This document shows, one piece after another, positions 1 through 41,484 of a stretch of DNA of 41,484 nucleotides. Position 1 is the stretch's first letter. Each line of letters starts with the position of its first letter. Source of the DNA: a virus; the IMG/VR virus record IMGVR_UViG_3300003885_000013, positions 1-41,484 of that record. One strand, given 5' to 3'. A program made the translations under genes and the position numbers. The notes beneath the pieces were generated by a model that was not told the origin of the DNA, did not search any database, and saw only the letters and a program-made list of their open reading frames with translations.

Positions 1-20
1 CTCTTAATAATCTATTATTA
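1..20. repeat. Terminal direct repeat, left copy (contig closes on itself)
   Basis: Bases 1-20 are identical to bases 41465-41484. The match includes non-repetitive sequence as well as TTA units, so it is not merely microsatellite. This is what a circular assembly looks like. The molecule may be circularly permuted, or linear with a direct terminal repeat collapsed by the assembler. Confidence 0.9.
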
Positions 21-42
21 TTATTATTATTATATATATATA
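15..42. repeat. AT microsatellite, (TTA)6 then (TA)5
   Basis: Six TTA units (15-32) are followed directly by five TA units (33-42). Such easily melted DNA is typical of duplex-unwinding elements at replication origins. It lies among GTAAGGT heptamers on both sides of the contig junction. Confidence 0.8.
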
Positions 43-188
43 CACATGGGCTACCTGCGAAATATATTCTCTGTAAGTTGGTTAAATAAGTGTAAGGTTG
101 TTAAGGTTTTTTGGGACGTGCGAAGATGCTACCTTTTCACCATGTAAAGTATCAATCATTCACAGTATATCTTCACTATTTTTATGCT

Positions 189-218
189 ATTATAGTATAT
201 CATAACACATCTTGTTAA
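189..218 (-). promoter_or_regulatory. Putative leftward sigma-70 promoter
   Basis: On the minus strand TTAACA (218-213) is followed after 18 bp by a perfect TATAAT (194-189). Transcription would start near 182 and run left across the contig junction towards the early genes beginning at 41000. The -35 box has five of six consensus bases. Not tested beyond motif and spacing. Confidence 0.5.
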
Positions 219-244
219 CTCTTCCGATTATATCTATACACTAT

Positions 245-280
245 CGAAGGCTTTGAGGCATGCCATCCTCTGCGCCTTTG
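245..280. other. Hairpin with symmetric internal loop
   Basis: CGAAGGC (245-251) pairs with GCCTTTG (274-280, one G-T wobble) and GAGG (255-258) pairs with CCTC (267-270). A 3x3 internal loop separates the stems and the apical loop has 8 nt. There is no U-tract, so it is not an intrinsic terminator. It could be an origin structure or part of an untranslated RNA. Confidence 0.45.
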
Positions 281-371
281 ACTATTCCGGATGGTGCAGA
301 CGTTTAGATGGGTAAGCACGCTCGAATGAGATACGTTCACATGAGGGAGCACGTTCGAAGGTTTCAATTTA

Positions 372-407
372 CCCCATCCCCCCTCTTTTTCACCCCCTAC
401 CAACCCC
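372..407 (-). other. G-quadruplex motif
   Basis: The plus strand has C-tracts at 372-375, 378-383, 393-397 and 404-407. The minus strand therefore reads four G-runs of 4, 5, 6 and 4 with loops of 6, 9 and 2. This meets the usual pattern for an intramolecular G-quadruplex and stands out in an AT-rich genome. It sits next to the iteron block in the putative origin. Confidence 0.55.
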
Positions 408-460
408 AGGGATTTACGAAACTTGCGGGCCCTACCCATACGCTTACGGTATAACGAATC

Positions 461-530
461 TTCGAACCTATTTTTTTTCTTTTGAACCTATTTTAAATCC
501 TTTGAACCTATTTTTTCCTTCGAACCTTTT
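461..530. repeat. Iteron-like tandem repeats of TTYGAACCT
   Basis: Four copies of TTYGAACCT start at 461, 481, 501 and 519; the first three continue as ATTTT plus a pyrimidine-rich tail, giving a period of 20, 20 and 18 bp. An A-tract follows at 532-542. Short direct repeats at about two helical turns are typical binding arrays for a replication initiator or a regulator. The cognate protein is unknown; the HTH protein at 37200-37424 and the primase at 35117-37234 are candidates. Confidence 0.6.
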
Positions 531-607
531 TAAAAAAAAAAATAAGAGTGCCGCCGAACGATTGAACAGTAAAAAAATTCCTAATTAATAAATCTTGATA
601 ATTCCTC

Positions 608-636
608 TTGACAAAGAAATGTGTATAGGGTATACT
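608..636 (+). promoter_or_regulatory. Rightward sigma-70 promoter for the late arm
   Basis: A perfect TTGACA (608-613), a 17-bp spacer and TATACT (631-636) make a near-consensus housekeeping promoter. The predicted start, about 642-643, lies just before the ATG at 645. It precedes the whole rightward structural arm and has no competing open reading frame upstream. Confidence 0.75.
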
Positions 637-644
637 TCAGAATT

Positions 645-833
645 ATGAGAGAGAAGTATCCCAAAAAATGGGAGAAGGTTACAGACGAACCCGAAGCCGG
701 TTGTTCCCGTTTAAAAATTTATGGCGGCTGGCTTGTTGTTGCTTGGGCGAATCCTAGTCGTGGCGAACCTAAATTATCGGAAAGTTTAGTATACGTTCCT
801 GATCCTGAGCATAGATGGAAAATAAAGCGATAG
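645..833 (+). CDS. Small hypothetical protein, possibly leaderless
   Basis: A 62-residue basic protein of unknown family with a Trp-rich middle (GGWLVVAWANP). A longer GTG start at 621 lies inside the -10 region of the promoter at 608-636, so it could not be transcribed from it; ATG 645 is preferred. That ATG is only 2-3 bases from the predicted transcript start and has no Shine-Dalgarno sequence, so the message would be leaderless. It is the first gene of the rightward arm. It could also be a non-translated stretch ahead of the gene at 891. Confidence 0.45.
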   Translation: MREKYPKKWEKVTDEPEAGCSRLKIYGGWLVVAWANPSRGEPKLSESLVYVPDPEHRWKIKR

Positions 834-890
834 ATTAAAATAGGTACCGATATACCGGCTACTTATTAAACCAAGAGGGAGGAAAGAAAC

Positions 891-1553
891 ATGGGCGGAA
901 AAAAAGGATATCGAGTAATTGTACAGGGTGATTATTACGCCGCGGCCCCTGGGCGGGGAAAGATAATAAAAAGATATAAAGTCGATGTGATGCTTCCTTC
1001 GATGGAATGCGCGTTATCTGTTATTAAGAATAAATTATTGAATGCTATTCTTAAGAATAAATTAGGAGATTACCTTAATTTCCGTACTCATGAGATAGTA
1101 TCTTATGAAGCTGTCGGCGGTGCGGAGAATCCTACGAGCGTTCCTATCCAGATCATGAACAGGCCTGAGCTGCTTCAGTATATAGTGGATCAGGGGCTTC
1201 CGGTGAAGCCGAAAGATTTTATTGAGATATCTGATTTACGGGCGGCGATACTTTATGCAGTCCAGGATCCTAAAGGCTATGAAGAGAAATTCATTGACAA
1301 GCGCGCAGACGCGAAACAAAATAGAGCGCTGAAAGATTTAAACCCCGACCTTGTTGATAATACCGAAGGGGTAGAAGATCTAACAAAAGATAAAAGTAAC
1401 CCGCTTCAAAAACGAGTTGATGAAATAATTGATAAAGCAAAGGAAGGCGATGCAGAAAAACCAACACCTGATATTCTCGGACCCGTTGATCCCCGACCAA
1501 TCGAACCCGGACCGGCTACAGAAAACTCGGGAGCTGATACAGAAAATCTCTAA
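891..1553 (+). CDS. Hypothetical protein upstream of terminase
   Basis: A 220-residue protein of no family I recognise. The first 100 residues look globular (YRVIVQGDYY near the start, then an alternating hydrophobic pattern); residues 125-220 are charged and end in a Pro/Glu-rich low-complexity tail. GGGAGG lies 8 bases before the ATG. The last 104 bases overlap the next gene in another frame. Its place before terminase suggests a packaging or early late-phase role, but nothing in the sequence proves that. Confidence 0.75.
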   Translation: MGGKKGYRVIVQGDYYAAAPGRGKIIKRYKVDVMLPSMECALSVIKNKLLNAILKNKLGDYLNFRTHEIVSYEAVGGAENPTSVPIQIMNRPELLQYIVDQGLPVKPKDFIEISDLRAAILYAVQDPKGYEEKFIDKRADAKQNRALKDLNPDLVDNTEGVEDLTKDKSNPLQKRVDEIIDKAKEGDAEKPTPDILGPVDPRPIEPGPATENSGADTENL

Positions 1554-1935
1554 AGGAATTTCCTCGGAGATAGAAGGAAAATTTATTAAATGGATTGACG
1601 GTATGCCTGTCCCGGTGTGCCGTCAAGTCATTACTAAAGCTTCTGTTAAAAAATTAATAGAGGCTGTTTTAGCAATCCCTTATATATCCGAGATAACCGA
1701 TGAATCTTTAGAAGGGCTTCCTGTTGCGGAGGTTATGTTTATTCGATTAGCGCAGAGTGCGGCAGAAGGAAATCACGAAGCATTAAAGATTTTACTCGAT
1801 CGAGTTCTTGGTAAGCCGAAACAATTCAGCGAAACAGTAACGATGAAAATGAGTTATCGGGACTTTCTTGAACAGTTAGCGAAGAAGGAAGAAGGCGATG
1901 AGCCCGCAATCCAATATACCGCACAAGATCTCTGA
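1450..1935 (+). CDS. Putative terminase small subunit
   Basis: A 161-residue protein directly before the large terminase, the normal position for the DNA-recognition subunit of the packaging motor. A C-terminal segment of the type AEGNHEALKILLDRVLGKPKQ is characteristic of phage small terminases and related DNA-binding proteins. ATG 1450 is chosen over an in-frame TTG at 1429 because AAGGAAGG sits just upstream. It overlaps the previous gene by 104 bases and the next by 38. The assignment rests on position and the C-terminal motif; sequence similarity in this family is usually weak. Confidence 0.65.
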   Translation: MQKNQHLIFSDPLIPDQSNPDRLQKTRELIQKISKGISSEIEGKFIKWIDGMPVPVCRQVITKASVKKLIEAVLAIPYISEITDESLEGLPVAEVMFIRLAQSAAEGNHEALKILLDRVLGKPKQFSETVTMKMSYRDFLEQLAKKEEGDEPAIQYTAQDL

Positions 1936-3493
1936 CGTCCATTATCGACTGCAAAATGAATTACCCTATTATGCACGGCATGCCCTTATTATTAAAGATA
2001 AAGTAGGGAAGCTTATCCCGCTTGTTTTTAATAAAGCACAAAACCATATTCACGAAAAGATAGAAGAGCAAAAACGCCTTATCGGGAAAGTGCGTGCTAT
2101 CATTCTTAAAGGGCGGCAGCAGGGATCGAGTACCTATGTGAGTTCGCGCTATCAGCATAAGACTTCCAGGCTTTCGGGGAAGTCCTGTTTTATCCTATCC
2201 CACGAATCAGATACCACTAAAAAATTATATGCCATGGTTGAAAGGTTTCAGGATTATACTCCGGAGCCTGTGAAAACCGCGGCGGAAGTTCAAAATCGAA
2301 GGCAGCTTAAATTTGCTAACGGCAGCGATTATTCAGTCGGGACAGCGGGGAATGTGAATGTCGGCCGCGGAGGTACTATACAATTTTTCCACGGATCAGA
2401 AGTTGCCTATTGGGAAAAGACAAATGAGATTGAAACAGGGATCATGGAATCTATTCCTGATATGGAAGATACAGAAATTATTCTTGAATCTACAGCCAAC
2501 GGGCTTGGGGGTTTATTTTATGATAAATGTATGAATGCACTTGAGGGAAAAGGAGATTATATTTTAATATTCGTTCCCTGGTATTGGCAGTTAGAATATA
2601 GAAGAGCGGTACCTAAAGGTTTCCAGTTAACAGAGAATGAGATTAAACTTAAAGAATATTTCCAACTAGATAATGAACAACTTTATTGGCGTCGAAAGAA
2701 AATAGAATCTTTTCGTTCCGAATGGAAGTTTAAACAAGAATATCCTATGAATGTAAAAGAAGCGTTTGTTACCAGCGGCGCTTCTTTAATAAAGTCTGAA
2801 AAAGTCATGGCGGCCCGAAAATTGAATCTTACTGATGGTAACGCCCCTGTTATTATGGGAGTGGATCCTGCCCGGTCCGGAGACAGGACAGTTATATCTT
2901 TCAGGCGTGGCCGGGAGTTTATGTTTTATAGAAAATATGACGAAATGAAAGATACTCGACTAGCCGGCATTATCGCTAACGATATAGAACGATATAAGGT
3001 AAAAAAATGTTTTATTGATATAACGAAAGGGTATGGGGCTCTTGATATTTTAGAAGAGTTAGGTTTTGGAGATATAGCCCAGGGAGTGCATTTTAATGAA
3101 GAACCGTTAGACAAAGATCTCTTTATGAATAAGAGAGCAGAGATTTTGATAGCTGTTCGTGATTGGATAGAGGGTGAAGGAGTATCTATCCCGGATGATG
3201 AAGCGCTACAGGCTGATCTTTTATGCGTACCTGATTATAAGATTACAAGTAGAAGTTTAATGTATATAGTTCCTAAAAAAGAAATAAAACTAAAGTTTGG
3301 ACAATCACCGGATATCTATGATTCTTTTGCTTTAACGTTTGCTTATCCAGTAAAGTATGATATACTACTGAGAAGAACTTTCACTAAAAAACTTGAAGGA
3401 GGTAGAAGCCGTGGCCCCTTAACAACTCTTAATAGACACAGAGGTTTTAAATCGGATTCAACAGCAAGTACAAATTTACTAGGAAGATTATAA
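1898..3493 (+). CDS. terL: Terminase large subunit (packaging ATPase-nuclease)
   Basis: A 531-residue packaging motor protein that would translocate and cut phage DNA at the portal. The ATPase has a degenerate Walker A, KGRQQGSST at residues 71-79, and a beta-strand/acid segment IILESTANG at 194-202. The nuclease begins with GVDPARSGDR at 321-330, whose Asp is the expected first metal ligand, followed by FIDITKGYGALDIL and a C-terminal DSFALTFAY. The length is normal for the family. The start overlaps the small subunit by 38 bases, suggesting coupled translation. The C-terminal 35 residues are basic and disordered. Confidence 0.92.
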   Translation: MSPQSNIPHKISDVHYRLQNELPYYARHALIIKDKVGKLIPLVFNKAQNHIHEKIEEQKRLIGKVRAIILKGRQQGSSTYVSSRYQHKTSRLSGKSCFILSHESDTTKKLYAMVERFQDYTPEPVKTAAEVQNRRQLKFANGSDYSVGTAGNVNVGRGGTIQFFHGSEVAYWEKTNEIETGIMESIPDMEDTEIILESTANGLGGLFYDKCMNALEGKGDYILIFVPWYWQLEYRRAVPKGFQLTENEIKLKEYFQLDNEQLYWRRKKIESFRSEWKFKQEYPMNVKEAFVTSGASLIKSEKVMAARKLNLTDGNAPVIMGVDPARSGDRTVISFRRGREFMFYRKYDEMKDTRLAGIIANDIERYKVKKCFIDITKGYGALDILEELGFGDIAQGVHFNEEPLDKDLFMNKRAEILIAVRDWIEGEGVSIPDDEALQADLLCVPDYKITSRSLMYIVPKKEIKLKFGQSPDIYDSFALTFAYPVKYDILLRRTFTKKLEGGRSRGPLTTLNRHRGFKSDSTASTNLLGRL

Positions 3494-3495
3494 TT

Positions 3496-3795
3496 ATGGG
3501 CTTAGAGACAGCTTTAATAATATCATTGTTAGCAACATCAGCGGTTGCTGTACAGCAGAGCATTGCGGGGGGTACAGCTGCTAAAAAAAGAGCATCAGGG
3601 CGGCGAGCGGATATATCTGCACAGCGGGCAGCAGATCTTGCGGCAGAGACAAAAGCGAGTGAAAAAGAGGATTCTATTTTAGGGGAGCCAAAACCTTCAG
3701 AACGAAAGAGGGGTAGATTGGCTCTGATAGCTACTTCATCGAGGGGAATATTAAGTTCCCCTCAAACCGGCAGACGTAAACTGTTGGGAAATTAA
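3496..3795 (+). CDS. Small membrane-anchored protein, short paralog of the gp14-like virion protein
   Basis: A 99-residue protein with a hydrophobic N-terminus, then a basic, Ala-rich body. It begins MGLETALIISLLATSAVA, closely matching MGLETILLVSLVASSA of the gp14-like protein at 12655-13119. The C-termini also correspond (RGRLALIATSSRGILSS against KGRAALIAGISGGISSA). It therefore looks like a shortened duplicate lacking the middle coiled-coil part. It starts 3 bases after the terminase stop. Function is unknown; membrane or virion association is plausible. Confidence 0.7.
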   Translation: MGLETALIISLLATSAVAVQQSIAGGTAAKKRASGRRADISAQRAADLAAETKASEKEDSILGEPKPSERKRGRLALIATSSRGILSSPQTGRRKLLGN

Positions 3796-3808
3796 CAGAG
3801 GAGGAAGT

Positions 3809-4663
3809 ATGAAAAAGTGTAGAATAGGAATATTAGTGGTAATATTAATGCTGTGTATATCAACAGTATGTTATGCGGGAGCCAGAGAGCTTACGTATAT
3901 GAGCATCGAAGAGCTTGCTACATTGGCGGCTACCCCGGCGTCTGGAGATTTTTTTCTTCTTTATGATCTTTCAACAGGTAAGGTTGTAAAAATTTTACCA
4001 TCGAACGCTATTAGCGGAGCTATAAGCGTAACGACTATAACTTTACCAACGGATCAGAATGCTACTTTTGGAAGCTCTACTATACAGGAAGATTCAGTAA
4101 AAGATGATTTTGTAGTTAATAATGATATCGATATAGAGCAAGCGAATCCTCATTTAAACTTTCGTGATAGTGATACGGACGACGCGTATATGTGGCATTT
4201 AGAGGCAAATGCTTCCGGGGATCCGTGGACTAATTTTACTCTGTGGAAGGGTACTGATGACGGTACCGGTTTTACTATAGCTTCTGTAGCTCCATTAATT
4301 TTAATAAATAGTACAGACAGTATTATATTTCCTTTAGGCAGAGTGCAGTTAGGGCAGGGAGCGGACGTAGCTTCTGCTAATAACCTGACACTCGGATCCG
4401 ATGGAAATACTTTTGAGATTACCGGGACTACACAGGTTAATTTGATTGATAATACTGATTGGGTAAATGGCTCTGTAATTCATTTACTTTTTACTGGCAG
4501 CGTTACAGTAAAACACGGCCAGTCTACTAGCGGAGTTAACACCACAATACAGCTTACCGGGGCCGGCGATTTTAGTGCTTCTGCCGGAGATACATTGACT
4601 CTTCTATTAAGTGAAATAGGGGACGTGCAGGCCTGGAGAGAATTATCAAACGCGGCTATATAA
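3809..4663 (+). CDS. Secreted fibre-like structural protein
   Basis: A 284-residue protein with a clear Sec signal peptide: basic MKKCR, a hydrophobic core to about residue 20, then CYAG with cleavage after Ala. The rest is Thr/Asn/Gly-rich beta sequence with pieces such as LTLGSDGNTFEITGTTQVN and a C-terminal AGDTLTLLLSE typical of phage fibre and appendage proteins, especially in uncultured phages. GAGGAGG precedes the start. A Sec signal is odd for a virion protein, because tailed phages assemble in the cytoplasm. It lies unusually between terminase and portal. Confidence 0.65.
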   Translation: MKKCRIGILVVILMLCISTVCYAGARELTYMSIEELATLAATPASGDFFLLYDLSTGKVVKILPSNAISGAISVTTITLPTDQNATFGSSTIQEDSVKDDFVVNNDIDIEQANPHLNFRDSDTDDAYMWHLEANASGDPWTNFTLWKGTDDGTGFTIASVAPLILINSTDSIIFPLGRVQLGQGADVASANNLTLGSDGNTFEITGTTQVNLIDNTDWVNGSVIHLLFTGSVTVKHGQSTSGVNTTIQLTGAGDFSASAGDTLTLLLSEIGDVQAWRELSNAAI

Positions 4664-4680
4664 ATTAATTAAAGGAAAAT

Positions 4681-6411
4681 ATGGCCTCTGCTAAAGTAGC
4701 TCATGTTAAAGCGCGTTTCAAGGAATTGAAAGCTCGTAAAAATTTGTGGTTGGATCATTACCAACTGATCGGGGAAAATATACGTACCCGGAAACAAAAT
4801 TTTACTTCTCTTCAAGAGCCCGGCGCTTTTCTTAATCGGCAGTTATTTGACGGTACTGCTATCAAAGCGAATGATATAATGGCTTCGGCCCTGATAGGTA
4901 ATCTCTGGCCTAACGGGGCCAAGACCATTAAAATTATTCGATCTAGAAATATTTCCGATTCAGATGCAAACCGAAAGTATTATCAATTTGTAACTGAGGA
5001 AATGACCGAAGTTATGGATAATACTAAAGCGGGCCTTGCTGTTGCGTTAGAGGAGTATTTTAAAGATCAGGGTGCTTTTGGTACTAGCGGTATAGCCGTA
5101 TTTGAAGATGATACTGATATTAATGTCCCTATTATTTATAAAGCGTGGGATGTTAAGAGTATGTCTATTGACGAAGGCAGATCCGGTTTCGTGGATACGG
5201 TATATCATGAAAGAGAAATAACTATTCGTCGAGCAGTAAAAGAATTTGGAGTAGAAAATTTAAGTGCTAAGAGCCGAGAAGCTTTTGCTGATGGTAAAGG
5301 GGACGATAAAATAGTTATTCTTCATGCTATTGAGCCCCGGGTTGAAAGAGATCCAAATAAATTCGGTAATAAGGATATGCCTATTGCCTCGATTCATATC
5401 GAATCGAAAGCGGATAAAATTATTCGTGAAAGTGGTTTTGAAGAAATGCCTATTAACGTAAGCAGATTTGCTAAAGCTTTAGGTGAGATATATGGTAGAT
5501 CGCCAGGCATGGCAGCCCTACCGGATATTCTAGAAATAAATGCTGTTAAAGAAGCGCTTATGGTTGCGATAGAAAAGCAATTAGATCCTCCTCTTGCTGT
5601 TTTAGATGATGGTAAACTAGGTGGAGGCATAATAGATACTAGCGCGGGAGCGCTTAATGTTTTTAAAATTAGCGGCCGTTTAGATAAGAGTACTAATCCT
5701 ATAACTCCGCTTTTTACAGTAGGCGAGCTTAAAAGTGCGGAGAATTTAGTTAATCAATTAAAACAATCTATCACCGAACATTTTTATATTGATCGACTTT
5801 TGGATTTTAATAACGAGACGCGTATGACTTTTGGAGAAGTTCAGATTCGGAATCAATTAAGATCGGCGTCTTTAGGGACTATTTTTTCAAGACAAGAAGC
5901 CGAATTGTTTGTTCCCATGGTTGAGAGAACATTTAATATACTTCTCAAGAAAAAGAGACTTGGTGTTATACCCGATTCTATTGAGCATAGAAATTTACTT
6001 AAAGCGGGGGTAGTGAATCCTATATTAATTCCGGAAGAGATAGCCGTTGCTATGGTAAAAGGTGAGGAGATATTTAAGATTAAATTTATATCTCCGGCTA
6101 AACGTATGATGCAAGCGGAGGAGGCAAACGGTATTTTAATAGTATGGGACGCTGCGGCTTCGATAGCGCAGGGGGTACCCGGGGTTTATGATAATTTAGA
6201 TGCAGATGAGTCTATTCGGCGTGTATCTGAAATTACCGGAGTGCCTTTAACTGTAGTAAGGGATTTTCAATCGATGCAAAAGATTAGAGAATTACGAACA
6301 GCGGAGCAAGAACGATTGACTAAGATAGCTGATTTAAGAGAGGCCTCTGAGATCTCCAGGAATTTTGCTCAAGCCAAGCCGAGCCAAAAAAATGTCCAAA
6401 CAAAAAATTAA
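4681..6411 (+). CDS. Portal protein (T7-like head-tail connector)
   Basis: A 576-residue protein of the podoviral head-to-tail connector family, which forms the dodecameric ring through which DNA enters and leaves the capsid. Evidence is the length, the helical N-terminus with RKNLWLDHYQLIGENI, the conserved early segment NDIMASALIGNLWP, and the position between terminase and scaffold. An AAAGGA site precedes the ATG. The last 20 bases overlap the following gene. No obvious insertion or truncation is seen. Confidence 0.87.
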   Translation: MASAKVAHVKARFKELKARKNLWLDHYQLIGENIRTRKQNFTSLQEPGAFLNRQLFDGTAIKANDIMASALIGNLWPNGAKTIKIIRSRNISDSDANRKYYQFVTEEMTEVMDNTKAGLAVALEEYFKDQGAFGTSGIAVFEDDTDINVPIIYKAWDVKSMSIDEGRSGFVDTVYHEREITIRRAVKEFGVENLSAKSREAFADGKGDDKIVILHAIEPRVERDPNKFGNKDMPIASIHIESKADKIIRESGFEEMPINVSRFAKALGEIYGRSPGMAALPDILEINAVKEALMVAIEKQLDPPLAVLDDGKLGGGIIDTSAGALNVFKISGRLDKSTNPITPLFTVGELKSAENLVNQLKQSITEHFYIDRLLDFNNETRMTFGEVQIRNQLRSASLGTIFSRQEAELFVPMVERTFNILLKKKRLGVIPDSIEHRNLLKAGVVNPILIPEEIAVAMVKGEEIFKIKFISPAKRMMQAEEANGILIVWDAAASIAQGVPGVYDNLDADESIRRVSEITGVPLTVVRDFQSMQKIRELRTAEQERLTKIADLREASEISRNFAQAKPSQKNVQTKN

Positions 6412-6664
6412 AATAATTAAAGATGTTCGTAAAGAATTAAGAGAAGATTTCGCCGCTGTTGGTGCTACCGTAGAAGGGAGAAATGTATTACGGTATATTA
6501 TGGATGAGTGCGGATATCAAAGAGTAAGTATTGTGGGGAATACTGCAAATGGAGATATCCACGATCGCGGTACTCTTTATAATGAAGCTCGTCGAAATCT
6601 CTATTTAGATATAAGGAAGTTAATTCCGGTCCGGCAATTAAAACAAATAGAATTTAACAAATAA
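6392..6664 (+). CDS. Bbp19-like phage protein
   Basis: A 90-residue basic helical protein. The pattern GRNVLRYIMDECGYQ followed by ARRNLYLDIRKLI resembles the Bbp19-like family, small proteins encoded next to portal genes in many podoviruses and of unknown role. ATG 6392 is preferred to an in-frame TTG at 6365. It overlaps the portal gene by 20 bases and has no good ribosome binding site, so translation is probably coupled to the portal. The family call is from memory of the motif, without a search. Confidence 0.6.
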   Translation: MSKQKIKIIKDVRKELREDFAAVGATVEGRNVLRYIMDECGYQRVSIVGNTANGDIHDRGTLYNEARRNLYLDIRKLIPVRQLKQIEFNK

Positions 6665-6678
6665 GAAAGGGAGGCGTT

Positions 6679-7563
6679 ATGTTTTTAGGAGGTCTTGAAG
6701 TTTTTGATGTGAGTCTTTTATTTAGTTTAGTGGGGATGATGATATTGGATGTAGAAGGTACCATAGATATTAATAACTTTTCTTCTCCGGAATCTTCGGT
6801 AGCTGAAAAAGCATATACGTCTATTATTCCGGAAGGATATAGGGATAAACCTTATCTTAAAGATGTAAAAGATATAAAAGGCCTTTTTGGAAAATTAAAC
6901 AGTTCACAAGAATTAATAGGTAAAAAACAGTTTGGGGTTCCTGAAGATAACGCATCTAAAGAAATATGGGATAGTTATTATAAAACAGCCGGGCGTCCGG
7001 ATAAGGCGGAAGGGTACGAGTTTAATGATTCAACTTTACCGGAAGGATTAAAGAGAGACGATAAAACAGTAAAAGCAGTAAAGGATCTTTTTCATAGCGC
7101 GGGGGTTAGTTCTAGAACTGCTAAAGTTATTCAAGAAGGCTACGATAAAATATTAATCGAAGCGCATGGTGATAGGATTAAAGCCAATGAACAACAGGAT
7201 GTTAATTTTGATAATCTAGCGTCTGAGACTTTCGGGGATCAGAAAGATAAAGTTTTAGCGGCAGGTAAGAAGTTATTAGAGATTCATGCGCCGGAGAAGT
7301 TTAAGGCTCTTATAGACAAACTTCCCAATGAACAGCTTATTCTTATGGCCGGAGTACTTAACGATATTAGTAAAAAATATATTAAAGAGGATGAGATAGA
7401 TGGCAGCGGACCTAAAGGCGATGCTTCTTTAGAAGATCTTAGGAGTGAACAGAAAAAGATTATGGCTTCTCCCGCTTATCAATCTTCGTTTCATCCGGAA
7501 TATGAAAAGGCGGCAGATAGATTAAAAGAGATAGCAAACGAGATAAATAAATCTGCTACTTGA
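6679..7563 (+). CDS. Putative capsid scaffolding protein
   Basis: A 294-residue acidic, helix-rich protein directly before the capsid gene. The segment PEGYRDKPYLKDVKDIKGL, then a proline-poor helical body and a charged C-terminal helix (residues 255-294), match podoviral scaffold proteins, which template procapsid assembly and then leave. AAGGGAGG precedes ATG 6679. The first 23 residues are unusually hydrophobic (residues 12-22, SLLFSLVGMMI), odd for a scaffold. The stop codon TGA at 7561-7563 overlaps the -35 box of the capsid promoter. Confidence 0.65.
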   Translation: MFLGGLEVFDVSLLFSLVGMMILDVEGTIDINNFSSPESSVAEKAYTSIIPEGYRDKPYLKDVKDIKGLFGKLNSSQELIGKKQFGVPEDNASKEIWDSYYKTAGRPDKAEGYEFNDSTLPEGLKRDDKTVKAVKDLFHSAGVSSRTAKVIQEGYDKILIEAHGDRIKANEQQDVNFDNLASETFGDQKDKVLAAGKKLLEIHAPEKFKALIDKLPNEQLILMAGVLNDISKKYIKEDEIDGSGPKGDASLEDLRSEQKKIMASPAYQSSFHPEYEKAADRLKEIANEINKSAT

Positions 7564-7588
7564 CAAAATATAATTCGTGTGGTATAGT
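7560..7588 (+). promoter_or_regulatory. Extended -10 sigma-70 promoter of the capsid gene
   Basis: TTGACA (7560-7565), a 17-bp spacer and TATAGT (7583-7588), with an extended -10 TG at 7580-7581. This is the strongest-looking promoter in the window and sits directly upstream of the most abundant virion protein. The start is expected near 7595. Confidence 0.8.
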
Positions 7589-7594
7589 TTTTGA

Positions 7595-7746
7595 CATAGA
7601 GTACGGGGATCGCGCAAGCGTCCGTTGATAATCCTAAAAGGATTCGAGGGGATCTCGTTAAAAAGCCAGGAACGTCCGTCGCTTCACAAAACGGGTATCG
7701 TATCCGAAACAGGGATAACTTTAACCAATAACTTGTGAGGTGGCAG
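7595..7746 (+). promoter_or_regulatory. Structured 5' leader of the capsid mRNA
   Basis: About 150 untranslated nt lie between the capsid promoter and ATG 7747. Hairpins: AATCC/GGATT (7630-7634 with 7640-7644), CGAG/CTCG (7645-7648 with 7654-7657, directly stacked on the first) and CGGGTA/TATCCG (7692-7697 with 7701-7706, triloop TCG). No U-tract follows any of them, so stabilisation or translational control is more likely than termination. Confidence 0.5.
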
Positions 7747-8634
7747 ATGGCAAATCAGCAAATAGACAAAGCTCTTATAATCCAGTTCTCGGATTTACTG
7801 CATGTCAAAGCTCAGCAAATTAGGGCCCGGCTTCGTCCGTATGTAAGAGTTAAACCTATGATAGGAGATAGGTTTGCTTATGACGGTTTAGGAGACGTGG
7901 AAGCAAGAGAATCGAACGCCAGGATTCAGCCTACCGTTTTTGATGAAATCGATCATACCCGAAGGAAAATAAGCCGCAGACGTTTTGTTGTAACTCTCCC
8001 GATTGACGATATGGACGTTCGTGCCGTATTGATTAATCCGGAAGGCGAATATGCGATGGCGTGTATTCGGGCCATGGAGAGAGTGTTTGATAAAGTCGGC
8101 GTAGACGCGTTGTTTGCTACTGTGTCTACCGGTAGAGATTTTGAAACAGATGTTGCTTTTGCTGCGGATGGCGGTTTTACTGTAGATGCAACCGCGGGTT
8201 TGACGTATGAGAAATTGCTTGAGATTCAGCAGAATTTCATAGATGCGGATGTGGGAAATGATATACCTGAAACGAAAGTAATGGGTATATCCGGAGACGA
8301 GCATACTGCTTTAATGAAAGAGACAGAATTGACCAGCGGAGATTTTTCTCGTCAATTCGTAGTAGATAAAGGAGAGATTATCCGGGCCGCCGGGATAGAG
8401 ATAGTTAAGTTTGCGGCTAACGCGCGAAGCCCTATTCTTTCAGTAAGCGGAGGTACGAGAGATAACTTTGCGATGTCAACAAGAGCAATCTGTTATGGCC
8501 TTTCCAAAGAAATGAGTATTGAGATTAAAGACAGGCCCGATCTTGTTGATGTAAAACAGGTTCAGATTATCGGTATCTTGGGCGCTGTAAGAACTGAAGG
8601 GGTATTGGTTCAGAAGGTTCAGTCAACGGACTAA
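7747..8634 (+). CDS. Major capsid protein
   Basis: A 295-residue coat protein, assigned from length, position after the scaffold, and its own strong promoter and terminator. The sequence fits the podoviral capsid group: basic loop DHTRRKISRRRFVVTLPIDDMD at about residues 74-95, an E-rich early segment and a beta-rich C-terminus with VKQVQIIGILGAVRTEG. ATG 7747 is chosen over an in-frame GTG at 7735 because GAGGTGG lies six bases before it. It would form the HK97-fold icosahedral shell. Confidence 0.85.
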   Translation: MANQQIDKALIIQFSDLLHVKAQQIRARLRPYVRVKPMIGDRFAYDGLGDVEARESNARIQPTVFDEIDHTRRKISRRRFVVTLPIDDMDVRAVLINPEGEYAMACIRAMERVFDKVGVDALFATVSTGRDFETDVAFAADGGFTVDATAGLTYEKLLEIQQNFIDADVGNDIPETKVMGISGDEHTALMKETELTSGDFSRQFVVDKGEIIRAAGIEIVKFAANARSPILSVSGGTRDNFAMSTRAICYGLSKEMSIEIKDRPDLVDVKQVQIIGILGAVRTEGVLVQKVQSTD

Positions 8635-8682
8635 TATATAGAGGAGTGGCGTTTTTAACTTTAATTAAACCGGGAGGGGAAT

Positions 8683-9177
8683 ATGGCCGTCGAAGATAAA
8701 TACGTAAGCAGTAATATTCAGAATGATAAACTAGAAGCTCCAGCATTTTTGCTTGGCGATAAGCTAGTCGCCATGGTCGTTTCTTTTGAAGTGGCTGTAG
8801 CAGACGATGATGGTTCTGTTTATCGTATAGGAAAGGGATTAAGCGGAAGTTTGATTCCTATTGATTTTAAGATCTTTAATGACGCGATAGCTGGCGCGAC
8901 AGATTATGATCTAGGTCTTTACAAAGTGGATTCCGGAGCGGTTATCGATAAAGATGTTTTTATGGATGGCGCAGATATTAATGCCGGAAACGGTATAGCT
9001 TCTCCGCAGAATGGTCTAACTGCTGTAGATGTGGCTAACCTAACCAAAAAGATATTCGAACATGCGGGGCATGATGTTACGGATTCTTTGCAGGGCTATG
9101 ATTTAGCCCTCACGGCGAATACTGTTGGATCGGCCGTGGGAACGATCACCTTCATAGGACTGTTTATTCAGGGTTAA
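8683..9177 (+). CDS. Putative head decoration or minor capsid protein
   Basis: A 164-residue protein, beta-rich and Gly/Asp-rich, translated from the same transcript as the capsid gene and followed by a strong terminator. The segment LIPIDFKIFNDAIAGATDYD and the C-terminal GTITFIGLFIQG resemble small proteins encoded after podoviral coat genes. GGGAGGGG precedes the start. Being in the capsid-specific transcription unit implies high copy number, which supports a decoration role, but no biochemical motif shows it. Confidence 0.6.
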   Translation: MAVEDKYVSSNIQNDKLEAPAFLLGDKLVAMVVSFEVAVADDDGSVYRIGKGLSGSLIPIDFKIFNDAIAGATDYDLGLYKVDSGAVIDKDVFMDGADINAGNGIASPQNGLTAVDVANLTKKIFEHAGHDVTDSLQGYDLALTANTVGSAVGTITFIGLFIQG

Positions 9178-9198
9178 GTAAAGACGTAATGTAATATG

Positions 9199-9234
9199 GC
9201 GGTGTATCGTTCTATACGGTACACCGCTTTTTTT
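9199..9234 (+). terminator. Rho-independent terminator after the capsid unit
   Basis: A 12-bp stem (9199-9210 with 9216-9227, one T-G pair) with loop TCTAT is followed by seven T (9228-9234). It closes the capsid transcription unit before the tail genes. T7 has a terminator (Tphi) at the same relative place, after gene 10. Confidence 0.92.
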
Positions 9235-9253
9235 CTAATACAAGAGAGGGATT

Positions 9254-9886
9254 ATGGCTATTAAAGCAGCAAGTTCACCGGTAGCGATATGTAATTTAGC
9301 GTTAGATCATTTGAATCAAGCGGCCATATCTAATATAGATACTCCGGTTAATAAAACGGAAGTTGTCTGTGCTAGATGGTATGCTAATGTAAGAAGAGCC
9401 GTATTACGTTCACATGTATGGAATTTTGCTAAAGCGAGAGCGGCACTTAGCCGGAATGCAACAGCTCCGGCTTTTGGGTATACTTCGGCTTATGATCTGC
9501 CTGGAGATTTTATTAGGTTATTATTTATTGGCGATGACTCCATAAATGACTATAATCGAGATTATGAAGTTGAAGGAAAACAGATTTTAATTGACGACGA
9601 TGATGGAATTAATATAGGTTATATAAGGTCCGAAGAAGATGTTTCTAAATTCGATGCTTTGTTTGTAGACTTATTCGCTCTTAAATTGGCTTTAAGAATA
9701 GCTTATAAATTTACAGTTAAAAATACAGTTGTTAATAGACTTAAGGATCTGTTAGTCGATGCTGAAAATGAGGCCAAAGCGATAGACGGCCAAGAGAGGC
9801 CGCCGAAACGAATTGAAAGAAGTAAGTTTAGGGATGCACGTCAAAGTTCTACTAGTAATGTAGCGGGAAAAAATACTACATTTTGA
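9254..9886 (+). CDS. Tail tubular protein A (T7 gp11-like)
   Basis: A 210-residue gatekeeper protein that would sit below the portal. The start VAICNLALDHLNQAAISNID, the ARWYANVRRAVLRSHVWNFAKAR helix and the YDLPGDFIRLL segment are hallmarks of this family. Its length matches T7 gp11. AGAGAGGG precedes the ATG. The C-terminus is basic and Ser/Thr-rich. It lies just after the capsid terminator, so it needs read-through or an unseen promoter. Confidence 0.88.
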   Translation: MAIKAASSPVAICNLALDHLNQAAISNIDTPVNKTEVVCARWYANVRRAVLRSHVWNFAKARAALSRNATAPAFGYTSAYDLPGDFIRLLFIGDDSINDYNRDYEVEGKQILIDDDDGINIGYIRSEEDVSKFDALFVDLFALKLALRIAYKFTVKNTVVNRLKDLLVDAENEAKAIDGQERPPKRIERSKFRDARQSSTSNVAGKNTTF

Positions 9887-9892
9887 TAACTA

Positions 9893-12217
9893 ATGGCTTA
9901 TACTAATCAAGCTCAACAAAATTTTGCTTCTGGCGAATTATCTCCAAAAGTTCGAGGCCGCTTTGATTTAAAAATTTTTCAAAATGGTGCCGAGCGTATG
10001 GAGAATTTTATTGCCGAAACTCAGGGGCCTGCACGTTTTCGCACAGGTTTACGTTTTGTTAATCATACGCGATTAAATCAAATTGCTTTTCTTTTGGAAT
10101 TTCAATTCAATGATGAGCAGTCATATATTCTAGAGTTTACTGCTTTAAAATTACGCATACATAAAGATAATGCGAATATACTTGAAACTGCTCAGGTAAT
10201 TACCGGAGCTACGCAAGCCAATCCTGTTGTAATTACAATAGCCGGGCATCCTTTTTCTAATGGGGATGAAGTTTTTATTAGCGGTGTTGTGGGTATGACT
10301 GAGCTTAATAGTAAGTTTTTTCTTGTAGCTAACGCGGGGGCTAATACTTTTGAATTAACTGATGTAGATGGGAATAATATAGATAGTACCGGCTTTACTG
10401 CTTATTCTTCTGCCGGCACTGCGGCGCGAGTATATGAAGTTACGTCTCCTTATGCAGAGGCAGATTTATTTCAGTTAAAAGATTCTCAAAATGCAGACGT
10501 TGCGTATTTTATGCATCCGACTTATGATATTCGTAAATTGACTAGGGTTACTGATACAAATTGGACTTTTGTAACTTTTGCCAGGACTGCAAATCCTTTT
10601 ACCGGTGTGGATGATTATCCTTCGGCGGGAGCGTTTTACGAGGGACGATTTTGTTATGGCCGGACTAATAATAATCCTGAAAGATTTTGGCTGAGTAGAG
10701 CGCCGGACTCTTCCGGGGTCCCCCGGTATGACGATTTTACTACCGGTACCGATGCGGATCATGCGGTTATTTCTACCCTATCTCCTGTTCAAGGAAAAGT
10801 GGATTCGATTCAATGGTTAGCGGGAAACGTTCGGTCTTTGTTAGCCGGGACCTTTGGGGGGATAACTAAGATTTTTGGCGGCCGTAATGACGAACCTATT
10901 TCTCCCGCGGCTATTCAAATTAAAACATTAAATGCTTTCGGTTGCCAAAATATTATGCCAATACCTTTGGGTAGTATTTTATTATATGTACAGCGGGGAG
11001 GAAAAATAGTAAGAAGTCTTGAGTATGATATTTTACAGGAAGATCTTACTGCTATTGATAGAACATTGGTGGCTGATCATTTGGTTGAGCCTGGGATAGT
11101 TCAAGTAGATTTTCAATCCGGCCAGCCAGATATGCTTTGGTCCGTTAGGGATGATGGATTGCTTTTAGGATTAACTTTTAAAGCTAAAGAGGATGTTTCC
11201 GGATGGCATAGGCATATCATAGGGGGTACAGACGTTAAGGTATTAAGCGTTGCTTCGGATCCACGTGCCAGTGATTTTGATAGAATTTGGGTAGTAGTAG
11301 AAAGAACAATTAATAGTTTGACTAGAAGATATATAGAATATTTTGAAGACTCTCCAGTGATCCCTGAATTTTTAGATTTTTATACTGGCGATGCAAATGA
11401 AGCAGCGGATAAAGCTACTTTTGGAAATGCTATGTTTGAGAAACAAAAAGAGTATGTTCATGTGGACAGTGCTTTAAGTTATGACGGTACTGATTTGGGA
11501 TCAGATGCCAGTGCTACTATGACACCCGGAGCTGTAACAGGTACCGGAATTACTTTTACCGCAAGCGTAGCTGTATTTGCCGCCGGGGACGTAGGCCGGG
11601 AGATTTGGAAAAAAGCTATTGACGGAGTAGGTACCGGCCGAGCTGTAATTACGGCTTTTGTTAGTACTACAGAAGTTACTTGTCGAATAGAAGTAGATTT
11701 TGATAACGTTACAGCTATGGCCGCCGGTAATTGGTATTTAACAGCTTTGACTATTTCCGGATTAGATCATTTAGAAGGTGAAGAAGTTTCTATTGTTACT
11801 GATGGTGGTGTCCATCCAAAAAAGACTGTTGCTAGTGGAGCAATTACTTTAGATTTTCAAGCTAGTAAAGTCCATATAGGCTTAGGGTATACCGGACTGA
11901 TAAAGACTATGAACGTAGAGCAGGGGGGATTAAACGGCCCTGCTCAAACTAAACCTCGAAATGTAGATAAAGTAGGGGTACGCTTTTTAAATACTCTCGG
12001 TGCTCGATTCGGTACGGACCGGTATAAATTAGAAGCTATGGAATTTAGATCTACCGCGCATAAGACAGATAGACCTCCTCCATTATTTTCAGGTACTAAA
12101 ATGGTTAACTTTGAAGATTCGTGGGATCGAGATAAAAATATTTATATAGAGCAGCAGCAGCCACTTCCTTGTGTAGTTCAGATGTTGGATATTTTTATGG
12201 ATACGACTAATGAATAA
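9893..12217 (+). CDS. Tail tubular protein B (T7 gp12-like nozzle)
   Basis: A 774-residue protein that would form the tail nozzle. The N-terminal signature FASGELSPKVRGRFDLKIF followed by GPARFRTGLRFVNHT is diagnostic of the podoviral GELSP-type tail protein. Residues of about 95-185 (AGHPFSNGDEVFISGV, then MTELNSKFF and ANTFELTDVDG) resemble the FCCH-like beta insertion seen in many such proteins. Another beta insertion is present near 540-640. It starts 7 bases after the previous stop without a visible ribosome binding site, and ends overlapping the next gene (ATGAATAA). Confidence 0.87.
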   Translation: MAYTNQAQQNFASGELSPKVRGRFDLKIFQNGAERMENFIAETQGPARFRTGLRFVNHTRLNQIAFLLEFQFNDEQSYILEFTALKLRIHKDNANILETAQVITGATQANPVVITIAGHPFSNGDEVFISGVVGMTELNSKFFLVANAGANTFELTDVDGNNIDSTGFTAYSSAGTAARVYEVTSPYAEADLFQLKDSQNADVAYFMHPTYDIRKLTRVTDTNWTFVTFARTANPFTGVDDYPSAGAFYEGRFCYGRTNNNPERFWLSRAPDSSGVPRYDDFTTGTDADHAVISTLSPVQGKVDSIQWLAGNVRSLLAGTFGGITKIFGGRNDEPISPAAIQIKTLNAFGCQNIMPIPLGSILLYVQRGGKIVRSLEYDILQEDLTAIDRTLVADHLVEPGIVQVDFQSGQPDMLWSVRDDGLLLGLTFKAKEDVSGWHRHIIGGTDVKVLSVASDPRASDFDRIWVVVERTINSLTRRYIEYFEDSPVIPEFLDFYTGDANEAADKATFGNAMFEKQKEYVHVDSALSYDGTDLGSDASATMTPGAVTGTGITFTASVAVFAAGDVGREIWKKAIDGVGTGRAVITAFVSTTEVTCRIEVDFDNVTAMAAGNWYLTALTISGLDHLEGEEVSIVTDGGVHPKKTVASGAITLDFQASKVHIGLGYTGLIKTMNVEQGGLNGPAQTKPRNVDKVGVRFLNTLGARFGTDRYKLEAMEFRSTAHKTDRPPPLFSGTKMVNFEDSWDRDKNIYIEQQQPLPCVVQMLDIFMDTTNE

Positions 12218-12665
12218 TTTAAAACTTGTACCTTTTAAAATACAGCATCTTGATCTGATGGATATCAGAGAGCATGAATTATTGGGTGCTTTTACTCTTA
12301 AAAATATGAGGCAGAGATTGGAAAACATAGAGAAAACCTGTATGGCTTTAACTATATTATATGATGGCCGGGTATTAGGGGTTATGGGTTCTATAGAATT
12401 CTGGCCCGGAGTATGTGAAGTATGGGTTATTCCTTCTACTCATATAAAAGAGTATAGTCTTATTTTTGCGAGGGTGATAAAGAAAAATTTAAAAAATTTA
12501 GAAGATGTATACGGTTATCATCGAATACAGGTAACCGCGTTACACGACGAATTACATAATCGCTGGCTTTCATATTTAGGTTTTAAATGTGAAGGTATAT
12601 TAAAAAAATTCTCTATGAAAAAACAGGATTTTTCAATCTGGGCGAGGTTAAATAATGGGACTTGA
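12210..12665 (+). CDS. GNAT-like internal virion protein (T7 gp13-like)
   Basis: A 151-residue protein with an acetyltransferase-like fold pattern: substrate-side helices, a VLGVMGSIEFWPGVCEVWVIP strand pair and a C-terminal NRWLSYLGFKCEGILKKFS typical of GNAT relatives. T7-like phages carry such a protein (gp13/internal virion protein A) at exactly this position, after the nozzle gene. The acetyl-CoA loop is not clearly conserved, so it may not be catalytic. It overlaps both neighbours (8 and 11 bases), consistent with coupled translation. Confidence 0.75.
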   Translation: MNNLKLVPFKIQHLDLMDIREHELLGAFTLKNMRQRLENIEKTCMALTILYDGRVLGVMGSIEFWPGVCEVWVIPSTHIKEYSLIFARVIKKNLKNLEDVYGYHRIQVTALHDELHNRWLSYLGFKCEGILKKFSMKKQDFSIWARLNNGT

Positions 12666-13119
12666 AACAATATTACTCGTTTCTCTTGTCGCTTCTTCCG
12701 CTACTCAAATTGCGGGAGGTTTTCAGGCCAGGGATGCGGCTAGGGAAGAAGCCGGGCTTCAGGAAGATCAGGCGAGATTAGCTTCTTTTGAGGCGGAAGA
12801 AGAAGCTGATCGGGTATCCGAAGAAAATAGAAAATTTGGAGCTCGGCAAAGGTTATTATTTTTAAAAGCTGGAGTAGATTTAGCGGGATCTCCGCTATTA
12901 ATTTTAGAAGAAACCCGAGTTGAAGGAGAAAAAGAAGTAAGAGCTATAAGAAGACGTGGGGCTGCGCAATTAGGTTTAGGGATGAGACGTGCAGGGATAA
13001 CCAGAAGAAAAGGTAGAGCCGCTTTGATAGCGGGAATATCGGGCGGTATTTCTTCCGCCACAACCGGTTATATAACTGGAAGAGCTGCGGGGGTTTTTGG
13101 GGAACCCGCTTCGAACTAA
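12655..13119 (+). CDS. Internal virion protein (T7 gp14-like, ejection pore)
   Basis: A 154-residue protein with a hydrophobic N-terminus (ILLVSLVASSATQIAGGF), a charged Ala/Glu/Arg coiled-coil middle (AREEAGLQEDQARLASFEAEEEA) and a Gly/Ala/Arg-rich C-terminus. Composition, length and place match gp14-type ejection proteins, which leave the virion first and form an outer-membrane pore in T7. The N-terminal 20 residues are closely copied in the 99-residue protein at 3496-3795. Confidence 0.75.
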   Translation: MGLETILLVSLVASSATQIAGGFQARDAAREEAGLQEDQARLASFEAEEEADRVSEENRKFGARQRLLFLKAGVDLAGSPLLILEETRVEGEKEVRAIRRRGAAQLGLGMRRAGITRRKGRAALIAGISGGISSATTGYITGRAAGVFGEPASN

Positions 13120-13127
13120 GAGGATAT

Positions 13128-14669
13128 ATGGGAAAGATACCTGAATTTCAAAGAAGAAAATTAGCATCTTCGGTTGTAGGTACGCCGGGAGTAGATACTT
13201 CCGGAGCGTTACTTACAGAAAGCATAGGTCGAGATATTGGTAGAATTACTTCGACTCTTATTTCTGTTCTCGGCGCTAAACAGAAAATATTAAATGATGT
13301 CGAAGCTAATAAAAAAGCTATTGATTTTGAAGTAGATTACGATAAAGCTATAAGACAAGTACAACTTGAATCAATAGCGAATCCGGATCAGGCTATCCAA
13401 CAGACTATCGAACTTGGTAACTCGTTAGGTAACGCTTTTTTGAGTACGATAGAATCTGATCCCGTACGTCAATCTGTAGCGAGATTACAACAAGGGGTAA
13501 TAGGTAGAAAAATTAAAGCTGTTTCTACCTGGGCTTCCGGCCAGCAGATAATAAATGCCGGGGTAAATTTAACAGCGTCTTTTAATAATTTAACTGTGTG
13601 GGCGGAAAGCACAGACGATCTTAAAGTTTTGGACACGATTTTTGTTAAGACTGAAGAAATAGGTACTGTCGCTAAAGGTGTTTTAGGGGCGAAAAGTAGG
13701 AAATTTATTGACGATGGCCGTAAATCGATAGCTATGGGTTTTCTATATGGCCAGATGGATAGGAATCCAGTTAGAGCAGGGGAGATGTTAGGGAAAGAAG
13801 TTTTTAAGAAAATTTTAGACGGAAAGGAAAGAAAGAAGTTTGAAAAGGATATAGCTAATGCTATAAAGACAAAAGCAGATAAGGATAGGGTAAAGATACT
13901 TACTGATAACGCAGATAGATTTATCGATATAACTAAAAAATATGGTGATGGAACACTTAAAGTTTCGGAATTAGATCTTTTAAAATTAAATATGCAAGAT
14001 ACGGGGAGTCCGGAAGAAGATATAAAATTCGTAGATATTATGCGTGATACCTTATTAAGTTCGGCCGTTGTTACTTCGGTCGATAATAATAAAACGATAG
14101 CTAAATTGGCAAATCAGTGGAGTAGTTTGGCGATAGATATTAAAGAAGGAACGGCTAAGGGGAGCGCGGAGAATATACATAGGTTTTTGTTAGACGTAGC
14201 GGTAGCCCATAAGAAAAAAATTATTACTAAAGATACTCAAGATGCGTTTATAACTAAAGCTACTCCGACTTTGAATAATAAGATTAAAGCTGAAACAGAA
14301 AGAGTCGAAGGTTCTTTTGCTGAAGGATTTGCTAAATTCTTTAAAGGTGATGCTTTTGAAGCTGTAGATGTTGGGTTCGCTACTATTTCAGGTTGGGCTA
14401 AAACCAATGCACCGGAAACGGTCGATGAAACTAGCGGTAGACTGATTAAAGATTATATGACCGCGGTTAAGATATTAGAAAAATCGTCGGGTGAGGGATT
14501 AACGGAAGTTCAATCTAAAGAAGTGGCGGATCGTGTGATCGTTAGAGAAACGAGAAAACAATTCCCCGGGTATGAATTAGAAAATTTATATTTTACGGCA
14601 GATGAAACAGGATTAACAGTTAAACAAGTTTTTGATTTGTTAGAAAAAGAGAGATTAAGGAAGAAGTAA
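13128..14669 (+). CDS. Internal virion protein (T7 gp15-like)
   Basis: A 513-residue, mostly helical, Lys/Asp-rich protein between the gp14-like and gp16-like genes. Its position and length fit the gp15-type ejection protein, which lines the periplasmic conduit in T7. No catalytic motif is seen. AGAGGATATATG gives a good start. It ends 1 base before the next ATG, as expected of a co-translated ejection operon. Confidence 0.7.
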   Translation: MGKIPEFQRRKLASSVVGTPGVDTSGALLTESIGRDIGRITSTLISVLGAKQKILNDVEANKKAIDFEVDYDKAIRQVQLESIANPDQAIQQTIELGNSLGNAFLSTIESDPVRQSVARLQQGVIGRKIKAVSTWASGQQIINAGVNLTASFNNLTVWAESTDDLKVLDTIFVKTEEIGTVAKGVLGAKSRKFIDDGRKSIAMGFLYGQMDRNPVRAGEMLGKEVFKKILDGKERKKFEKDIANAIKTKADKDRVKILTDNADRFIDITKKYGDGTLKVSELDLLKLNMQDTGSPEEDIKFVDIMRDTLLSSAVVTSVDNNKTIAKLANQWSSLAIDIKEGTAKGSAENIHRFLLDVAVAHKKKIITKDTQDAFITKATPTLNNKIKAETERVEGSFAEGFAKFFKGDAFEAVDVGFATISGWAKTNAPETVDETSGRLIKDYMTAVKILEKSSGEGLTEVQSKEVADRVIVRETRKQFPGYELENLYFTADETGLTVKQVFDLLEKERLRKK

Positions 14670-14670
14670 T

Positions 14671-17600
14671 ATGCCTATAAATTTATTAGCTGGAAAATTA
14701 GAAACGGTATCTCAGGAAAAAGCCACGAATCTTTTACCTGAATTAACTGGATTATATAAAGATTCAGAAGGAGAGGCTAAGCTTCCAAAAGTGTCTCCGA
14801 AAAAACCACTTATCGAGGATCTATATAACGCTTTCTTCTCTGGATTAAATCGAACTTGGGCTGATACGGCGAGGAGCCCTGCGGCTACATTTGATCTTTT
14901 GCATATGCCAAGTAATTTTTTACTGAAAGCAGCGGGGAGACCAGATTTACAGGTTCAGTCTCCTGAATGGTTAATGGATAACCCCATAGCGGAGTTATAT
15001 GATTATCAGACAGAAGCTTTTAGGAAAGAGATATCACCCACTAAATCTTTTGAGGAAGCTTTTGAAACAAAGGATTTTGACGGTATAGGAAGACATATAG
15101 CTATAATGGTAGCTGAAAATGCACCTCAGCAGATAGGTATAATTCTTAGCTATATGGCCGGATATCCCGGAGCGGGATTAGCGGGAATGGGTATGCTTAC
15201 CGCAACTCAATCTCTAAAAGAAGGACGAAAACGAAGAAAAGATCCAGCGATGAACGCGTATAATGCTTTAGCTAAAGCCACAATCGAAGTAGGTTTTGAA
15301 TCTTTAGGGACTTTTAGATTATTAGATAAACAAAGTAAGGCTTTGATTAAAAGTTTTGGGACTAAAAATGCTAAGAAAATTGTAGGGGACGTATTTAAAA
15401 CTATTTTTGCTTCTATGTTAGGTGAGGGGAACGAAGAATTTTGGACTTCTTTAGCGCAAGATTTTTCTGATTTCTCTACCGGTATCAATCCTTTAGCTTT
15501 AAAAGGATCTCTTGTAAGAGCGTTTGAGGCTGGTACAGTGGGGGCTATTTCCGGTGGAATATTAACGGGTCCGGGAGCTATTCAATTAGGTCGACGTAGT
15601 GTTGCTTTAGAGAAGATGCAGAAGGATGTTAATCAAGTTACTGAAGCGTTGGCAGAGGATAAGAAGGTTATTTCTGAAATAGAAGCTGTACGACGGAAGG
15701 ATTTAGGATTACCCGAAATAGAAAAAGTAACCCCTGTGCAAAAAAAAGAATTGGAAGCTGCTGAGATTAAGCAAGTAAAAGAGATAATCGACGTCCAGGA
15801 ACCTGAACTAATAACAGATATAAAGAAATTGACAGAAAAGATAAATACCTTTACGAGTGAAGGTAAGCCTGTTCCTGAATCTCTAGTAAAAAGGCAACAG
15901 GCTTTAGTTAATACATTAAAGGCCTTAGCTCCTATAGAAACAACGACAGGCCTCCGTAAAGGGGTAACACAACGGGTTATTAAGGAATTGACAGGTATAA
16001 CAAAACCGGTTAAGAAAGTAGTTGTGGGGGAAAGAGTCCTTTTAACAGAGAGAATAAAGACTCTTGCAAGGGGATTTAGAGAAGGTAGAACTTTAACTAG
16101 GGCAGAAATTGAAGCTACCCAAACGGAGGTAGTGGATGTTTTACAGAAGTCTAAATTAGAACCTAAAGATAAAGCGAAATTTATTAGTACTATAAAAAAT
16201 ATACAAACTAGAGAACAGTTACAACAGGTTTTACCTGAGATACAGGAACGGATAGCCGTTTTAGAAGAAAAAGCAGAGGTTAGAACTTTAAAAAAAGAGA
16301 TAGCTAAAGAACTTAAAACAGTAAAACCTAAAACACGGGCGGGAAAGAAAACGGGTAAATTTACGGCGGATGTCCAGGAGGCCTTAGATTTGATAAGAAG
16401 TATATCGAAAATGACTCCTCTTGAAGCAGAAAAAGCTATTGCTCAAAATCTTAAGACAACGCAAGGTCTTTTGCCGTCTGAAGATATTCGACTTCAGAAT
16501 GAACTCTTAAGTCTTGTGGCCGAATCCGAAAAACAGGGAGTTGTTTCATTAAATAGACTTTTAAATAGGATTAGAGTTTTAAAGAAACAGGGTAAAGAAG
16601 CTAGATCTCTTTTAAGAGAAGAGAGAAAAGAACGTCTTGAGAAGGAGAAACAGACAGTTATAGATCAAGTTACCGGGGGTAGAGGGATTCAAGTGGGACG
16701 GGAGACAATAGGGGCTCGTAAGACAAGAGTCAAGATATTAAAAAATGCTCTTCGGGGATTAGGGACCAGATGGATACTTTCATGGAATGGTATTATGGAA
16801 ACTCTTGAATTTAACGCAGGAGTTACCAGTAAAAAACTCAAAGATCTTTTTGGCGTTTTAGATCAAGAGAATAGTGTCAGGCGATTAGAGTTAGATTTTA
16901 GGCAGAGATTTGATAAAGCTATTTCCGAATCGTACAATATCGAGAATAAAAATATAGCTATCCATAAAAAACTAAACGACTTATCTCAGGATGTGAATCT
17001 CGGAACATTTAAGAATAGCAAAGGGATCACAGTGGAACTTATTTTTACTAAAGATGAGATAATTAAAAAATGGATGGAGCTTCAGGACCCTACGCTTATC
17101 ATGTCTTTTGAAGAAGGTAACAACTTTACTCCTGAAATAGTTAATGCTATTAACGAAGAAATGGGCAGCAAGGATAGGACTTTTGCTAAGCGGCAATTTC
17201 AAATGTATAGAGAACAATGGTTAAAAATAAATCCGATATATAGAGAATTTTTTGGAGTTAATTTATCGTTCAGTGAATTTTATTCTCCAATAGCAAAAGA
17301 GGGATTTCAACTTGACCCATTACAGTCATTAAGTCAGCTATTAGAGGATAATGCGAGAAGGGCGGGAATTAGAGTAACAAGTTTAATAGCAAGAGCTCGA
17401 AACGTATTACCTCTAAAGACACAGAGTAGCGTTAATGTCTTAGACAAGCATTTTAAAGAGACTAATTATTTTATATCCTGGGCTGAAAAATTAAAGGATC
17501 TTAATGAAGTTTTCAAAGACAGTAATGTTGTAGAGGCAATTAATCAGGAATTTTCTCCTGGAGTTTTAAAAGCGATAGGTAATACTTTAAGTGATTTATC

Positions 17601-18723
17601 TTCAAGAGGTAGTAAGAATGCAAGGCGTTTCCCTGTGGTTGATTTTTTTAGGAAAAATTTTACTATTGGAAAACTTATGATCAAGCCGGTAATCACAGTT
17701 AAACAATATGTCTCAACGTTCGCTTATTTGGAAAAATTGAATCCTATAGAGTTTGTCGCCGGGATAGCTGATTTTTGGCTTACTGGCCCGGTGAAAAATT
17801 TTAAAACTTTAGAAGCAGAGAGTATCTTTATAAAAACCCGAAGTCTTAAGAATATGGAGCGGGATATAACAGAGGCCGTTAATTCCCCTATTTTTAAACA
17901 ATATTCTAAGACAAGGAGTTTTTTAAATACATTAATGCTTAACGTACGTCTTGGGGATAAGGGAGCTATTGTATTTGGAAGTTGGGCTTTACGAAGAACG
18001 AGATTAAAACAAAAAGTCGATCTACCTGATATTATAAGGGAGTATGAGGGATTTAGTGCGGATACGCAGCAGTCGGCGGATTTATCCAGATTATCTGAGG
18101 TTCAAAGAGGAGGAAGTATAGAGAAATTATTTACTATGTTTAAGTCCGCGCAAAGGCAGTATCTTGCTAAAGAATTAAATGCTGTAAAAAGCCTATTTCA
18201 AAAAGGGGGGTTTTCCCCAAGTAATATAGGTAGAGTGGCAAAAGTGATGGCTATATATCATGTTCTATTACCGGTCATGTTTCAATTTATAGCCAATGCC
18301 GGAGGCTGGAGTGAAGAAGATAAAAAAGAATATATACGGGCCGGGATAATAGGTTCTTTAAATGGGCTTTTTATATTTGGGGAAGCGGTAGATGCGGTAA
18401 TTAGAAAGGCTTTAGGCCTTCGTGTTTGGGATCTAGAGATTCCTCTTTTAGCAGTAAAAGATTCTATATTAAAGGCTATGGGTAAAATAGAGTGGGATGA
18501 TATTACTACAGAAGATGTTTTTGAAGCCATGGTCGCATTAACAGGGGCAGTAGATAGTCTTGCTATACCTGCAACGACAGCAAAGAATATGATTATTGGG
18601 GTGGACGATTTAATAAATGGGAATATAAAAGAGGGGCTATTAGAATTAATGGGGTATTCCTCTTTTATCACAAAAGATAAAAAAAAGGGAGCTCCCGGTT
18701 CTAATAGGCAAGTTGAATTTTAA
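14671..18723 (+). CDS. Large internal virion protein (T7 gp16-like)
   Basis: A 1350-residue protein, close to T7 gp16 (about 1320), last of the ejection proteins. Hydrophobic, Gly/Ala-rich segments occur at about 155-185, around 285-300 and again near 1190-1240, which suits membrane insertion during DNA ejection. Residues of about 320-650 are charged, Lys/Glu-rich and probably coiled. I do not recognise a lytic transglycosylase domain at the N-terminus, unlike T7 gp16, so wall digestion may be supplied elsewhere. The start follows a GGAAGAAG site. Confidence 0.75.
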   Translation: MPINLLAGKLETVSQEKATNLLPELTGLYKDSEGEAKLPKVSPKKPLIEDLYNAFFSGLNRTWADTARSPAATFDLLHMPSNFLLKAAGRPDLQVQSPEWLMDNPIAELYDYQTEAFRKEISPTKSFEEAFETKDFDGIGRHIAIMVAENAPQQIGIILSYMAGYPGAGLAGMGMLTATQSLKEGRKRRKDPAMNAYNALAKATIEVGFESLGTFRLLDKQSKALIKSFGTKNAKKIVGDVFKTIFASMLGEGNEEFWTSLAQDFSDFSTGINPLALKGSLVRAFEAGTVGAISGGILTGPGAIQLGRRSVALEKMQKDVNQVTEALAEDKKVISEIEAVRRKDLGLPEIEKVTPVQKKELEAAEIKQVKEIIDVQEPELITDIKKLTEKINTFTSEGKPVPESLVKRQQALVNTLKALAPIETTTGLRKGVTQRVIKELTGITKPVKKVVVGERVLLTERIKTLARGFREGRTLTRAEIEATQTEVVDVLQKSKLEPKDKAKFISTIKNIQTREQLQQVLPEIQERIAVLEEKAEVRTLKKEIAKELKTVKPKTRAGKKTGKFTADVQEALDLIRSISKMTPLEAEKAIAQNLKTTQGLLPSEDIRLQNELLSLVAESEKQGVVSLNRLLNRIRVLKKQGKEARSLLREERKERLEKEKQTVIDQVTGGRGIQVGRETIGARKTRVKILKNALRGLGTRWILSWNGIMETLEFNAGVTSKKLKDLFGVLDQENSVRRLELDFRQRFDKAISESYNIENKNIAIHKKLNDLSQDVNLGTFKNSKGITVELIFTKDEIIKKWMELQDPTLIMSFEEGNNFTPEIVNAINEEMGSKDRTFAKRQFQMYREQWLKINPIYREFFGVNLSFSEFYSPIAKEGFQLDPLQSLSQLLEDNARRAGIRVTSLIARARNVLPLKTQSSVNVLDKHFKETNYFISWAEKLKDLNEVFKDSNVVEAINQEFSPGVLKAIGNTLSDLSSRGSKNARRFPVVDFFRKNFTIGKLMIKPVITVKQYVSTFAYLEKLNPIEFVAGIADFWLTGPVKNFKTLEAESIFIKTRSLKNMERDITEAVNSPIFKQYSKTRSFLNTLMLNVRLGDKGAIVFGSWALRRTRLKQKVDLPDIIREYEGFSADTQQSADLSRLSEVQRGGSIEKLFTMFKSAQRQYLAKELNAVKSLFQKGGFSPSNIGRVAKVMAIYHVLLPVMFQFIANAGGWSEEDKKEYIRAGIIGSLNGLFIFGEAVDAVIRKALGLRVWDLEIPLLAVKDSILKAMGKIEWDDITTEDVFEAMVALTGAVDSLAIPATTAKNMIIGVDDLINGNIKEGLLELMGYSSFITKDKKKGAPGSNRQVEF

Positions 18724-18741
18724 TATAAAGGAGAAAACATC

Positions 18742-20682
18742 ATGACTGTTGTAAATACTACAAGTAAAATAAGAGCAAACGGAAATGGTTCTGTAGTGGC
18801 TTTTGTATTTTCTTTCAATGTAGCTGATGAGACGGAACTGGAAGTCTCAAAGATAGATACTTCAGTAAGTCCGGAGGTAGCTACGCTTCAAACGCTTACT
18901 ACGGATTATACGGTAGCGCTTAATACCGATAGCGAAGGAGGGACGGTTACTTTTGTAGTCGCTCCTTTATCGACTGAAGACTCTTTTATAAAGAGAGTTA
19001 ATACTCTTGATCAGGCAACGGATATTCCTAAAGAGAGTAATTTTCCGGAAGAATCTTTAGAAAATGCTTTGGATAAATTGACTAAACTTGTTCAACAGCT
19101 TCAGGAGCAGATGGATAGGGCCTTGACATTACCTGAGACGTCCTCATCATCTACCCCGGAGCTTCCGGAGCCAAGTACCGGAAAAGGCCTTGTATGGGAC
19201 GCCAATGGAAACCTTATTAATTCAACTGATGATTTCAATGACATTGTAACGGATGCCGCTGCAAGCGCCGCCGCTGCGTTGGTTAGTCAAAACGCTGCCG
19301 CCGCTAGTGCTGTAACCGCCGCTAATGAGGCTTCTGCTGCCGCCGTAAGCGCCGCCGCTGCGTTAGTTAGTGAAACTAATGCCGCTGCTTCTGCTGCGGG
19401 AGTTAATTTACCTTCTATACAGGCGGGGGATTCAGGGAAAATATTAAGTGTAAAAGCAACTGAAGATGGATATGAATTAGGGGGTGCTCCTGTAAAATTC
19501 AGTTCTACTGATAATAACAATGTAGTAGAGATAGATAATAACGGCACCGGTAGAGTATTATCTATTACACAAGATGGTGATTTAGCAGCAAATGGCGGTG
19601 TAAAAATACTACAGACTGTTTCGGATGCTCATGATCTGGTAGTAATTCAAAAGATGAGTGCTGTGAGCTCCGGGGGGAATGGGGACGTACTGGTTGTCAC
19701 TCAAAATAGTACTGATGGCGGTAGAGGTTTGAAAGTTACTAATTATGGAACACTTCAAGCGATATTAGTAGCTAATGAAGGTGCCGGAATGGGAGTATAT
19801 ATTCAACAAAGTAAAGTATTAGCGGCAGGAAATCAAGGCCTTTCAATATATTCAAATGTTGCAAATGTTAATGGGGATTCCGCTCTGGTAAAAAGCCATC
19901 AAGATAATTCGTCTTCGTCCGAGCCCGCTGTAGAAGTAGTAAATGACGGTTCGGCCCCCGCAGTGGAAGTTAATATGACTAATACTGATAACGTTGCTAT
20001 TGAGATAACTATTCAAGCCGCGGGAAGAGGGCATATTAATATGAATCCGGTCGGTTCTGCCTCGGGAACTACTGAAGGTATGTTGTATATGGATAATGAC
20101 GGTATTATGTATATCCGATCAAATAGTGCTTTTGCTGCGTGCAACGCCGCCGCTGATTTTTCAGAATTAATGGAATGCATAGGCGATGGCGGGACGTATG
20201 AGGACGGAGACGTTATAGTACTTACTGATAATAAGAAGGTAACAAAATCATCTTCTCCTTATCAATTATCGGTTATAGGTGTTGTTAGCGAAAAGAAAGG
20301 AAGATCACGCTTTATAATAGACAGGAGCGATAGGCCATATTCGTTGCCTAAAAATATACAAAAGAAGATAGCCGCGGGAGAGCCTCTTGATAAACAGGAG
20401 AAAAAGAGAAAGCTCTGGTTTGGAAAAACATTTAAGGAATTAAATTTTAACATCGTTCAGGTTGGGCTGATAGGTTTAGTGGATTGTAAGGTTTGTAGTG
20501 ATGGCGGGGATATAGAAATAGGAGATCTCTTAGTGTCTTCATCATTGCCGGGATTTGCTATGAAAGCGAATATTACGTCTTTTAATCAACTTCCTGCTAT
20601 AATAGGAAAAGCCAGGGAGAGTTTACAGTTTACCGGGGGAAATAGTACAGGTAAAATAGCCATTATAGTGGGAGTAAAATAA
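18742..20682 (+). CDS. Tail fibre protein with T7 gp17-like N-terminus
   Basis: A 646-residue receptor-binding protein. Residues of about 1-135 match the podoviral fibre base that docks on the tail (RANGNGSVVAFVFSFNV, then TDIPKESNFPEESLENALDK). Residues of about 170-220 are an Ala-rich stalk. Residues 240-470 are beta-rich. From about 471 (DFSELMECIGDGGTYEDGD) the sequence resembles Peptidase G2-type C-terminal chaperone domains of fibres, ending in GDLLVSSSLPGFAMKA. AAAGGAG precedes the start. Whether the C-terminus is cleaved cannot be told. Confidence 0.8.
   Translation: MTVVNTTSKIRANGNGSVVAFVFSFNVADETELEVSKIDTSVSPEVATLQTLTTDYTVALNTDSEGGTVTFVVAPLSTEDSFIKRVNTLDQATDIPKESNFPEESLENALDKLTKLVQQLQEQMDRALTLPETSSSSTPELPEPSTGKGLVWDANGNLINSTDDFNDIVTDAAASAAAALVSQNAAAASAVTAANEASAAAVSAAAALVSETNAAASAAGVNLPSIQAGDSGKILSVKATEDGYELGGAPVKFSSTDNNNVVEIDNNGTGRVLSITQDGDLAANGGVKILQTVSDAHDLVVIQKMSAVSSGGNGDVLVVTQNSTDGGRGLKVTNYGTLQAILVANEGAGMGVYIQQSKVLAAGNQGLSIYSNVANVNGDSALVKSHQDNSSSSEPAVEVVNDGSAPAVEVNMTNTDNVAIEITIQAAGRGHINMNPVGSASGTTEGMLYMDNDGIMYIRSNSAFAACNAAADFSELMECIGDGGTYEDGDVIVLTDNKKVTKSSSPYQLSVIGVVSEKKGRSRFIIDRSDRPYSLPKNIQKKIAAGEPLDKQEKKRKLWFGKTFKELNFNIVQVGLIGLVDCKVCSDGGDIEIGDLLVSSSLPGFAMKANITSFNQLPAIIGKARESLQFTGGNSTGKIAIIVGVK
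19263..19364 (+). repeat. 84-bp direct repeat in the fibre stalk
   Basis: An 18-base match (19263-19280 and 19347-19364) repeats at a distance of 84 bases, so the protein repeats SAAAALVS every 28 residues, exactly four heptads. It lies in the Ala-rich stalk of the tail fibre. It suggests stalk growth by internal duplication. Confidence 0.7.
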
Positions 20683-20699
20683 CTAAAGGAGATAAATAT

Positions 20700-21617
20700 A
20701 TGAGCGGATATTCTAATGAAGTTCAACCTCATGTTTCAACAGTAGACGAATTTATAAAAGAAAAACAGGAAATTACTGAAAGCCATCTTTTAGAAATTAA
20801 TACTTTAAAGAAAGATATTTTATCTTTAAAAACAATAAAAGAAAAACTTGAAGTAGATATAAAAGTATCAAAAGATCAGCTTGCTTATGATATAAAGACG
20901 TCCTTGGACCAACTGCAAACGTATACAAAGGCTAAAATAAAAGAAACAGATACCAAGTTAAACGAACTCTATGGCGCAATAGCTTCAGGCGAACAAACTC
21001 TTGAGCAGATCAGTAGTGATATTCAAAAAAAGACAGAGAAGTTAACTAAGCTGTTAGAAAAATTCGCAGAAGATAGATCTAATCTTGACAGTAAACAGAG
21101 AGACTTTAAGAGAGAAAAGGCCGATTTTGATCAAAAGCAGACAAAATTACATGGCCGGCAGATAGAATTACATGATCAACGGATTGCTTTCAAAGAGGAG
21201 AGAGTCGTTTTTAATAAAGAAAGAGACGAGTTTAACGGGCAACGGCGTATCTTTAATAAAGAAAAAAATGATTTTGAACAGTGGCAAAAAGACTTTAAAC
21301 AGGAAAAGGCCGACTTCAAAATAACATGGGAGAAAAACCTTGCTCATTACGAACAAATTAAAACCAACGCGCTTCAATTAAAAGAAGCTTCTATAATTGA
21401 CGCTAATGAAAAGATAGCATTTGACGACGCTAAAATTGAACAGGGGAAAGAAACTAAACGTCTCAAAGCTTGGGAATTGGAATTAACTAAAAAAGACGAC
21501 GCAATTAAAGTAGGAGAACGGGCTCTTGCTTATCGAAGATCCGTTGTAAGTAAACGGGAGAAAGCGGTAAGAGATGCCGAGAAAAACATAACTAACAAGG
21601 AGGAAGAAAATGGCTGA
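20700..21617 (+). CDS. Long coiled-coil protein
   Basis: A 305-residue protein that is almost entirely charged coiled coil. From about residue 125 a clear seven-residue repeat with Phe or Leu at one position runs for over 90 residues (DFKREKADFDQKQTKL, FKEERVVFNKERDEF, IFNKEKNDFEQWQKDF). No enzyme motif is seen. Located between the tail fibre and a beta-rich structural protein, it may be a fibre stalk or tail accessory rod, but this is inference. AAAGGAG precedes the start, and the end overlaps the next gene by 8 bases. Confidence 0.7.
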   Translation: MSGYSNEVQPHVSTVDEFIKEKQEITESHLLEINTLKKDILSLKTIKEKLEVDIKVSKDQLAYDIKTSLDQLQTYTKAKIKETDTKLNELYGAIASGEQTLEQISSDIQKKTEKLTKLLEKFAEDRSNLDSKQRDFKREKADFDQKQTKLHGRQIELHDQRIAFKEERVVFNKERDEFNGQRRIFNKEKNDFEQWQKDFKQEKADFKITWEKNLAHYEQIKTNALQLKEASIIDANEKIAFDDAKIEQGKETKRLKAWELELTKKDDAIKVGERALAYRRSVVSKREKAVRDAEKNITNKEEENG

Positions 21618-22020
21618 GATATTCGCACCAGTAATACAGGATTTAGTAGCGGCAGGAAGTGTAGCAGTCGCAAGTACCGGTACCGGTCGAACGGTATCTA
21701 TAGCGTTACCCAGGAATGCTAGTTTTGCGGTAGAATTAAAATTTACTTCTGATGGCGCGGTGGACGTATTGGTAGACGCGGAAGAGGGAAATGTGCGCCC
21801 TGTGACAGAACAATCTTCTGATACTAATTTAGTTATACCGGAAAACACATCCGGTACAAGTGTGGGTAGAGTAGCGACTATTACCGATGAGAATGTACAT
21901 ATCATAAACTTTTCGCCGGTAGTAGCAAACGTTCTTAGATTGAAGCTTACCGGGCAGGGATCTAACCATTCAAGTACGGTATTATTCCGGGCTCGAATAG
22001 TTTATGTGAAAGGCCAGTAA
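21610..22020 (+). CDS. Beta-rich hypothetical structural protein
   Basis: A 136-residue protein, Val/Thr/Ser-rich with alternating hydrophobic strands (SFAVELKFTSDGAVDVLVDA, NVLRLKLTGQG), resembling a beta-sandwich. No signal peptide and no known family. AAGGAGG precedes the start. It lies among fibre-related genes, so it is probably a tail or appendage component. Confidence 0.65.
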   Translation: MAEIFAPVIQDLVAAGSVAVASTGTGRTVSIALPRNASFAVELKFTSDGAVDVLVDAEEGNVRPVTEQSSDTNLVIPENTSGTSVGRVATITDENVHIINFSPVVANVLRLKLTGQGSNHSSTVLFRARIVYVKGQ

Positions 22021-22031
22021 TAAAGGAAAGT

Positions 22032-23816
22032 ATGAAAAAATTCGTATTTATCTTCAGTTTAATAGCCGGATTATTAATTGCTCCCTCGACTTATGCCCAT
22101 AAAGTAGGTAGTGGGTATAATGAGGGGGCCTTTACGGCCGAAGATATAGAAGCTAATACGGATAATTTTGACGGTATCGCATCTATTTTAGAAGATACTG
22201 TACAAAAAGTTCTGGATGTTTTCGATGATATAGACACAAGCGCTGGTGATGCTCCGGATAGCGTTGATTATCTCGTAGGCACAGCAAGCGGTGACCTATC
22301 CGCAGAGATAGTAGTCGGCACAACCCCAGGCGGAGAACTCGGAGGCACATGGGCTTCTCCCACAATAGACGACTTATTTCTCAAAAACAACGAAGACGAT
22401 ACAATGATAGGTACTCTCACCGTAGATGGACTAACTTTAGGAGATGATGAGAATATTACATTAGGTTCTGATACTTTAGATTATAATTCTTTCAACGATG
22501 TTTTTTTTATGACCGTCGGTTTGTGGGTACAAGACCCAGTTCCAGCATTACGTTTTGTTGATAGCACATTCGGAGGTGATGATTATGAATTTTATGCAGA
22601 TGCTGACCAATTCTATTTAAAAAATGCTGATAACAGTACGGATATTTTTAAAGTTGAAACAGACGACAGTTTTACAATTTTAGAACCTACATCTTTTAAT
22701 GACAAAAACCTAACCAATATAGGTGACGCCGCTATTGATAGCCTATCCGACGACGCAGGAGTAGAGAACACCTTAACAATAGCAAACTTAAACACGGCTT
22801 ATGACCATAGTCAAGACAATACTCAAGGCCACACGGACTACTTGTTAAATAATGCCGCCGACACAGGAGTCGCTCTTACTTTGTCTGGTGCGACCTCTGT
22901 CCCGCTTACTCTTAACAACTCCACAGGAACGCAAGCTATAGTTAAATTCCAAGACAACGGAGATACAATTTTTCAGATAGATAATGGCGGTTTAATCAAA
23001 ATAGCCGATGCGGTAGCAACTCCTATCACTGCAACTAAGATGATGATATTACAGAACCGAACCGCTACATCTTCAAATCAGCTTTTTGCTTGTAGATTAG
23101 ACCAAGAGGGTGTTATATCAGTTTCTAAAAGAATAGTCCAATCTGGTAATTACAAGCTAAAAATAGACGGTGCTTCTACTAACGGGTATTTCTACGGAAT
23201 GGTAGCAGCAGTAGCACCAAATCATATATCTGCTGATGTTCAGAGAGCCTTTGGCCTCAAGGCTTACTACCAAGGAGTAAACGGAACGATAGACGACGCA
23301 GGAAGTATGATAGCCGAAATGGTTATCGGGCCGACTGCTCTAACAAGGGCAATGGGGATTTACGTTCCAGCTGCAACTATCTCAACCGGCTCAGCAACAA
23401 AACTCGCTTCATTCTGGGCTGATAAACAAACCGTAGGAGATACTGATTATGGAATCGTTTTAAATGGCGATAGTGCAGGAGCAAATTTAGTTCTCGGTGG
23501 TGGGCAGGACACCTCGGATTACTATGATGGAACAAATAGAATTATAGACCCTGATATTGTAGGTTCTGGTAGAGTAAGAATAGGCGCTTCTGATGATAAT
23601 GATCTATCCGCAAGGCATTTATTCGCCGCAGGGGACAACGCAGGACTGGCAGGTACAATAGGTTTAACAGGAACGTCAGACGTAACCGCTAATTCCACAG
23701 GGGTAGGAACAATTAAATTCAAAGGGGCAACAAGCAGAGATAGCACAGGATTTATTAAAATCTATGTAGGGACAACTGCATACTATATTCCGATATGGTC
23801 TGCCATAACAGGATAG
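22032..23816 (+). CDS. Secreted fibre-like protein with phage appendage C-terminus
   Basis: A 594-residue protein with a Sec signal peptide (MKKFVFIFSLIAGLL, then STYAH with cleavage after Ala). The mature part is Asn/Thr/Asp/Gly-rich beta sequence including GEIVVG-like and GGELGGTWASPTI pieces, DDTMIGTLTVDGLTLGDD, and an end (GTIKFKGATSRDSTGFIKIY) shared by many uncultured phage tail proteins. From about 22240 codon choice shifts (more CTA, CTC, ACA, GGC) relative to flanking genes, suggesting a swapped-in segment. AAAGGAAAG precedes the ATG. A signal peptide on a fibre-like protein is unexplained. Confidence 0.7.
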   Translation: MKKFVFIFSLIAGLLIAPSTYAHKVGSGYNEGAFTAEDIEANTDNFDGIASILEDTVQKVLDVFDDIDTSAGDAPDSVDYLVGTASGDLSAEIVVGTTPGGELGGTWASPTIDDLFLKNNEDDTMIGTLTVDGLTLGDDENITLGSDTLDYNSFNDVFFMTVGLWVQDPVPALRFVDSTFGGDDYEFYADADQFYLKNADNSTDIFKVETDDSFTILEPTSFNDKNLTNIGDAAIDSLSDDAGVENTLTIANLNTAYDHSQDNTQGHTDYLLNNAADTGVALTLSGATSVPLTLNNSTGTQAIVKFQDNGDTIFQIDNGGLIKIADAVATPITATKMMILQNRTATSSNQLFACRLDQEGVISVSKRIVQSGNYKLKIDGASTNGYFYGMVAAVAPNHISADVQRAFGLKAYYQGVNGTIDDAGSMIAEMVIGPTALTRAMGIYVPAATISTGSATKLASFWADKQTVGDTDYGIVLNGDSAGANLVLGGGQDTSDYYDGTNRIIDPDIVGSGRVRIGASDDNDLSARHLFAAGDNAGLAGTIGLTGTSDVTANSTGVGTIKFKGATSRDSTGFIKIYVGTTAYYIPIWSAITG

Positions 23817-23824
23817 GGGGAGTG

Positions 23825-24160
23825 ATGAAAAAGGTAATTGTTTTATTGGTAATGATGTTAATAGTAACACCTGCATTTGCAGCCGAAATTAATCTAAAAG
23901 ATGTACCTGAGGTTCTTGTTACTAAGGCACCTAATGATGTAGTGGGCCGAAAAACTTTAAAGGATGATATTGGCAATACAGTAATTGTAGAAGAAATACA
24001 ATATGCTTGGGGTAATATTATCTCAAGAATGGCTGTATTAGATATAGAAATTAAAAATTTAAAAGATCCAGATAGGACAGCTAAAGAAATAGATAAAAAA
24101 GAAAAAGAGAAGGCAAGGCTCCAGAAAATAAAAGATAAGATAGAGGAAAGTATACAATAA
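23825..24160 (+). CDS. Secreted coiled-coil protein
   Basis: A 111-residue protein. ATG 23825 follows GGGGGAGTG and opens a strong Sec signal peptide (MKKVIVLLVMMLIVTPAFAA). The mature part has a short globular region and a charged C-terminal helix of about 35 residues (KEIDKKEKEKARLQKIKDK), likely coiled coil. It is predicted to reach the periplasm or cell surface. It precedes the membrane genes of the lysis-like cassette, so a spanin-like or envelope role is possible but not shown. Confidence 0.7.
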   Translation: MKKVIVLLVMMLIVTPAFAAEINLKDVPEVLVTKAPNDVVGRKTLKDDIGNTVIVEEIQYAWGNIISRMAVLDIEIKNLKDPDRTAKEIDKKEKEKARLQKIKDKIEESIQ

Positions 24161-24180
24161 AAGAGGGGAGGGAGAAATAT

Positions 24181-24468
24181 ATGCCCGAAGAAGTTACGAG
24201 ACAAGAATTTACTGAATCTATGCGGAGGATCCATACACGAATAGATTGTATAAACGCCAGCAGTATACGAATGGAAGAGAGTTCAAAACGTATAGAGATC
24301 TCAGTAGATAAAGTCTGCAAAGAAATGGACGGGAATGGGAGAGATGGCATTAAAACTAAAGTGTCGAATATTTTTACTGTTCTCAAGATACATTTTTGGT
24401 TATTAAGTCTTGTGTTTGTGGGATTATTAGGTATAGCTTATTTTGTAATTAGAAAAGGTATAGCCTAG
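24181..24468 (+). CDS. Membrane protein with coiled-coil ectodomain, lysis-associated
   Basis: A 95-residue protein: residues 1-65 are charged and helical, residues of about 68-90 form one transmembrane segment (WLLSLVFVGLLGIAYFVI), and the tail is RKGIA. This layout resembles XhlA-type or accessory holin proteins. GGGGAGGGAG precedes the start. Next to it are a 38-residue membrane peptide and a lipoprotein, so a lysis role is likely, though a spanin-type function cannot be excluded. Confidence 0.65.
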   Translation: MPEEVTRQEFTESMRRIHTRIDCINASSIRMEESSKRIEISVDKVCKEMDGNGRDGIKTKVSNIFTVLKIHFWLLSLVFVGLLGIAYFVIRKGIA

Positions 24469-24471
24469 AGA

Positions 24472-24588
24472 ATGGATCTTAAAACGATTAAGATATATTT
24501 TGACTTTGCTGTGAATATTTTTGTAGCGGCCATACTCGGCGGCATAGTGGCCGGGTTAATTATGGTAGCATTACTTACTGTTTATTAA
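24472..24588 (+). CDS. 38-residue single-span membrane peptide, holin candidate
   Basis: Reads MDLKTIKIYFDFAVNIF then a Gly/Ala-rich span (VAAILGGIVAGLIMVALL), ending TVY. It starts 3 bases after the previous stop, with GAG close to the ATG, and fills an otherwise empty gap. One span with small-residue face (GG, AG) fits a pinholin or small holin. Assignment rests on topology and position only. Confidence 0.55.
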   Translation: MDLKTIKIYFDFAVNIFVAAILGGIVAGLIMVALLTVY

Positions 24589-24601
24589 AGGGGGAGGGAT
24601 C

Positions 24602-24868
24602 GTGAAGACACTATTTTTACTGCCAATACTATTAATGGGATGCGCCAGTATCAGTCCGAATACTAAGATCGTTATAAGTCCTCCGAGTGTGGATCAGGAA
24701 AGAACTATAAAAATAGAGCAATCAAGGCTGGGTAAAACATCGATAGAAATAGACGGCGATAAGATCTCGGTAAGCTACGACAGCAAAGGAAAATCCCTAC
24801 TGGTCGGTGCAACAGAAACCATCCAGGAGATTGGAAAAGTAGTTATAATGGAGCGACTCCTTGATTAA
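24602..24868 (+). CDS. Small lipoprotein, possible outer spanin
   Basis: An 88-residue protein opening with MKTLFLLPILLMGC, a signal peptide ending in a lipobox with lipidated Cys14. The mature part is polar. GTG start with GGGGGAGGGATC upstream. A small late lipoprotein next to membrane lysis genes resembles an outer-membrane spanin, but it is not Pro-rich as many are. It overlaps the next gene by 8 bases. Confidence 0.65.
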   Translation: MKTLFLLPILLMGCASISPNTKIVISPPSVDQERTIKIEQSRLGKTSIEIDGDKISVSYDSKGKSLLVGATETIQEIGKVVIMERLLD

Positions 24869-25484
24869 AGATATAGTGGTATGTATACATGGGATCCGGA
24901 CCCGGCAAATGTGTAATTGGCTTCGTATATTTAAACTGCATTTTGAATACGATATCCGATTCAAAGATTGGTTGTATGTGCCTGCCAAATATGGCTACCT
25001 ATGGGCCATGGCCTCAGTGATCCCTTTTGTCAAAAGATCCCGAATAAGGTGGTTTATACGCTATTTAAGGAAGCTTCAAAAGAAGTACCCCAATGCCCGG
25101 TTAAACATAATAGCGCACAGCTACGGCTCTCTCCTGGCAAATGAGGCTATTAAAAGCGGTATACAGGTCAATAAATTCATATTGGTTGGCGGTATCGTGT
25201 CTTCGCACATGTATTATGGCTTTCAACTTAAGGATTTAGTTAAGGAAGTTCACAATTTTTGCTCTTATAATGATAAAGTGGTAAGATTTCAGCCAACATT
25301 CGGCCATTGCGGGTATTTGGGATTTCTAAGGGAGGGTAGTCGAGAACATCGTTTACAACCTTATCTGCATTTAAAGGTATATAATCATCGCTATGAAGTA
25401 AAACATTCAGAATATTTTAATGATTCCCCGCCGGATTTCTATAAGATCTTTAGAGATCTTCTACAGAATAGTTTTAATTTTTAA
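24861..25484 (+). CDS. Alpha/beta hydrolase (esterase or lipase-like)
   Basis: A 207-residue protein with the serine hydrolase plan: oxyanion segment CIHGIRTRQ at residues 8-16, nucleophile elbow AHSYGS at 85-90 (Ser87), Asp138 in YNDKVV and His182 in VKHSEY. It has no signal peptide. TTG start with GGAG upstream, overlapping the lipoprotein gene by 8 bases, so coupled. Last gene of the late arm, beside lysis-type genes, suggesting an envelope lipid or ester as substrate. That is inference. Its end overlaps the convergent resolvase gene by 11 bases. Confidence 0.75.
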   Translation: MIKDIVVCIHGIRTRQMCNWLRIFKLHFEYDIRFKDWLYVPAKYGYLWAMASVIPFVKRSRIRWFIRYLRKLQKKYPNARLNIIAHSYGSLLANEAIKSGIQVNKFILVGGIVSSHMYYGFQLKDLVKEVHNFCSYNDKVVRFQPTFGHCGYLGFLREGSREHRLQPYLHLKVYNHRYEVKHSEYFNDSPPDFYKIFRDLLQNSFNF

Positions 25485-25971
25485 AAACATCTTCCGTAAT
25501 TATTGGTACGTCATTATGCCTTAATGCTTCTATACGGCGCCCATATTCAGCTATGAGTAAAGCATCAGCTGTAGCGTGGGTTATTTTCATGCCGGGAAAG
25601 AGCTGTTGCGCTTTTGTTTTAGTTACGTTTTTATCTCCTTTGGATAAACACTTTAAGGATCTCTGCCAAACAACAGGAGTAACAAATTCAAAAGGTATTT
25701 TTGACGCGTATAAGGCTCCTATTAATAATCCAAAATTCTTACCGAATTTAAAAGCAGAAGCTATCCCCTGTTTCGGCATAGAGTGAACGTTTTCAATATA
25801 GCACTTTGTTAATGGCGCTGTTTCCTGGATGTTAGCCATTACCTTAACGATATCCGCGTCTGTTTCTTTTTTAAAAGGCAGGGTATATGTCTCGTCATCA
25901 CCTTTTATTGTTAATAAAGCCAGAGCGCCGGATTGCCCCGGGTCAATTCCCATTATGTATTTATATTTCAT
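25474..25971 (-). CDS. RuvC-like Holliday junction resolvase
   Basis: A 165-residue RNase H-fold endonuclease that would resolve branched DNA in replication or before packaging. Catalytic acids are visible: Asp10 in GIDPGQSGAL, Glu60 in CYIENVHSMP, and HATADALLIAEYG at 132-144 with Asp136. The middle segment QGIASAFKFGKNFGLLIGAL is typical of the phage and mitochondrial-like RuvC group. AGGAAGAG precedes the start. It is the last gene of the leftward replication operon and converges with the hydrolase gene, overlapping it by 11 bases. Confidence 0.9.
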   Translation of the reverse strand: MKYKYIMGIDPGQSGALALLTIKGDDETYTLPFKKETDADIVKVMANIQETAPLTKCYIENVHSMPKQGIASAFKFGKNFGLLIGALYASKIPFEFVTPVVWQRSLKCLSKGDKNVTKTKAQQLFPGMKITHATADALLIAEYGRRIEALRHNDVPIITEDVFKN

Positions 25972-25973
25972 TT

Positions 25974-26150
25974 TTATCTCTTCCTTTCTTTTAGATATTC
26001 ATTTAATGCGGCTTTATTAAAAATTTGAATTTCATCTTCTTTTATCTTGATAGGGCCTTGCCTAATTGTATTAAGGTGATAAAATCCTTCTTTAAAATCT
26101 AAAATATCTCCTTTAGTTACTCCTCCTCCATAAATAAAATACCAAATCAT
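25974..26150 (-). CDS. Small hypothetical protein
   Basis: A 58-residue protein (MIWYFIYGGGVTKGDILDF at its start, basic end LKERKR). The ATG overlaps the preceding gene's TGA (ATGA), and the stop lies 2 bases before the resolvase gene, so it sits in a tightly coupled operon. No family recognised. Confidence 0.65.
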   Translation of the reverse strand: MIWYFIYGGGVTKGDILDFKEGFYHLNTIRQGPIKIKEDEIQIFNKAALNEYLKERKR

Positions 26151-26494
26151 TTTGACACCTGCGGTCCTCTCTTTATTTTAGGTAAATCTTCTTCTTTACC
26201 GGTAGCTATTGACGCATGGCACTTAGGGCAAACAGTTTTCATAAACCCATCGCTCCTGCCAAACCATCGCATAAGGGTCCCGCAATTAAAACATTCCGGA
26301 GAGATATCTTCCCCGGAGGTTTTATAGTCATGCCATTTGTCTACATACGGATCTCTTTTATTTATAGAGATCTCATCTTTAAGGCAAACATAAAAAACTT
26401 CTTTCCCTAAAAACTTTGGTGAATAATACTTTTGAAAACGTTCAAGGCACAAAGGACAAATAGGAGGTAACGATTTATCTATTATAACAACCAT
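26147..26494 (-). CDS. Zinc-ribbon hypothetical protein
   Basis: A 115-residue protein with three Cys pairs: CPLC at residues 13-16, CFNC about 70 and CPKC about 89, the last two forming a likely zinc ribbon. The middle is charged. No enzyme motif. It starts on a TAATG overlap with the upstream gene and ends on an ATGA overlap with the next. A nucleic-acid-binding accessory to replication is possible but unproven. Confidence 0.7.
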   Translation of the reverse strand: MVVIIDKSLPPICPLCLERFQKYYSPKFLGKEVFYVCLKDEISINKRDPYVDKWHDYKTSGEDISPECFNCGTLMRWFGRSDGFMKTVCPKCHASIATGKEEDLPKIKRGPQVSK

Positions 26495-26796
26495 TAGACT
26501 CCTTTCCTAATAAGAGCAAGAGCTGAATCCCTCTGTTGCATTACTTCTGATAGCTCTTCTCTTATAGAATAATACATTTTCTCAAATGTTTTCTCTTGAA
26601 TAGCACGGATAGACTTTTTTATCTCAGTAGCCGCAAAATCAGTTTCTTTTGTATGAAAAGGATAAATAGCTAATATTGCTAAGCATTCATTTAACAAAGA
26701 ACAATACGGTTTACATTCCCTCATATTATTTTTAGACGCCGCTAATAGCGACGCATTTATACCCATTTGTCTTGCTTTTATCAGTATACTTTTCAT
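26494..26796 (-). CDS. Hypothetical protein downstream of DNA polymerase
   Basis: A 100-residue, mostly helical protein with Cys at about 28, 32 and 38 and a C-terminal helix (YYSIREELSEVMQQRDSALAL). No recognised family. Its start overlaps the polymerase stop (ATGA). Co-transcribed with replication genes. Confidence 0.65.
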   Translation of the reverse strand: MKSILIKARQMGINASLLAASKNNMRECKPYCSLLNECLAILAIYPFHTKETDFAATEIKKSIRAIQEKTFEKMYYSIREELSEVMQQRDSALALIRKGV

Positions 26797-28736
26797 TTCT
26801 TATACCTCTTTCCGCGCCAACCTTCCGCCTCTATAGGGCATCCGGTAGACCAGCTATGCGGCGCTGTTAGTATTTCAATGAATTCTTCCATACTGCCGAA
26901 GCCCTCCGGGACCTCCGCAATTACTTCGTCATGCACAGATAACACCAACCGGTACCCCTTTTCTTCACATTTAAGCATAGCATGGGCCATTATATCCCGG
27001 GCAGTGGCTTGTGTAATGTTCTCTACTAGTTTTCCCCCATAGGTAGACTGCCTTTCATACGCTTTTGTTTGTGAATTTACGCCCATAAAAGTAAGCGCTC
27101 TTCTTGTTTCACCCCAGGGAGTTATTACTTCCTGGATCTTAGGCCTGTAATAGGCAAGGCAGCGTCCGGAGGGAAGCCGGCAATAGAGAAATTTACCGTG
27201 CCGCGCCCATTTAACCCGGCCGCTAGGCACTTGTTCGCTTGTCTCAGTAGCCCTAATGGCTGCTCTTTCTTGTCTTTTCCATAAGTCAATAACGCTTTTA
27301 TATCTGGATCTATATGCTTCTACTGCTTTTCTCGCTAACCCCTCGGAGATATCAAGCCCCCATGCCTGGCAAGTAGCATGAAATTTAGTAGCCCCCATCC
27401 CATACCCGCATCCGAGTATAGCTGTTTTTCCCAGCTGTCTTTCTTTTTTATTTATTTCTTCTTTATAGTAAATATCTTTAGCCATATCTACATAGATATC
27501 CTTACCTTCTCTATAATTATTAAGCCCGGCTTCATCCTTCGCGTGCCATAATAATACCCGGGCTTCGATGGCTGAATAATCTGCCACTAAGAGATCGTAT
27601 CCGGGCTTAGATATGATCATACCCCTAAGGCAAGAGCTGATAGCCGACATAACGCTAGGGTATAAAAATTTAAGCATAGCTAAATCCCGCTGCTTCATTA
27701 TAGCGATACACGTGGCAATATCTTTAATCGTCCCTATTGGAAGATTATGTAACTGGACTAATTTCCCACTCCAACGACCAGTAGAAGCACCATGGTAAAT
27801 AAGAGTGTCCCTAATCCGAGGATCATTATCACTCGTAGCATTGCTAATAGCTTGATATTTAGCCGTACTTGTCTTTCCCAATTCTTGCCTAATAGATAAC
27901 ACATGCGCAACTGCGGGGGGTATTCGTGTCTGAAGCGTTTTGGAAACTGTGTTTTTGGTAAAATCACCCATTTCGACTCCTTGGGTTTTGATCCAGTCCA
28001 GAGTGCGTTGACGGCGAGACACTTTATCAAGGTATCCATTTGTAATTTTTTTGAGCTTCTCCACACATTCATTTTCATATTCTCCTATAAGGTAAAGGGC
28101 TGCTTTAACGGCTTCTCTATCTATTTCAACACCCCTAAGATTAATGCGCTGATCCATTAACCAGACTTGACGCTCTATGCTATTTAAGTTTGGAAGAGAA
28201 TTATCTATTTCTCTTTCTACTACCACATCATTTTTACAGTATTCATAGAGACGTTGAAACTCTACAGGATCATTACACCATTTATCATTATTAAGTCGGG
28301 TAATTCTTCTGGGTTTACTCAATTTAAGCATTACTCTTTTACCCTCTTCATCTTTCAAATTTGAAAGATGAAGAGCCTTAGCGGCTCTGGCTAAAGCTTT
28401 AGGAAGAGCATGGGCCGAGGCTTTAGCCGCGGTACAGCTCCATTGTTCTAAAGGAATAACCGGCCAGCCAAATTGTTTCACTAAGATGTTGTGCCATATA
28501 CAATACTCAAAAAATGAATTATGCGCGACGAATATTTCTCCAGCGTCAATATATTTTTTTATACTAGGCGGGCATCTATTTTTTTTGATCTCTTTTTGTG
28601 TTGCAAGAAAAACCTCACCTCCGTTATGGGCAAAGCAATAGCAAAGAATCTTAGTGCTTGGGTGTATAGAATACACCCAAGCACCAGATTTAAAAATATC
28701 CACTTCGGATCTGGATTCAAAATCTAAATGAATCAT
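26793..28736 (-). CDS. Family A DNA polymerase with proofreading exonuclease
   Basis: A 647-residue replicative polymerase. The N-terminal DEDDy exonuclease shows Asp5/Glu7 (HLDFES), AHNSFFE at 71-77 and YCKND at 166-170. The polymerase has TGRWSGKLVQLHNLP (319-333), motif A DYSAIEAR at 386-393, the O-helix RQLGKTAILGCGYGMG at 433-448 and motif C SVHDEV near 605. All catalytic residues appear intact. There is no 5' nuclease domain. This short type is usual in phages with DUF2800/DUF2815 genes, which lie directly upstream, and its start overlaps the DUF2815 gene (ATGA). Confidence 0.95.
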   Translation of the reverse strand: MIHLDFESRSEVDIFKSGAWVYSIHPSTKILCYCFAHNGGEVFLATQKEIKKNRCPPSIKKYIDAGEIFVAHNSFFEYCIWHNILVKQFGWPVIPLEQWSCTAAKASAHALPKALARAAKALHLSNLKDEEGKRVMLKLSKPRRITRLNNDKWCNDPVEFQRLYEYCKNDVVVEREIDNSLPNLNSIERQVWLMDQRINLRGVEIDREAVKAALYLIGEYENECVEKLKKITNGYLDKVSRRQRTLDWIKTQGVEMGDFTKNTVSKTLQTRIPPAVAHVLSIRQELGKTSTAKYQAISNATSDNDPRIRDTLIYHGASTGRWSGKLVQLHNLPIGTIKDIATCIAIMKQRDLAMLKFLYPSVMSAISSCLRGMIISKPGYDLLVADYSAIEARVLLWHAKDEAGLNNYREGKDIYVDMAKDIYYKEEINKKERQLGKTAILGCGYGMGATKFHATCQAWGLDISEGLARKAVEAYRSRYKSVIDLWKRQERAAIRATETSEQVPSGRVKWARHGKFLYCRLPSGRCLAYYRPKIQEVITPWGETRRALTFMGVNSQTKAYERQSTYGGKLVENITQATARDIMAHAMLKCEEKGYRLVLSVHDEVIAEVPEGFGSMEEFIEILTAPHSWSTGCPIEAEGWRGKRYKK

Positions 28737-29269
28737 AAATCCAGTATGTCCTTATTACCTTTAACAGGAGACTCGCTTTTTTCTACAGCTTCAAAATCAT
28801 CTTCCGGCATAGCCCTGCTTATAAGCGGCTCTCCATCACGAATCTTTTGAATGTTCTGTAGGCCTAGCGCAACTCCTCTGTTACCGCCGCGATCATACGT
28901 ATACGGCGTAATCGTAGCTCTAGCATAACATCCCGAGTAAAACTCTTCGGGATTAATGATAGGGTTTCTATCCTCATCAATAAGGCCCGGCCGTTGAATA
29001 CTGGTAGCATTGCAGAATACTGTTCCCGCATACCCCTCGTATTCCTTTGTATCTCCGTCTCTAAACGGTGTACGTAGATCTCCAGGCTTCTTATCCCCCC
29101 ACTTCTCCTTAATAGCCTTCTTACAGGCATCTTTAAGGACGGAAAGGTCCGCTGTCTTAGGGAATAGCATGGTAAGACTATACTTTAACTTATCCCCAAG
29201 GCCTTTAGTAGGATTAAAAACATGTACAAAACTTGCACGAAACTCTACGGTCATTACTTTGTCAGACAT
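28733..29269 (-). CDS. DUF2815 single-stranded DNA-binding protein
   Basis: A 178-residue protein of the DUF2815 family, related to T7 gp2.5-type single-strand-binding proteins with an OB fold. Recognisable pieces are KLKYSLTMLFPKTADLS, the FRDGD loop, EEFYSGCYARATITPYTYD and GVALGLQNIQKIRDGEPL. The acidic C-terminal end (KGNKDILDL) is typical of proteins that recruit partners. It would coat replicating strands for the polymerase encoded immediately downstream. GGAGGAAAG precedes the start. Confidence 0.85.
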   Translation of the reverse strand: MSDKVMTVEFRASFVHVFNPTKGLGDKLKYSLTMLFPKTADLSVLKDACKKAIKEKWGDKKPGDLRTPFRDGDTKEYEGYAGTVFCNATSIQRPGLIDEDRNPIINPEEFYSGCYARATITPYTYDRGGNRGVALGLQNIQKIRDGEPLISRAMPEDDFEAVEKSESPVKGNKDILDL

Positions 29270-29300
29270 TTTTCTTTCCTCCTCTTTTGTGTTTAAGCGG

Positions 29301-29579
29301 TTACTTTTTGTCAGCTTTCTTCGTTTCCAACTCGGTAATCGTTCTTGCGGGGAAGTCTGCGGTATGATCGTTCCTTATATTCAGATCATACTTTTTATAT
29401 ATCTCATTCCACCACGTTTTTTTCTTTTTTAAAATCACCTGCCGACGTTTTTCAAAAATATTTAAAGCTTCCTGAATAACTTCGGTAGAGGCTACGCTTT
29501 CGGTATCAAAATCTTCGTACGTTTTTGCCTCCTCTTCGGTTATGGTAATCTTTTTTAACTCTTTAACCGGTTCACTCAT
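29301..29579 (-). CDS. Charged hypothetical protein between DUF2800 and DUF2815
   Basis: A 92-residue protein, Glu/Lys/Thr-rich, with one Trp pair (KKTWWNEIYKKYDLN). No known family. Its ATG overlaps the DUF2800 stop (ATGA), so it is translated with that nuclease; it may be a small accessory of the replication or recombination set. Confidence 0.65.
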   Translation of the reverse strand: MSEPVKELKKITITEEEAKTYEDFDTESVASTEVIQEALNIFEKRRQVILKKKKTWWNEIYKKYDLNIRNDHTADFPARTITELETKKADKK

Positions 29580-30721
29580 AATTCAAACTCTCCTTTCGGG
29601 CTAAAATCAGAAATAGCGCTCCCTCTAACCGCTTCTCCTTTGTCGGTATTGGAAACTAATTTATTGCCCGTGTCTTTTTGTTCTGTTAAGCTGTAAACGC
29701 TTTTTTTACCGACTATTTTTTCCAATTTAGCCGGACTTAACAGGCTTTTGTTGTATATCCTATCTCCATAGCGCTCGCTAAAAAGAGATATAACTTCGTT
29801 TGAATCAATCCACGTCCTGTTACTTCTTTTCTTTACTAGTTTAAAACCAGGTATCTCCTTTCCGGATTCAGCTAATTCAAAGGCATGATTCTCTAAGGTA
29901 GTTATAAAGTTTTTAACTATATCTACCTCTTTTAATAGCTGTCCTATTTTTTCTACCGTTAGATCCCGCTTTTCACTTTCAAAATCTTGCTGTGCCATCA
30001 TATCCCGTTTGTTTAAAATTTCCGGACAAACAAGAGTAGCCGTGCAAAATTTACAATGTTTCCCCGGACGCCGGGGAGCTTTAGGATCCTCAGTAGCTTT
30101 AATTTTTTCTGTTAATTCTTTAGCGAATTCATCTAATGCGGCCATCGGTATTCGCCAACGTCTAACCGCATTTTCCGGATCTCCGCAACGGGGCTGGACT
30201 ATTACCAGCTCTACCTCATCGACATCAAGGTCTGCTACCGCTCCCAACGCATAATATAATAACTGTATATTATTTACAACATCGACCCAAACACCGGCTC
30301 CGTGTTTGTAATCATATACAATTAATTTCTGGAAAGGAACGTAAAGAAAAGCGTCGTTGGTCCCGGCCGCTTTTTTTGAGATACGGGGAAGCTCAAAGGA
30401 TCTCTCTATAATAAGATCCCTTTTATTAAGGCCGTACGTACTTAAATCATCCTTAATAGCCCCTATGTATACGTCCACGGCATTTATCATACCTTGCGTA
30501 ACCTTTATCTCTTCTCCATCGATCTCGATAACTTCACCTAACCAATCTTCCGTAAATTCATTCTCATTAGTTAGACAAATTTCTCCCAATTTATGCGCTG
30601 CGGATCCTTCCCGCGCATATTTAGAAGAAGGCTGAGGCGGAAGAGTGGCTATAAGAGCCACACTCCCCGGACACTCAAACCAACGGTACCCCGATGATGC
30701 TCCAACAGGACTATGTTTCAT
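29576..30721 (-). CDS. DUF2800 Cas4/RecB-like nuclease with Fe-S cysteines
   Basis: A 381-residue protein of the DUF2800 family. It reads as a PD-(D/E)XK nuclease: EGSAAHKLGE (His43), GTNDAFLY (Asp123) and VYDYKHG (Asp137, Lys139). Four cysteines, Cys17 (WFECPGS) plus Cys223, Cys226 and Cys232 (CKFCTATLVC), have the spacing of the iron-sulfur clamp in Cas4 and AddB. It probably processes DNA ends in replication-recombination with the neighbouring SNF2 helicase and DUF2815 protein. It starts on a 1-base overlap with the upstream gene. Confidence 0.87.
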   Translation of the reverse strand: MKHSPVGASSGYRWFECPGSVALIATLPPQPSSKYAREGSAAHKLGEICLTNENEFTEDWLGEVIEIDGEEIKVTQGMINAVDVYIGAIKDDLSTYGLNKRDLIIERSFELPRISKKAAGTNDAFLYVPFQKLIVYDYKHGAGVWVDVVNNIQLLYYALGAVADLDVDEVELVIVQPRCGDPENAVRRWRIPMAALDEFAKELTEKIKATEDPKAPRRPGKHCKFCTATLVCPEILNKRDMMAQQDFESEKRDLTVEKIGQLLKEVDIVKNFITTLENHAFELAESGKEIPGFKLVKKRSNRTWIDSNEVISLFSERYGDRIYNKSLLSPAKLEKIVGKKSVYSLTEQKDTGNKLVSNTDKGEAVRGSAISDFSPKGEFEL

Positions 30722-31107
30722 TACAGAGTTGTCGACGCTTTTATTTTTAATTCTGCGTGCGCTGCGGTAAGAGCCTCAATAACCCCGGCATACTGCCTAG
30801 GTACTAACTGGCTTATCTTTTCTACTTCAAATTCTTTAACAACGTTCTGAGCTGTTAAGAATCCAAGTTTGTCGTTCGGGAATTCTTTTACAAGCTTTGC
30901 AGCTGCATCCCGGACATCGTTTTCTGTTAACTCCTTAGCCGCGGACTTCGTTTTTCTCCCGGGTTTAGTCGATTTAGGTTCAGGCGCTTCCGATTGTGCT
31001 ACTTCCGCAACTGCCGTCTTATCTATCTCTGATAAAGCTCTTCTCATTAAAACTACTAACATTTCCAATGCGACTGCCATACGTTCTACGTTTTGCTCTA
31101 TTGACAT
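30721..31107 (-). CDS. Hypothetical protein upstream of DUF2800
   Basis: A 128-residue protein: an N-terminal helix, an Ala/Lys/Pro linker at about 40-60 (PGRKTKSAAKE) and a C-terminal helical domain of about 65 residues (DVRDAAAKLVKEF, then KISQLVPRQYAGVIEAL). Similar helical proteins often accompany phage DUF2800 genes; the role is unknown. AAAGGAG precedes the start. The stop overlaps the DUF2800 ATG by one base. Confidence 0.65.
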   Translation of the reverse strand: MSIEQNVERMAVALEMLVVLMRRALSEIDKTAVAEVAQSEAPEPKSTKPGRKTKSAAKELTENDVRDAAAKLVKEFPNDKLGFLTAQNVVKEFEVEKISQLVPRQYAGVIEALTAAHAELKIKASTTL

Positions 31108-31149
31108 TTTCTTCTCCTTTTTTTTATGTTACAGTTATATTACGCCTCT

Positions 31150-31329
31150 TTACTTAGGGGGATTTATTTTTTCCAAATCACCTCCCTTCGTAACTATGCA
31201 AACTTCTTTTGTTGTGGCTATTACAATTTTACCATTATGCTCAAGTATACCCACAACTCTTTCACCTTTTGCCGTTTCAGCTATTACGTGGACTCCAGTT
31301 TTTCTATTATATCTATTTATTTTTTTCAT
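31150..31329 (-). CDS. Small hypothetical protein
   Basis: A 59-residue basic protein (MKKINRYNRKTGVHVI at its start, KGGDLEKINPPK at its end) with a beta-rich middle. GGGGAAG precedes the ATG. It lies between the SNF2 helicase and the DUF2800 group, 14 bases after the helicase stop. No family recognised. Confidence 0.65.
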   Translation of the reverse strand: MKKINRYNRKTGVHVIAETAKGERVVGILEHNGKIVIATTKEVCIVTKGGDLEKINPPK

Positions 31330-31343
31330 ACTTCCCCCTTCCC

Positions 31344-32648
31344 CTAGTTAACTAACTGATTTATAATTTTACTCTTTCTTATAACAGATCCTATCATATC
31401 GGATTCTATGGTCCCTTCGGCAACAAGAAAATGCGCAAGGACGGGATTCTGTTGCCCCATTCGATGCAATCGATCGACAGCTTGATTAAGGTTACCGGGT
31501 ACCCAATCCGATTCTACAAAAATAGCATAATCCGTTGCTCCCTGAAGGCCGTCAATCCCCTGGCCGGCAGCTTGAATCTGCCCTATAAATATTCGAGGGG
31601 TACCGGCTATAAAGGTATTCTTAGCTGTTTCTTTTGCTTCAACAGTCATACCTCCTAAGAGTTTAACGACTCCGTATTCTTTTAATTCTTCGGAAAGAGT
31701 ATGTATAACTTCCCGATGAAAAGCGAAGATAACCATTTTTTCTTTATTCCTTAGCGCATTTTTTATAAATTCTATACACTGAGGGAGTTTAGCAAGGGCC
31801 GTTTGCCGTCTAAGAGTAGCTTTTATACCAAGTTGATTGTCCATATATTTTTCTTTATCTTCTCCAGTCATACCATTTTCTTCGTCTATGATTTTCTGTA
31901 TAGCCGGGGTAATAGAGAGCTCTATTTTTTGTAATGTTTTCGGAGGTAATTGCTGTAAAACTTCTCTTTTTAATCTTCGCAGCATAAAGAGATCAAGCTT
32001 TTCCTTTAACTCAAGAATATTACTAGCCCCTTTATCGTTAAAATAGCCGTACTGATCATAGTATCCCGCGCAATAGCGAAAAGCGAAGGCGTAGTAATTG
32101 TTATACGGATATATTAATTCGTTGGCAAGAACCTTGAGCATAGGATAAAGCTCAATAGGCCTGTTTAATACCGGAGTGCCGGTAAGCATCATTTTGTAAG
32201 TAGCATTATGGACTAAGCCGCCTTTCCCTAAGATATTTTTTGTTCTCTTTACCCTCTTTTTCTTTGATCCTATATTTTTAAGATGATGCGCTTCATCACA
32301 AATAAGAACATCAAACTTCATATCCTTTAATTGTTTAAAAATAGAATCTTTTATAATAAGCCCATAGTTTATAATAATAAAATTAGCTATAGTAGGTATT
32401 TTTCCTTTACTTGAATTAATAATACATAAATCATAAAGTCTATGTGCCAGCCACTTTTCTATTTCTCTACTCCAATGAATTTTTACAGAAGCCGGGCAAA
32501 TAATAAGAATCCTTTCGGCTTTGAGAATATTACAAGCTATTAAAGCTTGTGCAGTCTTCCCAAGGCCCATTTCATCACCAAGAAGGCTCTCTTTTCGAGT
32601 TGTTAGGAAATGCACTCCCAGCTCTTGAAAAGGTTTTAACTTACTCAA
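31344..32648 (-). CDS. SNF2-family DNA helicase/translocase
   Basis: A 434-residue ATPase of the SNF2/DEAD group found in phage replication modules. Visible motifs are Walker A DEMGLGKT at residues 25-32, Walker B CDEAHHLKN near 118-126, MLTGTPVLNRP (motif III) and the C-terminal QAVDRLHRMGQ (motif VI). It is short and lacks accessory domains, as in phage versions. The start codon is TTG with a strong GGGGGGAAG site and overlaps the VanZ-like gene's stop, so translation is coupled. It probably remodels forks with the nearby nuclease and polymerase. Confidence 0.92.
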   Translation of the reverse strand: MSKLKPFQELGVHFLTTRKESLLGDEMGLGKTAQALIACNILKAERILIICPASVKIHWSREIEKWLAHRLYDLCIINSSKGKIPTIANFIIINYGLIIKDSIFKQLKDMKFDVLICDEAHHLKNIGSKKKRVKRTKNILGKGGLVHNATYKMMLTGTPVLNRPIELYPMLKVLANELIYPYNNYYAFAFRYCAGYYDQYGYFNDKGASNILELKEKLDLFMLRRLKREVLQQLPPKTLQKIELSITPAIQKIIDEENGMTGEDKEKYMDNQLGIKATLRRQTALAKLPQCIEFIKNALRNKEKMVIFAFHREVIHTLSEELKEYGVVKLLGGMTVEAKETAKNTFIAGTPRIFIGQIQAAGQGIDGLQGATDYAIFVESDWVPGNLNQAVDRLHRMGQQNPVLAHFLVAEGTIESDMIGSVIRKSKIINQLVN

Positions 32649-33010
32649 TGCTTCCCCCCCTTTTTCTTAAATGGATTCCGAAAAGTAAGGATAATAACTT
32701 TGCTGGCCATTATACCAATAATCGCGGATCCGACATTTAGGGCCATTTGATAAAAGCTGGCTCCTTTATGCTTTACTAAGAATTGCGCCGCTTCATCAAG
32801 AATACCAAAAATTAAAGAGATCCACCCAAAGAAATAGCCGATAATATAGTACCCCACTACATGCCTGGAATCGTCAAAAAATGACCACGAATAATTACTC
32901 CACTCAAAAATGGTACCCTTTCCCGGTAGAGAATAATGTATATTTATTGTCCAGGCTAAATTATAGGTTACCAAAATAATTATAATAAGCAGGATAATTT
33001 TCTTTTTCAC
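32645..33010 (-). CDS. VanZ-like membrane protein
   Basis: A 121-residue protein with about three membrane spans: KIILLIIIILVTYNLAW, YYIIGYFFGWISLIFGIL and QMALNVGSAIIGIMA. The sequence DEAAQFLVKHKGASFYQMAL resembles the conserved acid-glutamine and Asn-Gly region of VanZ-like proteins. GTG start overlapping the lipoprotein stop (GTGA) with AGAGGA upstream. VanZ relatives affect envelope properties such as teicoplanin resistance. In a phage this may alter the cell surface or block superinfection, which is inference. Confidence 0.55.
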   Translation of the reverse strand: MKKKIILLIIIILVTYNLAWTINIHYSLPGKGTIFEWSNYSWSFFDDSRHVVGYYIIGYFFGWISLIFGILDEAAQFLVKHKGASFYQMALNVGSAIIGIMASKVIILTFRNPFKKKGGKH

Positions 33011-33459
33011 AGTATCCTCTCAAGTTTAATTTCTTCCTTTATATCGTAATCGTCTCCAACTTTTAATATTATTTTTGTTCTTATTTTTACCCGGTTAAGC
33101 CATTCCTTAACAAGATCGTCTCTTTTATTAAATGAGTTAGTATCTATAATATATTTATATAAGCTGTTAACATCGCTATCCCTATAAATAGTAATAAACG
33201 TAGTAAGGAAAACTATATCAAATTTTATATCATAGAGTTCTTCAACAAGCATAGCTTTAATTAAAACCGCATCACGTTTTGAAAACGTGGCAAGAACCTT
33301 CTCGTCTCTTGACAATTCTCTTTCTACTTCCGCCATATCTTCTATTTCTATGCCCGAAGATTGAGAATATATCTCAATGGGTATTCCTCTTGGAATTGAA
33401 CACCCGCTGAGAAAAAATATTAATATCCCAAAATATCCGACTATCAAGTATCTATTCAT
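33007..33459 (-). CDS. Lipoprotein of unknown function
   Basis: A 150-residue protein. The start at 33459 gives MNRYLIVGYFGILIFFLSGC, a lipoprotein signal with lipidated Cys20; a longer start at 33510 would bury that signal, so it is rejected. The mature part is acidic and helix/strand-mixed with no known domain. Its ATG overlaps the previous gene's stop (ATGAATAG), and its stop overlaps the VanZ-like start. It would sit on the outer face of a membrane. Confidence 0.7.
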   Translation of the reverse strand: MNRYLIVGYFGILIFFLSGCSIPRGIPIEIYSQSSGIEIEDMAEVERELSRDEKVLATFSKRDAVLIKAMLVEELYDIKFDIVFLTTFITIYRDSDVNSLYKYIIDTNSFNKRDDLVKEWLNRVKIRTKIILKVGDDYDIKEEIKLERIL

Positions 33460-33652
33460 AATATAGTTTTTGTATAAGCTCATTAAATTCTTTTTGCGCG
33501 ACGGGATCAATTAAATCTATTCGTGTATTTTCCTCTATAATAACAACGTCTTGCTCTTTAACCCGATTCATATATTCCCACGGTATCGCAAAGAAGGCTA
33601 ACATACAAAAAATTATCATAATTATAAGGAGTGCCTTGATCAAATTTATCAT
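33452..33652 (-). CDS. Single-span membrane protein
   Basis: A 66-residue protein with an N-terminal membrane span (IKALLIIMIIFCMLAFFAI) and a charged tail with VVIIEENTRIDLIDPVAQ. The start overlaps the preceding stop (ATGA). Part of a run of small envelope genes. No family recognised. Confidence 0.65.
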   Translation of the reverse strand: MINLIKALLIIMIIFCMLAFFAIPWEYMNRVKEQDVVIIEENTRIDLIDPVAQKEFNELIQKLYYE

Positions 33653-33792
33653 TTTTTCCTCCCTATACTTTTTAAAAACATATTACGGACTATTATTGCT
33701 AATTTCCTTACATTACAATCCTCTTGTTTTCTCCAAGTAGCCATTTCTCTTTCAAGAGCATCTTTCAATTCATCTACAGTAGGTATTCTCAT
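33649..33792 (-). CDS. Small helical hypothetical protein
   Basis: A 47-residue basic, helical protein (MRIPTVDELKDALEREM at the start, LKSIGRKK at the end). GGGGGA precedes ATG 33792; an upstream ATG at 33804 lacks a ribosome binding site. Start and stop both overlap neighbours as ATGA, so it is firmly inside a coupled operon. Function unknown. Confidence 0.6.
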   Translation of the reverse strand: MRIPTVDELKDALEREMATWRKQEDCNVRKLAIIVRNMFLKSIGRKK

Positions 33793-33935
33793 TTTGTCCC
33801 CCATAGTACTGCTAAAGTTAAGCTGCCTGCGCTTGTATAATATAATGCTCTGGGATAATTTTTCTCAAAAAGAGATATTATCGCCATAATTATGTATGCC
33901 ACTATCCAAGCCTTCATTAACAAAGAGCTGAGCAT
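33789..33935 (-). CDS. Small membrane protein
   Basis: A 48-residue protein with a membrane span (LMKAWIVAYIIMAIISLF) and a second, weaker hydrophobic stretch (GSLTLAVLWG). It starts 4 bases after the zinc-finger gene, and its TGA overlaps the next ATG. It opens a run of five small envelope genes. Confidence 0.6.
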   Translation of the reverse strand: MLSSLLMKAWIVAYIIMAIISLFEKNYPRALYYTSAGSLTLAVLWGTK

Positions 33936-33939
33936 ATCT

Positions 33940-34116
33940 TTATCCTACGCTTATGGTTGAAGGCCGGGCTTTCCTATCACAACGAAAGCAACGCCTCTTT
34001 AAACGATTCTTCTTTCGCAATTCTAAAATATCCTCCAGGATCATAGCCAGAGATTCATCTATGATCCGCTTACACCCCGGGCAACGCATTATTATTTTAT
34101 AGAATTGATTTGGCAT
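33940..34116 (-). CDS. Small zinc-finger protein
   Basis: A 58-residue basic protein with two Cys pairs (CPGC at 11-14 and CFRC about 44-47), a likely zinc ribbon. ATG 34116 has GGGAGG upstream; a longer start at 34170 would lie deeper in the methyltransferase gene without such a site. It overlaps the methyltransferase 3' end by 25 bases. Probably nucleic-acid binding. Confidence 0.6.
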   Translation of the reverse strand: MPNQFYKIIMRCPGCKRIIDESLAMILEDILELRKKNRLKRRCFRCDRKARPSTISVG

Positions 34117-35120
34117 AGTTTCCTCCCTATTTCTGTTATTACATTCGTAGTTACCGCATTGCCTAAGCACTTATATCTCTGCGTGTCGCTTATTCCTTCT
34201 GTCCAGCCGTCAGGGAAGCCCTGTAATCTTTCGCATTCTGTTGGCGTTAGGCGCCGGATTGAGTTTACGTTTGGATTTTGAATAAAGGGTTGCCTTCTTC
34301 CGCCTTGCATCGTGTTAAGTGTCGGACTGATTCCTTTTGCAGAATATACTCTATCGTTAGAATGTTTAGGTTGGTTGAGTTGTTTTATGTAAGTTCCTTT
34401 TGCATTTTGTCTTGAATAACCTCCGGTTATCGCATTACTAATCTTCCGCCCGTTCCTTTCTTGATTTCCCTCAAAACTGTTTTGATGCTTTTCTCCGATA
34501 GGAAATATTTCCGGTCTACTTTCTCCTCTAAGATGTCCAATAATGAACACTCTTTCCCTATTCTGCGGGACTCCGAAGTTCTTACTATTAAGAACTTGCC
34601 ATTGTAGAATATACCCAAGGTCGGTAAGAATTTTAAGAATTGTCTGGAAAGTAGTTCCAGATCCGTGACTAAGTAGCCCCTTGACGTTTTCAAGTAATAT
34701 ATACCTGGGCTTTTTTGTACGACATATTCGCACAATGTCAAAAAAGAGAGTGCCTCTTGTATCGTCAAATCCTCCGCGTGTTCCTGCGATACTAAATGAT
34801 TGACAGGGGAATCCTGCGCATAAGATATCGTGATCGGGGATTGTTTCCGCTTTAACCTTTGTAATATCTCCTTCATATAATTCCTTTCCTCCGAAATTTT
34901 TTCGGTAGATTTGACAGGCATATTTGTCAATTTCGTTAGCCCAAACACAATTAAATAGTCTTTTGAAACTCCGGTTATCGAATTGCTTAACTGATCCGAT
35001 CTTATTTCTAATTGTTGAGGTTGATTGATATACGTTCTTGTCCTCAAGCTGCATCCTTTCCAGCCCATATCTAAACCCTCCAATTCCTGCAAATAGTTCT
35101 ACAACTCTTATATCTATCAT
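34092..35120 (-). CDS. DNA (cytosine-5) methyltransferase
   Basis: A 342-residue C5 methyltransferase. Motif I is VVELFAGIGGFRYGL at 6-20; catalytic Cys106 lies in AGFPCQSFS; ENVKG follows near 150; NFGVPQNRERVFIIG and the C-terminal RLTPTECERLQGFPDGWTEG are motifs VIII-X. Between them is a short target-recognition region. No restriction enzyme gene is nearby, so it is an orphan enzyme, probably protecting phage DNA from host restriction or marking it. The start overlaps the primase stop (ATGA). Target sequence cannot be read from the protein. Confidence 0.95.
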   Translation of the reverse strand: MIDIRVVELFAGIGGFRYGLERMQLEDKNVYQSTSTIRNKIGSVKQFDNRSFKRLFNCVWANEIDKYACQIYRKNFGGKELYEGDITKVKAETIPDHDILCAGFPCQSFSIAGTRGGFDDTRGTLFFDIVRICRTKKPRYILLENVKGLLSHGSGTTFQTILKILTDLGYILQWQVLNSKNFGVPQNRERVFIIGHLRGESRPEIFPIGEKHQNSFEGNQERNGRKISNAITGGYSRQNAKGTYIKQLNQPKHSNDRVYSAKGISPTLNTMQGGRRQPFIQNPNVNSIRRLTPTECERLQGFPDGWTEGISDTQRYKCLGNAVTTNVITEIGRKLCQINSIK

Positions 35121-37234
35121 AGCTCTTCTACTTTCCCAATAAACGCCGCGCCATTCACATGAGGACGCATATAGACACGGCAGGTTTTATTTAATCTAGG
35201 ATGATGGCTTAATGATTTTCTCCAGCGTAATTCTCTATACATAATATTTGCGATACGGTTTTGTTCTCTCCGGGTAAAATATCGAGCGGTACCTCCAATA
35301 CAATCTTCAAATACTTCTAAGCCGGTAACAACGTCCCTCCTGTATCCTTCATCATCCGGCTTGCTCAGCCATATATCTACTTTTTCCAACCAGGGATCCT
35401 TAACTCTCCGCTTATCCGCTTCTTCTTCAGCAAGATCGGCAACTTCTGTATCCGTGATATATAGATTCACCCCTTGTTTATAGGTATGTAGTATTTCAGC
35501 CCATATCTGATTCCGATCCTTACGTAAGCGGGCCATGTCAATATAATGTACCTCTACGGGCCAGAACCGCCTGTTTCCGGTCATATCTTTAAGGTAGCCT
35601 AGCTCAGCTTCCGGATTTATTGTTCCAAGGAAAATTGACTGTCTAGGAAAATCTTGCGTAATTCGGGCATAAGCAGGACGTACACGATCAACTTGCCGAG
35701 AAATAAATGCTTTAAGGGCTTGTGTTTCAACCCTCCGCGTGCACTCCATTTCAGATACTTCGATAATCCATTTATTACGCATAGCATCAATCGTATCCTT
35801 ATCATGCGCATTAAGTAAGATATCCCCATACCATTCACCTCCCAATATATTACAAACGGTTGATTTTCCTATCCCTTGATTCCCTTCTAATACAAGCATG
35901 TGATCAAACTTTATCCCGGGATCATATATCCTGGCGATCGCGGCTAACAATGTAGTCTTTCCGGCCATACGCGTATACTTATCATCTTTACACCCGCAAT
36001 AATCCGTTAGCCATTTTTCTGTTCTTACCGTGCCGTCCCATGTAAGGCCTTCCAAATAATCCCGGACCGGATGATACGAATTAATTTTTGCCACAACTTC
36101 GGCGGCTTCGTGTATTAATTGTATTGACGGCTCAAAATGCTGAACGTTAGACAAATGATATTTTAACTGGATGGCATCGCTGTCCGTCCAACTGCGATTA
36201 AATCTATCCCCTTTGTGCCAAATGGCAGGCTTTTTAAATTCTATATCCCGGTTAAACATATTAAACCGGAGAAGATCGGAGAGCTCAGAGGCTATCTTCA
36301 CGCTAATAAAAAAATTGACAACATTCGTAAGAGTCTTTTTATATTCTCCGGAGGCTGTCCGGTCCCATTTTATCTTTTCTTTTACTACTGCGTCAGGAAA
36401 ATCAGCCCGGGGATGGCGCTTGCCGGCTACGTCCGTATTATAATTATAACCATTCTTTACTTTCCTTTTAAGTTCGTCCACGTCCCAGGGCGGTTGACAT
36501 TTAGGATTCCACGCTTCGCTTATAATATCAAAGCATTTCTGTTCTGATAAACCAAAATCCCTGCCTCTGCATGCTGTTTGAAAAGTAGTCTTGTCCCCAT
36601 GTTGCCCTTGAATCGCAACAGGGGCGTATTTAAGGTATTCTTTAAAACGGGCTATCGCCTGGATATCATCTTCATAGGAATCAATTCCGGTATTCTTTAA
36701 AAGAGGGCTTTCATTTATGATCAGATCTAACAATTCTATCGGGGCATACATTATATTGTCAAAACTACCGGATAAAAAATCATATTTCTTTCCGGTATCC
36801 GGATGAATACAGCCGACGCCGACAACATACGTACCTTTAGATAAGAAGTCCAGCCCTTCATAAGCCGGGAGACTTTTCTTTATAGGTACCTCGGGAGGTT
36901 TCTTTAAATAGATATGATAGCCTCCGCCCCCGGTTTGAATAATACAGGAATTGAGTTCTATATTAAGGTCTTTACTTAATTTTTTTATGGGATTTTCTTT
37001 AGGTTTGAAATGGCGCGGGTCAACATCTATAACAAGATCGTCTGCCTGTAAAACTACGCCGAAATTACCCGGGAAGTCTTGAGGCGTAAGATCCGGATTA
37101 TAGCGTAAATTCTGCCATTCGTCCTGCCCTTTTTGAGGATGTTTACCACTAAGCGGAAATAAAGTATATCCATGCTCTACATACGTCAGGACAGTTTCTT
37201 TATAAGCGCTCGTCGTCTTTCGCTGCTGTTCCAC
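35117..37234 (-). CDS. Primase-polymerase fused to VapE/D5-like helicase
   Basis: A 705-residue replication initiator-type protein. The N-terminal prim-pol domain (about 10-160) has the metal motif VIDVDPRH (Asp70, Asp72) and GGGGYHIYL (His107). The C-terminal virulence-associated E-type ATPase has Walker A GNQGIGKST at 451-459 and WIIEVSEM at 489-496, then a sensor region with GTINPEAE. It would prime and unwind DNA for the family A polymerase. GTG start, overlapping the HTH gene by 35 bases. Proteins of this kind act at iteron-type origins, as seen near 461-530. Confidence 0.9.
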   Translation of the reverse strand: MEQQRKTTSAYKETVLTYVEHGYTLFPLSGKHPQKGQDEWQNLRYNPDLTPQDFPGNFGVVLQADDLVIDVDPRHFKPKENPIKKLSKDLNIELNSCIIQTGGGGYHIYLKKPPEVPIKKSLPAYEGLDFLSKGTYVVGVGCIHPDTGKKYDFLSGSFDNIMYAPIELLDLIINESPLLKNTGIDSYEDDIQAIARFKEYLKYAPVAIQGQHGDKTTFQTACRGRDFGLSEQKCFDIISEAWNPKCQPPWDVDELKRKVKNGYNYNTDVAGKRHPRADFPDAVVKEKIKWDRTASGEYKKTLTNVVNFFISVKIASELSDLLRFNMFNRDIEFKKPAIWHKGDRFNRSWTDSDAIQLKYHLSNVQHFEPSIQLIHEAAEVVAKINSYHPVRDYLEGLTWDGTVRTEKWLTDYCGCKDDKYTRMAGKTTLLAAIARIYDPGIKFDHMLVLEGNQGIGKSTVCNILGGEWYGDILLNAHDKDTIDAMRNKWIIEVSEMECTRRVETQALKAFISRQVDRVRPAYARITQDFPRQSIFLGTINPEAELGYLKDMTGNRRFWPVEVHYIDMARLRKDRNQIWAEILHTYKQGVNLYITDTEVADLAEEEADKRRVKDPWLEKVDIWLSKPDDEGYRRDVVTGLEVFEDCIGGTARYFTRREQNRIANIMYRELRWRKSLSHHPRLNKTCRVYMRPHVNGAAFIGKVEEL

Positions 37235-37424
37235 TGGCGTTTACTCCCTTTCGTTTATACGAATTATCAGAAAAAATTGCTTCCCGAACTGCATCGAGAT
37301 CAAACATCCAGCGATACTTTCTTCTGATAGCGGGAATTTTACCATTTGAAGCCAGCACACGAATATAATGCGGTGTATAATTTAAAGCTTTTGATGCTTC
37401 CCGCACGTTTACTAATTTACTCAT
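37200..37424 (-). CDS. Excisionase/MerR-like helix-turn-helix protein
   Basis: A 74-residue DNA-binding protein. VNVREASKALNYTPHYIRVLASNGKIPAIRR is a winged HTH of the excisionase (HTH_17) type, followed by YRWMFDLDAV and a basic tail. AAAGGAGGT precedes the ATG at ideal spacing. No integrase is present, so it is more likely a regulator or an initiator of replication than a true excisionase. It is first in the replication operon and directly follows the structured leader at 37479-37663. Confidence 0.8.
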   Translation of the reverse strand: MSKLVNVREASKALNYTPHYIRVLASNGKIPAIRRKYRWMFDLDAVREAIFSDNSYKRKGVNASGTAAKDDERL

Positions 37425-37478
37425 AATAAGGATACCTCCTTTCGTTATCTACTTATTTCTAATTATATAAAAAATACA

Positions 37479-37663
37479 GCTCAATTATGGATTGGCGTGG
37501 TGTTAAGCGACGCCTCGTTTTATTTCTCACTCGAACCCCTTATCATACTCATTTGGTGAGTCCCACTCGCGCCGTATTGTGCGTGGCTGTATCAAGTTTT
37601 CCGCACTTCATGGTTTATCGGTACTTGTCATGCCCCTACCAAGTGAGAACTCCATAATTGAGC
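37479..37663 (-). ncRNA. Candidate structured RNA or attenuator leader
   Basis: On the minus strand the 185-nt segment is closed by a perfect 13-bp helix (37651-37663 with 37479-37491). A second helix, UUCUCACU with AGUGAGAA (37642-37649 with 37524-37531), extends by three more pairs using wobbles. Local hairpins are GUGCG/CGCAC (37602-37606 with 37579-37583), ACUCA/UGAGU (37557-37561 with 37547-37551) and GGCGU/ACGCC (37510-37514 with 37494-37498). Six U (37474-37469) follow the closing helix after four bases. A consensus promoter lies about 40 bases upstream. No ORF fits. It matches no RNA family I recognise. Confidence 0.6.
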
Positions 37664-37705
37664 CTAATATCTCTTTTACTACGTTTTAACGGCTTTGTAT
37701 AGGTT

Positions 37706-37733
37706 AGTATACTGTTAAAAAACCCTTTGTCAA
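37706..37733 (-). promoter_or_regulatory. Leftward promoter of the replication operon
   Basis: On the minus strand a perfect TTGACA (37733-37728), a 16-bp spacer and TATACT (37711-37706). Transcription would begin near 37699, run through the structured leader, and then into the HTH and primase genes. It overlaps the 3' end of the preceding small gene. Confidence 0.75.
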
Positions 37734-37879
37734 GAAAAATCTTTTTGTCGTCGAGGATAATCACATCCCTTATTTAAGCAAAACATAACCCGGCGTTTCT
37801 CTTGATCCTTTTTCCGGGTGTATATTTTCACCTTGACGGACTTTTCTTTACAATGCTGGCACCACGCTAAGCTATTCAT
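37730..37879 (-). CDS. Small zinc-ribbon protein
   Basis: A 49-residue basic protein with Cys pairs CQHC near the start and CLNKGC near the middle, followed by DYPRRQKDFS, suggesting a zinc ribbon. ATG 37879 overlaps the preceding stop (ATGAATAG); starts further upstream would lie within that gene. Its stop overlaps the -35 box of the replication promoter. Function unknown. Confidence 0.55.
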   Translation of the reverse strand: MNSLAWCQHCKEKSVKVKIYTRKKDQEKRRVMFCLNKGCDYPRRQKDFS

Positions 37880-38078
37880 TGTCATAATTTTTGATGCTTG
37901 CCATAAAATGATCCCCGAAGTGCGGATGTTTAAATTCAACAATGATTATCTCGTCAAACTTTAGAGCACTTTTTACTAAATCAGCTAAGACATACTCTCT
38001 TTTTGTGCCATACCCAAAATCTATGGTAATTTTAACGTCTTTTTCCAATTTCGGTTCTTTACGTTTAAGCCAAAACAT
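37872..38078 (-). CDS. Hypothetical protein
   Basis: A 68-residue protein with a beta-rich pattern (VKITIDFGYGTKREYVLADL, EIIIVEFKHPHFG). AGAAAGGA precedes the ATG. No family recognised. Member of the early leftward gene string. Confidence 0.6.
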   Translation of the reverse strand: MFWLKRKEPKLEKDVKITIDFGYGTKREYVLADLVKSALKFDEIIIVEFKHPHFGDHFMASIKNYDNE

Positions 38079-38094
38079 AATTTTTTCCTTTCTT

Positions 38095-38340
38095 TTAAAA
38101 TCTTTTAGTTACTACTTTCCCAGAAACATATACCGCGATCCAAAATACTCCCCCGCATTCATAACAAGTTTTTGCGCTATCCCAATAGCTCCTGCCCTCC
38201 GCACACAAATTTTTTGAAGGTTGCGTGGTCATAACTACTTTATCACAAAGCGGGCATAGATATGTTGCGATCTTTTTCCCTCCTTTTTTCCAACGAGCAA
38301 GGTATGCCAAGGTGTCTGTTTTTAATTGTGTAAGCTCCAT
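38095..38340 (-). CDS. Small zinc-binding hypothetical protein
   Basis: An 81-residue protein with Cys pairs CPLC at about 29-32 and CYECGG about 59-62 plus a single Cys at about 46, compatible with one zinc site. The ends are basic. GAGGGAT precedes the ATG. No family recognised. Confidence 0.6.
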   Translation of the reverse strand: MELTQLKTDTLAYLARWKKGGKKIATYLCPLCDKVVMTTQPSKNLCAEGRSYWDSAKTCYECGGVFWIAVYVSGKVVTKRF

Positions 38341-38361
38341 TTTAAATCCCTCCCTCTTTTT

Positions 38362-38811
38362 TTAATCCTTCTCTTTATAATAAACTACCGTGCCAAGCCT
38401 ATGAACTATATCCATAGCCGGCGCCCAGTATGGCTCTGGATAAACCCCAAGATCCTCATAATGAGTGGCGCCATTTACTATATCGATATTGTTTGAAAAA
38501 ACATCCTCAATGATTTCCCGTGCAATGATTCTGTAATTTTCACCGGTCAAAGCCTCTACATAATCGCAATTCTTTTCAACAAAGGTGTCAAGGTCTTTCC
38601 TTTTCATTCCCACAAGCCCATGCTTCAATCCGGCACGCAGTCTATTCCGGACAACGCATGCGGTAGCTTTCATTTTTACATATCGGTCAGCATACCCGAT
38701 ATTCTCTGCGATTAGGGCCTTCCAGAGCTCGTCGGGAGGGGCTTCCGCCCCGTAAGCATACCCAAGGGCGGAATACAGCCAGAGGCACACAGCAACGCTA
38801 AGAATGCGCAT
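38362..38811 (-). CDS. Secreted SleB-like cell wall hydrolase (endolysin candidate)
   Basis: A 149-residue protein with a signal peptide (MRILSVAVCLWLYSALGYAYG). The mature part follows the SleB/Hydrolase_2 plan: LIAENIGYAD with likely catalytic Glu36, KATACVVRNRLRAG, then NGATHYEDLGVYPEPYWA at 113-130 and a C-terminal LGTVVYYKE. It would cut peptidoglycan outside the inner membrane without needing a holin for export. AAAGGAT precedes the start. Its place in the early leftward arm, far from the late lysis-like genes, is unusual. Confidence 0.7.
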   Translation of the reverse strand: MRILSVAVCLWLYSALGYAYGAEAPPDELWKALIAENIGYADRYVKMKATACVVRNRLRAGLKHGLVGMKRKDLDTFVEKNCDYVEALTGENYRIIAREIIEDVFSNNIDIVNGATHYEDLGVYPEPYWAPAMDIVHRLGTVVYYKEKD

Positions 38812-38826
38812 ATCTCTTTATCCTTT

Positions 38827-38997
38827 CTATTCGTTTATATAAAAAGAAGCTTTAGGTATAATATGTTTCTTAGCCCATGCTTTCTCTTCCGCGCTTAGCT
38901 TTTCAACGTCGTCAATCATATTTTCCCATGAATACGAGTTGGAGAATTGAAAGCCCAAGGCTTCGTCAATTAATTGCAATACTCTTTTCTTATCCAT
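38827..38997 (-). CDS. Small acidic helical protein
   Basis: A 56-residue protein starting MDKKRVLQLIDEALGFQ and ending KASFYINE, mostly helical. GGGAGG lies at ideal distance before ATG. No family recognised. It fills the gap between the wall hydrolase and the next small gene. Confidence 0.65.
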   Translation of the reverse strand: MDKKRVLQLIDEALGFQFSNSYSWENMIDDVEKLSAEEKAWAKKHIIPKASFYINE

Positions 38998-39035
38998 TTT
39001 TATTATCCTCCCGTTTAGTTATTTTAACTGATTAA

Positions 39036-39191
39036 TTAGTCTTTATCGTAACCGTCAAACCATTCGCCCTTTTTTAATGTATCCGGTCGCCGGCAATACG
39101 CCTGCGCTTGTTTAAGCGTCAAGCCATGTTGTTTTATTTCTGAATCTTTATCCTTAGCATAATAAAACCGTACTATCTTATAAGTAGTCAT
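39036..39191 (-). CDS. Small conserved phage protein (LTLKQAQAYC type)
   Basis: A 51-residue protein: YKIVRFYYAKDKDSE, then HGLTLKQAQAYCRRPDT and a final GEWFDGYDKD. The pattern of an N-terminal KIVRFY strand, a GLTLEEAQ-like helix with Cys, and a C-terminal WFDGY is shared by small proteins in many unrelated phages; their role is unknown. GGGAGGG precedes the start. Confidence 0.7.
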   Translation of the reverse strand: MTTYKIVRFYYAKDKDSEIKQHGLTLKQAQAYCRRPDTLKKGEWFDGYDKD

Positions 39192-39226
39192 ATAACGCCC
39201 TCCCTTTTTTTAAAAATGCCTTCGGA

Positions 39227-39703
39227 TTATACCCACGCATACGCTTTTACGGTTGCCTTTACATGATGTTTAAGAAATAATACCACTCGATAAGGTATCT
39301 CTTTCCTTAACCATGATGACCCATAACGATAATCACATACAGGGCATGGCTCTGCCGGATGTTTATCGTATCCGTCTTTATTCCATCCCTTAGCCCTCTG
39401 ATGTTCGCAGCCGGCTTGCATATCGTTTAAATGCCATAGCTGCCATATTTTATAAAACTCGGCTATCAGCTCCGGCGTCCATCCTTCTTTCGTGTTTGGA
39501 TTATCTATCACCATCCCATTAATTTGACCGCAAGAACCATAAGCGTTACCACTTTTAAAAGGACCCACGACGCCAGTTATACTTAAATTTCCTTTATTGT
39601 TGTACACTATCTTACAAAAAACACTTGCCCTTTTGTCTACCGTACCAAGGCAAACTATTTTTGCAAAAGCCTCTAAATCTCTTATATGCTGGCTTTTCCC
39701 CAT
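39227..39703 (-). CDS. Conserved phage/plasmid protein of unknown function
   Basis: A 158-residue protein with conserved-looking segments SCGQINGMV, FYKIWQLWHLNDMQAGCEHQ and CPVCDYRYGSSWLRKEIP. The combination of WHLNDM, a Cys/His cluster and CPVC recurs in accessory genes of phages and plasmids without known function and may bind a metal. AAGGGAGG precedes the start. It belongs to the early leftward string, where host-takeover genes usually lie. Confidence 0.7.
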   Translation of the reverse strand: MGKSQHIRDLEAFAKIVCLGTVDKRASVFCKIVYNNKGNLSITGVVGPFKSGNAYGSCGQINGMVIDNPNTKEGWTPELIAEFYKIWQLWHLNDMQAGCEHQRAKGWNKDGYDKHPAEPCPVCDYRYGSSWLRKEIPYRVVLFLKHHVKATVKAYAWV

Positions 39704-39759
39704 TTTCTTATCCTCCCTTTTTTATGCTTCCCCCTCTATCTATATATAAAGGAAAGCGG

Positions 39760-40032
39760 TTATTTTGAGCCTCTCAAAGCATACGCTTCTTTCCGGCTCA
39801 AAGGTATATACCCATCTTTTTTAAAAAACTTCTCCAGAGATTCATCTGCAATCATCGTACCGAAGAAATTACAGCAGACAAACTTCTCAATCGTTACCGG
39901 TAAGCCCCAGTCATTCTCTGCGTGCCTTATTGCATAGACGCGTTGGCCCCATTTCAATACATAAGGAAGCTCAACCATGCGTTTCATTTCAAACGTTCTA
40001 ACAACAACGCCTCTAAAGGTAGTCTTTACCAT
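39760..40032 (-). CDS. Small hypothetical protein, possibly LPD28-like
   Basis: A 90-residue protein with NDWGLPVTIEKFVCCNFFGTMIAD, reminiscent of the LPD28-type domain found in phage and conjugative-element proteins (N-W-G-x-P-x-x-I-E and an N-x-x-GT motif). The remainder is basic. GGAGGG precedes the start, just after a strong 15-bp hairpin in the mRNA leader. The domain call is tentative. Confidence 0.55.
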   Translation of the reverse strand: MVKTTFRGVVVRTFEMKRMVELPYVLKWGQRVYAIRHAENDWGLPVTIEKFVCCNFFGTMIADESLEKFFKKDGYIPLSRKEAYALRGSK

Positions 40033-40052
40033 ATCTTTTTATCCCTCCTTTC

Positions 40053-40088
40053 CGCTCCGCATATATACAACACTATATATGCGGAGCG
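40053..40088. repeat. Perfect 15-bp inverted repeat between two early genes
   Basis: 40053-40067 pairs perfectly with 40074-40088, with a 6-base loop (CAACAC on the plus strand). In the leftward mRNA it lies between the stop of the 40099-40470 gene and the ribosome binding site of the 39760-40032 gene. There is no T-tract on either side, so it is probably an mRNA-stability or processing element, not an intrinsic terminator. Confidence 0.8.
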
Positions 40089-40098
40089 CATTAATAAT

Positions 40099-40470
40099 TT
40101 ATATTAATACTGTTTTAAACGCTGTTAGCTCATCATCTGTCAATACCCATGCTTGAGAATCTGAATTAAGCAACGACTCGTCAACGACTTCAAGCGCCTC
40201 TTCTCTGCTTCTCCCCACAACAGTGGAGAAAGTGAATTGTTTCGATGGGTCTACTTCGTCATAATGCCGGATTAATACATTAAAGGTTTTCTCATCTGAA
40301 TTGTCAAGCTCCCATAATGGGTCGTCAATATCTCCGTTGTCTGTTACGTCTCCAAAGTCAATATCTCCCTTTTCAAATATCCCCCTTGCCTCTTCCAAGT
40401 TGTCAGCTGTGACCTCAATCGTCCCTTGCCGGACGTTCCTTGATATAATGTTTAATATGAATTGCGCCAT
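40099..40470 (-). CDS. Acidic hypothetical protein
   Basis: A 123-residue, strongly acidic protein (DIDFGDVTDNGDIDDP in the middle), with an N-terminal strand-rich segment FILNIISRNVRQGTIEVTA and a helix-rich C-terminus (SREEALEVVDESLL). Acidic early phage proteins often bind host enzymes or mimic DNA, but nothing here proves that. AAAGGAAA precedes the start. Its leader carries the 40484-40506 repeat element. Confidence 0.65.
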   Translation of the reverse strand: MAQFILNIISRNVRQGTIEVTADNLEEARGIFEKGDIDFGDVTDNGDIDDPLWELDNSDEKTFNVLIRHYDEVDPSKQFTFSTVVGRSREEALEVVDESLLNSDSQAWVLTDDELTAFKTVLI

Positions 40471-40483
40471 GGTGTTTCCTTTC

Positions 40484-40506
40484 TTGCCGGCAGTGCGCTC
40501 GGCGGT
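40484..40506 (-). repeat. Leader repeat element, copy 1
   Basis: On the minus strand ACCGCCGAGC, a short spacer and TGCCGGCAAGAAAG lie just before the start of the 40099-40470 gene. A closely similar element sits before the 40506-41000 gene (41014-41038). GCCG and CGGC arms can form a 4-bp hairpin in each. It may be a shared translational operator or a protein site. Confidence 0.5.
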
Positions 40507-41000
40507 TATACTACAAAATTATATTTTAGTAAGTCAATATCTTTATGCGTTGCGCCCTCGACTACCATAATTACAGCTAATACTTTCCCTTTCAAAACAA
40601 ACCGCAATTGCCTATCCTTATATAATAAGGTATCCGGAGAGAAGCGCAACATATCAAGGTAAAGCTCCCGAATCAATACAAGCTCAGTATTTTTATCTTC
40701 CTTTGCGTCTTCAAGAATAAGCACACGGCAAGTGCCCGCAGACGTATTGACAGACAGGTTTGTGATTCGTGCTTTCCGTCCCTCCGGTTTAAGAAAAGAT
40801 TCATACTGGTTGCGCTCTAATGGAAGAGATTCGGCTTTAAATATCTTTTCTGCAACCAGCGTAAGAGTTATGTCGTCAAAGTCTTCTACAACCTCACGGA
40901 GCAACAACCATTTGCCGTTGCTTATTGCCTTATCATCCCAAAGCAGATGTTTCTCAACGTTCTTTTTCGTTATCTTAGTAAGTATTGAATCCTTTGCCAT
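40506..41000 (-). CDS. First gene of the early leftward arm, unknown function
   Basis: A 164-residue protein of no recognised family; mixed alpha/beta with VVEDFDDITLTLVAEKIF and RVLILEDAKEDK, and a beta-rich C-terminus. ATG 41000 follows GGGGAAG. A longer reading to 41102 would begin inside or upstream of the -10 box of the promoter at 41084-41112, so it is rejected. As the first gene after the early promoter it is a good candidate for a host-takeover or regulatory protein. Confidence 0.65.
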   Translation of the reverse strand: MAKDSILTKITKKNVEKHLLWDDKAISNGKWLLLREVVEDFDDITLTLVAEKIFKAESLPLERNQYESFLKPEGRKARITNLSVNTSAGTCRVLILEDAKEDKNTELVLIRELYLDMLRFSPDTLLYKDRQLRFVLKGKVLAVIMVVEGATHKDIDLLKYNFVV

Positions 41001-41013
41001 TCGCTTCCCCACT

Positions 41014-41038
41014 TTCTGCCGGCGGTATGCTCGGCGGT
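41014..41038 (-). repeat. Leader repeat element, copy 2
   Basis: On the minus strand ACCGCCGAGC, spacer ATACC, then GCCGGCAGAAAG, upstream of the ribosome binding site of the 40506-41000 gene. It matches the element at 40484-40506, with changes confined mainly to the middle spacer. Confidence 0.5.
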
Positions 41039-41080
41039 TATCTCTAATTATTGATACTACTCCGTACTTCATGTTCTTTG

Positions 41081-41165
41081 TATAGTTTACACTATGAAGC
41101 AATGCTCGTCAAGCGTTTATTTTCATACTATTAATATTATATAGTTTACACTATGAAGCAATGCT
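41081..41165. repeat. Duplicated promoter-operator element
   Basis: A 26-bp exact repeat occupies 41081-41106 and 41140-41165, followed by imperfectly matching tails, so a 59-bp unit is duplicated. Each copy contains ATAGT-TTAC-ACTAT, an inverted repeat with the look of an operator. The left copy overlaps the early leftward promoter. Confidence 0.75.
41084..41112 (-). promoter_or_regulatory. Leftward early promoter
   Basis: On the minus strand TTGACG (41112-41107), a 17-bp spacer and TAAACT (41089-41084). It matches nine of twelve consensus bases and lies before the first early gene, with a start near 41077. The -10 box is within the inverted repeat ATAGT-TTAC-ACTAT, so a bound protein would block it. 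The second repeat copy keeps the -10 but has a poor -35. Confidence 0.55.
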
Positions 41166-41464
41166 TGCGCAGGCGCTTATTTTTGCATTATCACCTTAAT
41201 AGCTTTTCGGCTTATACGTAAGGTATGAGTGAATGAGGGTATATGTTGTTGATTGATGTTGTTTGATGTTGTGCTTGACTCGGGCTATGGTAAGGTATGG
41301 CTCGGCTGGCGTTCGTGGCGCTATGAGGTCATAAGAGGGTGTTTTTTTAGCTTGATTTATTATGATGTATTGGAACCTTACGTATGATTGAGTGTTATGT
41401 GTAAGGTTTTTGAAAGTTGTAAGTGCTTATGTTATATGGTTATATAAATGTGTAAATGACCTTA
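41166..41464. other. Non-coding divergent region, right part, with GTAAGGT heptamers
   Basis: No gene is seen. The heptamer GTAAGGT occurs at 41218-41224, 41290-41296 and 41401-41407 on the plus strand and at 41375-41381 and 41459-41465 on the minus strand, plus a partial copy at 41193-41198; another lies across the junction at 92-98. A tandem 10-bp repeat TTGATGTTGT occupies 41253-41272. The plus strand here is G/T-rich, while 360-410 is C-rich, so strand skew flips at the junction as at many origins. Confidence 0.6.
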
Positions 41465-41484
41465 CTCTTAATAATCTATTATTA
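41465..41484. repeat. Terminal direct repeat, right copy
   Basis: Exact copy of bases 1-20. Removing one copy leaves 41464 unique bases, close to the size of T7-like podovirus genomes. The junction falls inside the non-coding divergent region between the two gene arms. Confidence 0.9.

Follow-up and report, generated by a model that had tools for sequence, protein, structure and literature searches.

Among the systems described so far, the closest to the locus analyzed here are the attenuators in bacterial and phage leaders that act by intrinsic termination, with which it shares a promoter, a structured leader, a GC-rich lower stem, a U-rich tract and a downstream operon. On the other hand, the stem at this locus closes a 159-nt interior rather than a short loop, and no antiterminator beyond chance, no known ligand or protein and no homologues were found. 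Compared with ordinary intrinsic terminators, the loop of which is far shorter, the stem here is AT-rich and the U-run comes 5 nt late. 6S RNA, phi29 pRNA and similar RNAs resemble the locus in size (~185–230 nt), in their paired 5′ and 3′ ends and in having their own promoter, but the central bubble of 6S RNA has no counterpart here, and a search of Rfam gave no match to any RNA of this kind. Retron non-coding RNAs are alike in having inverted ends around a possibly structured segment; they differ in that no reverse transcriptase is present among the scanned proteins of this phage and the interior of the segment is not msr/msd-like.

Promoter, closing helix and U-rich tract of the putative HTH-primase leader

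The window, i.e. the whole 41,484-nt stretch of viral DNA that was analyzed, looks like a complete phage genome from end to end, with a 20-bp terminal repeat. It encodes a podovirus-type head-tail connector (PF12236) and a capsid protein (PF19821), and its leftward genes include those for HTH, Prim-Pol/VapE, cytosine methylase, SNF2 helicase, DUF2800, PF10991 (formerly DUF2815) and DNA polymerase A. The connector and the family A polymerase make the phage unlike phi29. The features relevant to the leader, in window coordinates, are as follows.

37706–37733, minus strand: sigma-70 promoter TTGACA-N16-TATACT, 11 of 12 consensus positions
37664–37705, minus strand: A-rich 5′ leader, in which AAGAGAUAU could pair with GUAUUUUUU 3′ of the closing helix (minimum-energy fold)
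37651–37663, minus strand: 5′ arm of the 13-bp closing helix, GCTCAATTATGGA, part of a perfect inverted repeat
37492–37650, minus strand: 159-nt interior with a predicted helix UUCUCACUUG/CGAGUGAGAA and small hairpins (prediction only)
37479–37491, minus strand: 3′ arm of the closing helix, TCCATAATTGAGC, pairing perfectly with GCTCAATTATGGA
37469–37478, minus strand: U-rich tract UGUAUUUUUU, as read in the sequence; putative transcript 3′ end
37200–37424, minus strand: HTH_17 protein, first gene 3′ of the RNA segment (Pfam HTH_17, E 3.6e-6)
35117–37234, minus strand: Prim-Pol/VapE-like primase-helicase (Pfam VapE-like 1.6e-73, Prim-Pol 4.4e-11)
29576–30721: DUF2800 gene
28733–29269: PF10991 gene

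The leftward promoter reported in the first-pass annotation (37733–37706) was the top-scoring one of the region, lying about 280 nt from the start of the HTH gene (37424). The perfect helix described there was likewise recovered, as 13 base pairs between 37651–37663 and 37479–37491, spanning 185 nt from outer end to outer end and enclosing 159 nt. The region after the promoter had been called free of ORFs, and indeed no ORF of at least 60 aa occurs within the 185-nt segment on either strand, where only tiny ORFs and broken frames were seen; reading of all six frames for a hidden or broken gene gave nothing convincing. The six U residues said to follow the helix are present (37474–37469), but they start 5 nt past it, after a UGUA spacer; in total, eight of the first 10 nt 3′ of the helix are U. 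The GC content of the segment was 47.6% vs 22–30% in its flanks and 28–36% in most other intergenic stretches measured, a contrast that is compatible with a structured RNA and with a foreign insert alike.

An intrinsic terminator calls for a stable stem with a U-rich tract directly behind it; the locus combines a 13-bp stem and 8/10 U with a 159-nt loop and a 4-nt spacer, and the closing helix is not listed by a terminator scan whose rule admits loops of 3–8 nt only. When 300 sequences were randomized at the dinucleotide composition of the leader, none had a perfect inverted repeat of more than 10 bp, compared to 13 bp observed. Over the whole genome, chance alone should produce about 0.4 repeats whose arms reach 13 bp or more and lie within 260 nt, so that the weight of the closing helix rests on its location, which is intergenic, 3′ of the promoter and 5′ of the U-run.

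Two sets of repeats were also seen near the ends of the window. At 461–540, four copies of TTYGAACCTATTTT (the last one cut short) are spaced by ~20 nt in an iteron-like manner near the genome end. Two promoter-like repeats at 41078–41106 and 41137–41165, 97% identical and 59 nt apart, contain the near-palindrome ATAGTGTAAACTAT and probably form a tandem early promoter that includes operators.

Folding of the segment and of the growing transcript

The 185-nt segment folded more stably than its shuffles (z = −3.3, 2 of 500 shuffles being as stable), whereas the 159-nt interior taken alone did not (z = −0.4, 166 of 500 as stable). Since the interior is ordinary once the closing helix is removed, the folding signal is essentially that of the closing helix itself. 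The plus strand of the segment folded at least equally well (z = −5.1), and the claim of at least four further helices inside the segment could thus not be upheld beyond chance.

Two mutually exclusive folds were predicted for the interior, both ordinary against shuffles. When the growing transcript was folded, UGAGUAUGAUA was the predicted partner of the 5′ arm, and GCGAGUGGGA that of the next strand, as long as the 3′ arm was missing, and everything switched to the closed form once the 3′ arm was made; in full-transcript folding, the probability of the closing helix rose from 0.00 at 215 nt to 0.99 at 228 nt. As a control, the arms were kept and the remainder was shuffled (n = 400), and the early fold, the candidate antiterminator, was equaled in stability by 261 of the shuffles, and 81 of the 400 kept the arm sequestered as well. 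An alternative fold for a terminator/antiterminator switch therefore exists, yet it is ordinary, and we did not count it as evidence; an antiterminator fold beyond chance, as an attenuator or riboswitch expression platform calls for, was not found in the shuffle test.

Known RNA families, related phages and competing explanations

No Rfam 15 covariance model matched 37479–37663 on either strand, at the gathering threshold or at E up to 5, the families meant being 6S RNA, group I intron, RNase P, pRNA and riboswitches, and the DUF2800/DUF2815 motifs if these are included in Rfam 15. The earlier impression that the segment belongs to no known RNA family therefore holds at sub-threshold scores as well. 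Kinship with the DUF2800/DUF2815 RNA motifs had been suggested; the phage carries both gene families, but the segment lies 7 kb from them, and the right-hand 15.5 kb of the window gave no match to either motif even at low score, leaving this kinship unsupported. A retron had been argued against for want of a reverse transcriptase, and in agreement with this no such family was detected in those proteins of the window that were scanned with Pfam and/or PHROGs, the downstream HTH protein, primase and methylase among them.

Searches for the segment itself were also negative. blastn against phages and plasmids returned stray short matches only, and pattern scans of viral contigs found no locus for GGTAGGGGCATGACAAG and no contig having the two inner 10-bp arm sequences 144–174 nt apart. 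GATAAGGGGTTCGAG (33 loci) and CTCACTTGGTAGGGG (14 loci) did occur in viral contigs, with no real similarity past the seed by blastn or covariance model. A single-sequence covariance model, R1, found only itself and three weak chance matches (E 0.65–8), and gave no match on the relatives' full records. The HTH and PolA proteins, used as queries in protein searches, yielded no relatives, and a likeness to tRNA/tmRNA (GGTTCGAG) was discarded, ARAGORN having found none in the window.

By alignment of the primase, 15 viral relatives (loci) were obtained. The closest ones, L007–L011, have 46–49% primase identity, which is the nearest distance available for comparison of leaders. Their HTH-primase leaders are located at:

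L007, 3680–3771
L008, 3042–3133
L009, 2229–2388
L010, 962–1091
L011, 3694–3792

In all five, a strong promoter lies directly 5′ of the HTH gene, which is followed by the primase gene, and the window promoter is for this reason most simply regarded as the operon promoter. Their leaders (60, 60, 67, 98 and 128 nt) open with a small hairpin whose arms co-vary (GAGGC/GCCUC, AAGGUU/AACCUU, GGGUU/AACCC) and continue with TTTTGTCGAACACA or AATTGTCGAACACA; L009 and L010 bear one further hairpin each, of differing length. These differences in length and hairpins indicate that the leader is a variable spot in these phages. The 185-nt segment was absent from all five orthologous leaders; at 46–49% identity, this is one of the outcomes that the first-pass annotation had itself named as refuting its proposal. 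The relatives' intergenic regions contained no long inverted repeat with a comparable U-tract layout.

Other genomes showed different intergenic elements. A motif, TTGTCGAACACAAAA, is dispersed in up to ~10 copies per genome (L079–L088; genomes G004, G005, G007 and G008), being placed in intergenic leaders just 5′ of ribosome-binding sites, mostly on the coding strand; it resembles start-associated sequences of some mycobacteriophages and is absent from the window. In G004 and G005, a U-tract also accompanies a GC-rich helix, formed by GCGCGTT... and ...GCGCGCTTTTT or GACGCGCTTTTTT, in a long non-coding region (L079, about 16960–17040, minus strand; L083, about 18670–18740, plus strand), possibly a small terminated RNA.

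We tentatively favor, at a probability of roughly 42%, the view that the HTH/primase (replication) operon has a leader RNA specific to this phage, which would terminate part of the transcripts and release a ~230-nt RNA. The promoter, the closing helix, the U-tract, the GC contrast and the position speak for this view; the long loop, the AT-rich stem, the late U-run, the lack of homologues and the ordinary interior speak against it. RNA polymerase would start a few tens of nt 5′ of the segment, the emerging 3′ arm would pair with the 5′ arm, and the U-rich tract would then release part of the transcripts at about 37465–37470, while the remaining ones would continue into the HTH and primase genes. 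Of the original proposal, a terminated RNA or an attenuator in front of this operon, the anatomy fits (promoter, paired ends, U-tract, and the same gene order in five relatives), whereas the attenuator part is weakened by the ordinary antiterminator fold; termination itself, the share of read-through, regulation and the function of the released RNA are what we infer. The strong promoter of its own, the paired ends, the U-tract and the GC-rich island would also suit a stand-alone small RNA gene, in which nearly all transcripts would end at 37469 and the RNA would act in trans on host or phage, with the operon read from promoters further upstream, the likely upstream genes being co-directional. 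This we regard as doubtful, since no relative was found in any collection searched, the relatives' promoter at this place sits directly before HTH-primase, and the interior is not unusually stable. It is improbable that the segment is the first-seen example of a new class of phage RNA, 185 nt long and end-paired, that is abundant from its own early promoter and acts on the host or on phage replication.

The inverted ends, the deviating GC content and the lack of the segment in the equivalent leader of relatives could alternatively be explained by insertion into the leader of a MITE-like element, its terminal inverted repeats 13 bp long, which would be without any function here. We give little credence to such an insertion because the phage genome has one copy and none was found in phages or plasmids by blastn, the inner arms recur at the proper distance in no viral contig, and the flanks (..TATTAG and TGTATT..) differ, confirming that the repeat ends are not bordered by a target-site duplication. 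A fortuitous inverted repeat in a long untranslated leader behind a promoter would agree with the genome-wide expectation and the ordinary interior fold; it has a low likelihood given that 0 of 300 random leaders reached even 11 bp and that the repeat would have to coincide with promoter, U-tract and GC island. Finally, the position of the repeat between a promoter and a regulator-like gene, and several short related GAGTG/CACTC elements between the arms, might point to two inverted 13-bp protein-binding sites on DNA, e.g. operators for the HTH protein. However, GCTCAATTATGGA has no second copy in the genome with up to two mismatches, both sites are downstream of the promoter, and the U-tract is left unexplained, which makes operators very unlikely.

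A structured leader of the capsid gene

Another intergenic region of the window was found by comparison with other genomes.

7592–7712, plus strand: structured leader of the capsid gene, just 3′ of a promoter at 7560
7735–8634: capsid gene (PF19821)

The leader aligned with those in G004, G005, G007, G008 and G009, and a model was built on these six sequences, the window included. Genomes not part of the model were matched as well: G002 (E 1.7e-9, near the contig end and immediately 3′ of the gene in scaffold position), G010 (E 4.4e-6) and, weakly, G001 (E 0.05), the last two immediately 5′ of genes for PF19821 capsid proteins. The capsid leader thus occurs in at least eight phages (the window, G002, G004, G005 and G007–G010), and weakly in G001.

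In the model-fitted nine-row alignment, which leans towards structure and includes one weak, probably spurious row, 14 of 24 pairs were changed on both sides, and the covariation score was 0.457 vs 0.170 in shuffles (0 of 500 reaching 0.457), with slid controls not exceeding 0.09. A MAFFT alignment of the first six leaders gave 8 of 24 pairs changed on both sides; when nine were aligned independently with MAFFT, RNAalifold retained 14 pairs, 7 of them changed on both sides. Two of the hairpins have a common internal loop, in which a single U is opposite GUAG/GUAU beside CCG/CGG, and the first hairpin of the window has GGAU in place of GUAG/GUAU. An Rfam search of the capsid leader gave no match.

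As a candidate new RNA family, the capsid leader is much better supported than the segment at 37479–37663, one known copy of which defines no RNA family at present. If real, that segment would represent either a leader-type RNA control point heading the replication operon of a phage or a small phage RNA of a new kind. The capsid leader matters more: it is possibly a site for control of capsid expression by the capsid protein or a host protein, and this leader, absent from Rfam, makes it directly testable whether these tailed phages control the expression of their capsid gene through RNA.
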